Of a DNA stretch of 64,000 nucleotides, positions 1 to 64,000 are shown one piece after another (position 1 is the first letter of the stretch; every line of letters begins with the position of its first letter). The notes under the pieces are model-generated. The model did no database searches and was not told the DNA's origin. It worked only from the letters and a program-made list of their open reading frames with translations. The position numbers and the translations under genes were made by a program. Source of the DNA: Alphaproteobacteria bacterium (GTDB lineage Bacteria; Pseudomonadota; Alphaproteobacteria; TMED109); assembly GCA_022825235.1 (NCBI GenBank), contig JAJDYI010000004.1, forward strand, positions 1-64,000, written 5' to 3'.

Positions 1-82
1 GCCGACCGTCCTGCAGGCAAAGGCCTTCGAGCTGCTCGATATCGACCCGAACCAGGATGCTTACATAAGCGTGACACCCTGA
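1..82 (+). CDS. 3' end of an unidentified protein (partial)
   Basis: An open frame enters from the left edge and stops at TGA 80-82, giving 26 C-terminal residues that end in DAYISVTP. Codon usage fits a real gene. The fragment is too short to assign to a family, and I do not recognise it. It is followed by a 67-bp gap and then the 3' end of rnd on the other strand, so the two genes are convergent. Confidence 0.4.
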   Translation, partial: PTVLQAKAFELLDIDPNQDAYISVTP

Positions 83-149
83 TCCCGGCTACTTCCCTTG
101 CCACGCATGGCCTAATCGACCTCCTGGCCGATGAAGTTCCGCCTAGTCG

Positions 150-1337
150 TCAGCCGGGATCGTCGACCGGGATCTCCCGCAACTTGCCGCCATCCACGCC
201 CAGTGCGATCCGCCCGTCGCAGAGGGCGGCCGCCCGCTTCCCGAAGACCTGGTTACGCCAGCCCCGAAACGCCGGCATGTCTCGATCGCCGGCAGCCATG
301 CGGTCAAGCTCCTCCGTGCTTGCCAGCAGTTTCGACGCAATTCCGTGCTCAGCCGCCACCTGGCGAAGGAGCGCCCGGAGGAGCGCGGCGGCGGCCGGTG
401 ACTTGTGCCGGGACTTGGGACGGCCCTCGACCTTCGGGAGTGGTGCCGCGACGCCCTCCCGCACCGCTGCCAGCATCCGACTCCCGGTCCTACCGCGGGC
501 GATCGTGTCGGAAACCCCCCGGATCTCAGCCAACTCCCCCGCGCTGGTGGGGGCGGTCCGGGCAATCTGGACCAGCGCCTCGTCCGACAAGATCCAGCGG
601 CGCGGCCGGTCGGCCTTTCTGGCCATCTCTTCCCGGGCCGCAGCCAGAAATTGGGCGATGAGCTGTTGCCGCGGCGGGAGCGGCGGGAGCTTGGTCCGCC
701 GCCAGGCCTCTTCCGGCTGCAGTCGGTACGAGTCTGGATCCGTCAGCGTCTCCATCTCCTCGTCCAGCCACTCCCAGCGGTCCGTGGCATCAAGCTGACC
801 GGCAAGCTTGCGGTAGATGGCCGGTAGGTGGGTCACGTCGGCGAGCGCGTAGGCGAGTTGGGCCGGCGAGAGCGGCCGGCGCGACCAATCCGTATAGCGG
901 TCGGCCTTGCTGATCGTCGCGTCCGCAACGGCGTGCACCAGATTCGCGTAGCTGACCGCTTCTCCGTACCCGCATGCCATCGCGGCCACCTGGGTATCGA
1001 ACAACGGGCTCGGTACGAGGCCACTGGCCAGAAAGAAGATGCCCACGTCCTGCCGGCAGGCATGAAACACCTTGATCGCCGGCGCTTCATTGAGGAGGCG
1101 ATAGAGCGGATCAAGGTCCAGTTCGGCCAGGGTATCCACCGCGTGCCCTTGACCATCCGGGCCGGCGATCTGGACCAGGCAAAGTTTCGGCCAGAACGTC
1201 TGGCCACTCAGGAATTCGGTGTCGATGCAGACGAACGGCTCGTCGGCGAGGCGATCGCAAAGACGCTTTAGGTCGGCCGTCTCGGTGATCAGCGATTCCC
1301 GGGCTGCGGCGGGCGGCGGGCCGCCTCGCGCCCTCAA
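150..1337 (-). CDS. rnd: Ribonuclease D
   Basis: This 3'-5' exoribonuclease trims the 3' ends of tRNA precursors and other stable RNAs. The DEDDy exonuclease signatures are visible: CIDTEF near the N-terminus, then HACRQDVGIFF, then YALADVTHLPAIY with the Asp and Tyr of motif III. An HRDC-type helical region follows (around DEALVQIARTAP). The start is uncertain. Homology begins at the LITETADL segment, and no ATG or GTG lies close before it. The listed start is a TTG at 1337. A CTG at 1292, preceded by a weak GGGA, would give the usual length of about 379 residues. E. coli rnd is known to use UUG, so a weak start would fit a gene kept at low expression. Confidence 0.93.
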   Translation of the reverse strand: MRARGGPPPAAARESLITETADLKRLCDRLADEPFVCIDTEFLSGQTFWPKLCLVQIAGPDGQGHAVDTLAELDLDPLYRLLNEAPAIKVFHACRQDVGIFFLASGLVPSPLFDTQVAAMACGYGEAVSYANLVHAVADATISKADRYTDWSRRPLSPAQLAYALADVTHLPAIYRKLAGQLDATDRWEWLDEEMETLTDPDSYRLQPEEAWRRTKLPPLPPRQQLIAQFLAAAREEMARKADRPRRWILSDEALVQIARTAPTSAGELAEIRGVSDTIARGRTGSRMLAAVREGVAAPLPKVEGRPKSRHKSPAAAALLRALLRQVAAEHGIASKLLASTEELDRMAAGDRDMPAFRGWRNQVFGKRAAALCDGRIALGVDGGKLREIPVDDPG

Positions 1338-1691
1338 GGCGTGCGCACCGTAGCCCGTGCCCCGAGCGAGGCGGCAGTGGTGGGGTCCAACCTGCCGGGA
1401 AACGTGCTCCCGATCGTCCGGGCCCGGCGAGCCGCGGATTGCGCAGGGCAGTGCGGCGCCTTCGCGCGCCAGCCGGTCGGCACCAGCCTGCACGGACGGC
1501 GCGGTTCGGGGCGGTCAAGAATCTGGATTAGCCGCACAACTCAACATAGGCCGCCGCAAGGGATCAATGCAAGCGCGGTTTCGCACCCGTTCCGGACACT
1601 CCGCCGCCGGCCCCAAGCGCCCCGCGCCGTCGGGCCCCGATCGCGCCCGGGACGATGCGCGACGTCGCTCGGTTGACCGCGAGCCGCCGGC
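1338..1691. other. Intergenic region upstream of rnd
   Basis: About 350 bp separate the rnd start from the end of the next minus-strand gene. Both strands carry open frames here, but their predicted products are Arg/Pro/Ala-rich and resemble nothing I know. In GC-rich DNA such frames are expected by chance. I see no convincing promoter hexamers, hairpin or RNA gene. The rnd promoter presumably lies here. Confidence 0.4.
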
Positions 1692-2606
1692 TCAGTCTGC
1701 GCCGTCGGCGGCCGGCAAGCGAACCTGTTCGATACCGGCGCTCTCGCAGAGCGCGTCGAGCAGCGCCGAGAAATCGTAGCCGCCCCAGCCACGCGCCCGG
1801 GCTAGGCTGAGGCATTCGCGTGCGGCCGCGGCAACCGGCATCGGCACCCGGCTGGCATTGGCCGCCTGCGTGACAAGCGACAGATCCTTGTGGGCGAGAT
1901 CGATCTGGAACCCCGGCGCGATATCGCCCGTGAGCACCTTGGTGGCGTAATTGATCTTGAGCTGGCCGTTGGTTGCGGTGGTGCCGTGGAGAACCTCAAG
2001 GGTGCGTTCCAGATCCAGCCCGAATCGGCGGGTGAGCGCCAGCGCCTCGGCATTGATCTGGCAGAGCGTGATGGCCAAATAGTTGTTGACCAGCTTGGTA
2101 CGGATGCCGGTACCGACCGGGCCGCAGTGATGAATCGATGTACCCATGGCTTCGAGCATGGGTCGGATGGCGCGGAACTCCGCCTCCTCGGCACCAACCA
2201 TGAAGAGGCTCTCGCCGGCATCCGCGTGACTTGCGAGACGGCCGATCGGAGCGTCGACGCAATGCATGCCAGCCGCGGCCAGTCCTTGCGCACACCGGTC
2301 CGTCACCTCCGGATCGATGGTGCTCATCTCGACGACGGTGGTGCCGGGCCGGGCGTGTGCGATCAAACCCCCTGCCCCAAGCAACACGGCTTCCACCTCA
2401 ACGTGTGAAGGCAGGCAGGTGAAGACGGTCGACGCCTCCCCCGCCACTCCGGCGACGGAGTCGGCAACCGAGGCGCCCAATTCCGCAAGCGTGTCGCACG
2501 GGGCGCGATTGATGTCATAGACGACGAGGTCGAAGCCCTTGCGTTGCAGGTTGGAGGCCATCGGGCGACCCATCCGCCCCAGTCCCACGAATCCAATCCG
2601 GTCCAT
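1692..2606 (-). CDS. Sulfolactaldehyde-reductase-like dehydrogenase (3-hydroxyisobutyrate dehydrogenase superfamily)
   Basis: A 304-residue NAD(P)-dependent beta-hydroxyacid dehydrogenase. The Rossmann motif GFVGLGRMG is at residues 5-13, and the family Lys/Asn pair KLVNNY is at 171-176. The substrate loop at 118-127 reads DAPIGRLASH. 3-Hydroxyisobutyrate and tartronate-semialdehyde reductases have DAPVSGG there. E. coli YihU, the 3-sulfolactaldehyde reductase, has VGR, and its Arg123 is reported to hold the sulfonate. Arg123, Lys171, Asn174, Asn175 and Lys240 fall at the same numbers here, and the C-terminal half resembles YihU throughout. I infer a sulfonate or similar acidic aldehyde as substrate. 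The start ATG 2606 has a clear GGGAGGAA ribosome site. Longer frames upstream look non-coding. Confidence 0.85.
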   Translation of the reverse strand: MDRIGFVGLGRMGRPMASNLQRKGFDLVVYDINRAPCDTLAELGASVADSVAGVAGEASTVFTCLPSHVEVEAVLLGAGGLIAHARPGTTVVEMSTIDPEVTDRCAQGLAAAGMHCVDAPIGRLASHADAGESLFMVGAEEAEFRAIRPMLEAMGTSIHHCGPVGTGIRTKLVNNYLAITLCQINAEALALTRRFGLDLERTLEVLHGTTATNGQLKINYATKVLTGDIAPGFQIDLAHKDLSLVTQAANASRVPMPVAAAARECLSLARARGWGGYDFSALLDALCESAGIEQVRLPAADGAD

Positions 2607-2878
2607 GCCTGTTCCTCCCGAGCAGCCTTCCATGCGTCGCGCAGGGTAGACGAAGGGCCCGTCTGCTGCGCTGCCGGTGCGCCATCGTCCCGACGAGCGC
2701 GGCGGTGCGGACGGCGCTGCACCGGGGATGTCGACCGCCCGGGCAGAGGTGGCGGCGGCGGCGCACTGCACGGCCCGCGGATGCGTTCGCGCCGCTTGGT
2801 GCGCCCCCACCGCCGCGCGAAAACTCCGTAAGATCAGGGTTGCGCAGTTGCGCGCGACGGGTCGTCCGGAAACATGCC

Positions 2879-3148
2879 ATGACAGCTATCCTCCAGCCGC
2901 ACATTCTCGCCATCGTCAGTGGTGTGACGCTCGCGGTCGGGCTCATCCTGATCTTCTACGGCAGAACGACGCTGCAGCGGCTCCGGATTCCCGAGCGGGA
3001 GGACGATGCCGCCGGCTTCGAACAGGCGGATCGGATCCTGAAGCGCGGCATGGTCATGCTGCGGGCCGGCGATGTGCTTGGCGTCGTGGGGGGCATCTGC
3101 GTGATCTTCACCATGCTGGTCTACGCCGGCATCATCCCGGGTCTCTGA
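2879..3148 (+). CDS. Small two-helix membrane protein, unknown function
   Basis: An 89-residue protein with two predicted membrane helices: residues about 8-26 (ILAIVSGVTLAVGLILIFYG) and about 64-86 (DVLGVVGGICVIFTMLVYAG). The charged segment between them contains RIPEREDDAAGF. I do not recognise the family. The start ATG 2879 was chosen because coding character begins there and the residues upstream are Arg/Pro-rich. The ribosome site is weak. The gene is divergent from the sulfolactaldehyde-reductase-like gene across 272 bp, and an enolase-superfamily gene follows 200 bp downstream on the same strand. Confidence 0.6.
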   Translation: MTAILQPHILAIVSGVTLAVGLILIFYGRTTLQRLRIPEREDDAAGFEQADRILKRGMVMLRAGDVLGVVGGICVIFTMLVYAGIIPGL

Positions 3149-3350
3149 CCAAGTCGGGCCGGCGCCAGGTGCGATTGCGGCCGCGTACGCCCGCACGCCC
3201 TGACGTCGACCATATGCGGAGACGGTTCTCCGGGTTCTTTCCCGCCTGTCAGGTCATCACCCATGACGTAGGATGATCCCGGCGGACGGTGCGGGACGCA
3301 GGCCCGCGGACGGTCGCAGGAAACACCCCATTCTGGACGGATTGAATGCC

Positions 3351-4550
3351 ATGAAGCTCACCGGTTTCGAGATTCTTCACGCAGACGGCGGGTGGCGCGT
3401 GATGTCGTTCCTGAAGGCCACGACCGACGAAGGCATCACCGGCTGGTCGGAATTCAACGAGAGTTACGGTAGCGCTGGGCTCAGCGCGGTCATCAGGGCG
3501 CTTGGCGAACATCTGGTGGGCCAGGATCCACGCCCGGTCGAGCGGCACAGCGCGATGCTGTATGCGCGTACCCGCCAAGCTCCTGGCGGCGTCAACCAGC
3601 AGGCCATCGCGGCTATCGAGAATGCCCTGCTCGACATCAAGGCGCGGGCTCTCGGCGTCCGGGTCTGCGAGCTCTTCGGCGGCCCGGTGCGCGAGGAGCT
3701 CCGCCTCTACTGGTCTCACTGCGGCACGTATCTCATGGCGCACGCGGACCTGATCGGACAGCCGCCCCTGACCGGTCTCGCCGATGTCGAGACCTTGGGC
3801 GCCCGGGTTCGCGCCGAGGGTTTCACCGCCCTCAAGACGAACATATTCCTATTCGACGGCGAGCGGCCGCGCGTCTACATGCCGGGCTTCGGGGTGGGCG
3901 AGAACAGCCCGGAGCTGTCCCCGGACCTGGCGGTCGAACGCGCGCTCCGGGCCCAAGTCGAGGCCTTCCGCTCGGGCGCCGGACCGGACGTCGAAATTCT
4001 CGTGGACCTCAACTTCAACTACCGGCCCGAAGGCTACCGGAGAGTCGTTCGAGCGCTCGACGATCTGGGTCTGATGTGGGCTGAAATTGACCTCTTTGAT
4101 GGGCCGGCGCTGGCCGGCATCCGCGAGGCGGTCAACACCCCGATCGCCTCGTGCGAATCGCTCTACGGCCGGCGGGAGTTCAAGCCGTTCTTTGAACATC
4201 GCGCAGTCGATGTCAGCATCATCGACGTGGTCTGGAACGGTCTCGCCGAGAGCCTCAAGATCGCGGCCATGGCAGACGCGTACGAAATCAACGTCGCCCC
4301 GCACAATTTCTACGGGCATCTCTCGACACTGCACAGCGCCCACTTCTCGGCCACCGTCCCGAACTTCCGCATCATGGAAATCGATATCGACGAGATTCCC
4401 TGGAAGGATGATCTGGTGACCACCGTGCCGGAGATCCGTGACGGCAAGCTCGTGCTTCCCGACGAACCCGGCTGGGGAACGGAAGTGAACGAGGAGGCGG
4501 TTCGCGCGCACCCGCCCCGCTCAGGTACCGAGCGGCACCGGATGAACTAG
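3351..4550 (+). CDS. Mandelate racemase/enolase superfamily protein, probable acid-sugar dehydratase
   Basis: A 399-residue member of the mandelate racemase subgroup. Members abstract the proton alpha to a carboxylate bound to Mg2+. The expected residues are present: Lys162 in LKTN at the second strand; metal ligands Asp219 (VDLNFN), Glu245 (WAEID) and Glu269 (SCES); and the Asp292/His318 dyad ([16 protein letters not shown]). KxN replaces the racemase KxK, so one of the two racemase lysines is missing. This suggests dehydration rather than racemisation. The substrate cannot be read from sequence. Proximity to the sulfolactaldehyde-reductase-like gene hints at an unusual sugar acid. Start ATG 3351 lies where family similarity begins. 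The ribosome site is weak. Confidence 0.85.
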
Positions 4551-4653
4551 GCCCGGCCACACACCTGACCTGCGGGCACTGCCGCCACCGGCCGTGCCCA
4601 CCGCCCTATTATCGGCCCGCCCGAGCCGCGGACTGCCCACCTGGAGCCTCGCC

Positions 4654-6435
4654 ATGCATCCGTACCGGACACACAACTGCGGCGAGCTCCGCGCCGAAAA
4701 AGTCGGTACCACCGTGCGGCTTTCAGGGTGGGTGCACTCGAAACGTGACCATGGCGGCCTCCTGTTCCTGGATCTGCGGGACCACTACGGTCTGACCCAG
4801 GTCGTGGTGGCCGGCGATGCGCCCTTCTTCAACGCGGTGGAGGCGGTACGGGTCGAAAGCGTGGTGACCGTCACCGGTCCGGTGGTCGCTCGTTCGGAGG
4901 ACACGGTGAACGCTGCGCTGGCCACGGGGGAAGTGGAAGTCCGGATCGAGACGTTCGACCTCGAATCGCCCGCGTTGACGCTGCCGCTGCAGGTGGCTGG
5001 CGGGCAGGAAGCCGGTGAATCGGTGCGTCTGTCGTATCGCTTTCTCGACCTCCGACGCGAGAAGATGCAGCGCAACCTGCGGCTCCGGGCCGATGTCATC
5101 GCCATGATCCGCCGGCGCATGACGGAACAGGGCTTTCTCGAAATCCAGACCCCGATCCTCACCGCGTCCTCACCGGAAGGTGCGCGGGATTTCCTGGTCC
5201 CGAGCCGCTTGCACCCGGGTCGATTCTACGCGCTGCCGCAGGCGCCCCAGCAGTTCAAGCAGTTGCTCATGACGTCCGGCTTCGACCGCTATTTCCAGAT
5301 TGCGCCGTGCTTTCGCGATGAAGATGCCCGGGCTGATCGAAGTCCCGGCGAGTTCTATCAGCTGGACGTCGAACTGGCGTTCGCGACGCAGGAGGACGTG
5401 TTCCATGCCGTCGAGCCGCTCCTGCGCGACGTGTTTGCCGAATTTGGCAGCCGGCCGGTCGCGGACGGACCGTTCCCGCAAATTGCCTGGCGTGACGCAA
5501 TGCTGCGCTACGGGACCGACAAGCCCGACCTTCGCAACCCGCTGGAAATTGCCGACGTCACCGCCGCGTTCGAACTCGAGGGGGTTACGTTTCGCGCGTT
5601 CCGCAGCCAGATCGAGAAGGGTGCGGTCGTCAGGGCCATTCCGGCGCCGAACGCCGCCGCCCGTCCCAGGAGCTTTTTCGACGGGCTCAACCGATGGGCC
5701 CGCGACGAGGGAGCGGCCGGGCTCGGCTACGTGATCTTCGACGAGGAGGGTGGCAAGGGGCCGATCGCCAAGTTCCTGACGCCCGAGGCTGTGTCGGCAA
5801 TTCGCGACGCGGTCGGGATCGGGCCCGGGGATGCGGTGTTCTTCGTGTGTGACCAGCCAGCCCCTGCGGCCGCGTTCGCGGGGACGGCGCGCACCAAGCT
5901 GGGCGAGGAACTCGGACTGATCGATGACAGCGTGTTCCGGTTTTGCTGGACCGTGGATTTCCCCATGTACGAGAGAGAAGCGGAAACCGGAAAGATCCTG
6001 TTCAGCCACAATCCGTTCTCGATGCCGCAGGGCGGTCTCGAGGCGTTGGAGACGGCGACGGATCCCGAGGACATCCTGGCTTGGCAGTACGACATCGTGT
6101 GCAACGGTGTCGAGCTCTCGTCGGGCGCCATCCGGAACCACCGGCCGGACATCATGGTCAGGGCGTTCGCCATCGCAGGCTACAGCCTCGACGAACTCGA
6201 AACGCAGTTTCCCGCCCTGCTGCAGGCTTTCCGCTACGGAGCCCCGCCACACGGCGGCATCGCTCCCGGCATCGACCGGATCGTCATGCTGCTGGCCGAC
6301 GAACCCAACATCCGCGAAGTGATTCCGTTCCCGCTGAACCAGCAGGCGGAAGACTTGCTGATGGGGGCACCAGGGCCGGTCTCCGACGAGCAACTCCGGG
6401 AAGTCCACCTGCGGACGGTCCTGCCGTCTGCGTGA
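4654..6435 (+). CDS. aspS: Aspartyl-tRNA synthetase, probably the non-discriminating type
   Basis: A 593-residue class II synthetase that charges tRNA(Asp), and probably also tRNA(Asn) for the GatCAB amidotransferase. The N-terminal OB fold carries [10 protein letters not shown]. The His before GG is the residue found in non-discriminating enzymes such as that of Pseudomonas, where E. coli has Leu. Motif 2 ([15 protein letters not shown]) has the extra SPG seen in alphaproteobacterial enzymes, and motif 3 reads [15 protein letters not shown]. The bacterial GAD insert lies between them. Start ATG 4654 has GGAG upstream. The gene stands alone on its strand, with a BI-1 family gene 118 bp downstream. 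Confidence 0.97.
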
Positions 6436-6553
6436 GGGCGGGCGGTTGTCCGTTCGGCCGGCCGCTACCATATACTTCCGAGCATAACCGCTCGCGGCCG
6501 TGGCCAGAACTGCGCGCCCGCACAGCCCTGTCAAATTTCTTGGGAGCGTACCC

Positions 6554-7297
6554 ATGGCCTTAGGCCACTACACCAACAATTCTTTCGTTCGCCAGCAGGC
6601 GTCCCAGCTGTCGGCCGTCGACGCCGGTCTACGGTCCTACATGCTGCGAATCTACGGATATATGACAGCGGGACTCGGCATCACGGGCGTCGTCGCACTG
6701 GCGGTTTCCTCCTTGGCCGTTAGCAACGGGCAGCTAACGTCGGTCGGCGTGGCTCTCTACACCCCACCGCTGGCGTGGGTCGTGATGTTCGCGCCACTGG
6801 GTGTGATCCTGCTGATGAGTTTCCGCGTCCACCGGATGCAGGCCACTACCGTGCAGACGCTGTTCTGGGTCCTCGCCGCCTGCTACGGCATATCGCTGTC
6901 CTCAATCTTTCTGGTCTACACCGGCGAGAGCATCGTGCGCGTCTTCTTCATTGCCGCATCCATGTTCCTTGCCATGTCGGTCTGGGGCTACACCACCAAG
7001 CGGTCGCTGTCGGGGATGGGGTCGTTCCTCTTCATGGGGATGATCGGCATCTTCATCGCGATGCTGGTGAATTTGTTCCTGGCGTCCACCGCGCTCCAGT
7101 TCACGATCTCCGTACTCGGCGTCCTGATCTTCGCCGGACTTACCGCCTATGACACGCAGAAGCTCAAGGAGATGTACGTCGCCGGACAGTCCGGTGAGCT
7201 GGTCGTCAAGCAGGCGGTCATGGGGGCGCTGAGCCTCTATCTCGACTTCCTGATGATTTTCGTGTTCCTGCTGCAGCTCCTCGGAAACCGGGAATAG
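6554..7297 (+). CDS. Bax inhibitor-1 / YccA family membrane protein
   Basis: A 247-residue integral membrane protein with about seven hydrophobic helices, starting at YMTAGLGITGVVALAVSSLA. The family signature near the C-terminus is present (FAGLTAYDTQKLKEMY), including the Asp of the proposed di-aspartyl pH sensor. Bacterial members are proton-sensitive calcium-leak channels or FtsH modulators, but the role here is unknown. Start ATG 6554 is preceded by GGGAGCG. A GC-rich hairpin follows the gene. Confidence 0.93.
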   Translation: MALGHYTNNSFVRQQASQLSAVDAGLRSYMLRIYGYMTAGLGITGVVALAVSSLAVSNGQLTSVGVALYTPPLAWVVMFAPLGVILLMSFRVHRMQATTVQTLFWVLAACYGISLSSIFLVYTGESIVRVFFIAASMFLAMSVWGYTTKRSLSGMGSFLFMGMIGIFIAMLVNLFLASTALQFTISVLGVLIFAGLTAYDTQKLKEMYVAGQSGELVVKQAVMGALSLYLDFLMIFVFLLQLLGNRE

Positions 7298-7367
7298 GGC
7301 ACACGCGGCGACCTGTCCACGAGCAGGCGCGCACGGCTGATCAACGGTTCCGTCGGGGCCTGAGGTC

Positions 7368-7390
7368 GGCCGGGCCCCGCCGGCCCGGCC
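7368..7390. terminator. GC-rich hairpin after the BI-1 gene
   Basis: A perfect 9-bp inverted repeat (GGCCGGGCC, CCGCC loop, GGCCCGGCC) lies in the 126-bp gap between the BI-1 gene and prpE. There is no T-run on either side, so it is at best a weak terminator or an RNA-stabilising 3' end. Confidence 0.4.
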
Positions 7391-7423
7391 AGATGCCGTT
7401 AGTCCGTGCCAAGGAGAGCTGGA

Positions 7424-9322
7424 ATGTCCGGTTCATATGACGCGCTCTACCAGGCCTGGACCTCCGACATGGAAGCGTTCTGGGCGGACCGCGCGCGCCT
7501 GCTGGACTGGAGCCGGGTTCCGCAGCAAGTCCTTGCCGCCGACGATCCGCCCTTCTACCGCTGGTTCCCGGACGGCGAACTGAACACGTGCCACAATTGT
7601 CTGGATCGCCACGTCGCAGCAGGTCGGGGCGATCAACCGGCACTGATCTACGACAGTCCGGTCACCGAAACCCAGCAAACCTTCACCTACAGCGAACTCC
7701 TGGACTCCACGGCCCGCGCGGCGGGCGCGTTCCGGACGCTCGGCGTCGAACGCGGGGATCGCGTCCTGATCTACATGCCGATGATTCCGGAAGCGGTCGT
7801 CGCCATGCTGGCCTGCGCCCGCATCGGCGCTGTGCACTCCGTCGTGTTCGGCGGGTTCGCTGCACCCGAACTCGCCTCCCGGATCGACGACGCCACACCG
7901 AAGCTCGTCGTCGCAGGCAGCTGCGGCATCGAGCCGAACCGCGTCGTGGCCTACAAGCCGATGCTGGATCAGGCGCTGGAACTCGCCGACCACGCTCCCG
8001 CAGGTTGCCTGATCAAGCAGCGCGACGCTGTCCGAGCGGACCTGATTGAGGGCCGCGACCTGGATTGGGACCAAGCACTCGCGACCGCGGCGGCCGCAGA
8101 CTGTGTCACGGTTTCCGCCCTTGATCCGCTGTACATTCTCTACACGTCGGGCACCACCGGGGATCCCAAGGGAATTGTCCGCGACCACGGCGGCCACGCC
8201 GTTGCGCTGGCGAACAGCATGGCCATGACTTATGGCCTCGAGCCAGGCGAAGTGTTTTGGGCCGCTTCCGACGTCGGTTGGGTGGTCGGACACTCCTACA
8301 TCGTGTATGCCCCGCTCCTCCACGGCTGTGCCACGGTCCTGTACGAGGGCAAGCCGGTGGGTACCCCCGATGCAGGGGCATTCTGGCGCGTGATTTCCCA
8401 GCACAAGGTGGCAGTGTTGTTCACGGCCCCCACCGCGTTCAGAGCGATCCGACGGGCGGACCCGGATGCCAAGTTGCTGCAGGACTACGACCTCGACGGC
8501 TTTCGCACGCTGTTCCTGGCCGGGGAGCGGGCCGACCCCGATACCGTCCGCTGGGCCGAGCAGGTCCTGGACGTCCCGGTGCTTGACCACTGGTGGCAGA
8601 CGGAGACGGGTTGGTCCATCACGGGGTACTTTGCCGGTACCGAGGGCTTCCCGGTACGCCCGGGCTCGGCCGGCAAGCCGGCGCCCGGATACGCCCTGGA
8701 GGTGCTTAACGACGACGGACACGCGGTCCCGGCCGGCGACATCGGAGCCCTCGCTGTGCGGCTGCCAATGCCGCCCGGGTTCAGTCCGACACTGTGGGGA
8801 AACCGGGAGCGCTTCCGCACGGCCTATCTGGACGCGTTCCCCGGCTACTACAGCACCGCCGACGCCGGGATGGTCGACGCGGACGGGTACGTGTGGGTCA
8901 TGGCGCGCACCGACGACATCATCAACTGTGCAGGCCACCGATTGTCCACGGGCGCCATGGAAGAGGTGCTGACTCAGCATGCAGATGTCGCGGAATGCGC
9001 CGTCGTCGGCGTGCAGGACCGTCTCAAGGGGCAAGTACCGATCGGGCTGCTCGTCCTCAACGCCGGCGTGAACCGTGATCCAGAGGCGATTGCCGGCGAG
9101 ACCGTGCTGATGGTGCGGGAGGCGATTGGCGCCGTCGCGTCGTTCCGGACCGCCGCGGTCGTGCAGCAGCTTCCGAAGACGCGTTCGGGAAAGATCCTGC
9201 GAAACGTCATTGCGGCCATCGCCGACGGGCGGACGCCGAAGGTTCCGCCGACGATCGAGGATCCATCGGTCCTCGATGGCATCCAGTCCGCATTGGGGGC
9301 GGTCGGCCTGCCGCGCGAATAG
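7424..9322 (+). CDS. prpE: Propionyl-CoA synthetase (PrpE-type acyl-CoA ligase)
   Basis: A 632-residue AMP-forming acyl-CoA ligase that activates propionate, or another short acid, through an acyl-adenylate. The P-loop YTSGTTGDPKG is at 240-250. It is followed by IVRDHGGHAV, which is characteristic of PrpE rather than acetyl-CoA synthetase. Further down are WWQTETGW and the catalytic Lys590 in TRSGKILR, the usual target of reversible acetylation. The N-terminal ACAS domain (FYRWFPDGELNTCHN) is intact. Start ATG 7424 has a strong AAGGAGA site. A Nudix gene follows after 6 bp, so the two are probably co-transcribed. No 2-methylcitrate cycle genes lie nearby. Confidence 0.95.
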   Translation: MSGSYDALYQAWTSDMEAFWADRARLLDWSRVPQQVLAADDPPFYRWFPDGELNTCHNCLDRHVAAGRGDQPALIYDSPVTETQQTFTYSELLDSTARAAGAFRTLGVERGDRVLIYMPMIPEAVVAMLACARIGAVHSVVFGGFAAPELASRIDDATPKLVVAGSCGIEPNRVVAYKPMLDQALELADHAPAGCLIKQRDAVRADLIEGRDLDWDQALATAAAADCVTVSALDPLYILYTSGTTGDPKGIVRDHGGHAVALANSMAMTYGLEPGEVFWAASDVGWVVGHSYIVYAPLLHGCATVLYEGKPVGTPDAGAFWRVISQHKVAVLFTAPTAFRAIRRADPDAKLLQDYDLDGFRTLFLAGERADPDTVRWAEQVLDVPVLDHWWQTETGWSITGYFAGTEGFPVRPGSAGKPAPGYALEVLNDDGHAVPAGDIGALAVRLPMPPGFSPTLWGNRERFRTAYLDAFPGYYSTADAGMVDADGYVWVMARTDDIINCAGHRLSTGAMEEVLTQHADVAECAVVGVQDRLKGQVPIGLLVLNAGVNRDPEAIAGETVLMVREAIGAVASFRTAAVVQQLPKTRSGKILRNVIAAIADGRTPKVPPTIEDPSVLDGIQSALGAVGLPRE

Positions 9323-9328
9323 GCGTCC

Positions 9329-9736
9329 ATGCGGGGACCGGCGAACCTTCGCTCCTACGGCCTGCTGATCCGCGAACGGCAGGTCCTGATCGCCCGCGAG
9401 ACCGTCGGTCGGGTGCTGGCCCGGAAATTCCCGGGGGGCGGCGTTGAGGACGGCGAAACGCCCGAAGCGGCCCTCGTGCGGGAATTTCGGGAAGAAACTG
9501 GTCTCGAGGTGCAAGTGCTTCGCCTGCTGCACACGCCGGGAACACTCCTCTCACCGTGGACGGACGCACCGTATACGCCCCTGTACTATGCAGTTACAGG
9601 GGACGGGGCGCCGGTCCCGCAACCGCCCGAATACCTTCCCCTCCGGTTTGCCGACGCGGAGGAACTGCTCGGCGCCGAGGACGTCGCCGGACCCGAACAG
9701 GTGGCCCTTCGTCGCGCTCTGGACCTGCCGGTCTGA
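9329..9736 (+). CDS. Nudix hydrolase
   Basis: A 135-residue Nudix-fold pyrophosphatase. The Nudix box is complete at about residues 36-58: GGGVEDGETPEAALV continues into REFREETGL, matching Gx5Ex7REUxEExGU. The substrate cannot be predicted. Such enzymes hydrolyse nucleotide or CoA diphosphates, and the 6-bp spacing from prpE would make CoA derivatives or adenylates plausible, though this is only inference. Start ATG 9329 is six bases after the prpE stop. Confidence 0.88.
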   Translation: MRGPANLRSYGLLIRERQVLIARETVGRVLARKFPGGGVEDGETPEAALVREFREETGLEVQVLRLLHTPGTLLSPWTDAPYTPLYYAVTGDGAPVPQPPEYLPLRFADAEELLGAEDVAGPEQVALRRALDLPV

Positions 9737-9898
9737 GGCGTCGGCGTCCGCCGGTGCTCCAGAATCCGTTACGCGGTGCCTTCGAGGAATCCCCCCCAAC
9801 CGAGTAAGGAAACCGCAACTGGTGTATCCGCTTCCCATTAGTGCGGGTGCGGCCGCCAAAGACAAACTCTCGAACGCTCTCCCATCTTCCCGCAGGGT

Positions 9899-10330
9899 TC
9901 AAAACGACGCACAGACCGTGGCAACTGTCCGCAGCACGGCCTTCTGGGCAAACATATCTTTGTACGCTTGAACAATCTGGTCGGTGCGCAGCAAGCCCGC
10001 ATCATCAACCCCGGTCAGGATCACGACGAGCTTGGACTTTTCGCGGATGATTGACCCTGCCGAGTCACGCCACTGCCCTGCAGCATCAAGGACGGTCAAG
10101 CCGGCCGGAAATCGCGGCGTGATCTCGTTCGCCAGGAAAGCGTTCCAAGCCTTGTCGCTGACGACTTCCGCGTCGGCCTGATTGCGGCCGAAGTACAGGC
10201 GGTACTCGGTGAACTGCCCGGTTCCTGCCGGACAACCCTCGACGTCGGCATACACACGTGTGCCGGGCAGGTGCCCGGCTGCAAGGATCACCGTGACTGC
10301 TGCCAGCCTGAAGCACCAGTGAGGCAGCAT
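9899..10330 (-). CDS. Secreted DUF3574 protein
   Basis: A protein of about 143 residues with an N-terminal signal sequence (MLPHWCFRLAAVTVILAAG), followed by the DUF3574 core. The conserved YRLYFGRNQADAEVVSDKAW, TPRFPAGLTVLDAAGQW and IREKSKLVVIL segments are clear. The biochemical function of this family is unknown. An in-frame ATG at 10348 would add six residues. I chose 10330 because an AGGTGA precedes it closely. The gene is convergent with the Nudix gene and divergent from aapJ. The 296 bp between it and aapJ must hold both promoters. Confidence 0.8.
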   Translation of the reverse strand: MLPHWCFRLAAVTVILAAGHLPGTRVYADVEGCPAGTGQFTEYRLYFGRNQADAEVVSDKAWNAFLANEITPRFPAGLTVLDAAGQWRDSAGSIIREKSKLVVILTGVDDAGLLRTDQIVQAYKDMFAQKAVLRTVATVCASF

Positions 10331-10644
10331 TGTCACCTGTTCATTCATTACAGGGTATCGCGCACCGACATCGTCAAATGAGATCGGGCCGGTAAAGATA
10401 GAACGTTTGTCAACACCGCTCAACTTCTGTGGCGGTAGAGTTAAGAACAGTTTACATGTGTTCTTGTAGACATGTAATTGCGTTTGACATTGCAGATGAA
10501 GCAATAGTTGCGCATTCGTTGACAAGATGCCCGGATTTGCCTATGGTCGCCTCGTCTTGGACGGTTTCTGTCAAGTCGCATGAAAGCGTTAATCGCAGAA
10601 GCTCGTCAGCGGCAAGCAAGTATCAGCGACATGGAGAACCGAAG
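10331..10644. other. Divergent control region between the DUF3574 gene and aapJ
   Basis: About 310 bp that are noticeably richer in A+T than the coding DNA around them, especially 10430-10540. It contains a near-consensus sigma70 promoter facing aapJ (listed separately). The run ACATGTGTTCTTGTAGACATGT at 10453-10474 holds the inverted pair ACATGT/ACATGT and might be a regulator site. I see no small gene here. Confidence 0.45.
10519..10547 (+). promoter_or_regulatory. Sigma70-type promoter for the aap operon
   Basis: TTGACA at 10519-10524 is an exact -35 hexamer. After exactly 17 bp comes TATGGT (10542-10547), which matches TATAAT at four of six positions. Transcription would start near 10554, about 90 bp before the aapJ ATG. 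The hexamers are read directly; activity is inferred. Confidence 0.6.
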
Positions 10645-11688
10645 ATGATCGCACTGACACGGCCGGGGCTATCCTGTGCAGTGTTCGCTGCTTTTGTGCT
10701 GCCGGCAACGGTCGGTACCGCACAGGCGGCTACACTGGACGACGTCCGCGCTGCCGATGAACTGAAATGCGGAATCAATACCGGCCTCGCCGGATTCGCG
10801 AACACCGACGATGCAGGTAACTGGGTCGGGTTCGACGTCGACTACTGTAAGGCGCTTGCGGCGGCCGTGCTGGGAGATGCCGGCAAGGTCCAGTACGTAA
10901 GCCTCACCGGGAAGAACCGTTTTCCGGCGTTGCAGGCGGGCGAGATCGAGGTGCTCGCGCGCAACACCACCTGGACGTTTTCCCGTGACGTCGATCTTGG
11001 ACTGACGTTCGTCGGCGTCAACTACTACGACGGACAAGGCTTCATTGGGCCGAGGAGCCTGGGCATTTCGAGTGCCGGGGAACTCGATGGCGCATCAGTC
11101 TGCATCCAGACCGGCACGACGACCGAGCTGAACCTCGCGGACTTTTTCCGAACCAACAACATCTCCTACGAACCCGTTCCCATCGAGACCAATGCAGAGG
11201 CCCGGGCCGCGTACGAGGCCGAACGGTGCGACGTCTACACCTCGGACGCGTCGGGACTGGCCGCCACGCGAGCGACATTCGACAACCCGAACGACCACGT
11301 GATCCTGCCCGAGATCATCTCGAAGGAACCGCTCGGGCCCTTGGTCCGCCACGGCGATGACCAGTGGGCGGACATCGCCCGCTGGGTCCTCAACGCCCTG
11401 ATATCGGCGGAGGAGCTCGGCGTGACCCAGGCCAACGTCGAGGCGCTGGCCCAGAAGGACGGCGGTTCCGACAATCCCGAAATCCAGCGCATGCTGGGCA
11501 GCCAAGGAAGCATGGGCGCGATGTTGGGACTGGACGCCGACTGGGCTGTCAGGGCCATCAAGGCGGTCGGGAACTACGGTGAGATTTTCGCGCGCCACCT
11601 TGGGCCGGACACCCGGCTCGGGCTGGAACGCGGCCTGAACGCCTTGTACACGAACGGCGGAATTCTCTACTCTCCTCCATTCCGTTGA
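10645..11688 (+). CDS. aapJ: Amino-acid ABC transporter, periplasmic binding protein
   Basis: A 347-residue periplasmic solute receptor with a signal peptide of about 28 residues (cleavage after VGTAQA). Family 3 solute-binding features include GFDVDYCKALAAAVLG and the ligand-binding Arg in ARNTTWTFSRD. Length and order match AapJ of the rhizobial general L-amino-acid permease (the AapJQMP/BztABCD family). It captures polar amino acids for the two permeases and the ATPase encoded next. Start ATG 10645 has GGAG upstream. It is the first gene of the operon. Confidence 0.95.
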   Translation: MIALTRPGLSCAVFAAFVLPATVGTAQAATLDDVRAADELKCGINTGLAGFANTDDAGNWVGFDVDYCKALAAAVLGDAGKVQYVSLTGKNRFPALQAGEIEVLARNTTWTFSRDVDLGLTFVGVNYYDGQGFIGPRSLGISSAGELDGASVCIQTGTTTELNLADFFRTNNISYEPVPIETNAEARAAYEAERCDVYTSDASGLAATRATFDNPNDHVILPEIISKEPLGPLVRHGDDQWADIARWVLNALISAEELGVTQANVEALAQKDGGSDNPEIQRMLGSQGSMGAMLGLDADWAVRAIKAVGNYGEIFARHLGPDTRLGLERGLNALYTNGGILYSPPFR

Positions 11689-11780
11689 CCCTATATTCAA
11701 CGGCCTAGCACTGCCGTGGCGGCCGGGGGTCCAGACGACTCCCGGCGGCCACGAGCGTGTCGGCCGGATCGACGCAGGTA

Positions 11781-12965
11781 ATGGCCGCCCCGCCCAGAAC
11801 CCGAATTCAGCAGATCAGCTACCTCTGGACCGACGAGCGGCTGCGAGGAATTGCCTTCCAGCTCCTCGTAACCACCAGCCTCGCCCTTTTCTTCGCGTTC
11901 ATCATCTGGAACACCGCCACGAACCTGAAGCATGCGGGTCTGGCATCCGGATACGGATTTCTCCAGGACGCCGCTTCATTTGACATCAATCAGCGGCTAA
12001 TCGATTACGATTCGACCTCGAGCTACGGACGGGCATTTCTGGTCGGCGGACTCAACACCGTCCTCGTGGCGGTGCTCGGGATCGCTGCGGCGACCTTCAT
12101 CGGTTTTCTTGTCGGCCTGATGCGACTCTCGAGCAATTTCCTGGTCAGCCGCATCGCCGCCATCTACGTCGAACTCACCCGCAACATCCCGCTGCTTCTA
12201 CAGATCATCTTCTGGTGGGTCATCATTCTGGCTCTGCCGCGCGTGCGCGACAGTATTTCCGTCGGCGACGTCCTTTTCCTCAACAATCGCGGCGTCCGGA
12301 TGCCTCAGCCGATCTTCGAAGACGCGTTCCAGTTCGTCCTGGCGCTCATCGTTGCCGGCGGTATCGGCACGTTCTTCCTTGCGCGATGGGCGCGGAAACG
12401 GCACGAGCTGACCGGGCGGACATTCCCGGTAGGCTGGAGTTCGATCGGGCTGATCTTCGGGCTCCCCGGCCTGTCAATGCTCTTTCTCGGACTGCCAATC
12501 AGCCTCGAGATCCCGTTGCAGGGAAAATTCAACTTCGAAGGCGGGTTCAATGTCACGCCCGAACTGATCGCTCTGTGGCTGGCGCTCTCGCTCTATACCG
12601 GTGCATTCATCTCGGAAGTCGTTCGTTCCGGAATCCTTGCCGTCGACAAGGGACAGATCGAAGCGGCACGGGCCGTGGGACTCCCGCCGGGATTGAGAAC
12701 CCGCAAGATCATTCTCCCGCAGGCGTTGCGCGTCATCATTCCCCCGCTCACCAACCAGTACTTGAACCTGACCAAGAATTCCTCGCTGGCGGTGGTCATC
12801 GGCTATCAAGACATCGTGTCCATCGGCGAGACCGTGCTGAACCAGAGCGGGCAGGCACTTGAAGTCATCTCGATCTACATGGCCTTCTACCTGACTCTCA
12901 GCCTCTTAACGTCGCTCCTCATGAATTGGTACAACAAGCGCACCGCCTTGGTGCGCGAGCGGTGA
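11781..12965 (+). CDS. aapQ: Amino-acid ABC transporter permease, AapQ-type
   Basis: A 394-residue inner-membrane permease of the His/Glu/Gln family. The EAA loop that contacts the ATPase reads EAARAVGLPPGLRTRKIILP near residues 290-310. As usual for AapQ/BztB, a long stretch (roughly residues 150-230) separates the first helices from the C-terminal permease core. Start ATG 11781 follows AGGTA closely. A GTG at 11757 is possible and would add eight residues. It pairs with the next gene, which overlaps or abuts its stop codon. Confidence 0.94.
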   Translation: MAAPPRTRIQQISYLWTDERLRGIAFQLLVTTSLALFFAFIIWNTATNLKHAGLASGYGFLQDAASFDINQRLIDYDSTSSYGRAFLVGGLNTVLVAVLGIAAATFIGFLVGLMRLSSNFLVSRIAAIYVELTRNIPLLLQIIFWWVIILALPRVRDSISVGDVLFLNNRGVRMPQPIFEDAFQFVLALIVAGGIGTFFLARWARKRHELTGRTFPVGWSSIGLIFGLPGLSMLFLGLPISLEIPLQGKFNFEGGFNVTPELIALWLALSLYTGAFISEVVRSGILAVDKGQIEAARAVGLPPGLRTRKIILPQALRVIIPPLTNQYLNLTKNSSLAVVIGYQDIVSIGETVLNQSGQALEVISIYMAFYLTLSLLTSLLMNWYNKRTALVRER

Positions 12966-12973
12966 GCGGGCGG

Positions 12974-14074
12974 ATGTTTTTCCGGGACCAGGGCGAAATG
13001 CTTCCCCCGCGTACGGCGCCGATTACCGAAGTCGGGCTCGTCGGCTGGCTGCGGATCAACCTGTTCTCGAGCTATGGCAACGCCGCGCTGACACTGATCT
13101 CGCTGGCAATCCTCCTGCTGGTAGTCCCGCCGTTCATCGACTGGGTGCTGATCAAGGCGCAGTTCTCGGGGGACAGCGGGGAAGCCTGCTCGGGGATTGG
13201 CGCATGCTGGGCATGGGTTGACCAGCGCCTCGGGCAATTCTTCTACGGCTTCTACCCAGCCGAGGCGCACTGGAGGGTCAATGTCACCGCGATCCTGCTG
13301 GTCCCGGCGATCCTGTACGTGCTGGTCGACAACATGCCGGGAGCCAAGTTCGGCCGCTGGTTCTCCTACGTCTATCCGCTGCTTGCCGCCTACCTCCTCG
13401 TCGGAGGCTTCGGCCTGGAGGTGATCCAGACCGACAAGTTCGGCGGTTTCATGCTCAACATGGTCGTCGGGCTGACCGGTATCGTGCTGTCGCTGCCGAT
13501 CGGGGTCTTGCTGGCGCTCGGCCGTCAGTCGCGGCTACCCGTGATTCGCCTGCTCTGCATCGCCTTCATCGAAGCTGTCCGGGGCGTGCCGCTGATCACA
13601 CTCCTGTTCGTTGCCATCGTCCTCTTGCAGCTGTTCCTCCCCCCGGAAGTGTCGCTCGACCAGCTGCTGCGCGTGATCATCATGGTGACGCTCTTCGCCT
13701 CGGCCTACATGGCGGAAGTCGTGCGCGGCGGCCTGCAGGCCATTCCGAAGGGGCAGATCGAGGGGGCGCAGGCGGTCGGGCTGGGTTACTGGCAAACGAT
13801 GCGGCTCATCGTGCTACCGCAGGCGCTCCGAATCTCGATTCCGGGGATCGTCAACACGTTCATCGGGCTGTTCAAGGACACCACACTGGTGATCATTATT
13901 GGCTTGTTCGATTTGCTGGGTCATGCCCGCCTGCTGCAGACCAATCCGGACTGGATCGGCGATGTTGACCACGAAGCCTACCTGTTCTCGGCCGCCGTAT
14001 TCTTCCTCGTTTGCTTCCTGATGTCGCGCTACTCGGTTTCACTGGAAAAGCAGTTGAGCAAGGATCGTCACTAG
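12974..14074 (+). CDS. aapM: Amino-acid ABC transporter permease, AapM-type
   Basis: A 366-residue permease forming a heterodimer with the previous gene product. The EAA motif reads EGAQAVGLGYWQTMRLIVLP, with several membrane helices before it. The soluble insert with GIGACWAWVDQRLGQFFYGFYP is typical of AapM/BztC. Two starts are plausible: ATG 12974, and GTG 12962, whose GTGA would overlap the aapQ stop by 4 bp and couple translation. Thirteen bases separate its stop from the ATPase start. Confidence 0.94.
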   Translation: MFFRDQGEMLPPRTAPITEVGLVGWLRINLFSSYGNAALTLISLAILLLVVPPFIDWVLIKAQFSGDSGEACSGIGACWAWVDQRLGQFFYGFYPAEAHWRVNVTAILLVPAILYVLVDNMPGAKFGRWFSYVYPLLAAYLLVGGFGLEVIQTDKFGGFMLNMVVGLTGIVLSLPIGVLLALGRQSRLPVIRLLCIAFIEAVRGVPLITLLFVAIVLLQLFLPPEVSLDQLLRVIIMVTLFASAYMAEVVRGGLQAIPKGQIEGAQAVGLGYWQTMRLIVLPQALRISIPGIVNTFIGLFKDTTLVIIIGLFDLLGHARLLQTNPDWIGDVDHEAYLFSAAVFFLVCFLMSRYSVSLEKQLSKDRH

Positions 14075-14086
14075 GAGGGCCCCGCC

Positions 14087-14860
14087 ATGTCGACCGCAAC
14101 TCCCGAGGCCGCCGGGGCGTCCGACGTTCCGATCATCGAGATCTCGAATCTGAACAAGTGGTTTGGAGCGTTTCACGTCCTTCGCGACATCAATCTGTCG
14201 GTCGCTGCCCAGGAACGCGTCGTCATCTGCGGCCCGTCGGGCTCCGGCAAGTCAACGTTGATTCGCTGCATCAACCGACTCGAAGACCATCAGGAGGGCT
14301 CGATTGTCGTGGACGGGACACCCCTCACACGAAATCTCAAGAACATCGATCTGGTTCGTCGCGACATCGGGATGGTCTTCCAGCAATTCAATCTCTTCCC
14401 GCACCTCACGATTCTCGAGAACTGCACGCTTGGTCCAATCTGGGTGCGGAAGATGCCGCGGCAGGCGGCGGAAGAGATCGCGAAGAAATTTCTGGATCGC
14501 GTGCAAATTCTCGACCAGGCCGCAAAATATCCTGGTCAGCTGTCTGGAGGCCAGCAGCAACGCGCCGCCATTGCCAGGGCTCTCTGCATGGAGCCGCGCG
14601 TCATGCTGTTCGACGAGCCCACATCCGCGCTCGATCCCGAAATGATCAAGGAAGTCCTCGACGTCATGACGGGCCTGGCGGAAAGCGGGATGACGATGCT
14701 CATCGTGTCGCATGAAATGGGGTTTGCGGCACAGGTTGCCGATCGGATGATTTTCATGGATGACGGTCAGATCGTGGAGGAAAACACTCCGGACGCATTC
14801 TTCAACAATCCGCAATCCGACCGCACGAAACTGTTCCTCAGCCAGATTCTCAGACACTGA
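14087..14860 (+). CDS. aapP: Amino-acid ABC transporter ATPase
   Basis: A 257-residue ABC ATPase powering the AapQM permeases. Walker A GPSGSGKS is at 49-56, the signature LSGGQQQR at 152-159, Walker B VMLFDEP at 172-178, and the switch His lies in VSHEMGF. The Q-loop reads [13 protein letters not shown], typical of polar amino-acid importers. Start ATG 14087 has a near-perfect AGGAGG site. It is the last gene of the operon. The following 152 bp separate it from the convergent lolA and show no clear terminator. Confidence 0.96.
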
Positions 14861-15012
14861 GTCGGGTTCGATCGCGCAGAAGCGTCGGGAAGGCCTAGCG
14901 TCCGGACCTTCCGGCGTGAGGGTTCCTGGAGGTTGCCGTAGCCTTCGGACCTGCGTACGGCGGCGGCGTGAGCAACTCCCAGGGTAGGACGGGCCCGCGC
15001 GACCGCGTCACT

Positions 15013-15684
15013 CTACCGCACGCCACGCCGGCCCTGCGGTCGTGCCCGCCGGTTCTCCCACGGACCACGCCAGAGGTCGCCTCGCTGGATCATGTCATCC
15101 GACAGCCGGAAGATGTCGTGCTGGGTGAATTCTGCCGTCATCAGGTCTTCCAGGATCACGACGGTCGCCCGCTGCTGGACGTCGACGAGTTTCCAGCCCG
15201 CGAGGCCGAACGGTTCCTGCAGGAACGCCAGTTCCACCCAGCCCGGGATTTGGACGCCGTCGTCGTCCAGGGCGGCGATACGGACGGCGAGGTACCCGTT
15301 GCGTTCGGCGACCTGCAGGATTCCCAGGTTGTCGGCCGCCGTCGGCCGCCGGGCCTCGAACAACACCCGCAACGGTAGCTTGTCCAGCGAGAAGTGCGCG
15401 GTCTGGCCGGCGTCAGGATTGTGGTAGACGAGGAACGTGCCATCCGCCACCAGGACCCCGTTGTCGGGCGGCGCATACTCGATTCGGGCTCTCCCTGGCG
15501 GGGACACCGCGAGCCAGCCCTTCTTGAGCTTTCCGTCCGGGTCCTGCTGGACGAACCGGGCAGTCACGGGCGGAAGCATCTCCAGGTAGGACCACACCTG
15601 GTCCAGGCGCGCATCCTCCGCGGCAGCGTTCTGGCCGCCGCCGAACAACGCGCCGAGCAGCAGGGTGCCGAGGGCACGCCTCAC
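15013..15684 (-). CDS. lolA: Outer-membrane lipoprotein carrier protein LolA
   Basis: A 223-residue periplasmic chaperone that carries lipoproteins from LolCDE to the outer membrane. It has a signal peptide (MRRALGTLLLGALFGGGQNAAA), then the LolA fold with TARFVQQDPDGKLKKGWLAVS and RARIEYAPPDNGVLVADG. The last 20 residues are Arg-rich and look like a lineage-specific tail. The gene lies 13 bp downstream of ftsK on the same strand and is probably co-transcribed, a common arrangement in alphaproteobacteria. Confidence 0.92.
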   Translation of the reverse strand: MRRALGTLLLGALFGGGQNAAAEDARLDQVWSYLEMLPPVTARFVQQDPDGKLKKGWLAVSPPGRARIEYAPPDNGVLVADGTFLVYHNPDAGQTAHFSLDKLPLRVLFEARRPTAADNLGILQVAERNGYLAVRIAALDDDGVQIPGWVELAFLQEPFGLAGWKLVDVQQRATVVILEDLMTAEFTQHDIFRLSDDMIQRGDLWRGPWENRRARPQGRRGVR

Positions 15685-15697
15685 GCCGGGATTCCCG

Positions 15698-17992
15698 TCA
15701 ACCGATCACCTCTCGCTTGCCGGTGTGGTCGGCCGGACTCACGATTCCGTCGTTCTCGAGTTGGTCGATCATGCGGGCGGCACGGTTGTACCCGATCTGG
15801 AGATGACGCTGCAGGAAGCTAGTGGAAGCCTTGCCCTTTTGCCGCAACAGGACCACCGCATCGTCGTACAGGGCGTCGCGTCCATTCTCATCGGAAGCGT
15901 CGGGAGTCAGCGTCTCACCTAGATCTTCGGTCACCTCCAGGTTGTACTCCGTAGTGATTCCGAGGTTCCGAAGGAAATCCGCCACCCGCTCGACCTCTTC
16001 ATCGCTGACGAACGGCCCGTGGACCCGCTGCATCTTTCCGCCGGTGCGGAGATACAGCATGTCGCCCTTGCCGAGCAACTGCTCGGCACCCTGGTCTCCG
16101 AGAACGGTCCGGCTGTCGGTGGCGGACGACACCTGAAAGCTGATCCGGCACGGAAGGTTCGCCTTGATCGTGCCAGTCACCACGTCCACTGACGGTCGCT
16201 GGGTGGCGACGATGAGATGGATGCCGGCGGCACGCGCCTTCTGTGCGAGCGCCTGGATCGCCAGCTCGAATTCCTTGCCGGCGCTCAGCATCAGGTCGGC
16301 CATCTCGTCCACGACGATGACGAGGTACGGAAACGGCTCGGGTTCAATGACCTGCTTTTCATAGACGGGCTTGCCGGTCTCGGCATCGAAGCCGGTCTGC
16401 ACCTCGCGGGTCAGCTTGCGACCACGCGCCACCGCTTCCTCGACCTTGCGGTTGTACGCCTCCACGTTGCGCACCTGTAACAGCGACATCGTCTGATAAC
16501 GCGAATTCATCTCGCGCACCGCCCAACGCAGTGCGGCCACCGACTTCTTCGGGTCTGTCACCACAGGGTGCAGAAGATGCGGAATGCCCTCATAGACGGA
16601 GAACTCGAGCATCTTCGGGTCGACCATGATCAATCGCAGCCGATCCGGCGGCATCCGGTACAGGAGCGAGAGGACCATGCCGTTCACGCCGACGGACTTG
16701 CCTGACCCGGTCGTGCCAGCGATCAGCAGGTGCGGCATGCCCGCGAGGTCAGCGGTCACCGGTTCGCCGTTGATGTCCTTGCCAAGGGCGATGATCAGGC
16801 TGCCGCGCTGCTGCTCAAACAACTCGGATCCCAGGATTTCCCGCAGATAGACGGTCTCGCGCTTTGCATTCGGGAGCTCGATCCCGATCGCGTTGCGGTC
16901 GGTGACCACTGACACCCTGGCGGCCTGTGCCGACATCGACCGGGCGATATCCGGGGCCAGCGAAATGACACGCCGCGACCGGATCCCGGGCTCCGGCTCG
17001 AAGTCGTACCGGGTTACCACGGGCCCTGACAGGATCCGTTCGATCACGCCTGCAATCCCGAATTCGGCCAGCACCGTCTCGAGCATCCGGGCATTCGCCT
17101 CCTGGCCCTCGTCGCTGCCGCGGACCGGCCGGGGCGGCTTGCGCAGCAGGCTGAGCGGCGGGAGCCGGAAGCCTTCCTCCTCCATCCCCAAGGTGGCCTG
17201 CCGTTCGTCATCCTCGCGCTGGCCGACCCGGGTCGGGCCGGCCGTCTGGACCCGGCGGCGTTTCTTCTTGGCAGGCCGTTCCGGGGACGGCCCGGCCGGG
17301 GTCCCCAGGGTCGGAGCCACTCGCTGGATCGGGACCTCGGGCTCGGCGCCGGACACGCCCGCGGACAGCCGCCGGGCGCGCGCGTAGAGCTCCCGGATAC
17401 CCCTGGCCCAGCCCGCCCAATCCGACCTCTGCAAGGCCGAAGCATAAAGCCAGGCCGCGACGGTCAGTGCCATGCAGGCGGTCACCATGATCGCTCGGAA
17501 CCAGGATGCCTCAGCCAGTTCGGGCCCGACCAGTTCCATGAACGCTGCCCACAACTGCACGGCGCCCGCAGCCGCGACACCCGGCCCCTCGCCGGATCGG
17601 AACCCGGCGGCCGTCAGCGTCGCCAGCGCGAGGGCCAGCACCAACGCCAGCAGCCGCCACCCGAACCGGCTGACCGACGCCGAACGCACCAGTCGCCAGC
17701 CCCAGGCAAGCACCGCCAGCGTCAACGCCAACGCGGCAGGCATGCCGATGGAGGCCCGCAACTCGGCACTCACCATTGCGCCCGGCATCCCGAGCCAGTT
17801 CGCAGGAGCCCGGTCCACATGAACCAGCCGAGACGGATCGTCCGGGTGCGACGAGAGGAGCGCGAGCAGAAGCACCCCGCCGACCGCTAGGAGGCAGATG
17901 CCGAGAAGCCGGCGCGCCAGTCCCCACATGGAGCCCAGCCAGTAATGCCGCAATCCGTTCCGGCCTGACTTCTTCGCCGCGGAATCTGTCAA
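15698..17992 (-). CDS. ftsK: DNA translocase FtsK
   Basis: A 764-residue septal DNA pump that clears and aligns chromosome termini at division. Four N-terminal membrane helices span about residues 25-190. A short basic, Pro-rich linker of roughly 100 residues follows, then the motor: Walker A GTTGSGKS at 426-433 and Walker B VIVVDEMADL near 558-567. The winged-helix gamma domain at 705-764 (DDAVVLLRQKGKASTSFLQR) reads KOPS sequences and activates XerCD. The linker is shorter than in E. coli. Start ATG 17992 is followed by a normal SpoIIIE/FtsK N-terminus. Confidence 0.96.
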   Translation of the reverse strand: MTDSAAKKSGRNGLRHYWLGSMWGLARRLLGICLLAVGGVLLLALLSSHPDDPSRLVHVDRAPANWLGMPGAMVSAELRASIGMPAALALTLAVLAWGWRLVRSASVSRFGWRLLALVLALALATLTAAGFRSGEGPGVAAAGAVQLWAAFMELVGPELAEASWFRAIMVTACMALTVAAWLYASALQRSDWAGWARGIRELYARARRLSAGVSGAEPEVPIQRVAPTLGTPAGPSPERPAKKKRRRVQTAGPTRVGQREDDERQATLGMEEEGFRLPPLSLLRKPPRPVRGSDEGQEANARMLETVLAEFGIAGVIERILSGPVVTRYDFEPEPGIRSRRVISLAPDIARSMSAQAARVSVVTDRNAIGIELPNAKRETVYLREILGSELFEQQRGSLIIALGKDINGEPVTADLAGMPHLLIAGTTGSGKSVGVNGMVLSLLYRMPPDRLRLIMVDPKMLEFSVYEGIPHLLHPVVTDPKKSVAALRWAVREMNSRYQTMSLLQVRNVEAYNRKVEEAVARGRKLTREVQTGFDAETGKPVYEKQVIEPEPFPYLVIVVDEMADLMLSAGKEFELAIQALAQKARAAGIHLIVATQRPSVDVVTGTIKANLPCRISFQVSSATDSRTVLGDQGAEQLLGKGDMLYLRTGGKMQRVHGPFVSDEEVERVADFLRNLGITTEYNLEVTEDLGETLTPDASDENGRDALYDDAVVLLRQKGKASTSFLQRHLQIGYNRAARMIDQLENDGIVSPADHTGKREVIG

Positions 17993-18166
17993 CGTGACCT
18001 ACCGACGAATGCGGTTCGCCGAACGAGCGGCCGGCGAAGGCTCCGACGAGCCGCCATGGCGGTGTTCTGGAAACCCTTGCATGGTCGTCATCGCAAGTTG
18101 CGCCTGCAAAGCGGTTCCGTCAAGTGGGGCGGCGGCGATACGCTCGACGGCGGCCATGGACGCCCC

Positions 18167-19354
18167 TCACCCCAATGCTTCGGCCAGCCGTTCGAGGCCG
18201 GTCCGAACCACGTCGATTGGGGGTACCAGGGCAACTCGAATATGCCGGACGGCTTCACCCGCTTCGCTCGCGAGATAGCCCCCGGGCATGACCTTCACGC
18301 CAGCCGTGCCCCAAAGGTTCCGGGCGGCCTGCTCGCCGTCCCCGACTTCCAGCCACAGAAAGAAGCCGCCCGCCGGCAGGAAGAATCCGAAGCGGCCGTC
18401 CAAGATGTCCGCCGCCGCCTCGAACTTCCTCCGGTAAAGCGCCCGGTTTTCCTCGACGTGCGCATCATCCCGCCACAGCTCGGTGGCAGCGGCCTGCACC
18501 GGCAGCGGCTGCTGGCCACCGCCGTAGGTGCGCATGCGCAAAAAGGCCTCGAGAAACACGGCGTCGCCGGCGACGAAGCCGGAGCGCAGCCCGGGTACAT
18601 TCGAGCGCTTCGACAACGAGTGGAAGCTGACCACGTTCGCGAGCTCGCCACCCAGTTCCCGTACGGCTTCCAAGACTCCGACCGGCGGCACCTCCGAGTA
18701 GATCTCTGCGTAGCACTCGTCCATGACCAGGAGCGCACCGGCCGACCGGACGCGGGCGATCAACCGGGCGAGATACTGCCGGTCCGCGACCGCGCCCTGC
18801 GGATTGGCGGGCGAACAGAGGTAAAAGAGCACCGTGCGTTCCCAGACCCCGTCTGGAATCGCGTCGAGGTCGGGCAGAAACCCACCGGCGCGCGTGCAGG
18901 GCAGAAACACGGGTTCCGCCCCGGCCACCACCGCGGCTCCACGGTACACTTGGTAGAACGGGTCCGGCATCAGGACCAGCGGCGCTCGCCCGCCCCTGGT
19001 TTCGGGCATGGCAGCCAGCGCGACGGCAAACAGGCCCTCGCGCGTTCCGCCCACGGGCAGCACGTGCCGGCCGGGGTCGATCATGGCTTCCGGCAGCCGA
19101 TAGCGCCGTGTCAACCATTCGGCGCAAGCGGTCCGCAGGGCGTCGGTGCCGCGGGTCGGGGGGTAGCGGCCCCACTCGCTGGCATGACGCTGCAGGGTCT
19201 CGGCGACGATCGGCGGTGGCCGATGCCGGGGCTCGCCGATCGACATCACGATCGGGCGGTCAGACGCCGGCGACAATCCGTCCAGCAGACGGTCGAGGCG
19301 CCGGAACGGGTAGTCGTCCAGGCGCGCGAGACGGGGGTTGATGGGTGCAGGCAT
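18167..19354 (-). CDS. dapC: Class I aminotransferase, DapC-like (succinyldiaminopimelate aminotransferase)
   Basis: A 395-residue fold-type I PLP enzyme. The PLP Lys249 lies in HSLSKRSNVPGLRSGF. The Asn in CSPANPQGAV and Asp in VMDECYAEIY contact the cofactor, and the C-terminal substrate-binding Arg is in VRHIRVALV. SLSKRSNVPGLRSGF is the usual signature of DapC-type N-succinyldiaminopimelate aminotransferases, which act in lysine and peptidoglycan precursor synthesis. Substrate assignment rests on that motif alone. Start ATG 19354 was chosen over a TTG six bases upstream. The gene precedes ftsK by 174 bp on the same strand, and no other lysine-pathway gene is in view. Confidence 0.82.
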   Translation of the reverse strand: MPAPINPRLARLDDYPFRRLDRLLDGLSPASDRPIVMSIGEPRHRPPPIVAETLQRHASEWGRYPPTRGTDALRTACAEWLTRRYRLPEAMIDPGRHVLPVGGTREGLFAVALAAMPETRGGRAPLVLMPDPFYQVYRGAAVVAGAEPVFLPCTRAGGFLPDLDAIPDGVWERTVLFYLCSPANPQGAVADRQYLARLIARVRSAGALLVMDECYAEIYSEVPPVGVLEAVRELGGELANVVSFHSLSKRSNVPGLRSGFVAGDAVFLEAFLRMRTYGGGQQPLPVQAAATELWRDDAHVEENRALYRRKFEAAADILDGRFGFFLPAGGFFLWLEVGDGEQAARNLWGTAGVKVMPGGYLASEAGEAVRHIRVALVPPIDVVRTGLERLAEALG

Positions 19355-19404
19355 CAGCAAGGCAGCATGCGGATCTCGTCATGGGGTTCTGCGTGCTCGC
19401 CGGG

Positions 19405-19434
19405 CAAAAGCCGGCCGGGCGGAACCCGGCCGGC
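19405..19434 (-). terminator. Intrinsic terminator downstream of amtB copy 1
   Basis: A perfect 10-bp stem (GCCGGCCGGG/CCCGGCCGGC) with a 5-nt loop at 19410-19434. Read on the minus strand, it is followed directly by TTTT at 19406-19409. It lies 60 bp after the amtB stop and in the same direction, so it most likely ends that transcript. Confidence 0.7.
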
Positions 19435-19494
19435 GTCTGGGTGCAGTTGCAGCCCCTCTGGTCCGAGGAACCGGTCCCGGGCGGAACTAGCCGG

Positions 19495-20799
19495 TCACGA
19501 GGCGCGACCCGGGACGAACTCGGGGTACGACACGAGCCCGATCTCGACGGCATCGGAACCCTGCATCTCGTCCTCCTCGTCGAGGCGGATGCCCATGACG
19601 AGCTTCACCACGTACCAAGCCAACATGCTGACCAGGAACGCGAAGAGCCCGACCGCGATGATGCCGGTCAGCTGGGAACCGAAGCTGGCGTCGGGATTGG
19701 TGAGACAAACGGCGATGGTTCCCCAGATCCCGCAGAACAGGTGCACCGGAATGGCGCCGACGACATCATCCAGCCGAAGCCGGTCAAGGAACGGCACGCC
19801 CACTGCGACAATGACGCCGCCAACGCCGCCGATGAGAATCGCGTGCACGAAAGTGGGCGTGAGCGGCTCTGCCGTAATGCTGACCAGGCCGCCCAGCGCA
19901 CCGTTCAGAATGAGCGTGACATCGAGGCGGCGATAGAAGGTGAAGTAAACCGCTGTCGCAGCCAGCGCCCCGCCGCAGCCGGCGAGATAGGTGTTCGCGT
20001 AGACGCGCGACATGGCGCTCGCATCCTCAACCGACGCCAATGCCAGCTGCGAACCACCGTTGAACCCCAGCCAGCCCAGCCACAGCACGAAGGTGCCCAG
20101 CGCCACCAGCGGCACGGCCGACGCCTGCATCGGATTTACGGTGCCGTCCGCCGAGTACTTGCCGCGCCGCGCCCCCAGCAGGATCACGCCGGACAATGCG
20201 CACCAGCCGCCGACCGAGTGCACGATCGTCGAGCCGGCAAAGTCGGAGAATCCGAGTTCACTCAGCCAGCCGCCGCCCCATGACCACGCACCCTGGATCG
20301 GATAGATGATCGCGACGATCACGAACGCCACCCAAAGGAATGCAGACACGCGAACGCGTTCCGCTACTGCCCCGGACACGATGGAGGCGACCGTGCCCAC
20401 AAACACCATCTGGAAGAACCAGTCAGAGGCCACCGAATAGGAGCTCTCCGCCGTTTCCGACGCGGGATCCGCCACTTCGAAAAGGCTTAGGGACCCGATG
20501 TAGCCGCCGTCGACTCCGTCGTACATCAGGTTGTATCCCAGCAGCGCATAGGTCACGGCGGCCAGCGAGTAGAGCCCGATCTTCTTCATGCAGATGGCGC
20601 CGGCTGACTTGGTTCGCACCATGCCGACTTCCAGCATGCAGAAACCGATGGCCATCGCGCACACCAGCGCCCCGTTCACGAGGAACGACATCGTGTTGAA
20701 AATGAATGCCATCTCGTCCGGTGAGGGTGCGGCGAGGGCGGCAGTCGGCCCGAGCAGAACGGCAAGTGCAGCCGTTCCTGACACACGAAATGTTTTCAC
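19495..20799 (-). CDS. amtB: Ammonium transporter, Amt family (copy 1)
   Basis: A 434-residue inner-membrane ammonium channel with a cleavable signal sequence (VKTFRVSGTAALAVLLGPTA) and 11 expected helices. The pore twin histidines fall in STIVHSVGGW and IPVHLFCGIWG. The C-terminal cytoplasmic tail GIRLDEEDEMQGSD is the region by which PII (GlnK) blocks Amt channels, so control by PII is likely although no glnK is adjacent. Start GTG 20799 was chosen because the paralogue aligns from this point with an ATG, and CGGAG sits 7 bp upstream. A second amtB lies 1.4 kb upstream. Confidence 0.95.
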   Translation of the reverse strand: MKTFRVSGTAALAVLLGPTAALAAPSPDEMAFIFNTMSFLVNGALVCAMAIGFCMLEVGMVRTKSAGAICMKKIGLYSLAAVTYALLGYNLMYDGVDGGYIGSLSLFEVADPASETAESSYSVASDWFFQMVFVGTVASIVSGAVAERVRVSAFLWVAFVIVAIIYPIQGAWSWGGGWLSELGFSDFAGSTIVHSVGGWCALSGVILLGARRGKYSADGTVNPMQASAVPLVALGTFVLWLGWLGFNGGSQLALASVEDASAMSRVYANTYLAGCGGALAATAVYFTFYRRLDVTLILNGALGGLVSITAEPLTPTFVHAILIGGVGGVIVAVGVPFLDRLRLDDVVGAIPVHLFCGIWGTIAVCLTNPDASFGSQLTGIIAVGLFAFLVSMLAWYVVKLVMGIRLDEEDEMQGSDAVEIGLVSYPEFVPGRAS

Positions 20800-21046
20800 G
20801 CGATACTCCGATGGAAAGTGTTGTTGACGAACTGGAGAATCGGGCCAGTGCACAACCATCGCCATCGCGTCACGACGGTCGGCGAAGCCAGCGCCCAGAT
20901 GAGCCTACTCTAGTTCGGATTTCCCATCCCGGTCCAACCGTGCCGGCATCCACATGAGCTAGGGGGGTCGGACCCCACCGGACCGGCCGGGCTCAGCAGG
21001 GGCTCGGGAACCCGTCTGCCCGGGCGGCGAGACCGGTCGACGGGCT

Positions 21047-21880
21047 CTACGCCCGGCCAGCCTCCACGTCGGCCAGAAACTCTTCAAGGACGGCATTGAA
21101 CAGTGCGGGATCCTCGAGATTCAGCACGTGTCCTGTATTCGGCATGATGAACAGGCGCGCCCGGTCGATGCGCTGTTTCAGGAACAGGCCCGGAACCAGA
21201 CAGCGTTGATCGTCATCCCCGGAAACGATCATGGTCGGCACCGGGATCGCGCGAATCGCCTCCTCAAGATCCCATAGACCCGGACGCCCCGCCTGAACGC
21301 CGCGCTGCGTGAGCGCGGACCCCTGGTCCGAGTGTTCGGCGAGCCGGGTCACAAAGGCCCGCCAGCCGCGCGGGTCTTTCCGCATGAAATTCTCGCGCCC
21401 GGGTCCCGAACCGTATTCCTCGGCGAACGCCGCTGCCCCCTGCGTCTCGAAGTTCCTCGCTACCTCCAGCGACAGCGCCCGGAATTCCTCGCGTGTGTCG
21501 GGCTCGGCGCCGTAGCCGCAGCCACAGACCGAGAGCGACAGCGCGCGGGCCGGATAGGCCATCCCGAAATGGAGTGTTGCGAACCCGCCCATTGACAGGC
21601 CCACAACATGCGCCTGCTCGATGCCGAGATGGTCGAGGACGGCAAGCGCGTCGTCGCGGGCCAGCTCCTGCGAGTAGCTGGCCGCGTCGTCGGGAATGTC
21701 CGAATGGGGATAGCCGCGCGCCGAATAGACGATGCAGCGGCGGCGGCGGCCAAAATGCGCCAATTGCGGCTCCCAGGCGCGATAGTCGCCCGCGAACTCA
21801 TGGATGAACAGGATCGGCACGCCGGTGCCGGTTTCCTCGTAGTAGAGCTTGACGCCGTCTTGTGCGGTTGCATGGCCCAC
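21047..21880 (-). CDS. Alpha/beta hydrolase
   Basis: A 277-residue alpha/beta-hydrolase fold protein. The nucleophile elbow is GLSMGG, the acid probably Asp in VSGDDDQRCL, and the base His in PNTGHVLNLE. The oxyanion-side motif FIHEFAGDYRAW replaces the more common HG. It resembles 3-oxoadipate enol-lactonase or haloperoxidase-type esterases, but the substrate is unknown. Start GTG 21880 has GGGGGAAG about 8 bp upstream and begins the homologous region (VGHATAQDGVKLYYEE). It sits between two amtB genes, all on the minus strand, with no evident link to ammonium. Confidence 0.85.
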   Translation of the reverse strand: MGHATAQDGVKLYYEETGTGVPILFIHEFAGDYRAWEPQLAHFGRRRRCIVYSARGYPHSDIPDDAASYSQELARDDALAVLDHLGIEQAHVVGLSMGGFATLHFGMAYPARALSLSVCGCGYGAEPDTREEFRALSLEVARNFETQGAAAFAEEYGSGPGRENFMRKDPRGWRAFVTRLAEHSDQGSALTQRGVQAGRPGLWDLEEAIRAIPVPTMIVSGDDDQRCLVPGLFLKQRIDRARLFIMPNTGHVLNLEDPALFNAVLEEFLADVEAGRA

Positions 21881-22083
21881 GATCGGTGCTTCCCCCGGTT
21901 CCCCTGTTCGCTGGCTTCCGGAGGACGCGGTGCGCCGACTCCAGGCCCCCGACCGGTCTAGCACATTGCTGGGTGTCGCTCCACCAGCCCTGTCCGTCCG
22001 AAATCCGGGCCATTGCGGCGCGCCGCCGGGGTCTGCTCCGGCAGCAGGGCTGGGCGTTCATGCCCGCGGCCCGGGCTGCGGAT

Positions 22084-22159
22084 CGGCGCCGGGCGGACGC
22101 GTGCCCGCCCGGCGCCGGACCCGTCGAATCGCCCGTTCCGCCCGGTCGGCGGAACGGGC
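22084..22159 (-). terminator. Two tandem GC-rich hairpins after amtB copy 2
   Basis: Two strong inverted repeats lie just after the amtB copy 2 stop. The first has a 12-bp stem GCCCGTTCCGCC/GGCGGAACGGGC with a 5-nt loop (22131-22159). The second has a 13-bp stem CGGCGCCGGGCGG/CCGCCCGGCGCCG with an 8-nt loop (22084-22117). Neither is followed by a T-run. They probably stabilise the 3' end of the mRNA or cooperate with Rho. Confidence 0.5.
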
Positions 22160-22166
22160 ACCCAGA

Positions 22167-23468
22167 TTACCCGGAGCGACCGGCTACGAATTCCGGATAC
22201 GACACCACTCCAACCTCCATGAGGTCGGATCCGTGCATTTCCGCTTCCTCGTCGAGGCGGATCCCCAAGATGAGCTTGACCGCGTACCACACCAGCACAC
22301 TGCCAGCGAACGCGAACAGACCGATCGCAACGATCCCGATCAGCTGGGCAACGAGGCTCGCCTCGGGGTTGGTGAGACAGACCGCGATGGTGCCCCAGAC
22401 ACCGGCGAACAGGTGGACCGGAACCGCTCCGACCACATCGTCAAGCTTGAGGCGGTCGAGGAACGGCACGCCCAGTGCGACGATCACGCCGCCGATTCCG
22501 CCGATCAGGATGGCCTGGACAAACGACGGGGCCAGAGGCTCCGCGGTGATGCTGACCAGCCCGCCGAGCACGCCATTGAGAATCAGCGTGATGTCAAGCT
22601 TTCGGTACACAGCGAAGTAGGTTGCCGCTGCGGCGAGCGCTCCTCCGCATCCGGCGAGGTAGGTGTTGGCGTAAATCCGTGCCATCGCACTCGCATCGGC
22701 CACCGACCCTAGGGCGAGCTGCGAGCCGCCGTTGAAGCCAAGCCAACCAATCCACAGCACGAACGCACCCAGCGCCACCAGTGGCACCGCTGATGCCTGC
22801 ACCGGGTTGACCTTGCCATCGACGCTAAACTTTCCGTGCCGCGCGCCCAGCAGGATGATCCCGGCCAGTGCGCACCAGCCGCCGACGGAGTGGACGATCG
22901 TGGAGCCGGCGAAGTCGGAGAAACCGAGTTCACTGAGCCAGCCGCCGCCCCATGACCACGCGCCCTGGATCGGATAGATGACGGCAACCAGTACCGCGAT
23001 CACGAGCAGGAACGGTATCACCCGCACCCGCTCGGCGACGGCCCCGGACACGATCGAGGCAGTGGTGGCCACGAACACGACCTGGAAGAACCAATCGGAG
23101 GCTGCCGCGTAGCCGCCGTCGGCAGCCTCGGCGGCCGGATCCGGCGTGTCAAACAACCCTAGGGACCCGACGAACCCGCCGTCGACCCCGCTGTACATCA
23201 GGTTGTAGCCGACGATTGCGTAGGTGACTCCGGCGATCGAGAACAGGCCGATGTTCTTCACGCAGATCGCGCTCGTTGACTTCGTTCGCACCATACCCGC
23301 TTCCAGCATGCAGAAACCGATCGCCATCGCGAACACCAGGGCTCCGTTCGCCAGGAACGACAACGTGTTGAAGATGAACGCCGCGTCTTCCGGCGATGCC
23401 GCCGACGCCACGGCCGGCCCGAACAGGACGGCTGCTACCGCCGCCCCGGAAACGAGGAATGTTTTCAT
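22167..23468 (-). CDS. amtB: Ammonium transporter, Amt family (copy 2)
   Basis: A 433-residue Amt channel, strongly similar along its whole length to the copy 1.4 kb downstream. Shared blocks include GGGWLSELGFSDFAGSTIVH and NTYLAGCGGALAA. The signal sequence begins MKTFLVSGAAVAAVLFGPA. The twin pore histidines (STIVHSVGGW, VPVHLFAGVWG) and the PII-binding tail (GIRLDEEAEMHGSD) are kept, so both copies look functional. Start ATG 23468 has GGAG upstream. Differences cluster in the signal peptide, the loop after helix 3 (FDTPDPAAEAADGG) and the last 15 residues. This is what an older tandem duplication would leave. Confidence 0.95.
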   Translation of the reverse strand: MKTFLVSGAAVAAVLFGPAVASAASPEDAAFIFNTLSFLANGALVFAMAIGFCMLEAGMVRTKSTSAICVKNIGLFSIAGVTYAIVGYNLMYSGVDGGFVGSLGLFDTPDPAAEAADGGYAAASDWFFQVVFVATTASIVSGAVAERVRVIPFLLVIAVLVAVIYPIQGAWSWGGGWLSELGFSDFAGSTIVHSVGGWCALAGIILLGARHGKFSVDGKVNPVQASAVPLVALGAFVLWIGWLGFNGGSQLALGSVADASAMARIYANTYLAGCGGALAAAATYFAVYRKLDITLILNGVLGGLVSITAEPLAPSFVQAILIGGIGGVIVALGVPFLDRLKLDDVVGAVPVHLFAGVWGTIAVCLTNPEASLVAQLIGIVAIGLFAFAGSVLVWYAVKLILGIRLDEEAEMHGSDLMEVGVVSYPEFVAGRSG

Positions 23469-23884
23469 GCGATTCTCCGACGCATCCCCGGAATACCGTT
23501 CTGGGCAACAGTTCAAGCCCCGCCGCGCGAGCCGCGGCTTCGGTTCCGATTCCGGCTTGGATGTACAAATCTCCGTGACAGCGCCCAGCATCCGGACGGG
23601 GCCTAGCAGCGGCCGGACCGCAAGTCGGCCCGTATCCGTCGTCCGCGGATTCGCGGCAGAGGGCACGGGTGGGTGGGGGCAATTCCCCACCGCGGATACA
23701 AACAAGAATCATGCCAACACGCGGGGCGCTGCCCCGGGCACCGCGAAACCGCCTATATGGCTAAAATACGGTCAGGCCGGAGTCTGATGTGGCTATATTT
23801 TGTGCAAGAAACCGGCGACAACGACAGCGGCTGGATTTGCTAGGGGGCCCATCCCCGGTCTCTTCTCGCGCATGGTGAACGGGG
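23469..23884. other. Leader and promoter region of amtB copy 2
   Basis: A 416-bp gap between the amtB start and the end of yggS. The part at 23740-23820 is A+T-rich (TATATGGCTAAAATAC, TGGCTATATTTTGTG). A sigma54-like element is listed separately. No open frame here resembles glnK or any other protein I know. Confidence 0.4.
23701..23717 (-). promoter_or_regulatory. Possible sigma54 promoter for amtB copy 2
   Basis: Read on the minus strand this is TTGGCATGATTCTTGTT. It fits the sigma54 pattern TGGCAcg-N4-TTGc closely, with the -24 GG in place. The -12 dinucleotide is GT instead of the nearly invariant GC, which weakens the case. NtrC/sigma54 control of amtB is known in many proteobacteria. 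The start would lie about 220 bp before the gene. Confidence 0.3.
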
Positions 23885-24586
23885 CTACATGCCTTTTGTG
23901 CCCGAACGGGGGCCGAACACGGCTGTGCCGACCCGAACATGCGTCGCGCCGAGGTGAATCGCAGCTTCGTAATCGGCGCTCATCCCCATGCTCAGTTCAG
24001 CCAAGCCCCTTCGGTCGCGGAGCGCCCGAAGGAGCCCGAAATACGGCACCGGATCGGCGTCCCGCGGCGGGATGCCCATGACCCCGGACACCGCCAACCC
24101 CAGGTCTTCCCGGCACCAGGCGATGAACCGATCGGCGTCAGCCGGCGGACAGCCGCCCTTCTGGGGCTCCTCGCCGACGTTCACCTGCACCAGCAGCCGC
24201 ACTGACCGGTTACGAATCTCGATGCTGCGCGCCAGGGCACGGGCAACGGATTCCCGGTCGACGCTCTCGATAACGTGCGCGAGCCGCGCCACATCCGCGG
24301 CCTTGTTGGACTGCAGGCGTCCCACGAACCGGAGTTCCGCCGCCGGGTAGCTCGCGAGCAACGTCGGCCACTTGGCCTGCATTTCCTGGACGCGGTTCTC
24401 TGCAAACACCCGGTGGCCCGCAACCAGCAGGGTCTCGATGGATTGAGGCGCCACGCCTTTCGACACGGCGACCAGCGAAACGCTCCCGGGATCCCTTCCG
24501 GCCTCGCGTTCCGCGGCCCGGATAGTCGTCAACACCGATTGCCAGCGTGCGGCAAGCCAAGAGGTGGCGGCAGGCTGCGCAGGCAT
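23885..24586 (-). CDS. YggS/PROSC family PLP-binding homeostasis protein
   Basis: A 233-residue single-barrel PLP protein that buffers pyridoxal phosphate and affects amino-acid pools; it has no known catalytic activity. The PLP Lys43 is in LVAVSKGV. Other family segments are VFAENRVQEMQAKW, RFVGRLQSNK, and the phosphate loop LSMGMSADYEAAI followed by VRVGTAVFG. The gene is divergent from the ThiE-like gene with only about 19 bp between start codons, so the two promoters must overlap. Confidence 0.92.
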   Translation of the reverse strand: MPAQPAATSWLAARWQSVLTTIRAAEREAGRDPGSVSLVAVSKGVAPQSIETLLVAGHRVFAENRVQEMQAKWPTLLASYPAAELRFVGRLQSNKAADVARLAHVIESVDRESVARALARSIEIRNRSVRLLVQVNVGEEPQKGGCPPADADRFIAWCREDLGLAVSGVMGIPPRDADPVPYFGLLRALRDRRGLAELSMGMSADYEAAIHLGATHVRVGTAVFGPRSGTKGM

Positions 24587-24605
24587 CGCCTAGATTGAAA
24601 TTGCC

Positions 24606-25289
24606 ATGACGGCCGATTCTAGCAAACGCCTCCGCCTTCCCCGGTTGTGGTTTCTCAGCGCCGAGGAGCGCGGCATCGACGCCCGTGCAATCGTGCCGAC
24701 GCTGCCTCGCGGGGTCGGTGTGATCTACCGGGACTACTGCAATCCTCGCCGCCGGCAACAAGCGCGGGAACTCGCCCGCTCCTGCCGGCAGCACGGTCTG
24801 CTGATGTTGACGGGGAGTTCGCGCTCCCCCGCGCTGCTGCTGCCGGCGCGCGGCGTGCATGTCCCCCGGTGGGGCCGCCGCCCGCGCCGCGCCGGGGGTA
24901 TTTGCACGTTGTCGGTGCACCGTGCCAGCGACCTGCGCCGGGCCAGGACCAGTCAGGCCGACCTGTTCGTGGTCGCGCCGGTGTTCCGGACCGGCGCGCA
25001 TCCGGAAGCGGCTTCCCTCGGGCCATTGCGCTTGGGCCTGCTCGCACGCAATCTGCCAGGTCCGGTCGCCGCGCTCGGCGGCATCACGCCCACCACGGCG
25101 CGCCGCCTGAAGGGGCTTCGCGTGCACGCCATTTGCGGAAGCAGTCTGTTTGCATCGCCCGGCGTGGCCGGAGAATTGGGCAGGCTCCGTGTATGGTGTG
25201 GGCCGCCCTCCACGCGACCTCAGGTCCGCGCCCCGAATCCGCGCGCCGCACGACGGTTCCCAACGCATGCCCGGTTACAAACCCGCTGA
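24606..25289 (+). CDS. ThiE/TenI-like protein, degenerate thiamine-phosphate synthase homologue
   Basis: A 227-residue protein with the outline of a thiamine-phosphate synthase barrel: the late strands [12 protein letters not shown] and [15 protein letters not shown] match GPVF-T and AIGGI. The INDR/DGVHLGQ region is poorly kept ([20 protein letters not shown]), and the S-x-H-x3-E segment reads LSVHRASD. Activity as ThiE is doubtful. Its place between yggS and leuS is common in alphaproteobacteria. The C-terminal 40 residues are Arg/Pro-rich, and the reading frame overlaps the leuS start by 23 bp. Confidence 0.72.
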
Positions 25290-27828
25290 ACTTGAAGCCA
25301 AGTGGCAACAGGCATGGGACGAGGCGGAGGTCTATCGGACGCCGTCGCCGTCGGACGCCCCTGATCGCTATGTCCTGGAGATGCTCCCGTATCCGTCGGG
25401 ACGCATTCATATGGGCCACGTCAGGGTCTACACGCTAGGCGACGTGCTCGCGCGCTACTCGCGGGCGCGCGGCTACAACGTGCTCCACCCGATGGGCTGG
25501 GACGGCTTCGGGCTGCCGGCCGAGAACGCGGCCATGGAGCACGGCATTCACCCGGCAACGTGGACTTGGTCCAACATCGACACGATGCGCGCCCAACTTC
25601 GGTCGATGGGCCTCAGCTATGACTGGGACTGCGAGGTGGCGACCTGCAGCCCCGAGTACATGCGCGAGCAGCAGCGCCTGTTCCTCAAGATGCTGGATGC
25701 CGGCCTGGTCTACCGGGCCGAGGCGTGGGCCAACTGGGATCCAGTTGAACACACCGTCCTCGCCAACGAACAGGTGATCGACGGCCGTGGCTGGCGCTCC
25801 GGCGCGCTGGTCGAGCGACGCCTGCTACCGCAGTGGTTCTTTCGCATCACGCGCTACGCGGGCGAACTCCTTGAAGCCCTTGATCGCCTGCCGCGCTGGC
25901 CGGAGCGCGTCAAAACCATGCAACGAAACTGGATCGGCCGGTCAGAAGGCGCCCTGATGCGCTTCCGGGTCGTGGGGAACGACCAGGAGATCGAAGTCTT
26001 CACGACGCGGCCCGACACGATCTTCGGCGCCACGTTCATTGCGCTGTCCCCGGATCATCCGCTCAGCCGGACCTGCGCGGACACGAATTCTGCGGTCGAC
26101 GCGTTCATCCGGGAATGCACGCGCGACCCCGGTCGGCGGAATCACGATACCGCAGGACCTGCCGGCAAGACCGGTGTCGATACCGGTCTGCGCGTCCAGC
26201 ACCCCTTTCTCGAACGAGCCCTCCGTGTCTTCGTCGCCGATTACGTGCTGATGGAGTACGGCACCGGGGCCATCTTCGCGGTACCCGCCCACGACCAGCG
26301 AGACCTCGACTTTGCCCGCGCCCACCAGCTTGAAGTGGCGCCGGTCGTCGAACCGTCGCCCGGCGTCGAGCGGCCGGGGCCCGACGAGGCGTATGTCGGC
26401 GACGGCACGCTCGTGAATTCCGGCTTCCTCGACGGGCTGGACGTGGCCGCAGCCAAACAGGCGGTGATCGACCGTTTGGGCACGAACGGCAAGCGCAGCG
26501 TCCAGTATCGCCTTCATGACTGGTGCGCGTCTCGACAGCGCTACTGGGGCTGTCCGGTGCCGGTCATCTTCTGTCCGGACTGCGGCGTCGTGCCGGTGCC
26601 CGACTCCGACCTTCCCGTCACGCTTCCGGACGACGTACGGTTCGACCGGCCGGGCAATCCGCTGGAGCGGCACGCCGCCTGGAAGACCGTCCCCTGTCCG
26701 GAGTGCGGCGCAGCCGCCGAGCGCGAAACCCAGACACTCGACACCTTCGTGGATTCCGCTTGGTACTACTACCGCTACACGTCAGCCCGCGCCGAGCAGC
26801 CGCTTGAGCGCGCGGCGGTCACCCGATGGTGTCCGACGTTCCAGTACGTGGGCGGCATCGAACACGCCATTCTCCACCTCCTTTACGCGCGCTTCTTCAC
26901 CAGGGCGCTGCGGGACATCGGCGAACTCCCGTTCGACGAGCCGTTCGACGGCCTCTATTGCCAGGGCATGGTATGCCATCGGACCTACCGCGAACCTGCC
27001 GCCGGAACCTGGCTTTATCCAGAGGAGGTTGAGGCGACGCGCAATGGCGGCTTCCGGCGCCGCTCGGACGGGGTGCCGGTGGTGGCCGGGCGCGTCGAGA
27101 AGATGTCGAAGTCGCGGCGCAACGTCGTCGACCCCGTTGACATCATCGCGACCTACGGTGCCGACGTCGCGCGCCTCTTCATGCTGTCGGACAGCCCGCC
27201 CGAACGCGATCTGGAATGGACCACCGCCGGCGTGGAAGGGGCTGCCCGCTATCTGCAGCGAATCTGGCGGGCTTTTGACGAGCTCGAACCGGGGCCGGTC
27301 GACGCGGCCCGGCCGACCAGCTTCGCGCCGGCCGCGCAGGCACTGCGACAGGCAACCCACCGGACGATCCGCGCCGTGGAGGCGGATATCGAGGCGTTTC
27401 GTCACAACCGCGCCGTTGCCCACCTGCGTACCCTGTCGAACGCGTTTCTGCGTTTCGACGTAACGGCCGCCGGTACCGGGGGGGCATGGGCGCTCCGGGA
27501 AGCGCTCGAGACGTTCGTGCGGCTGTCAGCCCCGCTGATCCCGCATCTCGCGGAGGAACTTTGGCAGCGCCTCGGACACGTCGGATTCGTCTGCCAGAGC
27601 GCGTGGCCGGAAGCCAACCCGGAACTGATTACCGAGACGCGTGCAACCGTCGCGGTCCAGGTCAACGGCAAGCTGCGGGGGACGATCGAGGTGGCCCCCG
27701 GGGCCGGCGAGGCCGACACCCGGGAGGCGGCGCTGCGGTTGCCGAACGTCATGCGCGCCATCGAAGGCGCCGAGGTGCGCAAGGTGATCGTCGTGCCGGA
27801 CAAGGTCGTCAACGTCGTTGCGCGGTAG
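25267..27828 (+). CDS. leuS: Leucyl-tRNA synthetase
   Basis: An 853-residue class I synthetase. The HIGH box reads HMGH at 48-51 in [19 protein letters not shown], and KMSKS is at 612-616. The CP1 editing domain ([28 protein letters not shown] with the editing Asp) and the Cys motif CPDCGVV...CPECGA are present. The C-terminal anticodon-binding and LeuRS-specific domains are intact ([15 protein letters not shown]). Start ATG 25267 lies inside the end of the preceding gene. The lptE start lies inside its own last codons, so ThiE-like, leuS, lptE and holA form one overlapping operon. Confidence 0.97.
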
Positions 27829-28324
27829 GCTGACCAAGCGACTGGTGCCGGCCGCCGTACTGGCCGCGGCAGTCGCAGGATGCGGGTTCGAGCCACTGCA
27901 CGGACCTGCGGTCAACGCCGCACTCAACGGAATCGACGTCACCCCGATCCCGGGCCGGGCGGGCGAACTGCTGTACCGGGCGCTGGTGGACCGGCTGCAT
28001 CCCGGCGGCCGGGCGGGCACCCCGGCCTACCGGCTCGATGTGATACTCCGGCAGACGAACTCGCCACTGGTCATCGACCAGTCGACGTTCGTTCGCCGGT
28101 ACGACGTTCATCTACAGGCGCACTATCAGCTGATCGAAGTTGCCACTGGCCGTGAGATCGGGGGCGCGGAGCGGGATGCACACGCCAATCACGGCGTCAT
28201 TCCCAACGAGATCTACGGCACCCTGGTGGGCTCGCAGGCGGCCTTGCAGCGAGCTGCGAACGTGCTCGCTGGCGTCATTGCGACCGACGCCGCGCTCCTG
28301 ATTCGGTCAGATCTGCGCGGATGA
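27818..28324 (+). CDS. lptE: LPS-assembly lipoprotein LptE
   Basis: A 168-residue outer-membrane lipoprotein that plugs LptD for lipopolysaccharide insertion. A lipoprotein signal ends at Cys22 ([14 protein letters not shown]), and GCGFxPLxG is the usual LptE start. Conserved parts follow: [25 protein letters not shown] and [13 protein letters not shown]. The start is a TTG at 27818, overlapping the leuS end by 11 bp. A GTG inside the signal peptide would be too late. The stop overlaps the holA ATG by 4 bp. Confidence 0.88.
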
Positions 28325-29328
28325 AGCTCTCCGCCCACCAGGTCGAAGGATTTTGTGCCGGTCCGTCGCCGGACATGCGGGCCGTACTGCTGTACGGACC
28401 GGACCAGGGGCTTGTTGCGGAGCGGTTCGAGCAGATCTCGGGGGCGCTGGCACCCGACCTGAACGACCCCTTTCAGGTTGTGGGTCTGGACGGCGCTGAG
28501 ATCGCCGAGGACATGGCGCGATTTCTCGACGAAGCCGCGCAGATCTCACTTGACGGCAGGCGACGCGTGCTCCGAATCCGCCATGCCGGCGAAGCCGTGA
28601 CCGCGGCGATCGACGCGTTCCTCAAGTCCGAGGGGGACGACGCGGTAGTCCTGGTTCAGGGCGGCGACCTCGGGCCCCGCTCAGGCCTCCGCCGGTTGTT
28701 CGAACGTGCGGAAGCTGCAGCCGCTGTACCCTGCTACACGGACGATGGCCGGGCGGTTGAGCGGCTGCTCCGCGATGTCCAGAAGTCGCACGGCATCGAG
28801 ATTGATTCGGATGCCTACGCCTACCTGGTCGACCGGCTCGGGCGCGACCGTGGCGTGACCCGCAGCGAGCTCGAGAAACTGGTCCTGTTCGCGGGGGACG
28901 GCGGCACCCTCGACTACGAGTCCGCCGCGGCGCTGGCCGGTGACAACGCGCTGCTCGGTGCGGACACGCTTGCCGACGCTGTCGGACTGGGCCAGGCAGC
29001 AGACGCGTTCCGCGCCCTCAGGCGGCTGTACGAGGAAGGGCTTAACGAGATCGCGGTGCTCCGGCGACTCCTCCGCCACTTTCAGAGTCTGCACGCGGTG
29101 ACCGCGGCACCGGATCCCCTGCTGGCCCTGCAGAAACTGCAGCCCCAAATCCACTTCAAGCGGAAAGCCGCGGTGGAAAGGCAGGCCAAGCAGTGGTCCG
29201 GGCCGCGCGTTGAGCAAGTTCTGCGCCTGCTCGGGCGTGCCGAGCAGTTGTGCAAGCGAACCGGGGTGCCGGGGCGGGCGGTCGTGCAGGAAACGGTACT
29301 GCGGATCGCGCGGATCGCCGGTACCTGA
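28321..29328 (+). CDS. holA: DNA polymerase III delta subunit
   Basis: A 335-residue clamp-loader subunit that opens the beta sliding clamp. The N-terminal segment VLLYGPDQGLVAERFEQI is a degenerate AAA+ P-loop, as usual for delta. The C-terminal collar region has YEEGLNEIAVLRRLLRHFQS. Start ATG 28321 forms an ATGA overlap with the lptE stop. It ends 13 bp from the convergent parB, an order (holA facing parB) that is widespread in alphaproteobacteria. Confidence 0.94.
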   Translation: MKLSAHQVEGFCAGPSPDMRAVLLYGPDQGLVAERFEQISGALAPDLNDPFQVVGLDGAEIAEDMARFLDEAAQISLDGRRRVLRIRHAGEAVTAAIDAFLKSEGDDAVVLVQGGDLGPRSGLRRLFERAEAAAAVPCYTDDGRAVERLLRDVQKSHGIEIDSDAYAYLVDRLGRDRGVTRSELEKLVLFAGDGGTLDYESAAALAGDNALLGADTLADAVGLGQAADAFRALRRLYEEGLNEIAVLRRLLRHFQSLHAVTAAPDPLLALQKLQPQIHFKRKAAVERQAKQWSGPRVEQVLRLLGRAEQLCKRTGVPGRAVVQETVLRIARIAGT

Positions 29329-29341
29329 CACTCCCACGGGC

Positions 29342-30241
29342 CTACCGGCCGCGCAGGCGCCGGAGAATTTCATCCAGTTGGACGCTGCGCTGGTAGCGGA
29401 TACGAACCTCTCCGCGGCCTCCCCTGGCGCGGACCGCCACCTCCATCCCCAGCGCTTCCTGGAGTTCGCGCTCGAGCTCCTGAAGATTCGGATCCCGCTC
29501 GGGCGTTGTCCGGCCGTGGCGGCGTCGGCGCACAAGCCGCTCCGCGGCCCGGGCATTCATGCCGCGCCGCACGATCACGCGGGCCAGTTGCAGCGCGTCT
29601 GTGCATCCGACCAATGGCCGGGCAGAGCCGGCACTCAGCTCACCGGTACGGACCATCTGCTGGACCGCCTCGGGCAACGATAGCAGCCGGACGGCATTGG
29701 CCACGTAACTCCGGCTGCGGCTCACCGTCTCGGCAGCCTGCGCCTGCGTGAAGCCAAATTCGGTCATCAGGCGGCGCAGACCGCCGGCCTCCTCGATCGC
29801 GTTGAGGTCAGCCCGCTCCATGTTCTCGATCAAGGCCAGACCCGCGGCTTCCTCGTCACTGGCCGCCCGGACCCGCACCGGGACCCGGTGCAGGCCTGCC
29901 TTCTGAGCCGCCCGCCACCGTCGCTCCCCGGCCAGGATCTGGTAGCGGCCGACTTGGTCAGGGTCGGGGCGTGCCAGGATCGGCTGCAGCATGCCCGACT
30001 GCCGGATCGAACCCGCCAGGGACGCAAGATCATCGGGATCAAAGTCGGCGCGTGGCTGGAACGGGTTCGGGCTCAGGTCGGTGATGTCCAGCGCGCCCTC
30101 GGGCCCGGCCGGTGGTGGCACCGCCTCTCCGGGAGCCGGGGTCTCTAACGCCACGCCTGTGGCGGCCCGCTCCCTGACCAGGGACTCGAGCCCGCGCGAG
30201 AGACCTCGGCGCGTTCGCGTCTTGCCGGGTTTCTTGGTCAC
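29342..30241 (-). CDS. parB: Chromosome partitioning protein ParB
   Basis: A 299-residue CTP-dependent DNA clamp that loads at parS and positions the origin. The CTP-binding GERRWRAAQ motif is at 105-113 and ENMERADLN at 139-147. The helix-turn-helix is around 164-185 (GFTQAQAAETVSRSRSYVAN), and the C-terminal dimerisation domain ends in VQLDEILRRLRGR. The N-terminus KKPGKTRTRRGLSRGLESL binds ParA. The ATG overlaps the parA stop by 4 bp. I found no parS palindrome by eye in this window. Confidence 0.95.
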   Translation of the reverse strand: MTKKPGKTRTRRGLSRGLESLVRERAATGVALETPAPGEAVPPPAGPEGALDITDLSPNPFQPRADFDPDDLASLAGSIRQSGMLQPILARPDPDQVGRYQILAGERRWRAAQKAGLHRVPVRVRAASDEEAAGLALIENMERADLNAIEEAGGLRRLMTEFGFTQAQAAETVSRSRSYVANAVRLLSLPEAVQQMVRTGELSAGSARPLVGCTDALQLARVIVRRGMNARAAERLVRRRRHGRTTPERDPNLQELERELQEALGMEVAVRARGGRGEVRIRYQRSVQLDEILRRLRGR

Positions 30242-31041
30242 GACCGCATCCGATACGCCTCGTGCGTCAACAGCTCTCGGGCGAGCGCCACATAGGCCTG
30301 TGACGCGGGTGAGTGCCGATCGTACAGGAGTACCGGCTCCCCGGCCGACGGAGCTTCGGCCACCCTGACGCTCCTCGGGATCTCGGTCTTGAACACCTTG
30401 GACCGGAAGTGCTCGCGCACATCACGTTCCACGTCGCGCGCAAGATTGGTGCGCGCGTCGACCATGGTCAGTAACACGCCATCGAGCGCGAGATTCCGAT
30501 TGGGGCCGGCCCGCGTCATCTCGATGGTCTCCATCACCTGGGCGAGCCCCTCCATCGGCAGGAATTCGCACTGGAGCGGAATGATGACCCCGTCGGCCAC
30601 CGCAAGCGCACCCAGCGTCAGCCAGCCGAACGACGGCGGGCAGTCGAAGAAAAGGTCCGTGTACGTGGTGCGGAAGGCGGCCACCGCCGCACCTAGATGC
30701 CGCGCGTCCACCTGCGGGCGGCCTTCGTCGATCCGGGCCAGCGCCGATGTGGCAGGCACCAGGTCGAGACCCTCGACAACAGTGGTCCGGACCGCGGCGG
30801 CGGGCGGCGTCCGGCCCTCCAGGAGTTCGGTGACGCCCGGCCGCCGATCTCCCAGCGCAACCCCGAGGCTGGTCGACGCATTCCCCTGGGGATCCATGTC
30901 GACCAGCAGCGCCTTGCGCCCCGCCGCCGCGAACGCCGTAGCCAGGCTGACGGCCGTGGTGGTCTTGCCCACCCCGCCCTTTTGGTTCGCGATGGCGACC
31001 ACCCGTCCGTTGCCAGGGACGCGGCCCGGCGTGCGGCTCAC
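30238..31041 (-). CDS. parA: Chromosome partitioning ATPase ParA
   Basis: A 267-residue deviant-Walker ATPase that moves ParB-parS complexes. The P-loop KGGVGKTT is at 21-28 (NQKGGVGKTTTAVSLATAF), switch I is LVDMDPQGNAS, and the Asp of FFDCPPSFGWLT follows. Start GTG 31041 was chosen because its GTGA overlaps the stop of the upstream smr gene by 4 bp, and the frame further upstream is non-coding in character. A GTG at 31002 is the only other option. Translation is probably coupled to smr. Confidence 0.95.
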   Translation of the reverse strand: MSRTPGRVPGNGRVVAIANQKGGVGKTTTAVSLATAFAAAGRKALLVDMDPQGNASTSLGVALGDRRPGVTELLEGRTPPAAAVRTTVVEGLDLVPATSALARIDEGRPQVDARHLGAAVAAFRTTYTDLFFDCPPSFGWLTLGALAVADGVIIPLQCEFLPMEGLAQVMETIEMTRAGPNRNLALDGVLLTMVDARTNLARDVERDVREHFRSKVFKTEIPRSVRVAEAPSAGEPVLLYDRHSPASQAYVALARELLTHEAYRMRS

Positions 31042-31547
31042 CGGGTGGAGCGGATGCGGATCAGCAGGTGAAACGCCCCGTCGCCGCCATGGCGTTTCGG
31101 TGCCGGCTCGCAGCCCAGCACGACCGCGCGGAGGGCCGGGGAACGGATGATTTCGGGCAGAGCCTCCCGAAGCGCACCCGTAGGTCCGGCCTCGCCGAGC
31201 TTCCGCCCGGTGACCACCCGCACGCAACGGTGGCCGCCGGCCTGGGCGTCCAGCACGAACTCCCGCACCGCCACCCAGGCCTCCGACACGCGAAAGCCGT
31301 GCAGGTCGAGCGTCCGGGTCGGCGCAATCCGGCCCCGGCGAAGCTTCTGCCGGGTCGACCGGTCGATCCCATTGTGCGGCCGCGTCGACGGAACCGGGCG
31401 CCGGATCGGGCTGGTGTCCGTCCGGGATGCAGCAGGATCGACGGGGGGGCCGTCCCGTGGCGGTCGTACCCGCGGTCGCAGCAGGCTGGCCTCAAACTCG
31501 GCGATCTCCTGCGGGGTCGCAGTGGAAGATGTGCGGCGTCGGGTCAT
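31038..31547 (-). CDS. Smr/MutS2-domain protein
   Basis: A 169-residue protein. The first half is basic and Pro-rich. The second half is an Smr nuclease domain: LDLHGFRVSEAW (the DxH motif), VRVVTGRKLGEAGPTGALRE and a final GGDGAFHLLIRIR. Smr domains cleave DNA or RNA; bacterial SmrB is a nuclease acting on collided ribosomes. In related bacteria this gene commonly follows mltA. Here it sits between lutC and parA, with 4-bp overlaps at both ends. Start ATG 31547. Confidence 0.88.
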   Translation of the reverse strand: MTRRRTSSTATPQEIAEFEASLLRPRVRPPRDGPPVDPAASRTDTSPIRRPVPSTRPHNGIDRSTRQKLRRGRIAPTRTLDLHGFRVSEAWVAVREFVLDAQAGGHRCVRVVTGRKLGEAGPTGALREALPEIIRSPALRAVVLGCEPAPKRHGGDGAFHLLIRIRSTR

Positions 31548-32182
31548 GTCGCAGAGGCCGGGCCACGCTCAGGCACCGGCGCGGTGACCAGTACGTGGAG
31601 AGAACGCGGACCGTGCGCGCCTAGCTCGATGCGCTGCTCGATGTCGCCGGTGCGAGACGGTCCGGTAATCAGGCAGATCGCCCGCGGAATCGCCGGGCCG
31701 GTCGCGGCCGAGAACGCCGCCTCAAGGTCAGCGCACACCGTCTCCTCAGCCACTACTGCAATCGCGTGGTCGGGCAGGAAATGATTCGTCGTCGGGTTGT
31801 CGCCGGCCGAAGCGTGGACGAGGCTCCCCGTCTCGGAGACTCCCAGGGCCGCCGGCATGACGGCCGCCGCATCGGCGAGGTCGGCGACGCCGAACGCGGT
31901 CTCCAGCAGTGGTTCCTCTGCCCAGCCGAGGTTCGCCAACGCCGGCGACACCTTGACTCGGGCTGCCAGATTGCGCTCTGCAAGGTACCGGGCGACGGCC
32001 TGCGGCACCGCGTCTTCCGCGATCCGCTCCACGCTCGCTCCAGCGGCCTGAAGTCGCCGGCAGAATTCGCCCACGTCGCCGGAACGCGCCTCGCGAGGCT
32101 CCGGCGAGGGTGCGGGCTCCTCGGGCGCCGATCCGAGGCGTTCGCGCACACGAGTCAGGATCCTTTCGCGCGCCCCGCTCAT
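31544..32182 (-). CDS. lutC: Lactate utilisation protein C (LUD domain)
   Basis: A 212-residue LUD-domain protein. Family marks include the late segment GVSETGSLVHASAG, followed by FLPDHAIAVVAEETV and ICLITGPSRTGDIEQRIELGAHGP. Together with LutA and LutB it forms the iron-sulfur L-lactate oxidising system that replaces classical lactate dehydrogenases. The ATG overlaps the lutB stop, and its own stop overlaps the smr ATG, both by 4 bp. Confidence 0.93.
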   Translation of the reverse strand: MSGARERILTRVRERLGSAPEEPAPSPEPREARSGDVGEFCRRLQAAGASVERIAEDAVPQAVARYLAERNLAARVKVSPALANLGWAEEPLLETAFGVADLADAAAVMPAALGVSETGSLVHASAGDNPTTNHFLPDHAIAVVAEETVCADLEAAFSAATGPAIPRAICLITGPSRTGDIEQRIELGAHGPRSLHVLVTAPVPERGPASAT

Positions 32183-33600
32183 GACCGCCGCTTCCAGCTG
32201 TTGAGGAACGTTCGGCCGGCCGGCGCCGGCAAGTCGCGTGATCGTGTCCAACCGCTCGCCAAGACGAGGCTCCGGAAACGGCGGGACCGCCCCGCGAGCC
32301 GGGAGAGGACCCGCATCGCTACACCCGTAGCCAGCCGATACAGCCGCGGCCGGGCGGCAAACCAGCCCCAAAGGGCCAGGCCCAGCCGCATCCGCTCCGA
32401 ATTCAGGCGCGCCGCATGTTCTTGTTCGCGCCAGTACCGGAAGATCTTCGGCAGCGGGATGCGCATGGGGCACACCTCCTCGCAGCGGCCGCACAGGCTG
32501 GAGGCGTTGGGGAGATGACGGGCAGCCCCGACGCCAAGCAGGGCCGGCGTCAGTGCAGCGCCGATCGGACCGGGATACACCCAACCGTACGCATGACCGC
32601 CCACGGCGCCGTACACCGGGCAGTGGTTCATGCAGGCCCCGCAGCGGATGCAGCGCAGCACCTCCTCGGCCGGGGTACCCAGCAGCCGAGAACGGCCGTT
32701 GTCCAGCAGGACCACGTGGTACTCGGCTGGGCCATCGACATCGGACGGTCGCCGGGGGCCCGTCGAGACCGTCGTGTAAGCGGACATGTCCTGCCCCGTT
32801 GCGGAGCGGGCGAGAACCCTGAGAATGGCAGCGCCGTCCGCCAGCGTCGGCACCACTTTCTCGATCGTGGCGAGCACGATATGCAGTTGCGGCAACGTCT
32901 GGGTGAGGTCGCCGTTTCCCTCGTTCGTCACGATGACCGAACTGCCCGTCTCGGCGACCAGGAAGTTTGCGCCGGTGAGGCCGGCGTCGGCCTCGAGGAA
33001 ACGTCGGCGCAGCACGGCGCGCGCCTCGGCGACCAAGTCGGCTGGCGTGCGGCGGGGGAACGATCCCGCCTTGGCCTGGTCGTGGTGCTGCCGGAACAAA
33101 TCGGCTACCTGCGGCATCGTCTTGTGAATGGCAGGAACGATAATGTGGCTGGGCGCTTCTTCGGCGAGCTGGATGATGTATTCGCCCAGATCGGTCTCGA
33201 TCACCTCGATCCCGTTTGCTTCCAGGAAGCCGTTGAGACCGATTTCCTCGGCCACCATCGTCTTGCCCTTGCTCAGCGCCCGCACGCCCCGGTCGGTCAG
33301 CAGTTCCAGCACAATCTGGCGAGCATCCGCCGGCGTCTCCGCCCAGTGCACGACCCCGCCGTGTTCCCGGCAGCGCGCTTCGAAGGTTTCCAGATGGCGG
33401 TCCAGATTACGTAGCGTACGGGTCTTGGCGGCCACGGCCGCATCGCGCGCATCCTCGAACCCGGCGAACCGCTCTACCGCATCGGTGCGGCGGGCCTGGA
33501 AGCCTTCCCCGAGCAAGCGCAGCGCCGCCTGCAAGTTCTCGTCTCCGAGCGCGCGGGCACTGGCCTCGGGGAACCGTGCGGCTGCGGCGCCGTCCATCAT
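32179..33600 (-). CDS. lutB: Lactate utilisation iron-sulfur protein B
   Basis: A 473-residue protein with an N-terminal LUD domain (KGKTMVAEEIGLNGFLEANG, NFLVAETGSSVIVTNEGNGD). It also has a ferredoxin-like part with two 4Fe-4S sites: CIRCGACMNHC at 317-327 and CGRCEEVC at 370-377. It is the electron-carrying core of LutABC, which oxidises L-lactate to pyruvate. The two cluster motifs are complete. The gene overlaps lutA and lutC by 4 bp each. I see no LutR/GntR-type regulator or lactate permease next to it. Confidence 0.95.
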   Translation of the reverse strand: MMDGAAAARFPEASARALGDENLQAALRLLGEGFQARRTDAVERFAGFEDARDAAVAAKTRTLRNLDRHLETFEARCREHGGVVHWAETPADARQIVLELLTDRGVRALSKGKTMVAEEIGLNGFLEANGIEVIETDLGEYIIQLAEEAPSHIIVPAIHKTMPQVADLFRQHHDQAKAGSFPRRTPADLVAEARAVLRRRFLEADAGLTGANFLVAETGSSVIVTNEGNGDLTQTLPQLHIVLATIEKVVPTLADGAAILRVLARSATGQDMSAYTTVSTGPRRPSDVDGPAEYHVVLLDNGRSRLLGTPAEEVLRCIRCGACMNHCPVYGAVGGHAYGWVYPGPIGAALTPALLGVGAARHLPNASSLCGRCEEVCPMRIPLPKIFRYWREQEHAARLNSERMRLGLALWGWFAARPRLYRLATGVAMRVLSRLAGRSRRFRSLVLASGWTRSRDLPAPAGRTFLNSWKRRS

Positions 33601-34379
33601 GGCCCGACCGGAACGATGGGGTCAGTGCCGGTCGTGCCGGCCAGGACCTCGGCCACGTGCCGGCAGGCAACCGGCCGTCCTTCACGGGCCAGCCTCCCGG
33701 CGATATTGAGGAGACAGCCGAGGTCCCCCGCCAGCACGGTCTCGGCACCGGTCGCGGCAATGGCTGCGGTCTTGTCGGACACCATCTTCGTGGAGATGTC
33801 GGGGTACTTCACGCAGAAGGTGCCACCAAAACCGCAGCACACATCGCGGTCCCCAAGTTCCACCAGCTCGAGCCCCTGCACCTGCGCCATTAGTGCGCGC
33901 GGCTGATCGCGCACCGCCATCTCCCGTAGCGACGAACACGAATCGTGGTAGGTCACGCGGTGCGGAAACTCTGCCGCAACTCCGGTCCAGCTGGCGACGT
34001 CCACGAGAAATTCGGTCAATTCATGGGTCCGCCGGGCCAGGTGCTCCGCCCGGGCAGCCGTCTCCTGCTCGGACACGAACAGCCGTCCGAGGTGCAGCCG
34101 CAGCATGCCGGCGCAGCTCCCCGACGGCGCCACGACGTAGTCGAAGGGTTCGAAGGCGTCCAAGATGCCACGCGCAACGCGTCGCGCAGTGGGCAAGTCG
34201 CCGGCGTTGTAGGCGGGCTGGCCGCAGCAGGTCTGGCGATCGGGCACCGCCACTTCGAACCCCGCCTGTTCCAGCAGTTGCACAGACGCCCAAGCCACCG
34301 ACGGCCTGAACAGATCTGCGAGGCAGGTCACGAACAGGCCAACGCGTCCGCGACCGGACTCGCTACCAGAGACCGACAT
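33597..34379 (-). CDS. lutA: Lactate utilisation iron-sulfur protein A
   Basis: A 260-residue protein with two CCG domains, each with the Cys-Cys-Gly motif that binds a non-cubane iron-sulfur cluster in heterodisulfide-reductase-like enzymes. The motifs are RQTCCGQPAYNAGD (51-53) and DVCCGFGGTFCVKYPD (181-183). Further Cys lie in VAPSGSCAGM and YHDSCSSLRE. It is the first lut gene, 16 bp after the DUF3299 gene on the same strand, too short a gap for an ordinary promoter of its own. Confidence 0.95.
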   Translation of the reverse strand: MSVSGSESGRGRVGLFVTCLADLFRPSVAWASVQLLEQAGFEVAVPDRQTCCGQPAYNAGDLPTARRVARGILDAFEPFDYVVAPSGSCAGMLRLHLGRLFVSEQETAARAEHLARRTHELTEFLVDVASWTGVAAEFPHRVTYHDSCSSLREMAVRDQPRALMAQVQGLELVELGDRDVCCGFGGTFCVKYPDISTKMVSDKTAAIAATGAETVLAGDLGCLLNIAGRLAREGRPVACRHVAEVLAGTTGTDPIVPVGP

Positions 34380-34395
34380 GTCGAGGATCAGCCGA

Positions 34396-34977
34396 TCAGG
34401 AAACTCTGCGGGCTCCGGTCAGACGGTAGAAGTAACGTCCCGTCCAGACCCCGTCACCGATCAATTCGAACGTTCCCTCAAGCACGATCGGCTCCAATGC
34501 CACCGCGATCGCCTCAACCGCCTCGACCTCGACCACGGTCTCCGGTCCGCCGGGCAGGCAGAAGGGACACGAAGGCGAGATCAGGCTCAGCAGGATTCTG
34601 CGCCCCGAACTGTCGAGCGGGATATTGAAGCCGACGATTCTGACCTGGGTCCCGGCGAGCGCCTGCACGTCCGGCGGAAACATCGGCCGCAACTCGTCAA
34701 AGCGCTCGTCGTAGCCCAGCGTGCTCGTAGTCAACAGGTCCCACGACACGGTGCCCTCGACCTCGGGCAATGCCGGCGTGATGCCGAGTTCGAGCGCCTC
34801 CCGGTAGTCCATCCGCTCGTGTGGCTCTTCGCCGGTCGCCGATTCCGCGCCCTCTGCCGGCACCGCCGCCGTGTCCTGCTGGTAGTCCCGCGCGTAATCC
34901 TGGGCAGCGGCCCACATCGCCCAGCCAACAACCGCCGTCGCCGTCCCTGCCGCTAGGAGAACCCGAAAACTCCGCAT
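34396..34977 (-). CDS. DUF3299 exported protein with a CxxC pair
   Basis: A 193-residue protein with an N-terminal membrane anchor or signal (RSFRVLLAAGTATAVVGWAM). The DUF3299 core matches the family (VRIVGFNIPLDSSGRRILLS), followed by a CPFC pair at 137-140. DUF3299 proteins are often encoded beside an FtsX/MacB-type ABC transporter in putative metal-related clusters, and that is the case here. The biochemical role is not known. Start ATG 34977 lies 22 bp after the permease stop. Confidence 0.82.
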   Translation of the reverse strand: MRSFRVLLAAGTATAVVGWAMWAAAQDYARDYQQDTAAVPAEGAESATGEEPHERMDYREALELGITPALPEVEGTVSWDLLTTSTLGYDERFDELRPMFPPDVQALAGTQVRIVGFNIPLDSSGRRILLSLISPSCPFCLPGGPETVVEVEAVEAIAVALEPIVLEGTFELIGDGVWTGRYFYRLTGARRVS

Positions 34978-34999
34978 GCTTGGTCTCCCTGCAAACTCC

Positions 35000-36268
35000 T
35001 CAGCCGCCCGACAACACCCGAGGGATGTCGATCCGGGCCGCCCGAACGGCGGACGGCAGCGCTGCCAGAATGCCAAGCGCGAGCACCGCCAAGACCAGTA
35101 CGACCTCGCCGTCAGCCCAAGCGAACGACACCAGGATCTGGTTGTGCTCCCACAACCAAAGGCTTGCGCCCCAAGCCACGCCGTGGGCGAGGACCAGCCC
35201 CAGAACTGTACCGGCAACGGTCAATATAAGGCTCTCGGCCACGATCTGCCAGAACAGCCGGAGCTGCGTGGCGCCCAGCACCCGCATCACCGCGAGATCC
35301 GCACGGCGTTCCTCAAGGGCCTGGAAGAGGGCAGTAAACAGGCCAAGCACCGCCCCGATGACCAGAATCACTGCGAACGCGCGCACGACGTCGGCACCAT
35401 ATCCCACCAACCGGAACAGGCGCCGGATCTCGTACGCCGGGCGCGCAGCCTGCATCACCGTTGACTGGTTGATTTCGCGAGGCAGCGCAACGGCCGCCAT
35501 CGGCGTGGAAAAATCGACCAAGAAAGCCGTGACCTCGGGCGGCCGGAGATCGGCGTGGTCCTCGTCGTCGGCATGGTCGGCGTGGTCCTCGTCGGCGGCG
35601 TGGTCGGCGTGGTTCTCGTCGTCGGCGTGGTCGTGGTCATGGTCGGGATCCATGCCGTGCACCAACTGCACCGTCGCGACCGACGTGAACACAAGACGAT
35701 CCACCACGCTCCCGGTCGGAGCCAGCAGACCCACCACGTCGTAGGGAAATTCGTCGTGGGTGGGGCCGCCGACCCCGCCGAGCCCGTGTTCGCCGACGAA
35801 GCGGTCGCCCAACCCCAATCCGGTCTGGGCCGCCGCGACGGCTCCGAAGACGGCCTCCAGCGGCTCGTCCCACAGTCGGCCTTCGGCCACCTCCGCCCCG
35901 TACAGGTCCAAGTAACTCGTGTCCGTCCCGACAATCCGATAGCCTCGGAAACCGTCCCCCAGCGCCATCGGGATGACTTCTTCGATCATCGCGTGCTGCT
36001 CGAGAAACCGGGCTTCTTCCGCAGAAACGTTTCCTACCGGCGCGTCAACATGGAACACTGTCGAAAGCACCAGCTGCATGGGGCTGCCCTTGGCGCCCAC
36101 CACCATGTCGACGGCGTCCGCGTCCGCACTGAGCCGCTGCTCGAACTGCTGGGATGCCATCATCAGCAGGGCGATGGTCGCCGTACCGAGCGCGAGCAGC
36201 GCCACGTTCAGTGAGGCCCCCAGTGGCCGGAATCGAATCCAGGCCCAGGCCAGGCTCCAGATGCTCAT
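35000..36268 (-). CDS. FtsX/MacB-type ABC permease with a His/Asp-rich loop
   Basis: A 422-residue permease with four helices (about 20-38, 291-315, 341-365, 388-404). A large periplasmic domain lies between the first and second, as in MacB/LolC/FtsX proteins. The periplasmic domain contains an acidic, histidine-rich stretch at residues 207-240 with eight His in repeats of the form DHADDED, ending just before a PEVTAFLVDF strand. Such stretches usually bind Zn, Ni or Cu. The final FtsX core has ERRADLAVMRVLGATQLRLF. It is co-encoded with its ATPase (4-bp overlap) and the DUF3299 protein. A role in metal handling is inferred; lipoprotein export is the alternative. Confidence 0.88.
   Translation of the reverse strand: MSIWSLAWAWIRFRPLGASLNVALLALGTATIALLMMASQQFEQRLSADADAVDMVVGAKGSPMQLVLSTVFHVDAPVGNVSAEEARFLEQHAMIEEVIPMALGDGFRGYRIVGTDTSYLDLYGAEVAEGRLWDEPLEAVFGAVAAAQTGLGLGDRFVGEHGLGGVGGPTHDEFPYDVVGLLAPTGSVVDRLVFTSVATVQLVHGMDPDHDHDHADDENHADHAADEDHADHADDEDHADLRPPEVTAFLVDFSTPMAAVALPREINQSTVMQAARPAYEIRRLFRLVGYGADVVRAFAVILVIGAVLGLFTALFQALEERRADLAVMRVLGATQLRLFWQIVAESLILTVAGTVLGLVLAHGVAWGASLWLWEHNQILVSFAWADGEVVLVLAVLALGILAALPSAVRAARIDIPRVLSGG
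35550..35652 (-). repeat. Short degenerate tandem repeat encoding the His/Asp-rich loop
   Basis: Imperfect tandem units built on GGCGTGGTCNTCGTC (plus-strand reading), with lengths of about 9-18 bp, encode the DHADDED-type repeats of the permease. Units stay in frame. Such DNA can change length by slippage, so loop length may vary between strains. Confidence 0.7.
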
Positions 36269-36972
36269 GGGCCCCCCAGGTCGCCAAGGGCCAGACGCCG
36301 CGCAAACCGCTCTCGCACACGGGCGTCGTGAGTGGTCATCACGAGAGTCGACCCGAGACGCTCCGCTTCCTGCGTCAGCAGTTCCGCCACGGTGTCAGCG
36401 TTACGATCGTCCAGGCTCGCGGTCGGCTCGTCCGCCAACAGGATCTTTGGTTCGACCACCAGCGCCCGTGCAAGTGCCACGCGCTGTGCCTCCCCGACGC
36501 TCAGCGCTGCCGGCCGGGTGCGGGCGAACGCATCTACGCCGAGTCGACCGAGCGTGGCCTGGATCACTTCCGGGCTTGGGTCCAAGCCCGCAAGGCGCCG
36601 GGCCAGACTGAGGTTCTGCGTGACGTTGAGCGCCTGCACCAGATGCTGCCGCTGAAACACGATGGCCATGTTCCCGCCCCGGAAGCGGTCCCGCGCCGGG
36701 GGGGCCAGTGTCGCCAACTCCGTGCCCAGGACCTTGGCGGTTCCCTTGGCCGGGGTCAGGAAGCCGGCCAGGAGATGCAGGAGCGTGGACTTGCCGGAAC
36801 CGCTGGGACCGATCACCAGCCAGTGCTCGCCGCGCTCGACCCGCCAATCCAGCGCTTCCAGCACCGGTGGGCCGCCGTAGCCGACCGTCGTGGCGACCAG
36901 CTCGATCGCCGGGACCTCTCCTGGCAGGGGTGCCGTTTCAAGTCGGCGGGACGCTTGAAAGTCGTCAGTCAA
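36265..36972 (-). CDS. ABC transporter ATPase (MacB/LolD type)
   Basis: A 235-residue ABC ATPase. Walker [19 protein letters not shown], signature LSVGEAQRVALARAL, Walker B ILLADEPTASLD and the switch His in VMTTHDARVRERF are all present. The class is that of LolD/MacB/FtsE ATPases that work mechanically with FtsX-type permeases. The next gene encodes such a permease, with a 4-bp overlap. It follows the uracil-DNA glycosylase gene by 9 bp. Confidence 0.93.
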   Translation of the reverse strand: MTDDFQASRRLETAPLPGEVPAIELVATTVGYGGPPVLEALDWRVERGEHWLVIGPSGSGKSTLLHLLAGFLTPAKGTAKVLGTELATLAPPARDRFRGGNMAIVFQRQHLVQALNVTQNLSLARRLAGLDPSPEVIQATLGRLGVDAFARTRPAALSVGEAQRVALARALVVEPKILLADEPTASLDDRNADTVAELLTQEAERLGSTLVMTTHDARVRERFARRLALGDLGGP

Positions 36973-36981
36973 TTGCCCGGC

Positions 36982-37716
36982 TCAAGCCGTGTCGAGGTGC
37001 CGTTGCAGGCGTCGGAGGTCTTCCCAGGCATCCGCCTTCCGCGCCGGCTGGCGCAGCAGGAACGCGGGGTGAAACGTCGGCAGCGCCGGCACCGGCGACA
37101 AGTCTCCGACCGAGATCTCGTGCCATTGGCCACGCAGCTTGCTGATCCCAAGCCGGGTTCCCAGCAGGACGCGGGCTGAGGCCGCCCCGAGCAGCAGGAT
37201 CGCCCGCGGCCGGACCAGAGAGACGTGGGTCCGCACGAACGGCAGGCACGCAGCCATCTCCTCGTCGGTGGGAGTCCGGTTGTTGAGCGGGCGCCAAAAC
37301 ACCACGTTCGTGATGTATGCGCTGGTCCGATCGCGGCCGATCGCCGCCAGCATCTGGTCCAGGAGCTTCCCGGCGGCGCCGACGAACGGCAGGCCGACCC
37401 GGTCCTCCTCACGGCCAGGAGCCTCGCCGATCAGCATCAGACCTGCCTCGGGATTGCCGTCCGCGAACACGGTCCGATTTGCGTCCGTCCGCAGGGCGCA
37501 GCCGTGAAAGTTCTCGACCGCCGAGCGGAGTTCCTGCAGTGTCGCCGCTGGCACCGCCTGGCCGACCCCGCCGCGGTCGGCCTCGCCCTCGGCCGGTCCA
37601 GATGGCGGGGAGGTGCCCCGAAACCGATTGAGCGGGGCCGCGGCCAACGCCTCGTCCACGCCCATGTCCACGTACCAACTCAGCAGAGCCGCCGCCGCAC
37701 GGTCGCCGGACGACAT
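36982..37716 (-). CDS. Uracil-DNA glycosylase, family 4-like
   Basis: A 244-residue uracil-DNA glycosylase that removes deaminated cytosine from DNA. Motif A reads GEAPGREEDRVGLPFVG, followed by AYITNVVFWRPLNNRTPT, and motif B is PTFHPAFLL. The N-terminal 70 residues are a linker region found in alphaproteobacterial members. Classical family 4 enzymes bind a 4Fe-4S cluster with four Cys. This protein has only two Cys (in NFHGCALRT and MAACLPF), so the cluster is probably lost. Start ATG 37716 was chosen over a TTG at 37743, which would overlap the upstream gene. Confidence 0.9.
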   Translation of the reverse strand: MSSGDRAAAALLSWYVDMGVDEALAAAPLNRFRGTSPPSGPAEGEADRGGVGQAVPAATLQELRSAVENFHGCALRTDANRTVFADGNPEAGLMLIGEAPGREEDRVGLPFVGAAGKLLDQMLAAIGRDRTSAYITNVVFWRPLNNRTPTDEEMAACLPFVRTHVSLVRPRAILLLGAASARVLLGTRLGISKLRGQWHEISVGDLSPVPALPTFHPAFLLRQPARKADAWEDLRRLQRHLDTA

Positions 37717-37729
37717 CCGGATCTGCGGG

Positions 37730-37933
37730 CTAGAGAGAAGCAAACGGAACGGGCCGACCGTTGGAATCGCGGATCAGAGTCCCGGCCTCGTCCTGGGCGG
37801 CCACGTAGCGACCGTGCCCGACCCACTTGCCGACGTAGAGAACCGGTTTGACGGGCTTCCCGTCATGCGTCTTCTCGCGACGGTTGCGGCTGGCTTCAGC
37901 GCGGACCGCAGGATTGTTCTTGGTGAGCGGCAT
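37730..37933 (-). CDS. Small basic protein, unknown function
   Basis: A 67-residue Lys/Arg-rich protein beginning MPLTKNNPAVRAEASRNRRE and containing PVLYVGKWVGHGRYVAAQD. It has a clear ribosome site (GGAGAGAGC before ATG 37933), and codon usage is like its neighbours, so I think it is real. I do not recognise a family. Its composition suggests a nucleic-acid-binding or ribosome-associated role, but nothing more can be said. It opens the long minus-strand run, 13 bp before the uracil-DNA glycosylase gene. Confidence 0.6.
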   Translation of the reverse strand: MPLTKNNPAVRAEASRNRREKTHDGKPVKPVLYVGKWVGHGRYVAAQDEAGTLIRDSNGRPVPFASL

Positions 37934-38183
37934 TGCTTGCTCTCTCCGTCGGCAGGCCTACCGAAGATACTCGTGGCGCGTCCCAGCGCCAGATATAAGG
38001 TAACACACGGGGCAACCCCCCGAACGCGACCCGGCGATCGTGCCCCCGTTCGGACAGCCGGGCCCGGACGGCTTTACCTCCGGGACCGTCTCCATCATGC
38101 TGCCGACGCCGGCTGTCACTTAGTAGCGAACCCGTTCGACCATTGCGCTGACGGCGACGTTCTGCAGCGCGGAGAACCATCCG

Positions 38184-38906
38184 GTGCCGACCGACCGACC
38201 GCTCATTGGCCTGACCCTCGACCACGAAACGGCCGAGACGTACTCGAAATTCCCGTGGTACGCGCTGCGACAGAACTACGTGGACTGGATGACTGCGTCC
38301 GGGGCCGTCCCGGTCGCGCTCCCGCACGAGCCCGGCCTCGTCGAGGACCTGATGATGCATCTGGACGGATTGGTCGTGACCGGCGGCGCCTTCGACGTGG
38401 ATCCGGCGTTGTTCGGCGCGCGCGAACGCCACGCGAGCGTGACGACGAAGGACCGCCGGACGGCGTTCGAGGCTGCGATCACGCGCCAGGCCCTTGCGCA
38501 GGATCTTCCGGTCCTGGGCATCTGCGGCGGCGAGCAACTGCTCAACGTCGTGCTGGGCGGCACCCTTCTGCAACACATTCCGAGTGCGGTGGCCGCGGCG
38601 CTGGAACACGAGCAGCCCAACCCCCGCGACGAGCCCGGCCACGCGGTCGACCTCGTGGACGGCACCCGGCTGGCGACCATCGTGAGATCCACTCGGCTGG
38701 AGGTGAACAGCGCGCACCATCAGGCCGTCGACGATCTGGGTTCTGGCGTCGTGGTCAACGCCGTTGCGCCCGACGGGGTGATCGAGGGCATCGAGCACCC
38801 GGGTTACCGGTTTTGCATCGGGGTGCAGTGGCATCCCGAGTTCGCCCTCCAGGACGGTGATCGCCGTCTGGGCCGGGCCTTCGTGGCGGCAGCCGGGCGC
38901 CCTTGA
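38184..38906 (+). CDS. Class I glutamine amidotransferase-like hydrolase (peptidase C26, PuuD-like)
   Basis: A 240-residue gamma-glutamyl hydrolase of the C26 family. The nucleophile Cys is in VLGICGGEQLLN and the His-Glu pair in GVQWHPEF. GLVVTGGAFDVDPALFG and EVNSAHHQAV are family signatures. Relatives cleave gamma-glutamyl-GABA in putrescine degradation, or similar compounds, but no polyamine gene is near. Start GTG 38184 has GGAG upstream. The stop overlaps the TTG start of rluB by 4 bp, so it leads a three-gene overlapping unit with rluB and rsmD. Confidence 0.88.
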   Translation: MPTDRPLIGLTLDHETAETYSKFPWYALRQNYVDWMTASGAVPVALPHEPGLVEDLMMHLDGLVVTGGAFDVDPALFGARERHASVTTKDRRTAFEAAITRQALAQDLPVLGICGGEQLLNVVLGGTLLQHIPSAVAAALEHEQPNPRDEPGHAVDLVDGTRLATIVRSTRLEVNSAHHQAVDDLGSGVVVNAVAPDGVIEGIEHPGYRFCIGVQWHPEFALQDGDRRLGRAFVAAAGRP

Positions 38907-39622
38907 CCGGAGAGCGCATCGGACGACGTATCGCGCGGTCGGGGCTCTGTTCCCGTCGCACGGCCGAGGCGTGGGTTGCGGCCGGTCGCGTCCACGTCAA
39001 CGGGGAACGCGTGATGCAGCCCGGCCGCACGGTGGCCACCGGAGACCGGGTGACGGTGGATGGCGGCCTGCTGCCCGTCCCGGGCCCGACCCGTCTGTTC
39101 CGGCTGCACAAGCCACCCGGAGTGGTCACGGCACGCGCCGACCCGGCGAACCGGCCGACAGTGTTCGAACTCCTGCCGGGCCATCTTCCGTATCTCCATC
39201 CCGTCGGTCGCCTCGACATTGCGTCGGAAGGCCTCCTGCTCCTGACCACCGACGGCGCCCTGAAACGATGGCTCGAGCTACCGCGGACCGGCCTGCCGAG
39301 GCACTATCGGGTTCGCGTGCACGGCCGCATTGATCCGGCGCGCCTGGGGACCCTGGCCAGGGGCGTGCGCATCCGCGGCGTGCTCTACGGACCGGTCGCG
39401 GTCAAGGTGACGCGGGTCGGCAAGACCAATGCGTGGCTGCAAGTAACCGTGCACGAGGGCAAGAACCGTGAGGTCCGGCGCGTGCTGGAGCATGTCGGGC
39501 TGCAGGTCAACCGCCTGATCCGGACGGCCTACGGACCGGTTAACCTCGGCTCACTGCCGCGCGGCGGCCTCGCCGAGGTGCCGCCGGCAACGCTGCGCGA
39601 GCACTTCGGCGAGGCCCTTTGA
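38903..39622 (+). CDS. rluB: Pseudouridine synthase, RsuA/RluB family
   Basis: A 239-residue rRNA pseudouridine synthase. The N-terminal S4 RNA-binding domain spans roughly residues 4-60 (RIGRRIARSGLCSRR). The catalytic Asp is in VGRLDIASEGLLLLT, and the C-terminal part has GKNREVRRVLEHVGLQVNRL. RluB (23S, helix 89-90 region) is the likely member, with RluE/RsuA the alternatives. The start is TTG 38903 in a TTGA overlap. A similar TTGA overlap joins its stop to rsmD. Confidence 0.88.
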   Translation: MTGERIGRRIARSGLCSRRTAEAWVAAGRVHVNGERVMQPGRTVATGDRVTVDGGLLPVPGPTRLFRLHKPPGVVTARADPANRPTVFELLPGHLPYLHPVGRLDIASEGLLLLTTDGALKRWLELPRTGLPRHYRVRVHGRIDPARLGTLARGVRIRGVLYGPVAVKVTRVGKTNAWLQVTVHEGKNREVRRVLEHVGLQVNRLIRTAYGPVNLGSLPRGGLAEVPPATLREHFGEAL

Positions 39623-40179
39623 GCGGGCTCACCTTGCTTGCCGGCCGCCACCGCGGACGGCGTCTCGAAGTGCCGCCCGGCCTGAGTGTGCGGCCCACCC
39701 AGGCGCGGGTTCGCAAGTCCCTGTTCGACTTGCTCGAGCATTCACCACGCGTGGATCGAATGCTCACCGGTGCCCCGGTGCTCGACCTGTTTGCGGGCAC
39801 TGGAGCGCTCGGGCTGGAGGCGCTGTCGCGCGGTGCGGCGGCGGCCACGTTCGTCGAGCAGGATCCGGACGCGGCCGCGGCACTGGCCCGGAACGTCGCG
39901 GTGCTGGGCGAGCAGCATCGGGCTCGGATCCTCCGCGCCGACTCGCTGCACCTGCCCGCCTCGGACTTCGCCGCCGAGATCGTGTTCGTGGACGCCCCCT
40001 ATGGGGAAGGGATTGCAGGTCCTGCCCTGGATGCAGCACGCGCGGCGGGATGGGTTGCCGCGGCCGGGATCGCTGCCGTCGAACTTGGCCGTCGCGAGGC
40101 CTTTGAGATTCCTGACGGCTGCTGTCTCATCGACGAACGCGCATACGGCACGACCCGGATCTGCCTCCTCCGCACCTGA
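39619..40179 (+). CDS. rsmD: 16S rRNA m2G966 methyltransferase
   Basis: A 186-residue SAM-dependent methyltransferase. The N-terminal AGRHRGRRLEVP and VRPTQARVRKSLFDLLE are classic RsmD. The SAM loop reads VLDLFAGTGALGLEALSRGA. Motif IV, usually (N/D)PP(Y/F), is here DAPY (FVDAPYGEG), a substitution in the catalytic tetrad. Start TTG 39619 overlaps the rluB stop. The last 53 bp overlap the 3' end of the convergent ispE. Confidence 0.9.
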   Translation: MSGLTLLAGRHRGRRLEVPPGLSVRPTQARVRKSLFDLLEHSPRVDRMLTGAPVLDLFAGTGALGLEALSRGAAAATFVEQDPDAAAALARNVAVLGEQHRARILRADSLHLPASDFAAEIVFVDAPYGEGIAGPALDAARAAGWVAAAGIAAVELGRREAFEIPDGCCLIDERAYGTTRICLLRT

Positions 40180-41059
40180 CCGCGCCCGCGGCCGCCGCCC
40201 CCGGCAGGAACGAAGCCGCGCAGAGCCACCACCGAGGCCGCCGTCGGCGAAGCAGCCGAACCGCAGCCTCGGCATCGCGCCGGCGGTCGAACAGTCCGAA
40301 CACTGCGGTTCCGCTGCCCGTCATCCGCACCGCCCGGGCACCGGGCACCGCGGCCAGGGCCTGCCGGACCCTGCGGACCACCGGCGCCAACTCCGCAGCC
40401 GGACGCTCGAGATCGTTCGTGGTGCGGGCGATGTGTTGCTGCACCAATGTGCCACGCCTGGGCGCTGGGCGGGAACCCGGCCCGCGCCAGCCCGCATAGA
40501 CGCGCGCCGTCGCCAATTCGATCGCGGGCCAGACGAGGACCACGTGCCCCACCGGTGCGGGCATCGGCGTCAGGTCGGCGCCGACTCCGCCGGCCCAGCA
40601 GGGCCGCGACTCCAGGCACGCAGGCCCATCCGCGCCAAGCGCCGAGGCTGCGGCCAGCATCGCCGCTGCCCGGGGGCTGACCCCCCAGAGCCGACCCAGC
40701 GCCCGCAAGGCCGCGGCGCCGTCGGCCGTGCCGCCCGCCAGGCCGGCGCCGGGTGGAATGTGTTTCTCCAGATGCAGGGCCGCGCCGGCGGTGACGCCGG
40801 CGCGTTCCCGCAGTTCCGACGCTGCCCGCAACACGTAGTTGGCAGCGCCCAGAGAACGTACCGCACCGGCCAGCGGACCCGAGACGGTCAGTGACAGGCC
40901 GCGGGCGGGCCTGGCCCGCACGACATCGCAGAGGTCGACGAAGGCCAGCGCAGAATCGATCCGATGCAGCCCGGAAGCGGCCCGTCCGAGCACGTGAAGA
41001 TGAAGATTGATCTTGGCCGGGGCACACTCGATTTCGGCAACGGGACGCGCGGCGATCAG
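40127..41059 (-). CDS. ispE: 4-diphosphocytidyl-2-C-methyl-D-erythritol kinase, probable CTG start
   Basis: A 310-residue GHMP kinase, the fourth step of the MEP isoprenoid pathway. The N-terminus APAKINLHLHVLGRAASGLH holds the family signature. The ATP loop IPPGAGLAGGTAD is at about 101-113, and motif 3 is MTGSGTAVFGL. The signature APAKINLHLHV lies upstream of the first GTG (40993), so translation must begin earlier. No ATG, GTG or TTG is available in frame. A CTG at 41059 forms a CTGA overlap with the upstream TPR gene, exactly like the ATGA/GTGA/TTGA overlaps elsewhere here, so I use it. The Arg-rich C-terminal tail overlaps rsmD. Confidence 0.9.
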   Translation of the reverse strand: MIAARPVAEIECAPAKINLHLHVLGRAASGLHRIDSALAFVDLCDVVRARPARGLSLTVSGPLAGAVRSLGAANYVLRAASELRERAGVTAGAALHLEKHIPPGAGLAGGTADGAAALRALGRLWGVSPRAAAMLAAASALGADGPACLESRPCWAGGVGADLTPMPAPVGHVVLVWPAIELATARVYAGWRGPGSRPAPRRGTLVQQHIARTTNDLERPAAELAPVVRRVRQALAAVPGARAVRMTGSGTAVFGLFDRRRDAEAAVRLLRRRRPRWWLCAASFLPGAAAAGAVRCGGGRSGSCRMRVRR

Positions 41060-42876
41060 ATCTCGTGCTCCTCGCCGGCCGGCGGGGCCTCGTCGAACCC
41101 GTATTCAAGCTTCCGTTCGATCTCGGCCGCAAGTTCCGGATCGGGATCCGCCCGCAGCGCGTTGCGCCATTGCATGCGGGCTTCCGGCTTGCGCCCGGTA
41201 CGCCAGAGCGCGTCTCCGTAATGGCTGGTGATTACGGGATCGCCGGGCTCGGCCGCCATGGCGCGTTCCAGCGTCTCGACAGCGGTCTCGTAATCGCCCA
41301 GGCGATAATGTGCCCACCCGAGACTGTCGATGATGAACCCATTGTCGGGACGGAGCCGGACGGCCAGTGCCGCCATCGCGCGGGCCTCTTCCAGCCGCTG
41401 CCCCTGCTCAATCCAGGAGTACGCCAAGTAGTTCAGGATAAAGGGCTGGTCCGGCGACAGCTGCAGGGCCCTCTGCAGGTCCTGCTCGGCCTGCTCCCAT
41501 TGGCCGGACCGCTCGAGGGCCGCCCCGCGACCGTAGAGCAGGGGCCAGTGGTGAGTTTCAAGCCGGTCGAGGCGTTCGAGCGCCTCGGAATAGACCGCCA
41601 CGGCCTGGTCGTATTGCTTGGCGGTGGCCAGTAGCTGACCCAGGGCGCTGAGAGCCCCCACCCGGTCGGGAAAGCGGTCGCCCAATTGGCGGAACTCGGC
41701 ACGGGCCTCGTCGATCCGTTCGAGGCGACCGAGCAGGGCACCCAATGCCAAGCCAGCATCCCACGCTTCGGGAACATCCGAAGGAATGTTCCGGTAGGAC
41801 GCGAGCGCCGCCTCGTTCGCGACAAGCTTCTCCTGGACCTGTCCGGCGAGGAGACGCGCCGCGAAGAAGTCCGGCTGCAGGAACAGCGCAATCTGCACGT
41901 ACGCAAGGGCGCCCGGGTAAAACTGTTGGGAGAACAGGAGGCGGGCACCGTCAAAGAGCGTTTCGGCAACGCCAAAGGCCACGGCGTCACGACTCAGGCG
42001 CTGAGACGTCTGGTGGTCGCGGGGCGCGCTCTGAGCGTCCGTTGCCGGCGCGCCGGCAAAGCTGACCAAGCCGCCCGGCACCCGGAGTTCCGCCCCCTCC
42101 CGGAGCGCCAGTACCGTGCCGCTCAGAGGCCGGCGTAGCTCCAGCCGGGCCCGTACCTGAACGGAGTCATCGATCTGCCCGGCCGCCATGAAGTGGGCCA
42201 GCGCCGCGAGCGCTGTCCGGTCCGGCACGGCTTCTTCCCGGATTGCAGCGCGGTAGCGCCGGCCAGCGGCTTCGTGCTCACCACGGTGATCCAGAATGCG
42301 GCCCGCGTGGTAATTGAAGAACGAGACGAGCACGCCGCGTTCGACCATGCGATCGATCTGCTGGAAAGCGGCGTCCGACGGCCCCTGGGCCCCGGCGGTC
42401 CAGGCCCGCAGCACCGGGACCAGGTACCCGTCGAGACCACCCGCGGCGCCCATATGGTTCAGCAGCGATTCCGCGGCGGCCAGGTCGTCCCGGAGGATCG
42501 CGTCGGCAAGCTGCAGGAAAATCGCCAATCCCCAGGGGCTGGTTCCGGCCGGGACCAGTTCTCGAACCAGTTGAATGGCCGTCCCGACCTCGCCGTTGGC
42601 GACGAAGGTCTTGATGGCATCGGCGACCACTGCGGCCTTTTGGTCGCTCCGGATCAGCGCATGGAAGTAGGCGGAAGCAGTTGCATAGTCCCCGGACTTC
42701 GCAGCCTGCTGGGCGGCGAGATAGGCACCGAACGGCGACGCCGACTGCAGGCGATCCTCCGTCGCCCCGGCAGGGCCGCCTGTTCCCAGGACAATCGTGG
42801 CGCCGATGGCGGCGACAACGCGGATGATCACGAAACTGCGGCCTCCCGACCGTCTGTGCACGGGGCATTCTGCCAT
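41056..42876 (-). CDS. Tetratricopeptide-repeat protein, probably exported
   Basis: A 606-residue protein with an N-terminal hydrophobic signal (VIIRVVAAIGATIVLGTGG) and TPR-type helical repeats over most of its length. Clear units run near the C-terminus, for example QAEQDLQRALQLSPDQPFIL and YETAVETLERAMAAEPGDP. TPR arrays mediate protein contacts; no enzyme domain is visible. In many alphaproteobacteria such a protein precedes ispE, as here. It may act in envelope assembly, but this is only inference. Confidence 0.88.
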   Translation of the reverse strand: MAECPVHRRSGGRSFVIIRVVAAIGATIVLGTGGPAGATEDRLQSASPFGAYLAAQQAAKSGDYATASAYFHALIRSDQKAAVVADAIKTFVANGEVGTAIQLVRELVPAGTSPWGLAIFLQLADAILRDDLAAAESLLNHMGAAGGLDGYLVPVLRAWTAGAQGPSDAAFQQIDRMVERGVLVSFFNYHAGRILDHRGEHEAAGRRYRAAIREEAVPDRTALAALAHFMAAGQIDDSVQVRARLELRRPLSGTVLALREGAELRVPGGLVSFAGAPATDAQSAPRDHQTSQRLSRDAVAFGVAETLFDGARLLFSQQFYPGALAYVQIALFLQPDFFAARLLAGQVQEKLVANEAALASYRNIPSDVPEAWDAGLALGALLGRLERIDEARAEFRQLGDRFPDRVGALSALGQLLATAKQYDQAVAVYSEALERLDRLETHHWPLLYGRGAALERSGQWEQAEQDLQRALQLSPDQPFILNYLAYSWIEQGQRLEEARAMAALAVRLRPDNGFIIDSLGWAHYRLGDYETAVETLERAMAAEPGDPVITSHYGDALWRTGRKPEARMQWRNALRADPDPELAAEIERKLEYGFDEAPPAGEEHEI

Positions 42877-43214
42877 ACGTCGCTATGAATATAGGTGGTG
42901 CCGTCCTGGGTGCAGCCGCCGGCAGAAGTGAATCCGACCCCGGTGCGGAGCGCCGGCCGGCGGGCGCTGACGGGGTCCCGCCCGGCGCTCCAGGGCGGCG
43001 CGGCGCAACGGCTTGCGGAGCCCCGCGGGAAGCTGCCCTAAATCGCTGGAGCAGGAATCACCCCGCCTGCGCCGTCCCCGACACGGCCGGCGCCGCCCCC
43101 CGCGGCCAATCCCCTATGCTCTGTTGACGCCACGGAACCTGCCCGCGGCCGCACGTGGGACACGCCACGGTCTGGGACCCACCACTCGCCCGGTTACGCC
43201 AGGAGGAAGACGCC
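42877..43214. other. Divergent intergenic region between the TPR gene and nfu
   Basis: A 338-bp, very GC-rich gap. An inverted repeat GGAGCGCCGG (42947-42956) / CCGGCGCTCC (42982-42991) could form a hairpin with a 25-nt loop. CTATGCTCTGTTGACG near 43110-43126 might be part of an nfu promoter. I see no gene. Confidence 0.35.
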
Positions 43215-43772
43215 ATGTTCATCCAGACGGAAAGCACGCCGAATCCGGAAACCCTCAAGTTCCTGCCCGATCAGGCCGTGCTGGATCGCGGCACCGCTTC
43301 CTTCAGTCATCCGGACGAGGCCGATCGGTCCCCCCTGGCCGGCCGGATCTTTGCCGTCGAGGGGGTGGCAGGCGTGTTCCTCGGGCGGGACTTCATTACC
43401 GTCACCCGAGCGCCCAACACCGATTGGCAGCCCCTCAAGCCGCTGCTGCTCGCGGCCATCATGCAGCACTATGCGTCCGGCGAGCCGGCCGTGTCCGCGC
43501 CGGCCGAATCCGAGGCCGCAGCCGAAGTTCGGCCGGAGGATGCGGAAGTGGTCGCCGAAATCCGCGACCTGATCGACACGCGGGTGCGTCCGGCGGTGGC
43601 GGGTCACGGCGGCGACATCGTCTTTCACGGGTATAGCGACGGGGTCGTCATGCTGGAACTGCACGGCGCCTGCTCCGGCTGCCCCAGCTCCATGACGACC
43701 CTGAAAATGGGCGTCGAGAACATGCTGCGCCACTACATCCCGGCCGTGCAGGAAGTTCGCGAGGTTGCCTGA
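43215..43772 (+). CDS. NfuA-type iron-sulfur cluster carrier (Nfu_N + NifU C-terminal domain)
   Basis: A 185-residue cluster-transfer protein. The N-terminal Nfu domain spans residues 1-90 (FIQTESTPNPETLKFLP), followed by an Ala/Glu-rich linker. The NifU-like domain (about 108-185) holds the cluster-binding CSGC at 153-156. It delivers 4Fe-4S clusters to client enzymes. Possible clients in this window are MiaB and LutB. Start ATG 43215 has a strong AGGAGGAAG site. tsaB follows after 9 bp. Confidence 0.95.
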   Translation: MFIQTESTPNPETLKFLPDQAVLDRGTASFSHPDEADRSPLAGRIFAVEGVAGVFLGRDFITVTRAPNTDWQPLKPLLLAAIMQHYASGEPAVSAPAESEAAAEVRPEDAEVVAEIRDLIDTRVRPAVAGHGGDIVFHGYSDGVVMLELHGACSGCPSSMTTLKMGVENMLRHYIPAVQEVREVA

Positions 43773-43781
43773 ACCGGGCCC

Positions 43782-44474
43782 GTGCGATTCCTGTTCTTCG
43801 ACACGTCGCTGGATCGCCTGACCGCGGGCTTGGCGCGTGAGGAACGGGTCATTGCAGAACACAGCGAGGACTGCCCGCGCGGGCATTCCGACCGCTTGGT
43901 CCCCTTGCTGCGCGACCTCATGGCAGTTGCCGGCCTGCGTTTCGAGGATCTCGATGGCATCGGCTGCACCCGAGGACCCGGCACCTTCACCGGAATCCGT
44001 TCCGGCATTGCGGCCGCGCGGGCGCTTGGCCTCGCCGCCAACCTGCCCGCGACCGGGGTCACCACGCTGGATGCCCTCGCCCACACGCTGATCTGCGTAG
44101 AGCCCGCCAAGGCACCCGTCACAGCCGTGATCGATGCGCGCCGCGGCGAACTCTACTTCCGCCATTTCCGGCCGGACGGAACGCCCGTGGGGGCACCGTT
44201 GCGCGCGCCGGCGGCATCCGCCAAGTCGCACTGCCCACCGGGGAGACGTCTTCTGGTCGGCAGCGGCGCGGCCATCCTCCGCGACGTCCTTGGCTGCGGT
44301 GTTCCGCGCACCGACATCCGCGCACCGAGTCCCCGAGCCCTAGCGGTGACCCTCAACCGGGCCCTGCGCAGGCACCGGGGACACGGTTACATCAGCGGGC
44401 CCAAGCCGATGTACCTCCGGCCCGCCGACGCTACGCCTCCCGCCGACTGGCGTCAGCCGCCGGGGGAGGCCTGA
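43782..44474 (+). CDS. tsaB: tRNA t6A biosynthesis protein TsaB
   Basis: A 230-residue ASKHA-fold protein, partner of TsaD in making N6-threonylcarbamoyl-adenosine at tRNA position 37. The N-terminus FLFFDTSLDRLTAGL and the segments GIGCTRGPGTFTGIRSGIA and AVIDARRGELYF are diagnostic. The start is GTG 43782. In many relatives rimI follows tsaB. Here a TusA-like gene lies on the opposite strand and overlaps the tsaB end by 22 bp. Confidence 0.93.
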   Translation: MRFLFFDTSLDRLTAGLAREERVIAEHSEDCPRGHSDRLVPLLRDLMAVAGLRFEDLDGIGCTRGPGTFTGIRSGIAAARALGLAANLPATGVTTLDALAHTLICVEPAKAPVTAVIDARRGELYFRHFRPDGTPVGAPLRAPAASAKSHCPPGRRLLVGSGAAILRDVLGCGVPRTDIRAPSPRALAVTLNRALRRHRGHGYISGPKPMYLRPADATPPADWRQPPGEA

Positions 44475-44698
44475 TCCGGGTGCCGGATGGTGATCCGCCA
44501 GATTCCGGATCCTGACGGATGCGGCTCGGGCGGGTCGACCTGGTATCCGAGCTCCGCAGCCGAACGCGGCACGTTCTCGAGAGGCTCCCCCCCGCTCAGC
44601 AGCACTTCGAGCACGCTCTCGGCGGGCAGCCGGTCTAGCGCGATCCGTGTCCGGACGAACGTCATCGGGCACACTTCGTCGGTGATGTCGAGGCTCAC
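44453..44698 (-). CDS. TusA-like sulfurtransferase family protein
   Basis: A small protein (81 residues from GTG 44698) of the TusA/YeeD fold. The conserved Cys lies in DITDEVCPMTFVRTRIALDR, followed by GEPLENVPRS. TusA-type proteins carry a persulfide for tRNA thiolation or other sulfur transfer. Partner genes are not nearby. The start is uncertain: GTG 44740 or ATG 44788 would add 14 or 30 residues, and none has a good ribosome site. I chose the start that gives the usual family length. Confidence 0.82.
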   Translation of the reverse strand: MSLDITDEVCPMTFVRTRIALDRLPAESVLEVLLSGGEPLENVPRSAAELGYQVDPPEPHPSGSGIWRITIRHPDQASPGG

Positions 44699-44832
44699 GA
44701 CCGAGACGGTCGCCGGAAGCGCGGCGGAAGAAAGAGGCACAACGCACGAGTATATCGCCACGTTTTTCTGCCCCGGGGCCTGTCCCATCTATACTGCGGG
44801 TCCGGGACGCTAACGGGAACGCCAGAGGAACT

Positions 44833-45264
44833 TTGCCCTCCACCGCTTCAGACCTGGAAAAGCTCTGCGCTGAGAAGGGACTCAAGATGACCTCGCAGCG
44901 CCGGGTCATCGTGCAGGTGCTGGCCGATTCGGACGATCACCCGGCGGCAGAAGATGTCTACCGCCGCGCATCGCGGATCGAGGGGCGCATCAGCCTGGCG
45001 ACCGTATACCGCACCATCCGCCTGCTCGAGGAGGCGGGGATCCTGGAGAAGCACGACTTCGGTGACGGGCGGGCCCGCTACGAAGAGATCAAGCGCACCC
45101 ATCACGACCACCTCATCGATGTCGACACCGGAGAAGTCATCGAGTTCGTCAATGAGGAAATCGAGTCGCTGCAAGAAGCCGTTGCCCGCGAGCTTGGGTA
45201 CAGACTGACCGGCCACCGCCATGAGCTCTACGGAACCCGGATCCACAAGCCGGAGCAAGACTGA
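44833..45264 (+). CDS. fur: Fur/Mur-family metalloregulator
   Basis: A 143-residue Fur-family repressor. The recognition helix is ISLATVYRTIRLLEEAGIL, and the metal site HHDH is at 90-93. Classical Fur has Cys residues in CxxC pairs for structural zinc. Here the only Cys is at residue 12, and the usual LICLDC is LIDVDT. This Cys-free form is typical of alphaproteobacterial Fur/Mur, which can sense iron or manganese. Start TTG 44833 follows AGAGGAAC. olsB begins 3 bp after its stop, so regulator and lipid genes may share a transcript. Confidence 0.92.
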   Translation: MPSTASDLEKLCAEKGLKMTSQRRVIVQVLADSDDHPAAEDVYRRASRIEGRISLATVYRTIRLLEEAGILEKHDFGDGRARYEEIKRTHHDHLIDVDTGEVIEFVNEEIESLQEAVARELGYRLTGHRHELYGTRIHKPEQD

Positions 45265-45267
45265 GGG

Positions 45268-46080
45268 ATGCCGGCTGGCGCTCCCCGCCACAGTGCGGTG
45301 CCAATCGCGCGCGCTGGCAACCTAGAAGTGCGCCTGGCCACTCAGGCCCACGAGGTGGACGCCGCCCAGGCGCTGCGGTACCGGATCTTCTACGAGGAGA
45401 TGTCGGCCACGCCCTCGCCCGAGATGCGGAAACGCCAGCGTGACTTTGACCGCTATGACCCGCTGTGGGAGCACCTGCTGGTGCTCGACCATGGCACGGG
45501 AGGGACCGTTATTGGCACCTACCGGCTGCACCGGTGCGGTGCCGAGACCCCGTCCAGCGAGCTGTACACCAATACCGAGTACGACGTGGCGCCGATTCTC
45601 GAGCAAACGGGAGTGCTCGTCGAGCTCGGCCGGATGTGCATCCACCCCAACTACCGGACCGGGGCGACCGCCCAGTTGCTCTGGCGCGGCATCGCACACT
45701 ACGTGTTCCACCACGACGTGCAGCTGATGTTCGGGTGCGCCAGCCTGAACGGAACCGACCCGGACGCGCTGGCGCTGCCGCTCAGCTACCTGTACCACGC
45801 CCATCTGGCTCCCCCGAATCTGCGGCCCCGGGCGCTTGAGAACCTCAGGGTGCCGATGGACCGCCTTGCACCCGACGCCTTCACGTCACGCGACGGTCTC
45901 AAGGCCCTGCCCGGGCTGGTCAAGGGCTACATCCGGCTCGGCGGGTTCGTGGGCGACGGCGCGGTCATAGACCGGCAGTTCGGGACGGTCGACGTCTGCA
46001 TGGTGGTCAAGACCGAACTGGTCAGCAAACGGTACCGCCAGCACTACGAGCGGGAAGCCGGGATCAGCGAGTACAACTAG
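45268..46080 (+). CDS. olsB: Ornithine N-acyltransferase (acyl-ACP dependent)
   Basis: A 270-residue OlsB-type GNAT acyltransferase that attaches a 3-hydroxy fatty acid to ornithine, the first step of ornithine-lipid synthesis. Family segments are ALRYRIFYEEM, RDFDRYDPLWEHLLVLD, ELGRMCIHPNYR and MFGCASLNGTDPDALA. The next gene encodes the expected second enzyme. Start ATG 45268 lies 3 bp after the fur stop. Ornithine lipids replace phospholipids under phosphate limitation in many alphaproteobacteria. No PhoB site is visible. Confidence 0.9.
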   Translation: MPAGAPRHSAVPIARAGNLEVRLATQAHEVDAAQALRYRIFYEEMSATPSPEMRKRQRDFDRYDPLWEHLLVLDHGTGGTVIGTYRLHRCGAETPSSELYTNTEYDVAPILEQTGVLVELGRMCIHPNYRTGATAQLLWRGIAHYVFHHDVQLMFGCASLNGTDPDALALPLSYLYHAHLAPPNLRPRALENLRVPMDRLAPDAFTSRDGLKALPGLVKGYIRLGGFVGDGAVIDRQFGTVDVCMVVKTELVSKRYRQHYEREAGISEYN

Positions 46081-46083
46081 GCG

Positions 46084-46905
46084 ATGGCAGACGACCTCGC
46101 GCCCTCGCATGCGCGCGCGACGTTTCGGAGTTTCGCTTTCCTGGCCTGGTTCCTGCTGCTTCTGCCCGCGCACGTGGCGGCGCTCGCCAGCGGCTCCAGC
46201 TGGTCGCGACGGATACCGGTCGTGTTCCATCGCGGGCTCCTCTCCCTATTCGGGATCCGGGTTCGTCGCGTCGGTCGACCGAGCCAGAAACGCCCCACCC
46301 TCTTTGCCAGCAACCACGCCTCCTGGCTGGACATCGTCGTGCTTTCGTCCCTAGCGCCGGTATCCTTCGTGGCCAAGGCGGAGATCGCTGGCTGGTTCTT
46401 CTTCGGATGGCTGGCGAAGCTGCAGCGGAGCATCTTCATTGACCGCCGTCGGAGTCAAGCCGTCGCGCACGGGACCGAACTGGCCGCCCGGCTGGCCGAC
46501 AGCGACAACATCGTCCTGTTCCCCGAAGGCACCAGCGGCGACGGCAATCGGGTCCATCGTTTTCGTTCCGCGCTCTTCAACTTCGCCGAACGGGAAAACC
46601 TTCGGGGGCTGACCGTGCAGCCGGTGTCGATCTGTTACAGCGGCCTCAACGGGCTGCCCATGGACCGCCGAAACCGTCCGCTCATTGCCTGGTACGGCGG
46701 GATGGACCTGTTGCCGCACGTCTGGCGGCTGCTGGGCCTCGGGCACGCGGAGGTCACGGTAAGCTTCCACCCGCCCTTGCCCGAGATTTCCGACCGGAAG
46801 CAGTTAGCCCGACTGGCGGAACGGAGCGTCGCCGACGGACTCGCGCTGGCGCTGGCCGGACGCGGCCGGGGAGGCGCGGCCGGGAGTCGCCCGTCCACCC
46901 GATGA
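46084..46905 (+). CDS. olsA: Lyso-ornithine-lipid O-acyltransferase (PlsC family)
   Basis: A 273-residue membrane acyltransferase with an N-terminal helix (FAFLAWFLLLLPAHVAAL). The HX4D catalytic motif is at 78-83 (SNHASWLD), and the acyl-acceptor motif is VLFPEGTSGDG. OlsA esterifies lyso-ornithine lipid and can also act as a 1-acylglycerol-3-phosphate acyltransferase. The adjacency of olsB favours the former. Its stop overlaps the miaB ATG by 4 bp, so lipid and tRNA-modification genes are translationally coupled. Confidence 0.88.
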   Translation: MADDLAPSHARATFRSFAFLAWFLLLLPAHVAALASGSSWSRRIPVVFHRGLLSLFGIRVRRVGRPSQKRPTLFASNHASWLDIVVLSSLAPVSFVAKAEIAGWFFFGWLAKLQRSIFIDRRRSQAVAHGTELAARLADSDNIVLFPEGTSGDGNRVHRFRSALFNFAERENLRGLTVQPVSICYSGLNGLPMDRRNRPLIAWYGGMDLLPHVWRLLGLGHAEVTVSFHPPLPEISDRKQLARLAERSVADGLALALAGRGRGGAAGSRPSTR

Positions 46906-48299
46906 AGGCGCTATTGACCGGCCGGCAGGAGACCGGATCCCCCACCTCTCGCCGCGTCTATATCCGGACGTACGGATGCCAGATGAACGTCTACGATTCG
47001 GAGCGGATGGCGGAGTTGCTGGCGCCGCTTGGCTACGCCCGGACCGAAGTTCCCGAGGCTGCCGACCTGATCGTTCTGAACACCTGCCACATCCGCGAGA
47101 AGGCTGCGGAAAAGGTGTACTCGGACCTCGGCCGGCTGGTACCGCTCCAAACGTCCGCACGCCGCGCCGGCCGCCGGGTGCGCTTCGTCGTAGCCGGCTG
47201 CGTGGCGCAGGCGGAAGGGGCTGAGATCAGGCGCCGGCGTCCAGAAGTGGACATCGTGGTGGGGCCCCAGACCTACCACCGGCTGCCGGAGCTTCTGGCC
47301 CGTGCCGACCGGGCCAACGCAAAGGCGACGATTTGCACGGACTTTCCGGCCGAGCGCAAGTTTGATGAACTGCCGTCCCGCAGCCATCCGGGACCAGCCG
47401 CGTTTCTCTCGGTTCAGGAAGGGTGCGACCGGTTCTGCACGTTCTGCGTGGTTCCCTACACGCGGGGTGCGGAGTACTCCCGGCCCGTCGCCGACGTGGT
47501 CCGGGAAGCGGAATCGCTCGTGCGGCAAGGCGCCCGCGAATTGTGCCTGCTCGGGCAGAACGTCAACGCTTACCACGGCCCGGATCCGAACGGCAGGGAA
47601 ATTTCGCTGGCCGGTCTGCTGCGGGAGCTCGCGCGCATCGACGGTGTGTGGCGACTGCGGTACACCACTTCGCACCCCGCCAACATGACGGAGGAATTGA
47701 TCCGCGCCCACGGCGATCTCGAAGCCCTGATGCCGTACCTGCATCTGCCCGTCCAGTCCGGGTCCGATCGCGTGCTGCGGGCCATGAATCGGGCCCATAC
47801 CGCCGAGTCCTTCCGGGCCACGGTGCGGGCATTGCGGGGGGCCAGGCCCGACCTCGCGCTGTCGTCCGACTTCATTGTGGGGTTTCCCGGGGAGACGGAA
47901 AGCGACTTCGAGGCCACTCTGCAACTGGTTGAGGACACCGGGTTCGCCGCCGCCTATTCGTTTCGTTACAGCCGCCGGCCCGGTACGCCCGCGGCGGTCC
48001 TGACGCACCAGGTGCCCGAACCGGAAAAGGCTCGCCGCCTCTCGATCCTGCAGGCGCGGCTCGCCGAACAGCAGCACAGCTTCAATCGCGGCTTCCTGAA
48101 CGCCACCGTGCCGGTTCTGTTCGAACGCCGCGGCCGGCGCCCCGGGCAACTCGCGGGACGAAGCCCGTGGATGCACGCGGTACACGCGGATGGAGACGAA
48201 GCCCTCCTGGGCACTCTCCAACCCGTGCGAGTCACCCGAGCGGGGCCGCATGGGCTCGCCGGGGAACTGGCAAACCATTCCGAAGTTGCCGCAGGATGA
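46902..48299 (+). CDS. miaB: tRNA-2-methylthio-N6-isopentenyladenosine synthase MiaB
   Basis: A 465-residue radical-SAM methylthiotransferase acting on A37 of tRNA. The auxiliary cluster ligands are Cys26 (TYGCQMN), Cys62 (LNTCHIR) and Cys100 (VAGCVAQ). The SAM cluster is C175-x3-C179-x2-C182 in QEGCDRFCTFCVVPYTRG. A TRAM domain forms the C-terminus. All six Cys are in place. It overlaps olsA and phoH by 4 bp each. Confidence 0.97.
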   Translation: MKALLTGRQETGSPTSRRVYIRTYGCQMNVYDSERMAELLAPLGYARTEVPEAADLIVLNTCHIREKAAEKVYSDLGRLVPLQTSARRAGRRVRFVVAGCVAQAEGAEIRRRRPEVDIVVGPQTYHRLPELLARADRANAKATICTDFPAERKFDELPSRSHPGPAAFLSVQEGCDRFCTFCVVPYTRGAEYSRPVADVVREAESLVRQGARELCLLGQNVNAYHGPDPNGREISLAGLLRELARIDGVWRLRYTTSHPANMTEELIRAHGDLEALMPYLHLPVQSGSDRVLRAMNRAHTAESFRATVRALRGARPDLALSSDFIVGFPGETESDFEATLQLVEDTGFAAAYSFRYSRRPGTPAAVLTHQVPEPEKARRLSILQARLAEQQHSFNRGFLNATVPVLFERRGRRPGQLAGRSPWMHAVHADGDEALLGTLQPVRVTRAGPHGLAGELANHSEVAAG

Positions 48300-49261
48300 G
48301 CAAGCCGAGCGACGCCATCCAGGTCTCATTTCAGGACAACGCCCTGCTCACCGAGCTCTTCGGCGAGCAGGACGACAACCTCCATCAGGTCGAACGGATG
48401 TTCGACGTGACGGTGTCGAGCCGCGGCAACACGCTGTCGATTACGGGTGCAGAGGCGAAGCGTGCCCGCGACATGCTTGCCGACCTCTACCGCCTGCTCG
48501 AGATGGGCCAGCGGGTGGGGCGGCCGGAGATCGAAGCCGCATTCCGCATGGCCGGGCAACAGTCCCGCGCGGGCGACACGATCAAGACCGCCAAGCGCAG
48601 CGTCTATCCGCGCACCGTCCACCAGACGGAGTACATCCGGGCTCTCCGCACCAAGCCGCTGACCTTCGGCGTCGGCGCCGCAGGCACCGGCAAGACCTAC
48701 CTCGCAGTGGCGGTGGCCGCCGCCGAGCTCCGGAGTGGTGCGATCGAACGAATCGTGCTGTCGCGTCCAGCCGTCGAGGCCGGCGAGCGACTGGGCTTCC
48801 TGCCCGGCGACCTGCGCGAGAAAATCGATCCGTACCTGCGGCCCCTGCATGACGCCCTGGGCGACATGCTGCACCGAGACTGGCTGGCGCGGCGCATGGA
48901 AAAGGGCGTTATCGAAATTGCGCCGCTCGGGTTCATGCGCGGTCGCACGCTCACCAACGCCTTCATCATTCTTGACGAGGCCCAGAACGCCACAACCATT
49001 CAGATGAAGATGTTTCTTACCCGTTTGGGGGAGGGCGCGAGAATGGCGGTGACCGGCGACCTGTCCCAGATCGATCTCCCGCCCGGCAGCCGCTCAGGCT
49101 TGGCCGAGGCGCTGCAGATCACCTCGGACCTCAAGGACGTGGCCCAGGTACACTTCAGCGACCGCGACGTGATTCGCCCGCCCCTGGTCTCCGAGATCGT
49201 CCGCGCGTACGAGCGGGCAGCCATGCGCGGCAAGGTCATGCCCAGAACGTCCAACGCATGA
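48296..49261 (+). CDS. phoH: PhoH-like ATPase (YbeZ)
   Basis: A 321-residue P-loop ATPase of the PhoH/YbeZ type, linked to RNA metabolism together with the YbeY nuclease. Walker A GAAGTGKT is at 127-134, and Walker B is AFIILDEAQNATTIQMKMFL. An N-terminal KH-like region spans about 10-80. The start ATG 48296 overlaps the miaB stop, and its own stop overlaps ybeY, the conserved miaB-phoH-ybeY-corC order. Confidence 0.95.
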   Translation: MSKPSDAIQVSFQDNALLTELFGEQDDNLHQVERMFDVTVSSRGNTLSITGAEAKRARDMLADLYRLLEMGQRVGRPEIEAAFRMAGQQSRAGDTIKTAKRSVYPRTVHQTEYIRALRTKPLTFGVGAAGTGKTYLAVAVAAAELRSGAIERIVLSRPAVEAGERLGFLPGDLREKIDPYLRPLHDALGDMLHRDWLARRMEKGVIEIAPLGFMRGRTLTNAFIILDEAQNATTIQMKMFLTRLGEGARMAVTGDLSQIDLPPGSRSGLAEALQITSDLKDVAQVHFSDRDVIRPPLVSEIVRAYERAAMRGKVMPRTSNA

Positions 49262-49731
49262 GCCGGGTCGTGCTGCAGATCGCGGACCCGCGCTGGGATG
49301 ACCCGGAACTGACGACTTTGGCGCACGCCTGCGCAACTCGCGCCGTTCAGGGCCATGGTTCGGAACGAGCCAATCTGCGCCTCACCTGCGACGCCGAGAT
49401 GCAGACTCTGAACCGCAGCTGGCGCCGGATCGACCGGCCCACCAATGTTCTCTCCTTTCCGCAGGAGGACACGGTTTCACCGGACGAGGCGAACCCGGAA
49501 CTCGGGGACGTCGCCATCGGGTTCGAAACTGCGGAGCGCGAAGCGCGGGAACGAGGTTTGCCTCTGAGCCATCACCTTGCGCATCTCGCGGTCCATGGCA
49601 TGCTCCATTTGGTAGGATTCCGACACGACACCGATCCGTCCGCGCAGTGCATGGAAGACCTTGAACGCTCGATGCTCGCTGACTTCGGGATCAGCGATCC
49701 TTATCGGTACCGGGGTGCTGCCTCGCAGTGA
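49258..49731 (+). CDS. ybeY: Endoribonuclease YbeY
   Basis: A 157-residue metal-dependent RNase needed for 16S rRNA 3'-end maturation and 70S quality control. The zinc ligands are His113, His117 and His123 in HLAVHGMLHLVGFRHD, and the conserved Arg is in RPTNVLSFPQ. The start ATG 49258 lies in an ATGA overlap with phoH. The GTG start of corC overlaps its stop. Confidence 0.95.
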   Translation: MSRVVLQIADPRWDDPELTTLAHACATRAVQGHGSERANLRLTCDAEMQTLNRSWRRIDRPTNVLSFPQEDTVSPDEANPELGDVAIGFETAEREARERGLPLSHHLAHLAVHGMLHLVGFRHDTDPSAQCMEDLERSMLADFGISDPYRYRGAASQ

Positions 49732-50594
49732 GTGAGCCCGCCCATATTCAGTCCAGGCCTCCGTTCTGGACATCGCTGGCCGATCGGTACTGGAAGAAGC
49801 TCCGGAGGCCGACCGGCCGGGATGGACGCATCCGGCATACCGTCGAGACGGTGGGTCAATCCCACGACCTGACTCCGAAGCAGGCCGGGATTCTGCGGCA
49901 GCTGCTCCGCCTCGACACAATTGACGTTGAGGAAGTCATGGTGACTCGCAGCGAGATCGTGGCGGTCCCCGCCACGGCGTCGATCCAGCAGCTGATCGAT
50001 ACCGGCAGCCAAGCCGGGCACTCCCGCCTGCCGGTGTTCGGCCGCGACCTCGATGACATCATCGGCATGATTCACATGAAGGACTTGCTGTCGTGGTGGG
50101 GAAAGAGTGACGGCTTCCAGTTGTCCGACATCACGCGCCCCATTCTCACGGCCGCGCCCTCGACCCCGGTCACGGAGCTGCTTGGCCAGATGCAGAGCGA
50201 GCGGTGCCACATCGCGATCGTTGCCGACGAACACGGCGGCACCGACGGGCTGGTCACGATCGAGGATCTGCTGGAAGAAATCGTCGGCGAGATCGAGGAC
50301 GAACATGACCAGACCCCCCCACCCGATCTCGTGGAAATCACCAAGGGAGTCTACGAAGTCGACGGGCGGTACCCTCTCAAGGAGTTCGAAGAGCAGGTTG
50401 GAATCAACTTGCGAACCGGACGGTTCGAGGATGTGGAGAGCGTCGGCGGCCTGGTGATCGCGATCGCCGGTGAGTTTCCGGCAGAAGGCCAACGGCTGGA
50501 ACACAACAGCCTTGATCTCGTGCCCGTGGACGTCAGCGACCGCGCGGTGCTCAGAGTTCAGGTCCTCGCCAAGGGACACCGCGCGCCCGGGTAG
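49728..50594 (+). CDS. corC: CorC/HlyC-family CBS-domain protein
   Basis: A 288-residue cytosolic protein with two CBS domains (MVTRSEIVAVPATASIQQLI and IVADEHGGTDGLVTIEDLLE) and a C-terminal transporter-associated HCC domain (VDGRYPLKEFEEQVG). Relatives affect magnesium and cobalt efflux, although the exact role is unsettled. Start GTG 49728 overlaps the ybeY stop. In many genomes lnt follows. Here the next gene, mltA, is convergent. Confidence 0.9.
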   Translation: MSEPAHIQSRPPFWTSLADRYWKKLRRPTGRDGRIRHTVETVGQSHDLTPKQAGILRQLLRLDTIDVEEVMVTRSEIVAVPATASIQQLIDTGSQAGHSRLPVFGRDLDDIIGMIHMKDLLSWWGKSDGFQLSDITRPILTAAPSTPVTELLGQMQSERCHIAIVADEHGGTDGLVTIEDLLEEIVGEIEDEHDQTPPPDLVEITKGVYEVDGRYPLKEFEEQVGINLRTGRFEDVESVGGLVIAIAGEFPAEGQRLEHNSLDLVPVDVSDRAVLRVQVLAKGHRAPG

Positions 50595-50615
50595 CGGCCC
50601 GGCTCTGCAGACAGG

Positions 50616-51845
50616 TCAGTCCGGCGTCCGCACCTCGTGGGCGTAGGACCGTGGCACGAGAACCCAGGCCCGGCCAGGCGCGCGCATCCGTCCGGCCTGT
50701 TCCCGCGCCAGGGCACCATGCCCGAAGAACAGATCGCCGCGCGCCGGTCCGCGAATCGCCGCCCCGGTGTCCTGTGCCAGCATGAGCCGTGCAACCGGAG
50801 CATCGCCACCGCCGGGAACCGGCACACGAGTCTGGATCCAGACCGGCAAGTGCAGAGGAATGTACTCCCGATCCACGGCAATCGAACGGCGCGGCGTCAG
50901 GGGCACGCCGGCCGCGCCCACCGGCGTAGACGCAGCACGCTCCTCGAAGAACACGAAGGAGGCATTCTCCGCCATCAGTGCCCGCATTTCTTTCGGGTGG
51001 GCCCGCAGCCAGGCAGCGATCGACTGGAGGGACAAGTCGTGCAAGTCGATGGCGCCACGTCGGAGCAATGTCCGGCCAATCGCATAGTACGGATGGCCGT
51101 TGAAGCCGGCGTAGCCCACATGCATGACCGACCCATCGGCCAGGCGAACGCGCCCGGACCCCTGAATGTGCAGGAAGAACGCTTCCACCGGATCGAGAAT
51201 CCAGACCAGCTCGAGGTTCCGGCCAGCGAGCGCTCCCTGCTGGATCGAAGCTCGATCAGGCATGGGTACCAGTTCTCCGTCCTGCACGCGTCCCGCCAAG
51301 CGGGTACCGCTGAGTGCCGGTCGGAAGCTTCCGAGGTCGATTTCCACCAGTTCGGGTGGTCGCACATACAACGGCTCTGCACCCGGAACCGGCGTGCGCC
51401 GACCAGCCACCTCCGGTTCGAAATAACCCGTGAAGAGCCCTTCCGCCGCCGATTCCCCGGAGTGGGGCACGGGGACAAACCAGCGTTCCAGGAATGCCCT
51501 GGCTTCCTGTGCGCCGGTGATAGACGTCCGATCCAGTTCCGCACAAATGCGCTGCATGTGGCGGGCCGGGCCCGCGGTACCATGTCCGCCGAGATCGTGC
51601 TCGGGCGGCAGCGTCGCCAAGTTGGTGCAACTGGCGGCCAAGGCTGGCAGTGCTTCGGCCTGATTGTCGTCTGGCCACCCCGGTAGGTCGACGAGGGCGG
51701 CGACCGACGCCGGTTGGGACGGGGCCGCCAAGCCGGTCGCCAGCAGCTTCGGCTCAGGTGCGCAACCGGCAGCCAGGACAGCGACGGCAAACCAGCCCCA
51801 GTCGGCCGGTGGTCGGCCGAGGCCTCGTCCGGCCGGGAGCTTCAT
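50616..51845 (-). CDS. mltA: Membrane-bound lytic murein transglycosylase A
   Basis: A 409-residue lipoprotein that cleaves peptidoglycan to 1,6-anhydromuropeptides. The lipobox Cys28 is in VAVLAAGCAPEP. The MltA fold follows with FTGYFEPEVAG, AFFLHIQGSGRVRLADGS and the 3D domain LMLAQDTGAAIRGPARGD, whose Asp is catalytic. The start ATG 51845 overlaps the tim44-like stop by 4 bp. In relatives smr usually comes next, but in this genome smr is beside parA. Confidence 0.93.
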   Translation of the reverse strand: MKLPAGRGLGRPPADWGWFAVAVLAAGCAPEPKLLATGLAAPSQPASVAALVDLPGWPDDNQAEALPALAASCTNLATLPPEHDLGGHGTAGPARHMQRICAELDRTSITGAQEARAFLERWFVPVPHSGESAAEGLFTGYFEPEVAGRRTPVPGAEPLYVRPPELVEIDLGSFRPALSGTRLAGRVQDGELVPMPDRASIQQGALAGRNLELVWILDPVEAFFLHIQGSGRVRLADGSVMHVGYAGFNGHPYYAIGRTLLRRGAIDLHDLSLQSIAAWLRAHPKEMRALMAENASFVFFEERAASTPVGAAGVPLTPRRSIAVDREYIPLHLPVWIQTRVPVPGGGDAPVARLMLAQDTGAAIRGPARGDLFFGHGALAREQAGRMRAPGRAWVLVPRSYAHEVRTPD

Positions 51846-52507
51846 TCGCCCGTGCGAATGAGAGTCCAGTTCGGGTCGGCCAGACTGACGTCCCTGGAGA
51901 AGGTCCACAGGTCGTTGGCACGGGCTGGAATGTCCGGGTCTCCGTCCACGACCACGCCCGCGGAGTCACGGATCGCCTCGATTTTCTCGCTCTCGAATTC
52001 AACGCGGACCACGGCGTGGGTGCCCTCCATCCATGCGCTCTCGATCGATGCGTGGGCCACCTTGATATCCCGCACCTCCATGGCCTTGCCGTCCCGCTCG
52101 CGCTCAGCGATGGATGCCTCGAAGCTGCGGTACACCGATTCGGAGAGCAGCCGTTGCAGGGGTTCGCGCTCGCCTGCGGCAAAGGCGCCAACGATCATCG
52201 CGAACGCCTGGCTGGCGCCACCCAGGAACTGCTCCGGGCTGAACGACGGATCGGCAGCCTGGACGGCGGCCAAGCCCGTCACGGGACCGCCAGCGTGAAT
52301 CCGCCCGTCTTCCGGCGCCTCGGGCAAGTCTGATTCGGCCTCGATCTCCGCCGCTACGGGCGACTCGGCCTGGCTCTGGGAGTCGGAATTGGGCGTTGCT
52401 TCCGGGGGCGGGCTTTCGTGACCCGTGCGCCGACCCAGCACCCGGTGCAAGCGAATCAGCAGGAAGCCCGTGATCACCGCAAACAGAAGGATGTCGAAAT
52501 ACTGCAT
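51842..52507 (-). CDS. Tim44/TimA-like domain protein
   Basis: A 221-residue protein. One N-terminal membrane helix (YFDILLFAVITGFLLIRL) is followed by an acidic, low-complexity linker (residues about 35-80). The Tim44-like domain has FLGGASQAFAMIVGAFAAGE and LLSESVYRSFEASIAERER. The mitochondrial relative helps drive protein import. The bacterial form (TimA) is membrane-attached, with an unclear role in envelope biogenesis. It is coupled to mltA by a 4-bp overlap. The secB gene often found upstream is not present. Confidence 0.88.
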   Translation of the reverse strand: MQYFDILLFAVITGFLLIRLHRVLGRRTGHESPPPEATPNSDSQSQAESPVAAEIEAESDLPEAPEDGRIHAGGPVTGLAAVQAADPSFSPEQFLGGASQAFAMIVGAFAAGEREPLQRLLSESVYRSFEASIAERERDGKAMEVRDIKVAHASIESAWMEGTHAVVRVEFESEKIEAIRDSAGVVVDGDPDIPARANDLWTFSRDVSLADPNWTLIRTGE

Positions 52508-52637
52508 GGGAACGCGGTTATTCCTCGAGGCTGGCTGTCCAGCGTTAGTCCCCGCCAACGGGCATCAATGTAACACAAGGCTCCGGCCGCGCATGCGAAC
52601 GGCGAACGCCCGGCTCCCCGAAAGTTCAGCAGCGAAT

Positions 52638-53315
52638 TCAGTCGAGGTACCTTTTCCAGATAGGGTTCGATAAGCCTTGAAGCATCTCCCGATGGGCATT
52701 CGTTTCATGTTCGTCGGGCGCATACACCCGCTCGGGCCAGTGCGACGGGGTGGCCGCGGCCGCCGGACGCGCAGAGGCCGGCGCCGTATCGAGCAGGAAC
52801 GACCCTTGGCGCCCGCCCGTCATTTCGATGTAGACCTCAGCAAGCAGTTGCGCGTCGATCAGGGCTCCGTGGCGGTGGCGACGTACGGCGAGGTCGATGC
52901 CGTGTCGGCGGCAAAGGTTGTTCAGGGCCACGAACCCGCCGGCCAACTCCATGGTGTCGAGAATTTCCCGGCCTGCCGACACGCCGTCGCGACCCATCCT
53001 TGACAGCTCGGCGTCGAGAAACCCAAGATCGAACGGGGCATTGTGGAAGAGCAGGGGCGATTCCCCCAGGAATTCGAGGAAACGGTCGGCAACCTCCGGA
53101 AAGGTCGGTTTGTCAGCCAAGAATTCTTCCGAAAGTCCGTGAACCTGCCGGGCTTTCTCGGGAATGTCGCGCCTCGGGTTCACGAACGCGTGCCAGGTGC
53201 GTCCGCTCGGCACGTTATTGCGGAGTTCCACGCACCCAATCTCCACAATTCGGTGCCCTTCATCCGGACGGAGGCCGGTGGTTTCGGTATCCACGGCCAC
53301 AAGTCGGGTCGTCAT
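52638..53315 (-). CDS. dnaQ: DNA polymerase III epsilon subunit (proofreading exonuclease)
   Basis: A 225-residue DEDDh exonuclease that proofreads the replicative polymerase. Exo I is VDTETTG (Asp9, Glu11), Exo II HNAPFDLGFLD and Exo III RRHGALIDAQLLAEVY with the catalytic His. A C-terminal tail (PIWKRYLD) may bind the alpha subunit. Start ATG 53315 has GGGAGAGG upstream. A TTG at 53321 is less likely. The gene lies 42 bp after coaE on the same strand. Confidence 0.95.
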   Translation of the reverse strand: MTTRLVAVDTETTGLRPDEGHRIVEIGCVELRNNVPSGRTWHAFVNPRRDIPEKARQVHGLSEEFLADKPTFPEVADRFLEFLGESPLLFHNAPFDLGFLDAELSRMGRDGVSAGREILDTMELAGGFVALNNLCRRHGIDLAVRRHRHGALIDAQLLAEVYIEMTGGRQGSFLLDTAPASARPAAAATPSHWPERVYAPDEHETNAHREMLQGLSNPIWKRYLD

Positions 53316-53357
53316 TCTCAACCTCTCCCGAAGCGATTCCGCCGCTCGAGCACGGTC

Positions 53358-53975
53358 CTAGCGGAGTGGCCTTGGCCGACCCCTCTGGCGCGGGCCATAT
53401 CGCCGGAGCGCCTGCCGGAGGACCCGTAACGCGACGCGGAGCCCCTGTCCGGTCGGGATGACGACATCGGCTCGGCGCCGCTGTTCCGACGTCGGCATCT
53501 GCCGGGCCAGGATCCCGCGCAACCGGCGCTCATCCATGTTTGGCCGCTGCAGTACGCGCTGGCGCTGCAGGAAACCTGGCGCCGAAACTACCAGCACCGC
53601 GTCACAGTGGACATCACCACCGGTCTCGAAGAGCAGTGGAACGTCGAGCACGACGACGGCTGCGCGGGCCAGCGACTGGCGGCGCAGCCAGACTTCCCGC
53701 GCCCGGGCAACGTACGGATGCACGATGGCCTCCAGCCGCCGCAGTTCCGAGCGGTCGGAAAACACTGTTCGCGCGAGTGCGGCCCGGTCGATGGCGTCGC
53801 CGGACGCGACCTCGGGAAAGGCGGCGACCACGGCCGCAGTGGCCGCCCCGCCTGGACCGGTGACAATGCGGGCGACAGCGTCGGAATCAAACACCGGGAC
53901 GCCGAGTCGTACACAAAGTCCGGCTGTCCGGCTCTTGCCCATCGCGACAGTGCCCGTCAGGCCGAGAACAACCAC
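53358..53975 (-). CDS. coaE: Dephospho-CoA kinase
   Basis: A 205-residue P-loop kinase for the last step of coenzyme A synthesis. The P-loop is GLTGTVAMGKS (8-15). Ala replaces the more common Gly/Ser in GSxGxGKS-type loops. Other family parts are VPVFDSDAVAR, VVVLDVPLLFETGG and RILARQM-like LRGILARQMPTSEQRRRAD. The C-terminus is Arg-rich. Start GTG 53975 shares one base with the aroE stop TAG. Confidence 0.93.
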   Translation of the reverse strand: MVVLGLTGTVAMGKSRTAGLCVRLGVPVFDSDAVARIVTGPGGAATAAVVAAFPEVASGDAIDRAALARTVFSDRSELRRLEAIVHPYVARAREVWLRRQSLARAAVVVLDVPLLFETGGDVHCDAVLVVSAPGFLQRQRVLQRPNMDERRLRGILARQMPTSEQRRRADVVIPTGQGLRVALRVLRQALRRYGPRQRGRPRPLR

Positions 53976-54838
53976 TACCGGGCCAGTGTTGCGAGTACGT
54001 GCTTCCGAAGCTCCTGATCCACTTTCGGCCGCACGCCGAACCAGCCCTCGAATCCCGGGACCGCCTGATGCAGAAGCATTCCGAGACCGTCCACTGTGGC
54101 CAGTCCGCGACGTGAAGCCGTCCGCAGCAGTTCGGTTTCGAGGGGCGCATACACGATATCTGCCACGACTGCATCAGCAGCGAGACCTGCAAGATCGGGG
54201 TTCAACGTGGGGCCGTCCGTCATTCCGAGGGTCGAGGCATTGACCAATAAGCCCGCCCCATCAAGCTCGGCTTCGAGCGCGCGCAGACCAACCGCGCGCG
54301 CATTGTCGAAATGCTGGACGATATCTTCGGCCTTGGTCAGAGTACGGTTGGCGATCACGATTTCGCCATCGAGTTCGGCGCGAAGACCCGCGACCACGGC
54401 GCGCGCTGCACCGCCTGCGCCCACTACGACAGCGCGCCGATCCGACTGACCCCATCCGGGTGCCTGCTCGCGCAACCCCTCAATGAAGCCGTCCACATCG
54501 GTGTTCCTTCCCAGTAGACGTCCGTCTCGGACGAAGATCGTGTTGACTGCCCCGACCACGCCGGCCAGTGTGCTTTCCTCATCGACGAGTGCCCGCGCTT
54601 CCACCTTGTGCGGAACCGTCACATTGCAGCCGCGAAATCCCAAGGCAGGCAGTGCTCGGAGCGCTGTTGCAAGATGCCCAGGTTGCACCGGTAACGGCAC
54701 GTACGCCGCATCCAGCCGGTACTTGCGAATCCAGAAAGAGTGAATGCGCGGCGACAGCGAGTGCCCAACGGGCCAGCCCACGAGCCCGGCCACCTGCGTT
54801 GCACCGGACGAAGCCCTCGTTGGCGCAACCTCCGTCAT
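53975..54838 (-). CDS. aroE: Shikimate dehydrogenase
   Basis: A 287-residue NADP-dependent enzyme converting 3-dehydroshikimate to shikimate. Substrate residues are in WPVGHSLSPRIH, with catalytic Lys78 in NVTVPHK and Asp114 in RNTDVDGF. The cofactor loop is VVGAGGAARAV, with the NRT motif (IANRTLTKA) for NADP. The ATG overlaps the ppsR stop by 4 bp. maf, which usually lies between ppsR and aroE, is missing. Confidence 0.96.
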   Translation of the reverse strand: MTEVAPTRASSGATQVAGLVGWPVGHSLSPRIHSFWIRKYRLDAAYVPLPVQPGHLATALRALPALGFRGCNVTVPHKVEARALVDEESTLAGVVGAVNTIFVRDGRLLGRNTDVDGFIEGLREQAPGWGQSDRRAVVVGAGGAARAVVAGLRAELDGEIVIANRTLTKAEDIVQHFDNARAVGLRALEAELDGAGLLVNASTLGMTDGPTLNPDLAGLAADAVVADIVYAPLETELLRTASRRGLATVDGLGMLLHQAVPGFEGWFGVRPKVDQELRKHVLATLAR

Positions 54839-55674
54839 TTGGAGTCCTGTCGCTTGCGCATCAGTTCCAAGACCGATGCCGACGTCTCCTCGATGGATCG
54901 GCCAGTCACGTCAATGGTGGGCCAGCCCATGCGTGCATACATCCGGTTGGCATCAATGACTTCATCACGAATCCGGACGCGATCCGAATAATCTGCATCA
55001 GCTCCCACACCGATCGATGACAGTCGCGCACGCCGTAGAATCGAAAGGCGGTCAGGCGATGTGGTGAGAGCCACGATGAGCGCACTCCCGGTACCCTCCT
55101 CGATCCAGCGTGGAAGCTCGATGCCAGGAACCACCGGTATGTTGGCTACGCGAACACCCCGGTTGGCCAAGTACATTGCAGTAGGCGTCTTCGAGGTCCT
55201 GGAAACGCCGACCAGCACCACGTCTGCGTCCTCCGCTTGGGCGGCAAGCTGCCCATCGTCATGAGTCAGCGCAAATTCCATCGCTTGGATCCTCTGGAAA
55301 TACTCTCGGTCAATCCTGTGTTGTGCGCCCGGCCGACTCGCGGCAGGTTCGACCCCTAGGATCGTGGACAGGGCGGCCACCACGGGATCCAGGATCGCCA
55401 GCGTCGGCACCCGCAGGCGGCGACACTCCGTCTCAAAGACAGTGCGCAGTTCCTCGTCCGCCAGCGTGTAAAGCGCGATTCCCCGATACTGGTCGATCTG
55501 CTTGAGGACGCGGTTCATCTGGGATTGCGTGCGGACCAGAATCGCAGTGTGTTCAACAGTTTCGATATCGCGAAAATACGCGACTGCAGCGCGGGCAACC
55601 GTACTTACCGTCTCGCCGGTCGAATCCGAAACGAGATGAATGTGGAAAGGCCTGCTGGAAAACGCCTGATCCAT
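54835..55674 (-). CDS. ppsR: Pyruvate,phosphate dikinase / PEP synthase regulatory protein (DUF299)
   Basis: A 279-residue bifunctional kinase/phosphorylase that switches PPDK or PEP synthase off and on. The N-terminus HIHLVSDSTGETV and the P-loop-like GVSRTSKTPTAMYLA (156-170) are diagnostic. The C-terminal RSIEETSASVLELM is also typical. Start ATG 55674 was chosen because homology begins right there. Residues further upstream are not conserved. It is the first gene of the minus-strand run ppsR-aroE-coaE-dnaQ-tim44-mltA. Confidence 0.93.
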   Translation of the reverse strand: MDQAFSSRPFHIHLVSDSTGETVSTVARAAVAYFRDIETVEHTAILVRTQSQMNRVLKQIDQYRGIALYTLADEELRTVFETECRRLRVPTLAILDPVVAALSTILGVEPAASRPGAQHRIDREYFQRIQAMEFALTHDDGQLAAQAEDADVVLVGVSRTSKTPTAMYLANRGVRVANIPVVPGIELPRWIEEGTGSALIVALTTSPDRLSILRRARLSSIGVGADADYSDRVRIRDEVIDANRMYARMGWPTIDVTGRSIEETSASVLELMRKRQDSK

Positions 55675-56333
55675 GTGTGGAAAACTTCCGACGTAGGCCT
55701 CGAACCAACCCACCGCTGGCCAGTCCCCCGAACTCGCCGGGGCCTCGCACAGGTTATACGAAACAGTGTGAGCCAACGCTCAGAACGACGAAAACTCCTT
55801 GCAGACCGCCCTCCCACAGCTCTTGACAATTGTTCATTGTGGCATCAATCGCTGATCAGACAATATATTGATAACGTTCTCCAAGATCGCTCAACACATT
55901 TGTCCGTATAGATGACCGTTATCGTATTCACTGCAAAAGGTGGGTAAAAATCTCTAATTCCGATAGCCAACACGCCAATAACTATTACCTACATATATAG
56001 ATTAGTGCATGTTTTGAGTTGCAGGCGGAGCCGAGAACACGTATATGGTACGTTCGGCATGCCAGCCATTCGCCGGCACCGCTTCCCAGCTTGTGATCCG
56101 CATTGACAGTCTGCAGCACAGGTTGACTCGTTCCGGTGCGTTGGTAGCGTTACCGGCTGTGCGATCGGATCCCGCAACGCGGATTAGGTCCGGCTCGCGG
56201 GACATCGGCCCTATGGACGCGTCCGGATTTAAGGGCGATCTGGCCGGTTATCTGCTCCAGGGTTGATTGTTCTGCCCCTGCAGCCAGCAACTTCTCTTCC
56301 GCTGTTAAATCGCTACTCCACGGATTTTTTCTT
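55675..56333. other. Candidate chromosomal replication origin (oriC) between ppsR and rho
   Basis: A 659-bp gap between divergent genes. By hand count, 55821-56020 is about 63% A+T in an otherwise GC-rich window. It contains A+T runs such as CAATATATTGATAACG and ACATATATAGATTAG that could melt. TGTGGAAAA (55676-55684) fits the DnaA-box form TTWTNCACA. GTATTCACT (55924-55932), GGTGGGTAA (55939-55947) and TTACCTACA (55985-55993) each differ from it at two positions. The palindrome ACAATTGT lies near 55826. In many alphaproteobacteria oriC lies between this ppsR/aroE/dnaQ group and the hemE/rho side. The region also holds the promoters of both genes. No small gene or RNA is evident. Confidence 0.5.
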
Positions 56334-57593
56334 ATGCATCTCCAGGAATTGAAACGTAAATCGCCTGCCGATCTTCTTGCCTTTGCCGAAACAGAGGGCG
56401 TCGAGAACGCCGGTAACCTGCGAAAGCAGGACATCATGTATGCGATCCTGCGGGCGAGGGCAGATCGGGAAGAGCCAATCTACGGCGAGGGTGTGATTGA
56501 GGTGATGCAGGATGGGTTCGGATTTCTGCGCTCGCCAGAATCCAATTACTTGTCCGGGTCGGACGACATCTACGTCTCACCGACCCAAATAAAACGTCTT
56601 GGTCTTCGAACTGGAGACACAGTCGAAGGAGAGATCAGTCAGCCGGGTGAGGGTGAGCGTTACTTCTCGCTGCTTAAAGCTACGAAGATTAACTTTCGAC
56701 TGCCTGAGGAAGTTCGAAGCCGCGTCAATTTTGACAACCTCACGCCTTTGTATCCGGACAGTGCGATCAAGCTGGAGGTGGAAGCTGGCCTGCCGGCAGG
56801 CGACAACACGTGCCGGGTGATTGAGCTGGTCGCACCCTTGGGAAAGGGACAGCGCGGACTGATTGTCGCGCCTCCAAGAACCGGAAAGACAGTGGTGCTG
56901 CAGAACATTGCCCACGCAATCGAGGAAAACCACCCGGAAATCTATCTGATTGTGCTGCTCATCGACGAACGCCCGGAGGAAGTCACCGATATGCGTCGTT
57001 CGGTTCGGGGAGAGGTCGTGAGTTCCACTTTCGACGAGCCGGCCACGCGGCACGTACAGGTAACCGAGATGGTGAACCGTAAGGCGAAGCGGCTGGTTGA
57101 GAATGGTTACGACGTGGTCATCCTGCTGGATTCCATCACCCGTCTGGCACGGGCCTACAACACGGTGGTCCCGAGTTCGGGTAAGGTCTTGACCGGCGGT
57201 GTTGATTCGAACGCATTGCAGCGCCCAAAACGGTTTTTCGGGGCTGCCCGGAACATTGAAGGCGGGGGCTCCCTGACCATTATCGCGACCGCACTGATCG
57301 AGACCGGATCGCGGATGGACGAGGTGATTTTCGAGGAGTTCAAGGGCACCGGGAACTCGGAAATCGTGCTCGACCGAAAGCTGGCGGACAAGCGCGTGTT
57401 CCCGGCGATAGATATCGCCAAGTCCGGAACACGGAAAGAAGAACTCCTCGTGGAAGCGGAAGACCTCACGAAGATGTGGGTATTGCGGCGGATTCTGTCA
57501 CCGATGGGAACATCCGACGCGATGGAATTCCTGTTGGAACGCCTTCGGCCGACCAAGAACAACGCCGAGTTCTTCGATACGATGAATCAGTAG
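56334..57593 (+). CDS. rho: Transcription termination factor Rho
   Basis: A 419-residue hexameric RNA helicase. The N-terminal helix bundle starts [19 protein letters not shown], followed by the RNA-binding cold-shock fold ([20 protein letters not shown]). Walker [10 protein letters not shown] is at about 178-186, with Walker [17 protein letters not shown]. The Q and R loops are intact ([20 protein letters not shown]). Codon usage is less GC-extreme than in neighbouring genes, as often seen in highly conserved genes. It is transcribed away from the proposed origin. Confidence 0.97.
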
Positions 57594-57607
57594 CGCGACG
57601 CGAAATC

Positions 57608-57645
57608 GTGGCGCCGGTCCAGAGGTCGTCCCCGTCCGGCGCCAC
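57608..57645. terminator. Hairpin between convergent rho and quinone oxidoreductase genes
   Basis: A perfect 10-bp inverted repeat GTGGCGCCGG / CCGGCGCCAC with an 18-nt loop fills most of the 65-bp gap between two converging genes. It has no T-run, but its position suits a bidirectional termination or mRNA-end structure. Confidence 0.5.
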
Positions 57646-57658
57646 TGAGTTGCCGGAT

Positions 57659-58636
57659 CTACGGGATCAGCAGGGTCGATCCCGTCGTCTTCCTTCCCTC
57701 GAGGTCCCGGTGGGCCTGCGCGGCCTCGGCCAGGGCATAACGCTGGTTGATTTCAATGCGGACCTGCCCGTTGCCCACGACATCGAACAGGGCGGCGGCG
57801 CTGGCCTCCAGATCTTCTCGCTGTTTCGTGTAGGTCATCAGCGTCGGACGGGTCAGGTAGTAGGACCCGGGGGCCAGAACGGCGGGATCAACCGGATCGG
57901 TTGGGCCGGAGGACTGCCCGAACAGGACGACCATGCCATGCATAGCGAGACATTGGACGGATTTGGCGAACGTCGTCTTGCCGACGCTGTCATAGACGAC
58001 CGGAACCCCTTCGCCGTTCGTGATGTCCTTGACCTGCTCGACCCAGTCCACCTGGTCAAACAGGATCGGGTGGTCGCACCCGTGGGCGCGCGCGAGCTCC
58101 GCCTTTTCCTCGGTTCCGACCGTGCCGATCACGGTGGCGCCTAGCGCCTTCAGCCACTGGCAGGCGATCAGGCCCACACCGCCGGCAGCGGCATGGAACA
58201 GCACCGTCATGCCGGGTTCTACGCGAAACGTCCGTCGAAGCAGGTACTCGGCCGTCATCCCCTTCAGCATGATAGCGGCGGCCTGCTCGTCGGTGACCGA
58301 TTGCGGGACCCTGACCACGCGGTCAGCCGGCATCCGACGGGCCTGACTGTAGGCTCCCGGGGGCGGTGAGGCGTAGGCAACTCGGTCGCCCACGTTCAGC
58401 CCTGAGACGCCGGGACCGAGCTCTTCGACCACGCCCGCGGCCTCGAGCCCGATCGGTCTCGGCAAGTCCGGCACCGTGTAGGCGCCGGAGCGCATGTAGG
58501 TGTCGATGAAGTTGAGGCCTACGGCAGTGTGCCGCACCCGGATATCGCCTTCCTGCAGGTCACTGACCGGGTACTCCTCCCATCGGAGGACCTCCGGTCC
58601 TCCCGGTTGATGAATGCAAACGGCCATGTTGGTCAT
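57659..58636 (-). CDS. Zinc-less quinone oxidoreductase (QOR family, MDR superfamily)
   Basis: A 325-residue NADPH-dependent oxidoreductase close to E. coli QorA. VGLNFIDTYMRSG and IGLEAAGVVEELGPGV form the N-terminal part, and the nucleotide fold is LFHAAAGGVGLIACQWLKAL. No zinc ligands are seen. QOR enzymes reduce quinones or reactive alkenes. The ATG overlaps the stop of the dienelactone-hydrolase-like gene by 4 bp, so both are co-transcribed. Confidence 0.93.
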   Translation of the reverse strand: MTNMAVCIHQPGGPEVLRWEEYPVSDLQEGDIRVRHTAVGLNFIDTYMRSGAYTVPDLPRPIGLEAAGVVEELGPGVSGLNVGDRVAYASPPPGAYSQARRMPADRVVRVPQSVTDEQAAAIMLKGMTAEYLLRRTFRVEPGMTVLFHAAAGGVGLIACQWLKALGATVIGTVGTEEKAELARAHGCDHPILFDQVDWVEQVKDITNGEGVPVVYDSVGKTTFAKSVQCLAMHGMVVLFGQSSGPTDPVDPAVLAPGSYYLTRPTLMTYTKQREDLEASAAALFDVVGNGQVRIEINQRYALAEAAQAHRDLEGRKTTGSTLLIP

Positions 58637-59373
58637 GCGGAGTTCTCCGGTTTAGGAAAGATTCTTGGCTTGGGTCGAAGATGTGCGTTCAGGTGCGCCA
58701 GGGTGCGCTCGTCCGCCAGAATGGCTGCCTCACGGTTGTAGTGGTCGCCACCCGGACGCGCGAATGCGTGGTTGCAACCGGTGTAGGTTTCAATCGTTAC
58801 CTTCGGATGTTCGTCAAGCGCCTCATGAATCTGCTTTTGGGCGGCGGGCGGGCAATACTCGTCCTCGGTGGCGACGTGGAGCAGCAGCGGGCCACGGATC
58901 ATGCGCGCCTGATCCAGTGCCGTTTCAATGCCGACGCCGTAGTAGCCGACAGCAGCTTCGATATCCAGTCCGCAGGCAGCGAGATAGGAGAGCTTGCCGC
59001 CGAGACAGAAGCCCAAGGTCCCTGTCGCCCCGGTGCACTCGTCCTGGTGCCGGAGCCATCGGAGGGTCATGGCGATGTCCTCAAATCCCTTGGTCTCGTC
59101 GAATCCCTTGAAGAGTTCGAATGCGCGCGCCCATTCCTCGTCTGATTGATCCGTGATTTCAATGCCCGGATCCTGCCGCCAGAAGAGGTCGGGCACCGCT
59201 ACCGCGAACCCGAGCGCGGCGTACTGCTCGGCGACCGCCCGCATGACCGGATTGATGCCGAAGATTTCCTGGATGACGACGATTCCCGGCGAGACCTTGC
59301 CAGGCGGCGCGGTGAAGTAAACGGTGAATTCCTCGCCGTCGCGGGAGGGAATTTGCACGTAGCGGGAAGGCAT
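58633..59373 (-). CDS. Dienelactone hydrolase family protein
   Basis: A 246-residue alpha/beta hydrolase of the dienelactone hydrolase family. The triad is Cys123 (LGFCLGGKLSY), Asp171 (ATEDEYCPP) and His202 (CNHAFARPGGD). Glu36 in IQEIFGIN is the residue that activates the Cys in true DLH. Members open lactones in aromatic degradation, but many have other ester substrates. It pairs with the quinone oxidoreductase gene (4-bp overlap). Confidence 0.92.
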   Translation of the reverse strand: MPSRYVQIPSRDGEEFTVYFTAPPGKVSPGIVVIQEIFGINPVMRAVAEQYAALGFAVAVPDLFWRQDPGIEITDQSDEEWARAFELFKGFDETKGFEDIAMTLRWLRHQDECTGATGTLGFCLGGKLSYLAACGLDIEAAVGYYGVGIETALDQARMIRGPLLLHVATEDEYCPPAAQKQIHEALDEHPKVTIETYTGCNHAFARPGGDHYNREAAILADERTLAHLNAHLRPKPRIFPKPENSA

Positions 59374-59464
59374 GAACGGGTTCCTGATCGGGAAGCCAGA
59401 AGGGCGGGCAACCTACCGCAGATTCGCCGGGCCCGCACCTCGCGGAAGCGGGTGCCCGGTTCGG

Positions 59465-61492
59465 TCAGTCTCGGTTTCGGGAAAAGGAGTCTGCCCGCAG
59501 TTGCCCCAGCAACTGTGCGAGCGCAGGGCCGCTGTCGACCGGAAGCGAGCAGGTGTGTCGATGACAGGCGTAGGCCCGTGGACGCCCGCCATCGTCCTCG
59601 ATGACGGAGCCCGCGTGGCCGACAGGAAGGCTGTCCCGCCGGGTGATGAAGCGAACCGTCCGCGCCGGTTGGGGCGCCCGCCAGGCAGCGCGCAGGAGGT
59701 CCTGGGTGCGCGGGGCATCGGCATTGGGAGCCTCGACGACAATGTCCACGTTGTCGATGAGCGTATCCGCAGCGGCGAGTAACGACGGGTAGGCAGCGGG
59801 CGCCCTGGCGGCCGCTCCGGACATGGCGGCGAGCGCCTGCTCCGCGGCCGTTTTCCAGCGATCGTCGAGCGTGAGATGCCACAGTCTTGCCATGACGTCG
59901 GCGGCGACCCCTGCGCCGGAGGGTGTTGCATCGTCGTGACCCGATCGCGGGCGGGCGATCAGCTGTTCGCCGTCGTCAGCCGTCCTCCACAGGCCTCCGT
60001 CCTGCGCCCGGAAATGGACAAGGACGGTTTCCATCAGTTGTTCGGCGCGAATTCGCCAGCGGTCATCGCCGTCGGCCGTCCACAGGGCCAAGGCTCCGTC
60101 AGCCAGGAACGCATAGTCGTCAAGCATGCCCATGTGCTGGGCTCGGTCGGCCCGCCAGCTGTGCAGAAGCCGCCCGTCGGCATCGGTCATCTCCTTGTCT
60201 ATGAAGGCGAAAGCGTCGCTGGCGGCCGCGACCCAGCTTGGCTCGCCGAAGACTGCCCCCGCCTCCGCGAGCGCCGCAATCGCGAGGCCGTTCCAGTCAG
60301 CCAGTACCTTGTCGTCGAAGGCAGGGGGCACCCGGGCCGCCCGCCGGGCCAGTAGCGCCCCGCGCAAGGGGGCCAGGTCCGCGTCATCGTCCGCGGGTGA
60401 ATCCAATTGATGGAGAATGTTCTTCCCTTCCCAGTTTCCTTCCTCCCGTACACCGTAGGCGCTCCGGAATCGCGGCCCGTCCGATCCGAGCACCTCGTCG
60501 ATCTCCGACGCGGTCCACACGTAGTAGCGGCCTTCCTCTCCTTCGCTGTCGGCATCCAGCGAACTCGCGAACGCGCCTCCCGGCACCCGCATGTCGGCGA
60601 GCATCCAGCGGACGGTCTCGCGGACCCGCCGGGCGAACATCGGGTGGCGGGTCGATCTCCACACCGCGGTCAGAAGCCGCACATAGCCGGCATTGTCGTA
60701 GAGCATCTTTTCGAAGTGCGGAACCAGCCACCGCTCGTCGACCGAGTACCGGGCAAGGCCTCCGGCCAGGTGATCGAAGATGCCGCCCGCCGACATGCGC
60801 TCCAGGGTCGTGACCACGTGCTGGTGGGCAACGTCGTCCTTCCGGGCTCGGCGCCAGACGAACTCGAGAACGGGGAAATTGGGGAACTTCGGTGCGCCGA
60901 TAAATCCGCCGAGCTTCGCGTCCAGCTGACCGGCAACCTGTCGCGCAGCGCCATCCAGGCCCGAAGGCGTCGGCACGTCGCCGGCATGTGCGGCGGCAAG
61001 GCGTTCCAGGCTGGCGTGGAGAGCCCGGGTATTCGTTGTCACCCGGTCGGGGTCTCGTGCGTAAGTGTCAGCCACTGTCGCCAGCAGGTCCGGAAATCCC
61101 GGTTGCCCGTACCGAGGGACCGGCGGGAAGTAGGTTCCGCCCCAGAACGGGAGACGTTCAGGAGTCAGAAACATGGTCAGGGGCCAGCCACCGCGCTGCC
61201 CCAGGGCATGTAGGGCCGACATGTAGAGGTGATCGACATCCGGCCGTTCTTCGCGGTCCACCTTGATATTGACGAATCGGTCGTTCATGACGGATGCAAT
61301 GGCCGCATCTTCAAACGATTCGTGCGCCATCACGTGGCACCAGTGACAGGCGGCATAGCCGATCGACAGCAGTACGGGTCTCGAGGAGGCACGGGCCTCT
61401 TCGAACGCGGCGTCGCACCATGGCCACCAGTGGACAGGATTGTCGCGGTGCTGGAGGAGGTAAGGGCTGGTTTCACTGCCGAGGCGATTCAT
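59465..61492 (-). CDS. YyaL/SSP411-type thioredoxin-domain protein (DUF255)
   Basis: A 675-residue protein. The N-terminal thioredoxin-like domain holds CHWCH at 49-53 ([18 protein letters not shown]). A six-hairpin glycosidase-like alpha/alpha barrel makes up the rest ([55 protein letters not shown]). The family is widespread in bacteria and animals. Its activity is not established; a sugar-related or redox role is proposed from the fold. Length is normal. A 159-bp gap separates it from the divergent ferredoxin gene. Confidence 0.93.
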
Positions 61493-61651
61493 GGGAACTG
61501 CCTCCAGGCAGGTGGCGCCATGCCGGCATTATGGACCACGGCGCCCGGCCGCTCGCTGCAACCTCCGCCCAGCTGCATCCGAACGACAGTACTTGGCCCG
61601 TATTTCGGCTAACCTGTACGCGTTCAAGACGGCCGCCGCCGGAGCAAGAGG

Positions 61652-62002
61652 ATGACAGGCCAGGATATTGCGGATCCGCTGTACTACCGTTCGCACGTGT
61701 TCTGCTGCACGAACGTACGCGCCCCGGGGCATACGAAGGGATGTTGTCATGACCGGGACGGCACGGACCTGCGGACGTACATGAAGGCCAAGGTGCGCCA
61801 GCTCAAGCTTGAACGTGTACGCATCAATGCATCGGGCTGCCTGGACCGATGCGAGCACGGGCCGGTCATGGTCATCTACCCGGAAGGCGTGTGGTACTCG
61901 TGCAAGACGCGAAGCGATGTGGACGAGGTCATTGAAACCCACCTGCGCGGAGGCAAGGAAGTGGGACGCCTCAAATTGCCCCCGGCAGACAGCCAAAGCT
62001 AA
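61652..62002 (+). CDS. Thioredoxin-fold 2Fe-2S ferredoxin
   Basis: A 116-residue (2Fe-2S) ferredoxin of the thioredoxin-like kind. Cluster candidates are Cys18/Cys19 (HVFCCTN), Cys31/Cys32 (KGCCHDR), Cys63 and Cys67 (INASGCLDRCEHGP). The SGCLDRCxxGP motif is the best family mark. Its electron partner is unknown. mnmE starts 18 bp after its stop, a spacing that suggests co-transcription. Confidence 0.9.
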   Translation: MTGQDIADPLYYRSHVFCCTNVRAPGHTKGCCHDRDGTDLRTYMKAKVRQLKLERVRINASGCLDRCEHGPVMVIYPEGVWYSCKTRSDVDEVIETHLRGGKEVGRLKLPPADSQS

Positions 62003-62020
62003 GCACGGACCACCGGACCC

Positions 62021-63340
62021 TTGGCCGGAGACACGATTGTCGCCCCGGCGAGCGGACCGCCACCAAGCGCCATCTGCGTGATCCGGATTTCGGGGCCAGC
62101 TACCAAGGAAGCGCTATACCGACTATGCGGAACGGAACTCCGCCCGCGCCGCCTGGCCCGTGTCACACTGCGCGAAATGGAACGGGCCGTCCCTCTCGAT
62201 GAGGGGCTGGCGGTGTATTTTCCCGGCCCCGACAGCTTTACCGGCGAGGATGTCGGCGAACTGCACGTGCACGGGAGCCGGGCTGTCATCGATGGTGTGA
62301 TCGATGAGCTCTGCCGGCTTCCCGACGTCCGTCCGTCCGACCCGGGTGAATTTTCCCGGCGGGCCTTTGCCAACGGGAAACTCGATCTCGTCCAGGCCGA
62401 GGGCATTGCTGATCTTGTGGCGGCGGAGACACGTCTCCAGCGCATTCAGGCCATCCGGCAGCTGCAGGGCGGCCTCAGTGAACTCTACGACTCGTGGCGT
62501 TCCCGAGCCATCACATGTTTGGCCGAGGCCGAGGCTTCGCTCGACTTCATCGACGAAGCCGACGTAGGCTCAGTCGCGCTGGATCCGGCGAAACCTCGGT
62601 TGCTGGCCAGTGATATCGCCGCACATCTCGACGACGACCAGCGCGGCGAGCGATTGCGTGAAGGGTTTCGCGTCGCCGTGCTGGGCCCCCCCAACTCGGG
62701 GAAATCCAGCTTGGTGAACCTGCTGGCACGACGGGAAGCAGCCATCGTCTCGTCCACTGCCGGGACGACGCGCGACATCATCGAAGTGCATCTGAACTTG
62801 GAGGGGTGGCCGGTCACGCTCGCCGACACCGCAGGAATCCGGGAATCCGGGGACTCGATCGAGCGCGAAGGCATCCGCCGGGCATTGAACTGGGCCAAGC
62901 AGGCGGACGTAACGGTGTTCTTGGGCGACCTTTCCACCGACGAGGACGCGGCTGTCAGTGCGACAACTGCGCGGACGCTACGGGCCTGGAACAAGTCTGA
63001 CCTCGGCTCGCCGGCAAGGGATCCGCGCGTCACGAACGATGATGTCGTGATTTCCTGCCGGACCGGCGAGGGCATCGACGAGCTTCTCGAAGCCCTGCGA
63101 TCCGCAATCGCATCGGTTGGCGGTCACCCGGAAGATGGATTGGCCCTGACGCGGGTACGGCACCGGCAAGCACTGAAGCGCGCCGCAGAGGCGCTACGAA
63201 GCGCAGCCCAGGTCGAGTCAACTGAGCTGGCCGCTGAAGAGTTGCGGGCCGCGGTCCATGCGCTGGGCCGGATCACGGGCCGCGTCGACGTGGAGGACGT
63301 GCTGAACCGGGTATTTTCCACCTTCTGCATCGGGAAATGA
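62021..63340 (+). CDS. mnmE: tRNA modification GTPase MnmE
   Basis: A 439-residue GTPase that, with MnmG, makes the 5-carboxymethylaminomethyl group on U34 of several tRNAs. The N-terminal folate-binding domain starts TIVAPASGPPPSAICVIRISG. The G1 loop is GPPNSGKSS at 222-230, with STAGTTRDIIE and LADTAGIRESGDSIE as G2/G3. The C-terminal FCIGK motif with the essential Cys is present. Start TTG 62021 was chosen as the only start before the conserved N-terminus. mnmG, its usual neighbour, does not follow. Confidence 0.96.
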   Translation: MAGDTIVAPASGPPPSAICVIRISGPATKEALYRLCGTELRPRRLARVTLREMERAVPLDEGLAVYFPGPDSFTGEDVGELHVHGSRAVIDGVIDELCRLPDVRPSDPGEFSRRAFANGKLDLVQAEGIADLVAAETRLQRIQAIRQLQGGLSELYDSWRSRAITCLAEAEASLDFIDEADVGSVALDPAKPRLLASDIAAHLDDDQRGERLREGFRVAVLGPPNSGKSSLVNLLARREAAIVSSTAGTTRDIIEVHLNLEGWPVTLADTAGIRESGDSIEREGIRRALNWAKQADVTVFLGDLSTDEDAAVSATTARTLRAWNKSDLGSPARDPRVTNDDVVISCRTGEGIDELLEALRSAIASVGGHPEDGLALTRVRHRQALKRAAEALRSAAQVESTELAAEELRAAVHALGRITGRVDVEDVLNRVFSTFCIGK

Positions 63341-63538
63341 GGAAGCTCTCCGTGACGGTCAAGGCGGTGCGGACGACTGCCAAACAGGACATGGTTCAGC
63401 CAGTGGCGGCCGCATTTCAGAGCAACGGGTCTGCAGCACGGCTACAGCACCCAGTCAATCGGGTGCGTTGAAGACCCTGTCTGGGTATGGTCTGCTCTGA
63501 TGCTGGCAAGACAGCTTGAACGGTTCAGGAGAACGACC

Positions 63539-64000
63539 ATGGCCGTACTGAAGTGGGTCCGTGCCTTCGGGATCACGTTGCCGATCGTCCTCGCTGCGTT
63601 CTCGGCCCGCGGGGCGGACACGGTCAAGCTCGGGTTGATAGAGCCGTTTTCCGGCCCGATCGCCGCCGTGGGCCGCGACACGCTGGAGATCTTTGAATTC
63701 TTCGCGAACGAGGTGAATCAGAGGGGGGGCGTGCTGGGCGGCCGGCACATCGAGATTGTGCCGCTCGACAATGCGATGAATGCGGAAAAGACCACTCAGC
63801 AGCTCCGCAAGGTCATCGACGATGACATTCGCTTCGTGAGCCAGGGCGTCGGTTCGAACCACGCCCTCAACATCATCAAGTTCCTGACGCGACACAACCG
63901 CCGGAATCCGGATCAGGCGATCCTGTATCTCAATCATTCCGCGGTGACGACGTCGTTCACGAACGAGCTCTGCTCGTTTTGGCATTTTCGATTCGACGCG
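63539..64000 (+). CDS. Branched-chain amino-acid type ABC transporter binding protein (partial)
   Basis: The frame runs to the right edge without a stop (154 residues seen). It has a signal peptide (MAVLKWVRAFGITLPIVLAAFSARGA), then the Peripla_BP_6 start VKLGLIEPFSGPIAAVGRDT and FANEVNQRGGVLGGRHIEIV. Such proteins feed Liv-type ABC transporters for amino acids, amides or other small molecules. Start ATG 63539 has AGGAGAA upstream. The transporter genes would lie beyond the window. Confidence 0.9.
   Translation, partial: MAVLKWVRAFGITLPIVLAAFSARGADTVKLGLIEPFSGPIAAVGRDTLEIFEFFANEVNQRGGVLGGRHIEIVPLDNAMNAEKTTQQLRKVIDDDIRFVSQGVGSNHALNIIKFLTRHNRRNPDQAILYLNHSAVTTSFTNELCSFWHFRFDA

Follow-up and report, generated by a model that had tools for sequence, protein, structure and literature searches.

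The chromosomal origins of Caulobacter (Cori) and Rickettsia prowazekii both lie between hemE and COG1806 (PMC1914354). Cori functions with G-boxes of moderate strength plus W-boxes so weak that they must be bound cooperatively (PMC4468827). In Wolbachia, hemE and COG1806 have become separated, and the predicted ori lies beside hemE (PMC1914354). Here, we conclude with high confidence that the intergenic region between ppsR and rho is the chromosomal replication origin of an uncultured alphaproteobacterium. This placement rests on a skew switch seen in two genomes, on conservation, composition and parS proximity, and on class-wide ppsR synteny. An initial annotation had already proposed the region as a candidate oriC, and skew, composition, DnaA-box score, parS and ppsR synteny all support that reading.

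The locus resembles the Caulobacter crescentus and R. prowazekii origins in lying directly upstream of ppsR/COG1806, in being A+T-rich, and in having weak DnaA boxes and an IHF-consensus site. It differs from them in the departure of hemE, with rho now directly bordering the origin, and in that no CtrA sites were found and very few DnaA boxes are recognizable. As in the predicted origins of Wolbachia and other Anaplasmataceae (COG1253 - oriC - hemE), the hemE/COG1806 pair has been split by rearrangement; there, however, the predicted origin is beside hemE, whereas here it is beside ppsR. The locus shows the general features of a bacterial oriC: a contig-scale skew switch, an A+T-rich putative unwinding element and origin-proximal parS. 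From the Cori-type set it has the ppsR flank and a predicted IHF consensus site, and lacks the hemE flank and CtrA sites. It is thus a bacterial oriC at a ppsR-linked locus and, because rho replaces the hemE flank, not a strict Cori-type origin. Chromosome copying almost certainly starts in this stretch, which is otherwise an ordinary alphaproteobacterial origin locus, with the exchange of hemE for rho setting it apart.

The window analyzed here comprises bases 1-64000 of a 216,463-bp contig (C51) from a draft genome of 87 contigs (3.85 Mb). Within it, the interval 55675-56333 is the whole 659-bp gap between the start codons of two divergent genes, with the ppsR ATG at 55674 (minus strand) and the rho ATG at 56334 (plus strand); these coordinates match exactly the region first proposed. 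Both genes are identified by family models: ppsR (54835-55674, minus; NF003742, 302.7 bits against a cut-off of 225) and rho (56334-57593, plus; TIGR00767, 668.8 bits). The ppsR side continues with aroE (53975-54838, minus; NF001312), coaE (53358-53975, minus; TIGR00152) and dnaQ (52638-53321, minus; NF004316, 213.3 bits against a cut-off of 196), and the rho side carries mnmE (62021-63340, plus; NF003661, 535.4 bits). Also on the ppsR side are holA (28321-29328, plus; TIGR01128, 155.5 bits against a cut-off of 80) and parB (29342-30241, minus; TIGR00180, 171.7 bits). Family models therefore bear out the earlier naming of holA, parB, dnaQ and mnmE as neighbors; the fifth, parA (30238-31227, minus), is better described as parA-like, since the best of its ParA-type matches (NF041546) falls under the model cut-off. 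The gene hemE is indeed missing from the neighborhood, and was found on another contig (C36). The PpsR family corresponds to COG1806 (DUF299), the defining flank of the Caulobacter and Rickettsia origins. A missing hemE thus counts against oriC less than had been supposed.

The gap stands out in base composition. Its A+T content peaks at 63.0% in 55821-56020, the richest 200-bp window of the 64 kb, in agreement with an earlier hand count of about 63%; the runner-up, at 10329, has 56.5%. The gap also holds the richest 150- and 200-bp windows of the full 216-kb contig, while two stretches near 213-216 kb slightly exceed it in A+T content when windows of 500 bp are used. Of all 50-bp duplexes in the contig, the one starting at 55975 is the least stable, making 55975-56025 a likely DNA unwinding element, and this A+T-rich core is the likely site of melting as predicted from sequence. 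Across the genus the non-coding gap is retained, with conserved blocks in an alignment of seven genomes. The probable oriC proper is an A+T-rich non-coding block (55676-56060), conserved in the seven genus genomes and bounded in their alignment by the ppsR start and by a length-variable, indel-rich spacer; it contains the contig maxima of A+T content and DnaA-box score and the keto-skew minimum.

We find one strong candidate DnaA box. The site TTTTCCACA (55676-55684, minus; TGTGGAAAA as read on the opposite strand) has a single mismatch to TTATCCACA and is invariant in 7/7 genus genomes. This is the one good box noted in the initial annotation, and the only site in the gap with ≤1 mismatch. 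The several two-mismatch candidates noted alongside it number five. They are CTTTCCACA inside ppsR (55641-55649, minus), TTATCAATA (55866-55874, minus), which overlaps the IHF-like site and is not conserved, TTACCCACC (55939-55947, minus), TTACCTACA in the unstable core (55985-55993, plus) and TGATCCGCA in the variable part (56094-56102, plus). The site at 55641 encodes the conserved Phe-His (FH) of FHLHLVSDSTGE, and its sequence probably reflects coding constraint. Box positions turn over among relatives: three carry TTATACAAA 8 alignment columns from the TTACCTACA site, and one (G005) has a perfect TTATCCACA in its ppsR-rho gap.

Sites with ≤2 mismatches are nevertheless more frequent than expected (6 in ~900 bp, against 2.0; P ~0.02), and a weighted DnaA-box score over 660 bp peaks in the gap at 7.5 (contig mean 0.58, sd 0.89), with 5.5 as the highest value elsewhere. 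A genome-wide search gave nine scattered copies of TTATCCACA and no clusters of perfect boxes. The DnaA of this organism has the recognition motif RDHSTV and a PRQ motif, so that a consensus near TTWTNCACA is expected; this pattern has two matches in 216 kb, one of them in the gap.

The gap also contains an IHF-consensus site, TATCAATATATTG (55861-55873, minus), which is the sole exact WATCAANNNNTTR in the 64-kb window (0.28 expected). The site is partly conserved, its core CAANNNNTT being invariant in seven genomes. No CtrA site with ≤1 mismatch was found in the gap, an Rfam search of it returned no RNA families, and a scan of it for consensus promoters and terminators gave no match. A further block, CGCACAGGTTATACGA (55746-55761, plus), is invariant at 16/16 bases across the seven genomes and does not match the consensus for DnaA, IHF or CtrA.

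Strand skew switches sign at the gap. Cumulative GC skew within the window bottoms out in the 55-56-kb bin and climbs thereafter; over the whole contig, the minimum is at 56,387 for cumulative GC skew and at 55,993 for keto skew. Among 2-kb bins on this contig, 25/28 left of the gap are negative and 66/80 right of it are positive, with nearly all stretches sampled from 64 to 204 kb showing positive GC skew. These values describe one 216-kb contig plus samples of other contigs in the 87-contig draft. A contig from the same genus (G001:C8, 443 kb; 442,976 bp) switches at the same gap: in 20-kb blocks, six on the left range from -0.011 to -0.035 and seven on the right from +0.015 to +0.042, and sampled blocks are negative over 7 to 167 kb and positive over 169 to 429 kb. 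As a control, a complete genome from the class (G033) switches skew within ~11 kb of its ppsR-hemE gap; in a second (G038) the signal is too weak for comparison. Local 6-kb skew at ppsR loci across the class (23/44) is uninformative as a measure. A skew minimum had been named beforehand as the signature to look for, and a long-range minimum is present at the gap in two genomes, at the scale of contigs rather than of a closed chromosome.

Could the gap merely be the divergent promoter region of ppsR and rho, its A+T content and conservation arising from promoters and its skew from divergent transcription? The gene pair is divergent, and a block ahead of rho (56116-56154, plus), highly conserved in six genomes, possibly represents the rho promoter; it includes a promoter-like TTGACT-16-TAGCGT at 56123-56150, which the consensus promoter scan did not recover. 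However, the skew extends 56 kb to one side of the gap and 160 kb to the other, and it is seen in genes of either orientation. Left of the gap, GC skew is -0.012 in plus-strand and -0.049 in minus-strand genes; on the right, the values are +0.038 and +0.012. Because both orientations share the same sign, and gene numbers are balanced (22/22 left, 61/57 right), divergent transcription does not explain the skew. The least stable part of the gap is also >300 bp from either gene, and promoters alone would make parS proximity and the class-wide synteny of ppsR with the origin coincidences. We thus consider a promoter-only explanation very improbable.

Partition sites lie close to the proposed origin, an independent line of evidence that the initial annotation did not include. 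Two perfect parS sites, TGTTTCACGTGAAACA, are located at positions 71458 and 73443 of C51, 15-17 kb from the gap, and flank mnmG (L031:7550-9415; named from sequence, not from a family search). parS sites are present in every genome of the genus, with a reversed-pattern control giving 0. In five (G001, G003, G004, G005, and G006), the only sites found (≤1 mismatch) share a contig with the gap and lie at a distance of 15-18 kb; in G002 the gap and parS fall on separate contigs. The parA-parB-holA genes (28321-31227) are on the ppsR side, and both parS sites (L031 7458-9458) are on the rho side, by mnmG. Throughout the genus, parB is on the ppsR side, 24-26 kb from the gap where the contig is shared (not in G005), while three outgroups (G038, G033, and G010) carry it next to rsmG, on the side of hemE and rho.

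The position of parS at 71-73 kb, together with a TA-skew minimum at 64,722 (8.7 kb off), might instead indicate a true origin within ~10-15 kb of the gap but outside it, for example near mnmE/mnmG and parS; skew minima are uncertain at the kilobase scale and do not place an origin to the base pair. Yet A+T content, duplex instability and DnaA-box score are all highest in the gap itself, and the Caulobacter and Rickettsia origins are marked by ppsR (PMC1914354). There is, in our judgment, only a very slight chance that the origin is such a neighboring site.

Synteny across the class ties the origin to ppsR. Among 109 ppsR loci tested, hemE is on the opposite flank in 89, always divergent across an intergenic gap, and rho is the nearest among the genes searched for in 10; another 10 are undecided, mostly for short flanks. 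Of the 10 rho-flanked loci, seven belong to this genus, including two entries (L007 and L061) for G001; the G002 contig ends within the gap, so rho adjacency is not visible there. In 7/7 genus genomes, hemE is on a different contig from the ppsR gap. Other genera of the same family retain hemE at the gap, and its loss from the origin is therefore derived in this genus. That the origin departed with hemE, as proposed for Wolbachia, where the predicted ori sits by hemE once split from COG1806 (PMC1914354), or that it adjoins dnaA on another contig, is extremely improbable, given that the sampled stretches of the dnaA (C14) and hemE (C36) contigs are all positive with no skew switch, that A+T content upstream of hemE is just 31%, and that perfect DnaA boxes are nowhere clustered in the genome. 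The dnaA contig, raised earlier as a possible home for the origin, shows no origin signature in the stretches sampled.

The ppsR loci of Bradyrhizobium and Rhodopseudomonas (L123 and L090) are similar in having no hemE across the gap and rho nearby, but there, unlike here, a gene for a HemJ-like small membrane protein separates the gap from rho. In a Rhodospirillales MAG (L072), an apparent hemH occupies the usual place of hemE. These HemJ-like and hemH names are read from sequence alone. Because different genes occupy the usual hemE position in these loci, hemE probably moved away from the origin on more than one occasion.

With the origin in the ppsR-rho gap, we infer the following roles, and their order, for the individual boxes, IHF site and melting site. 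DnaA, whose gene is on another contig, would nucleate next to ppsR, on the conserved TTTTCCACA box, before spreading cooperatively across the weak, degenerate boxes. An IHF-like protein would bend the DNA at 55861-55873, and the A+T-rich core (~55975-56025) would open, allowing two forks to depart in opposite directions. ParB, bound 15-17 kb off at the two parS sites on either side of mnmG, would then segregate the freshly copied origin region. We tentatively suggest, as somewhat doubtful, that the origin stayed by ppsR through genus-specific remodeling (hemE gone, rho moved up, parAB-holA shifted across the origin, away from parS, and rsmG lost) and works almost without canonical DnaA boxes, using one conserved near-consensus box, cooperative weak sites and IHF.

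Placing the origin in an uncultured genus makes replication rates estimable from metagenome read depth. It also indicates that, once hemE has departed, ppsR by itself can serve as the marker of the origin, and provides a case in which parAB and parS are on opposite sides of the origin.

Three further perfect parS sites occur within ~200 bp at the end of another contig of the same draft (G000:C34; L140 9990-10214). We rejected this trio as a second origin: it occupies the last 212 bp of the contig, an inverted-repeat-like end rich in G/C runs; no clear skew switch is seen over the final 10 kb, and relatives lack a counterpart. An assembly artefact, a contaminant or another replicon are options for its source.

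The genus also shows an apparent loss of rsmG (gidB), which encodes a 16S rRNA methyltransferase and is otherwise nearly universal. A Pfam model detected it in 0/7 genus genomes, and the source genome was also negative with an NCBIfam model. The same search recovered rsmG in 13/14 controls and also in all three outgroups, where it is located ~15-17 kb from ppsR.
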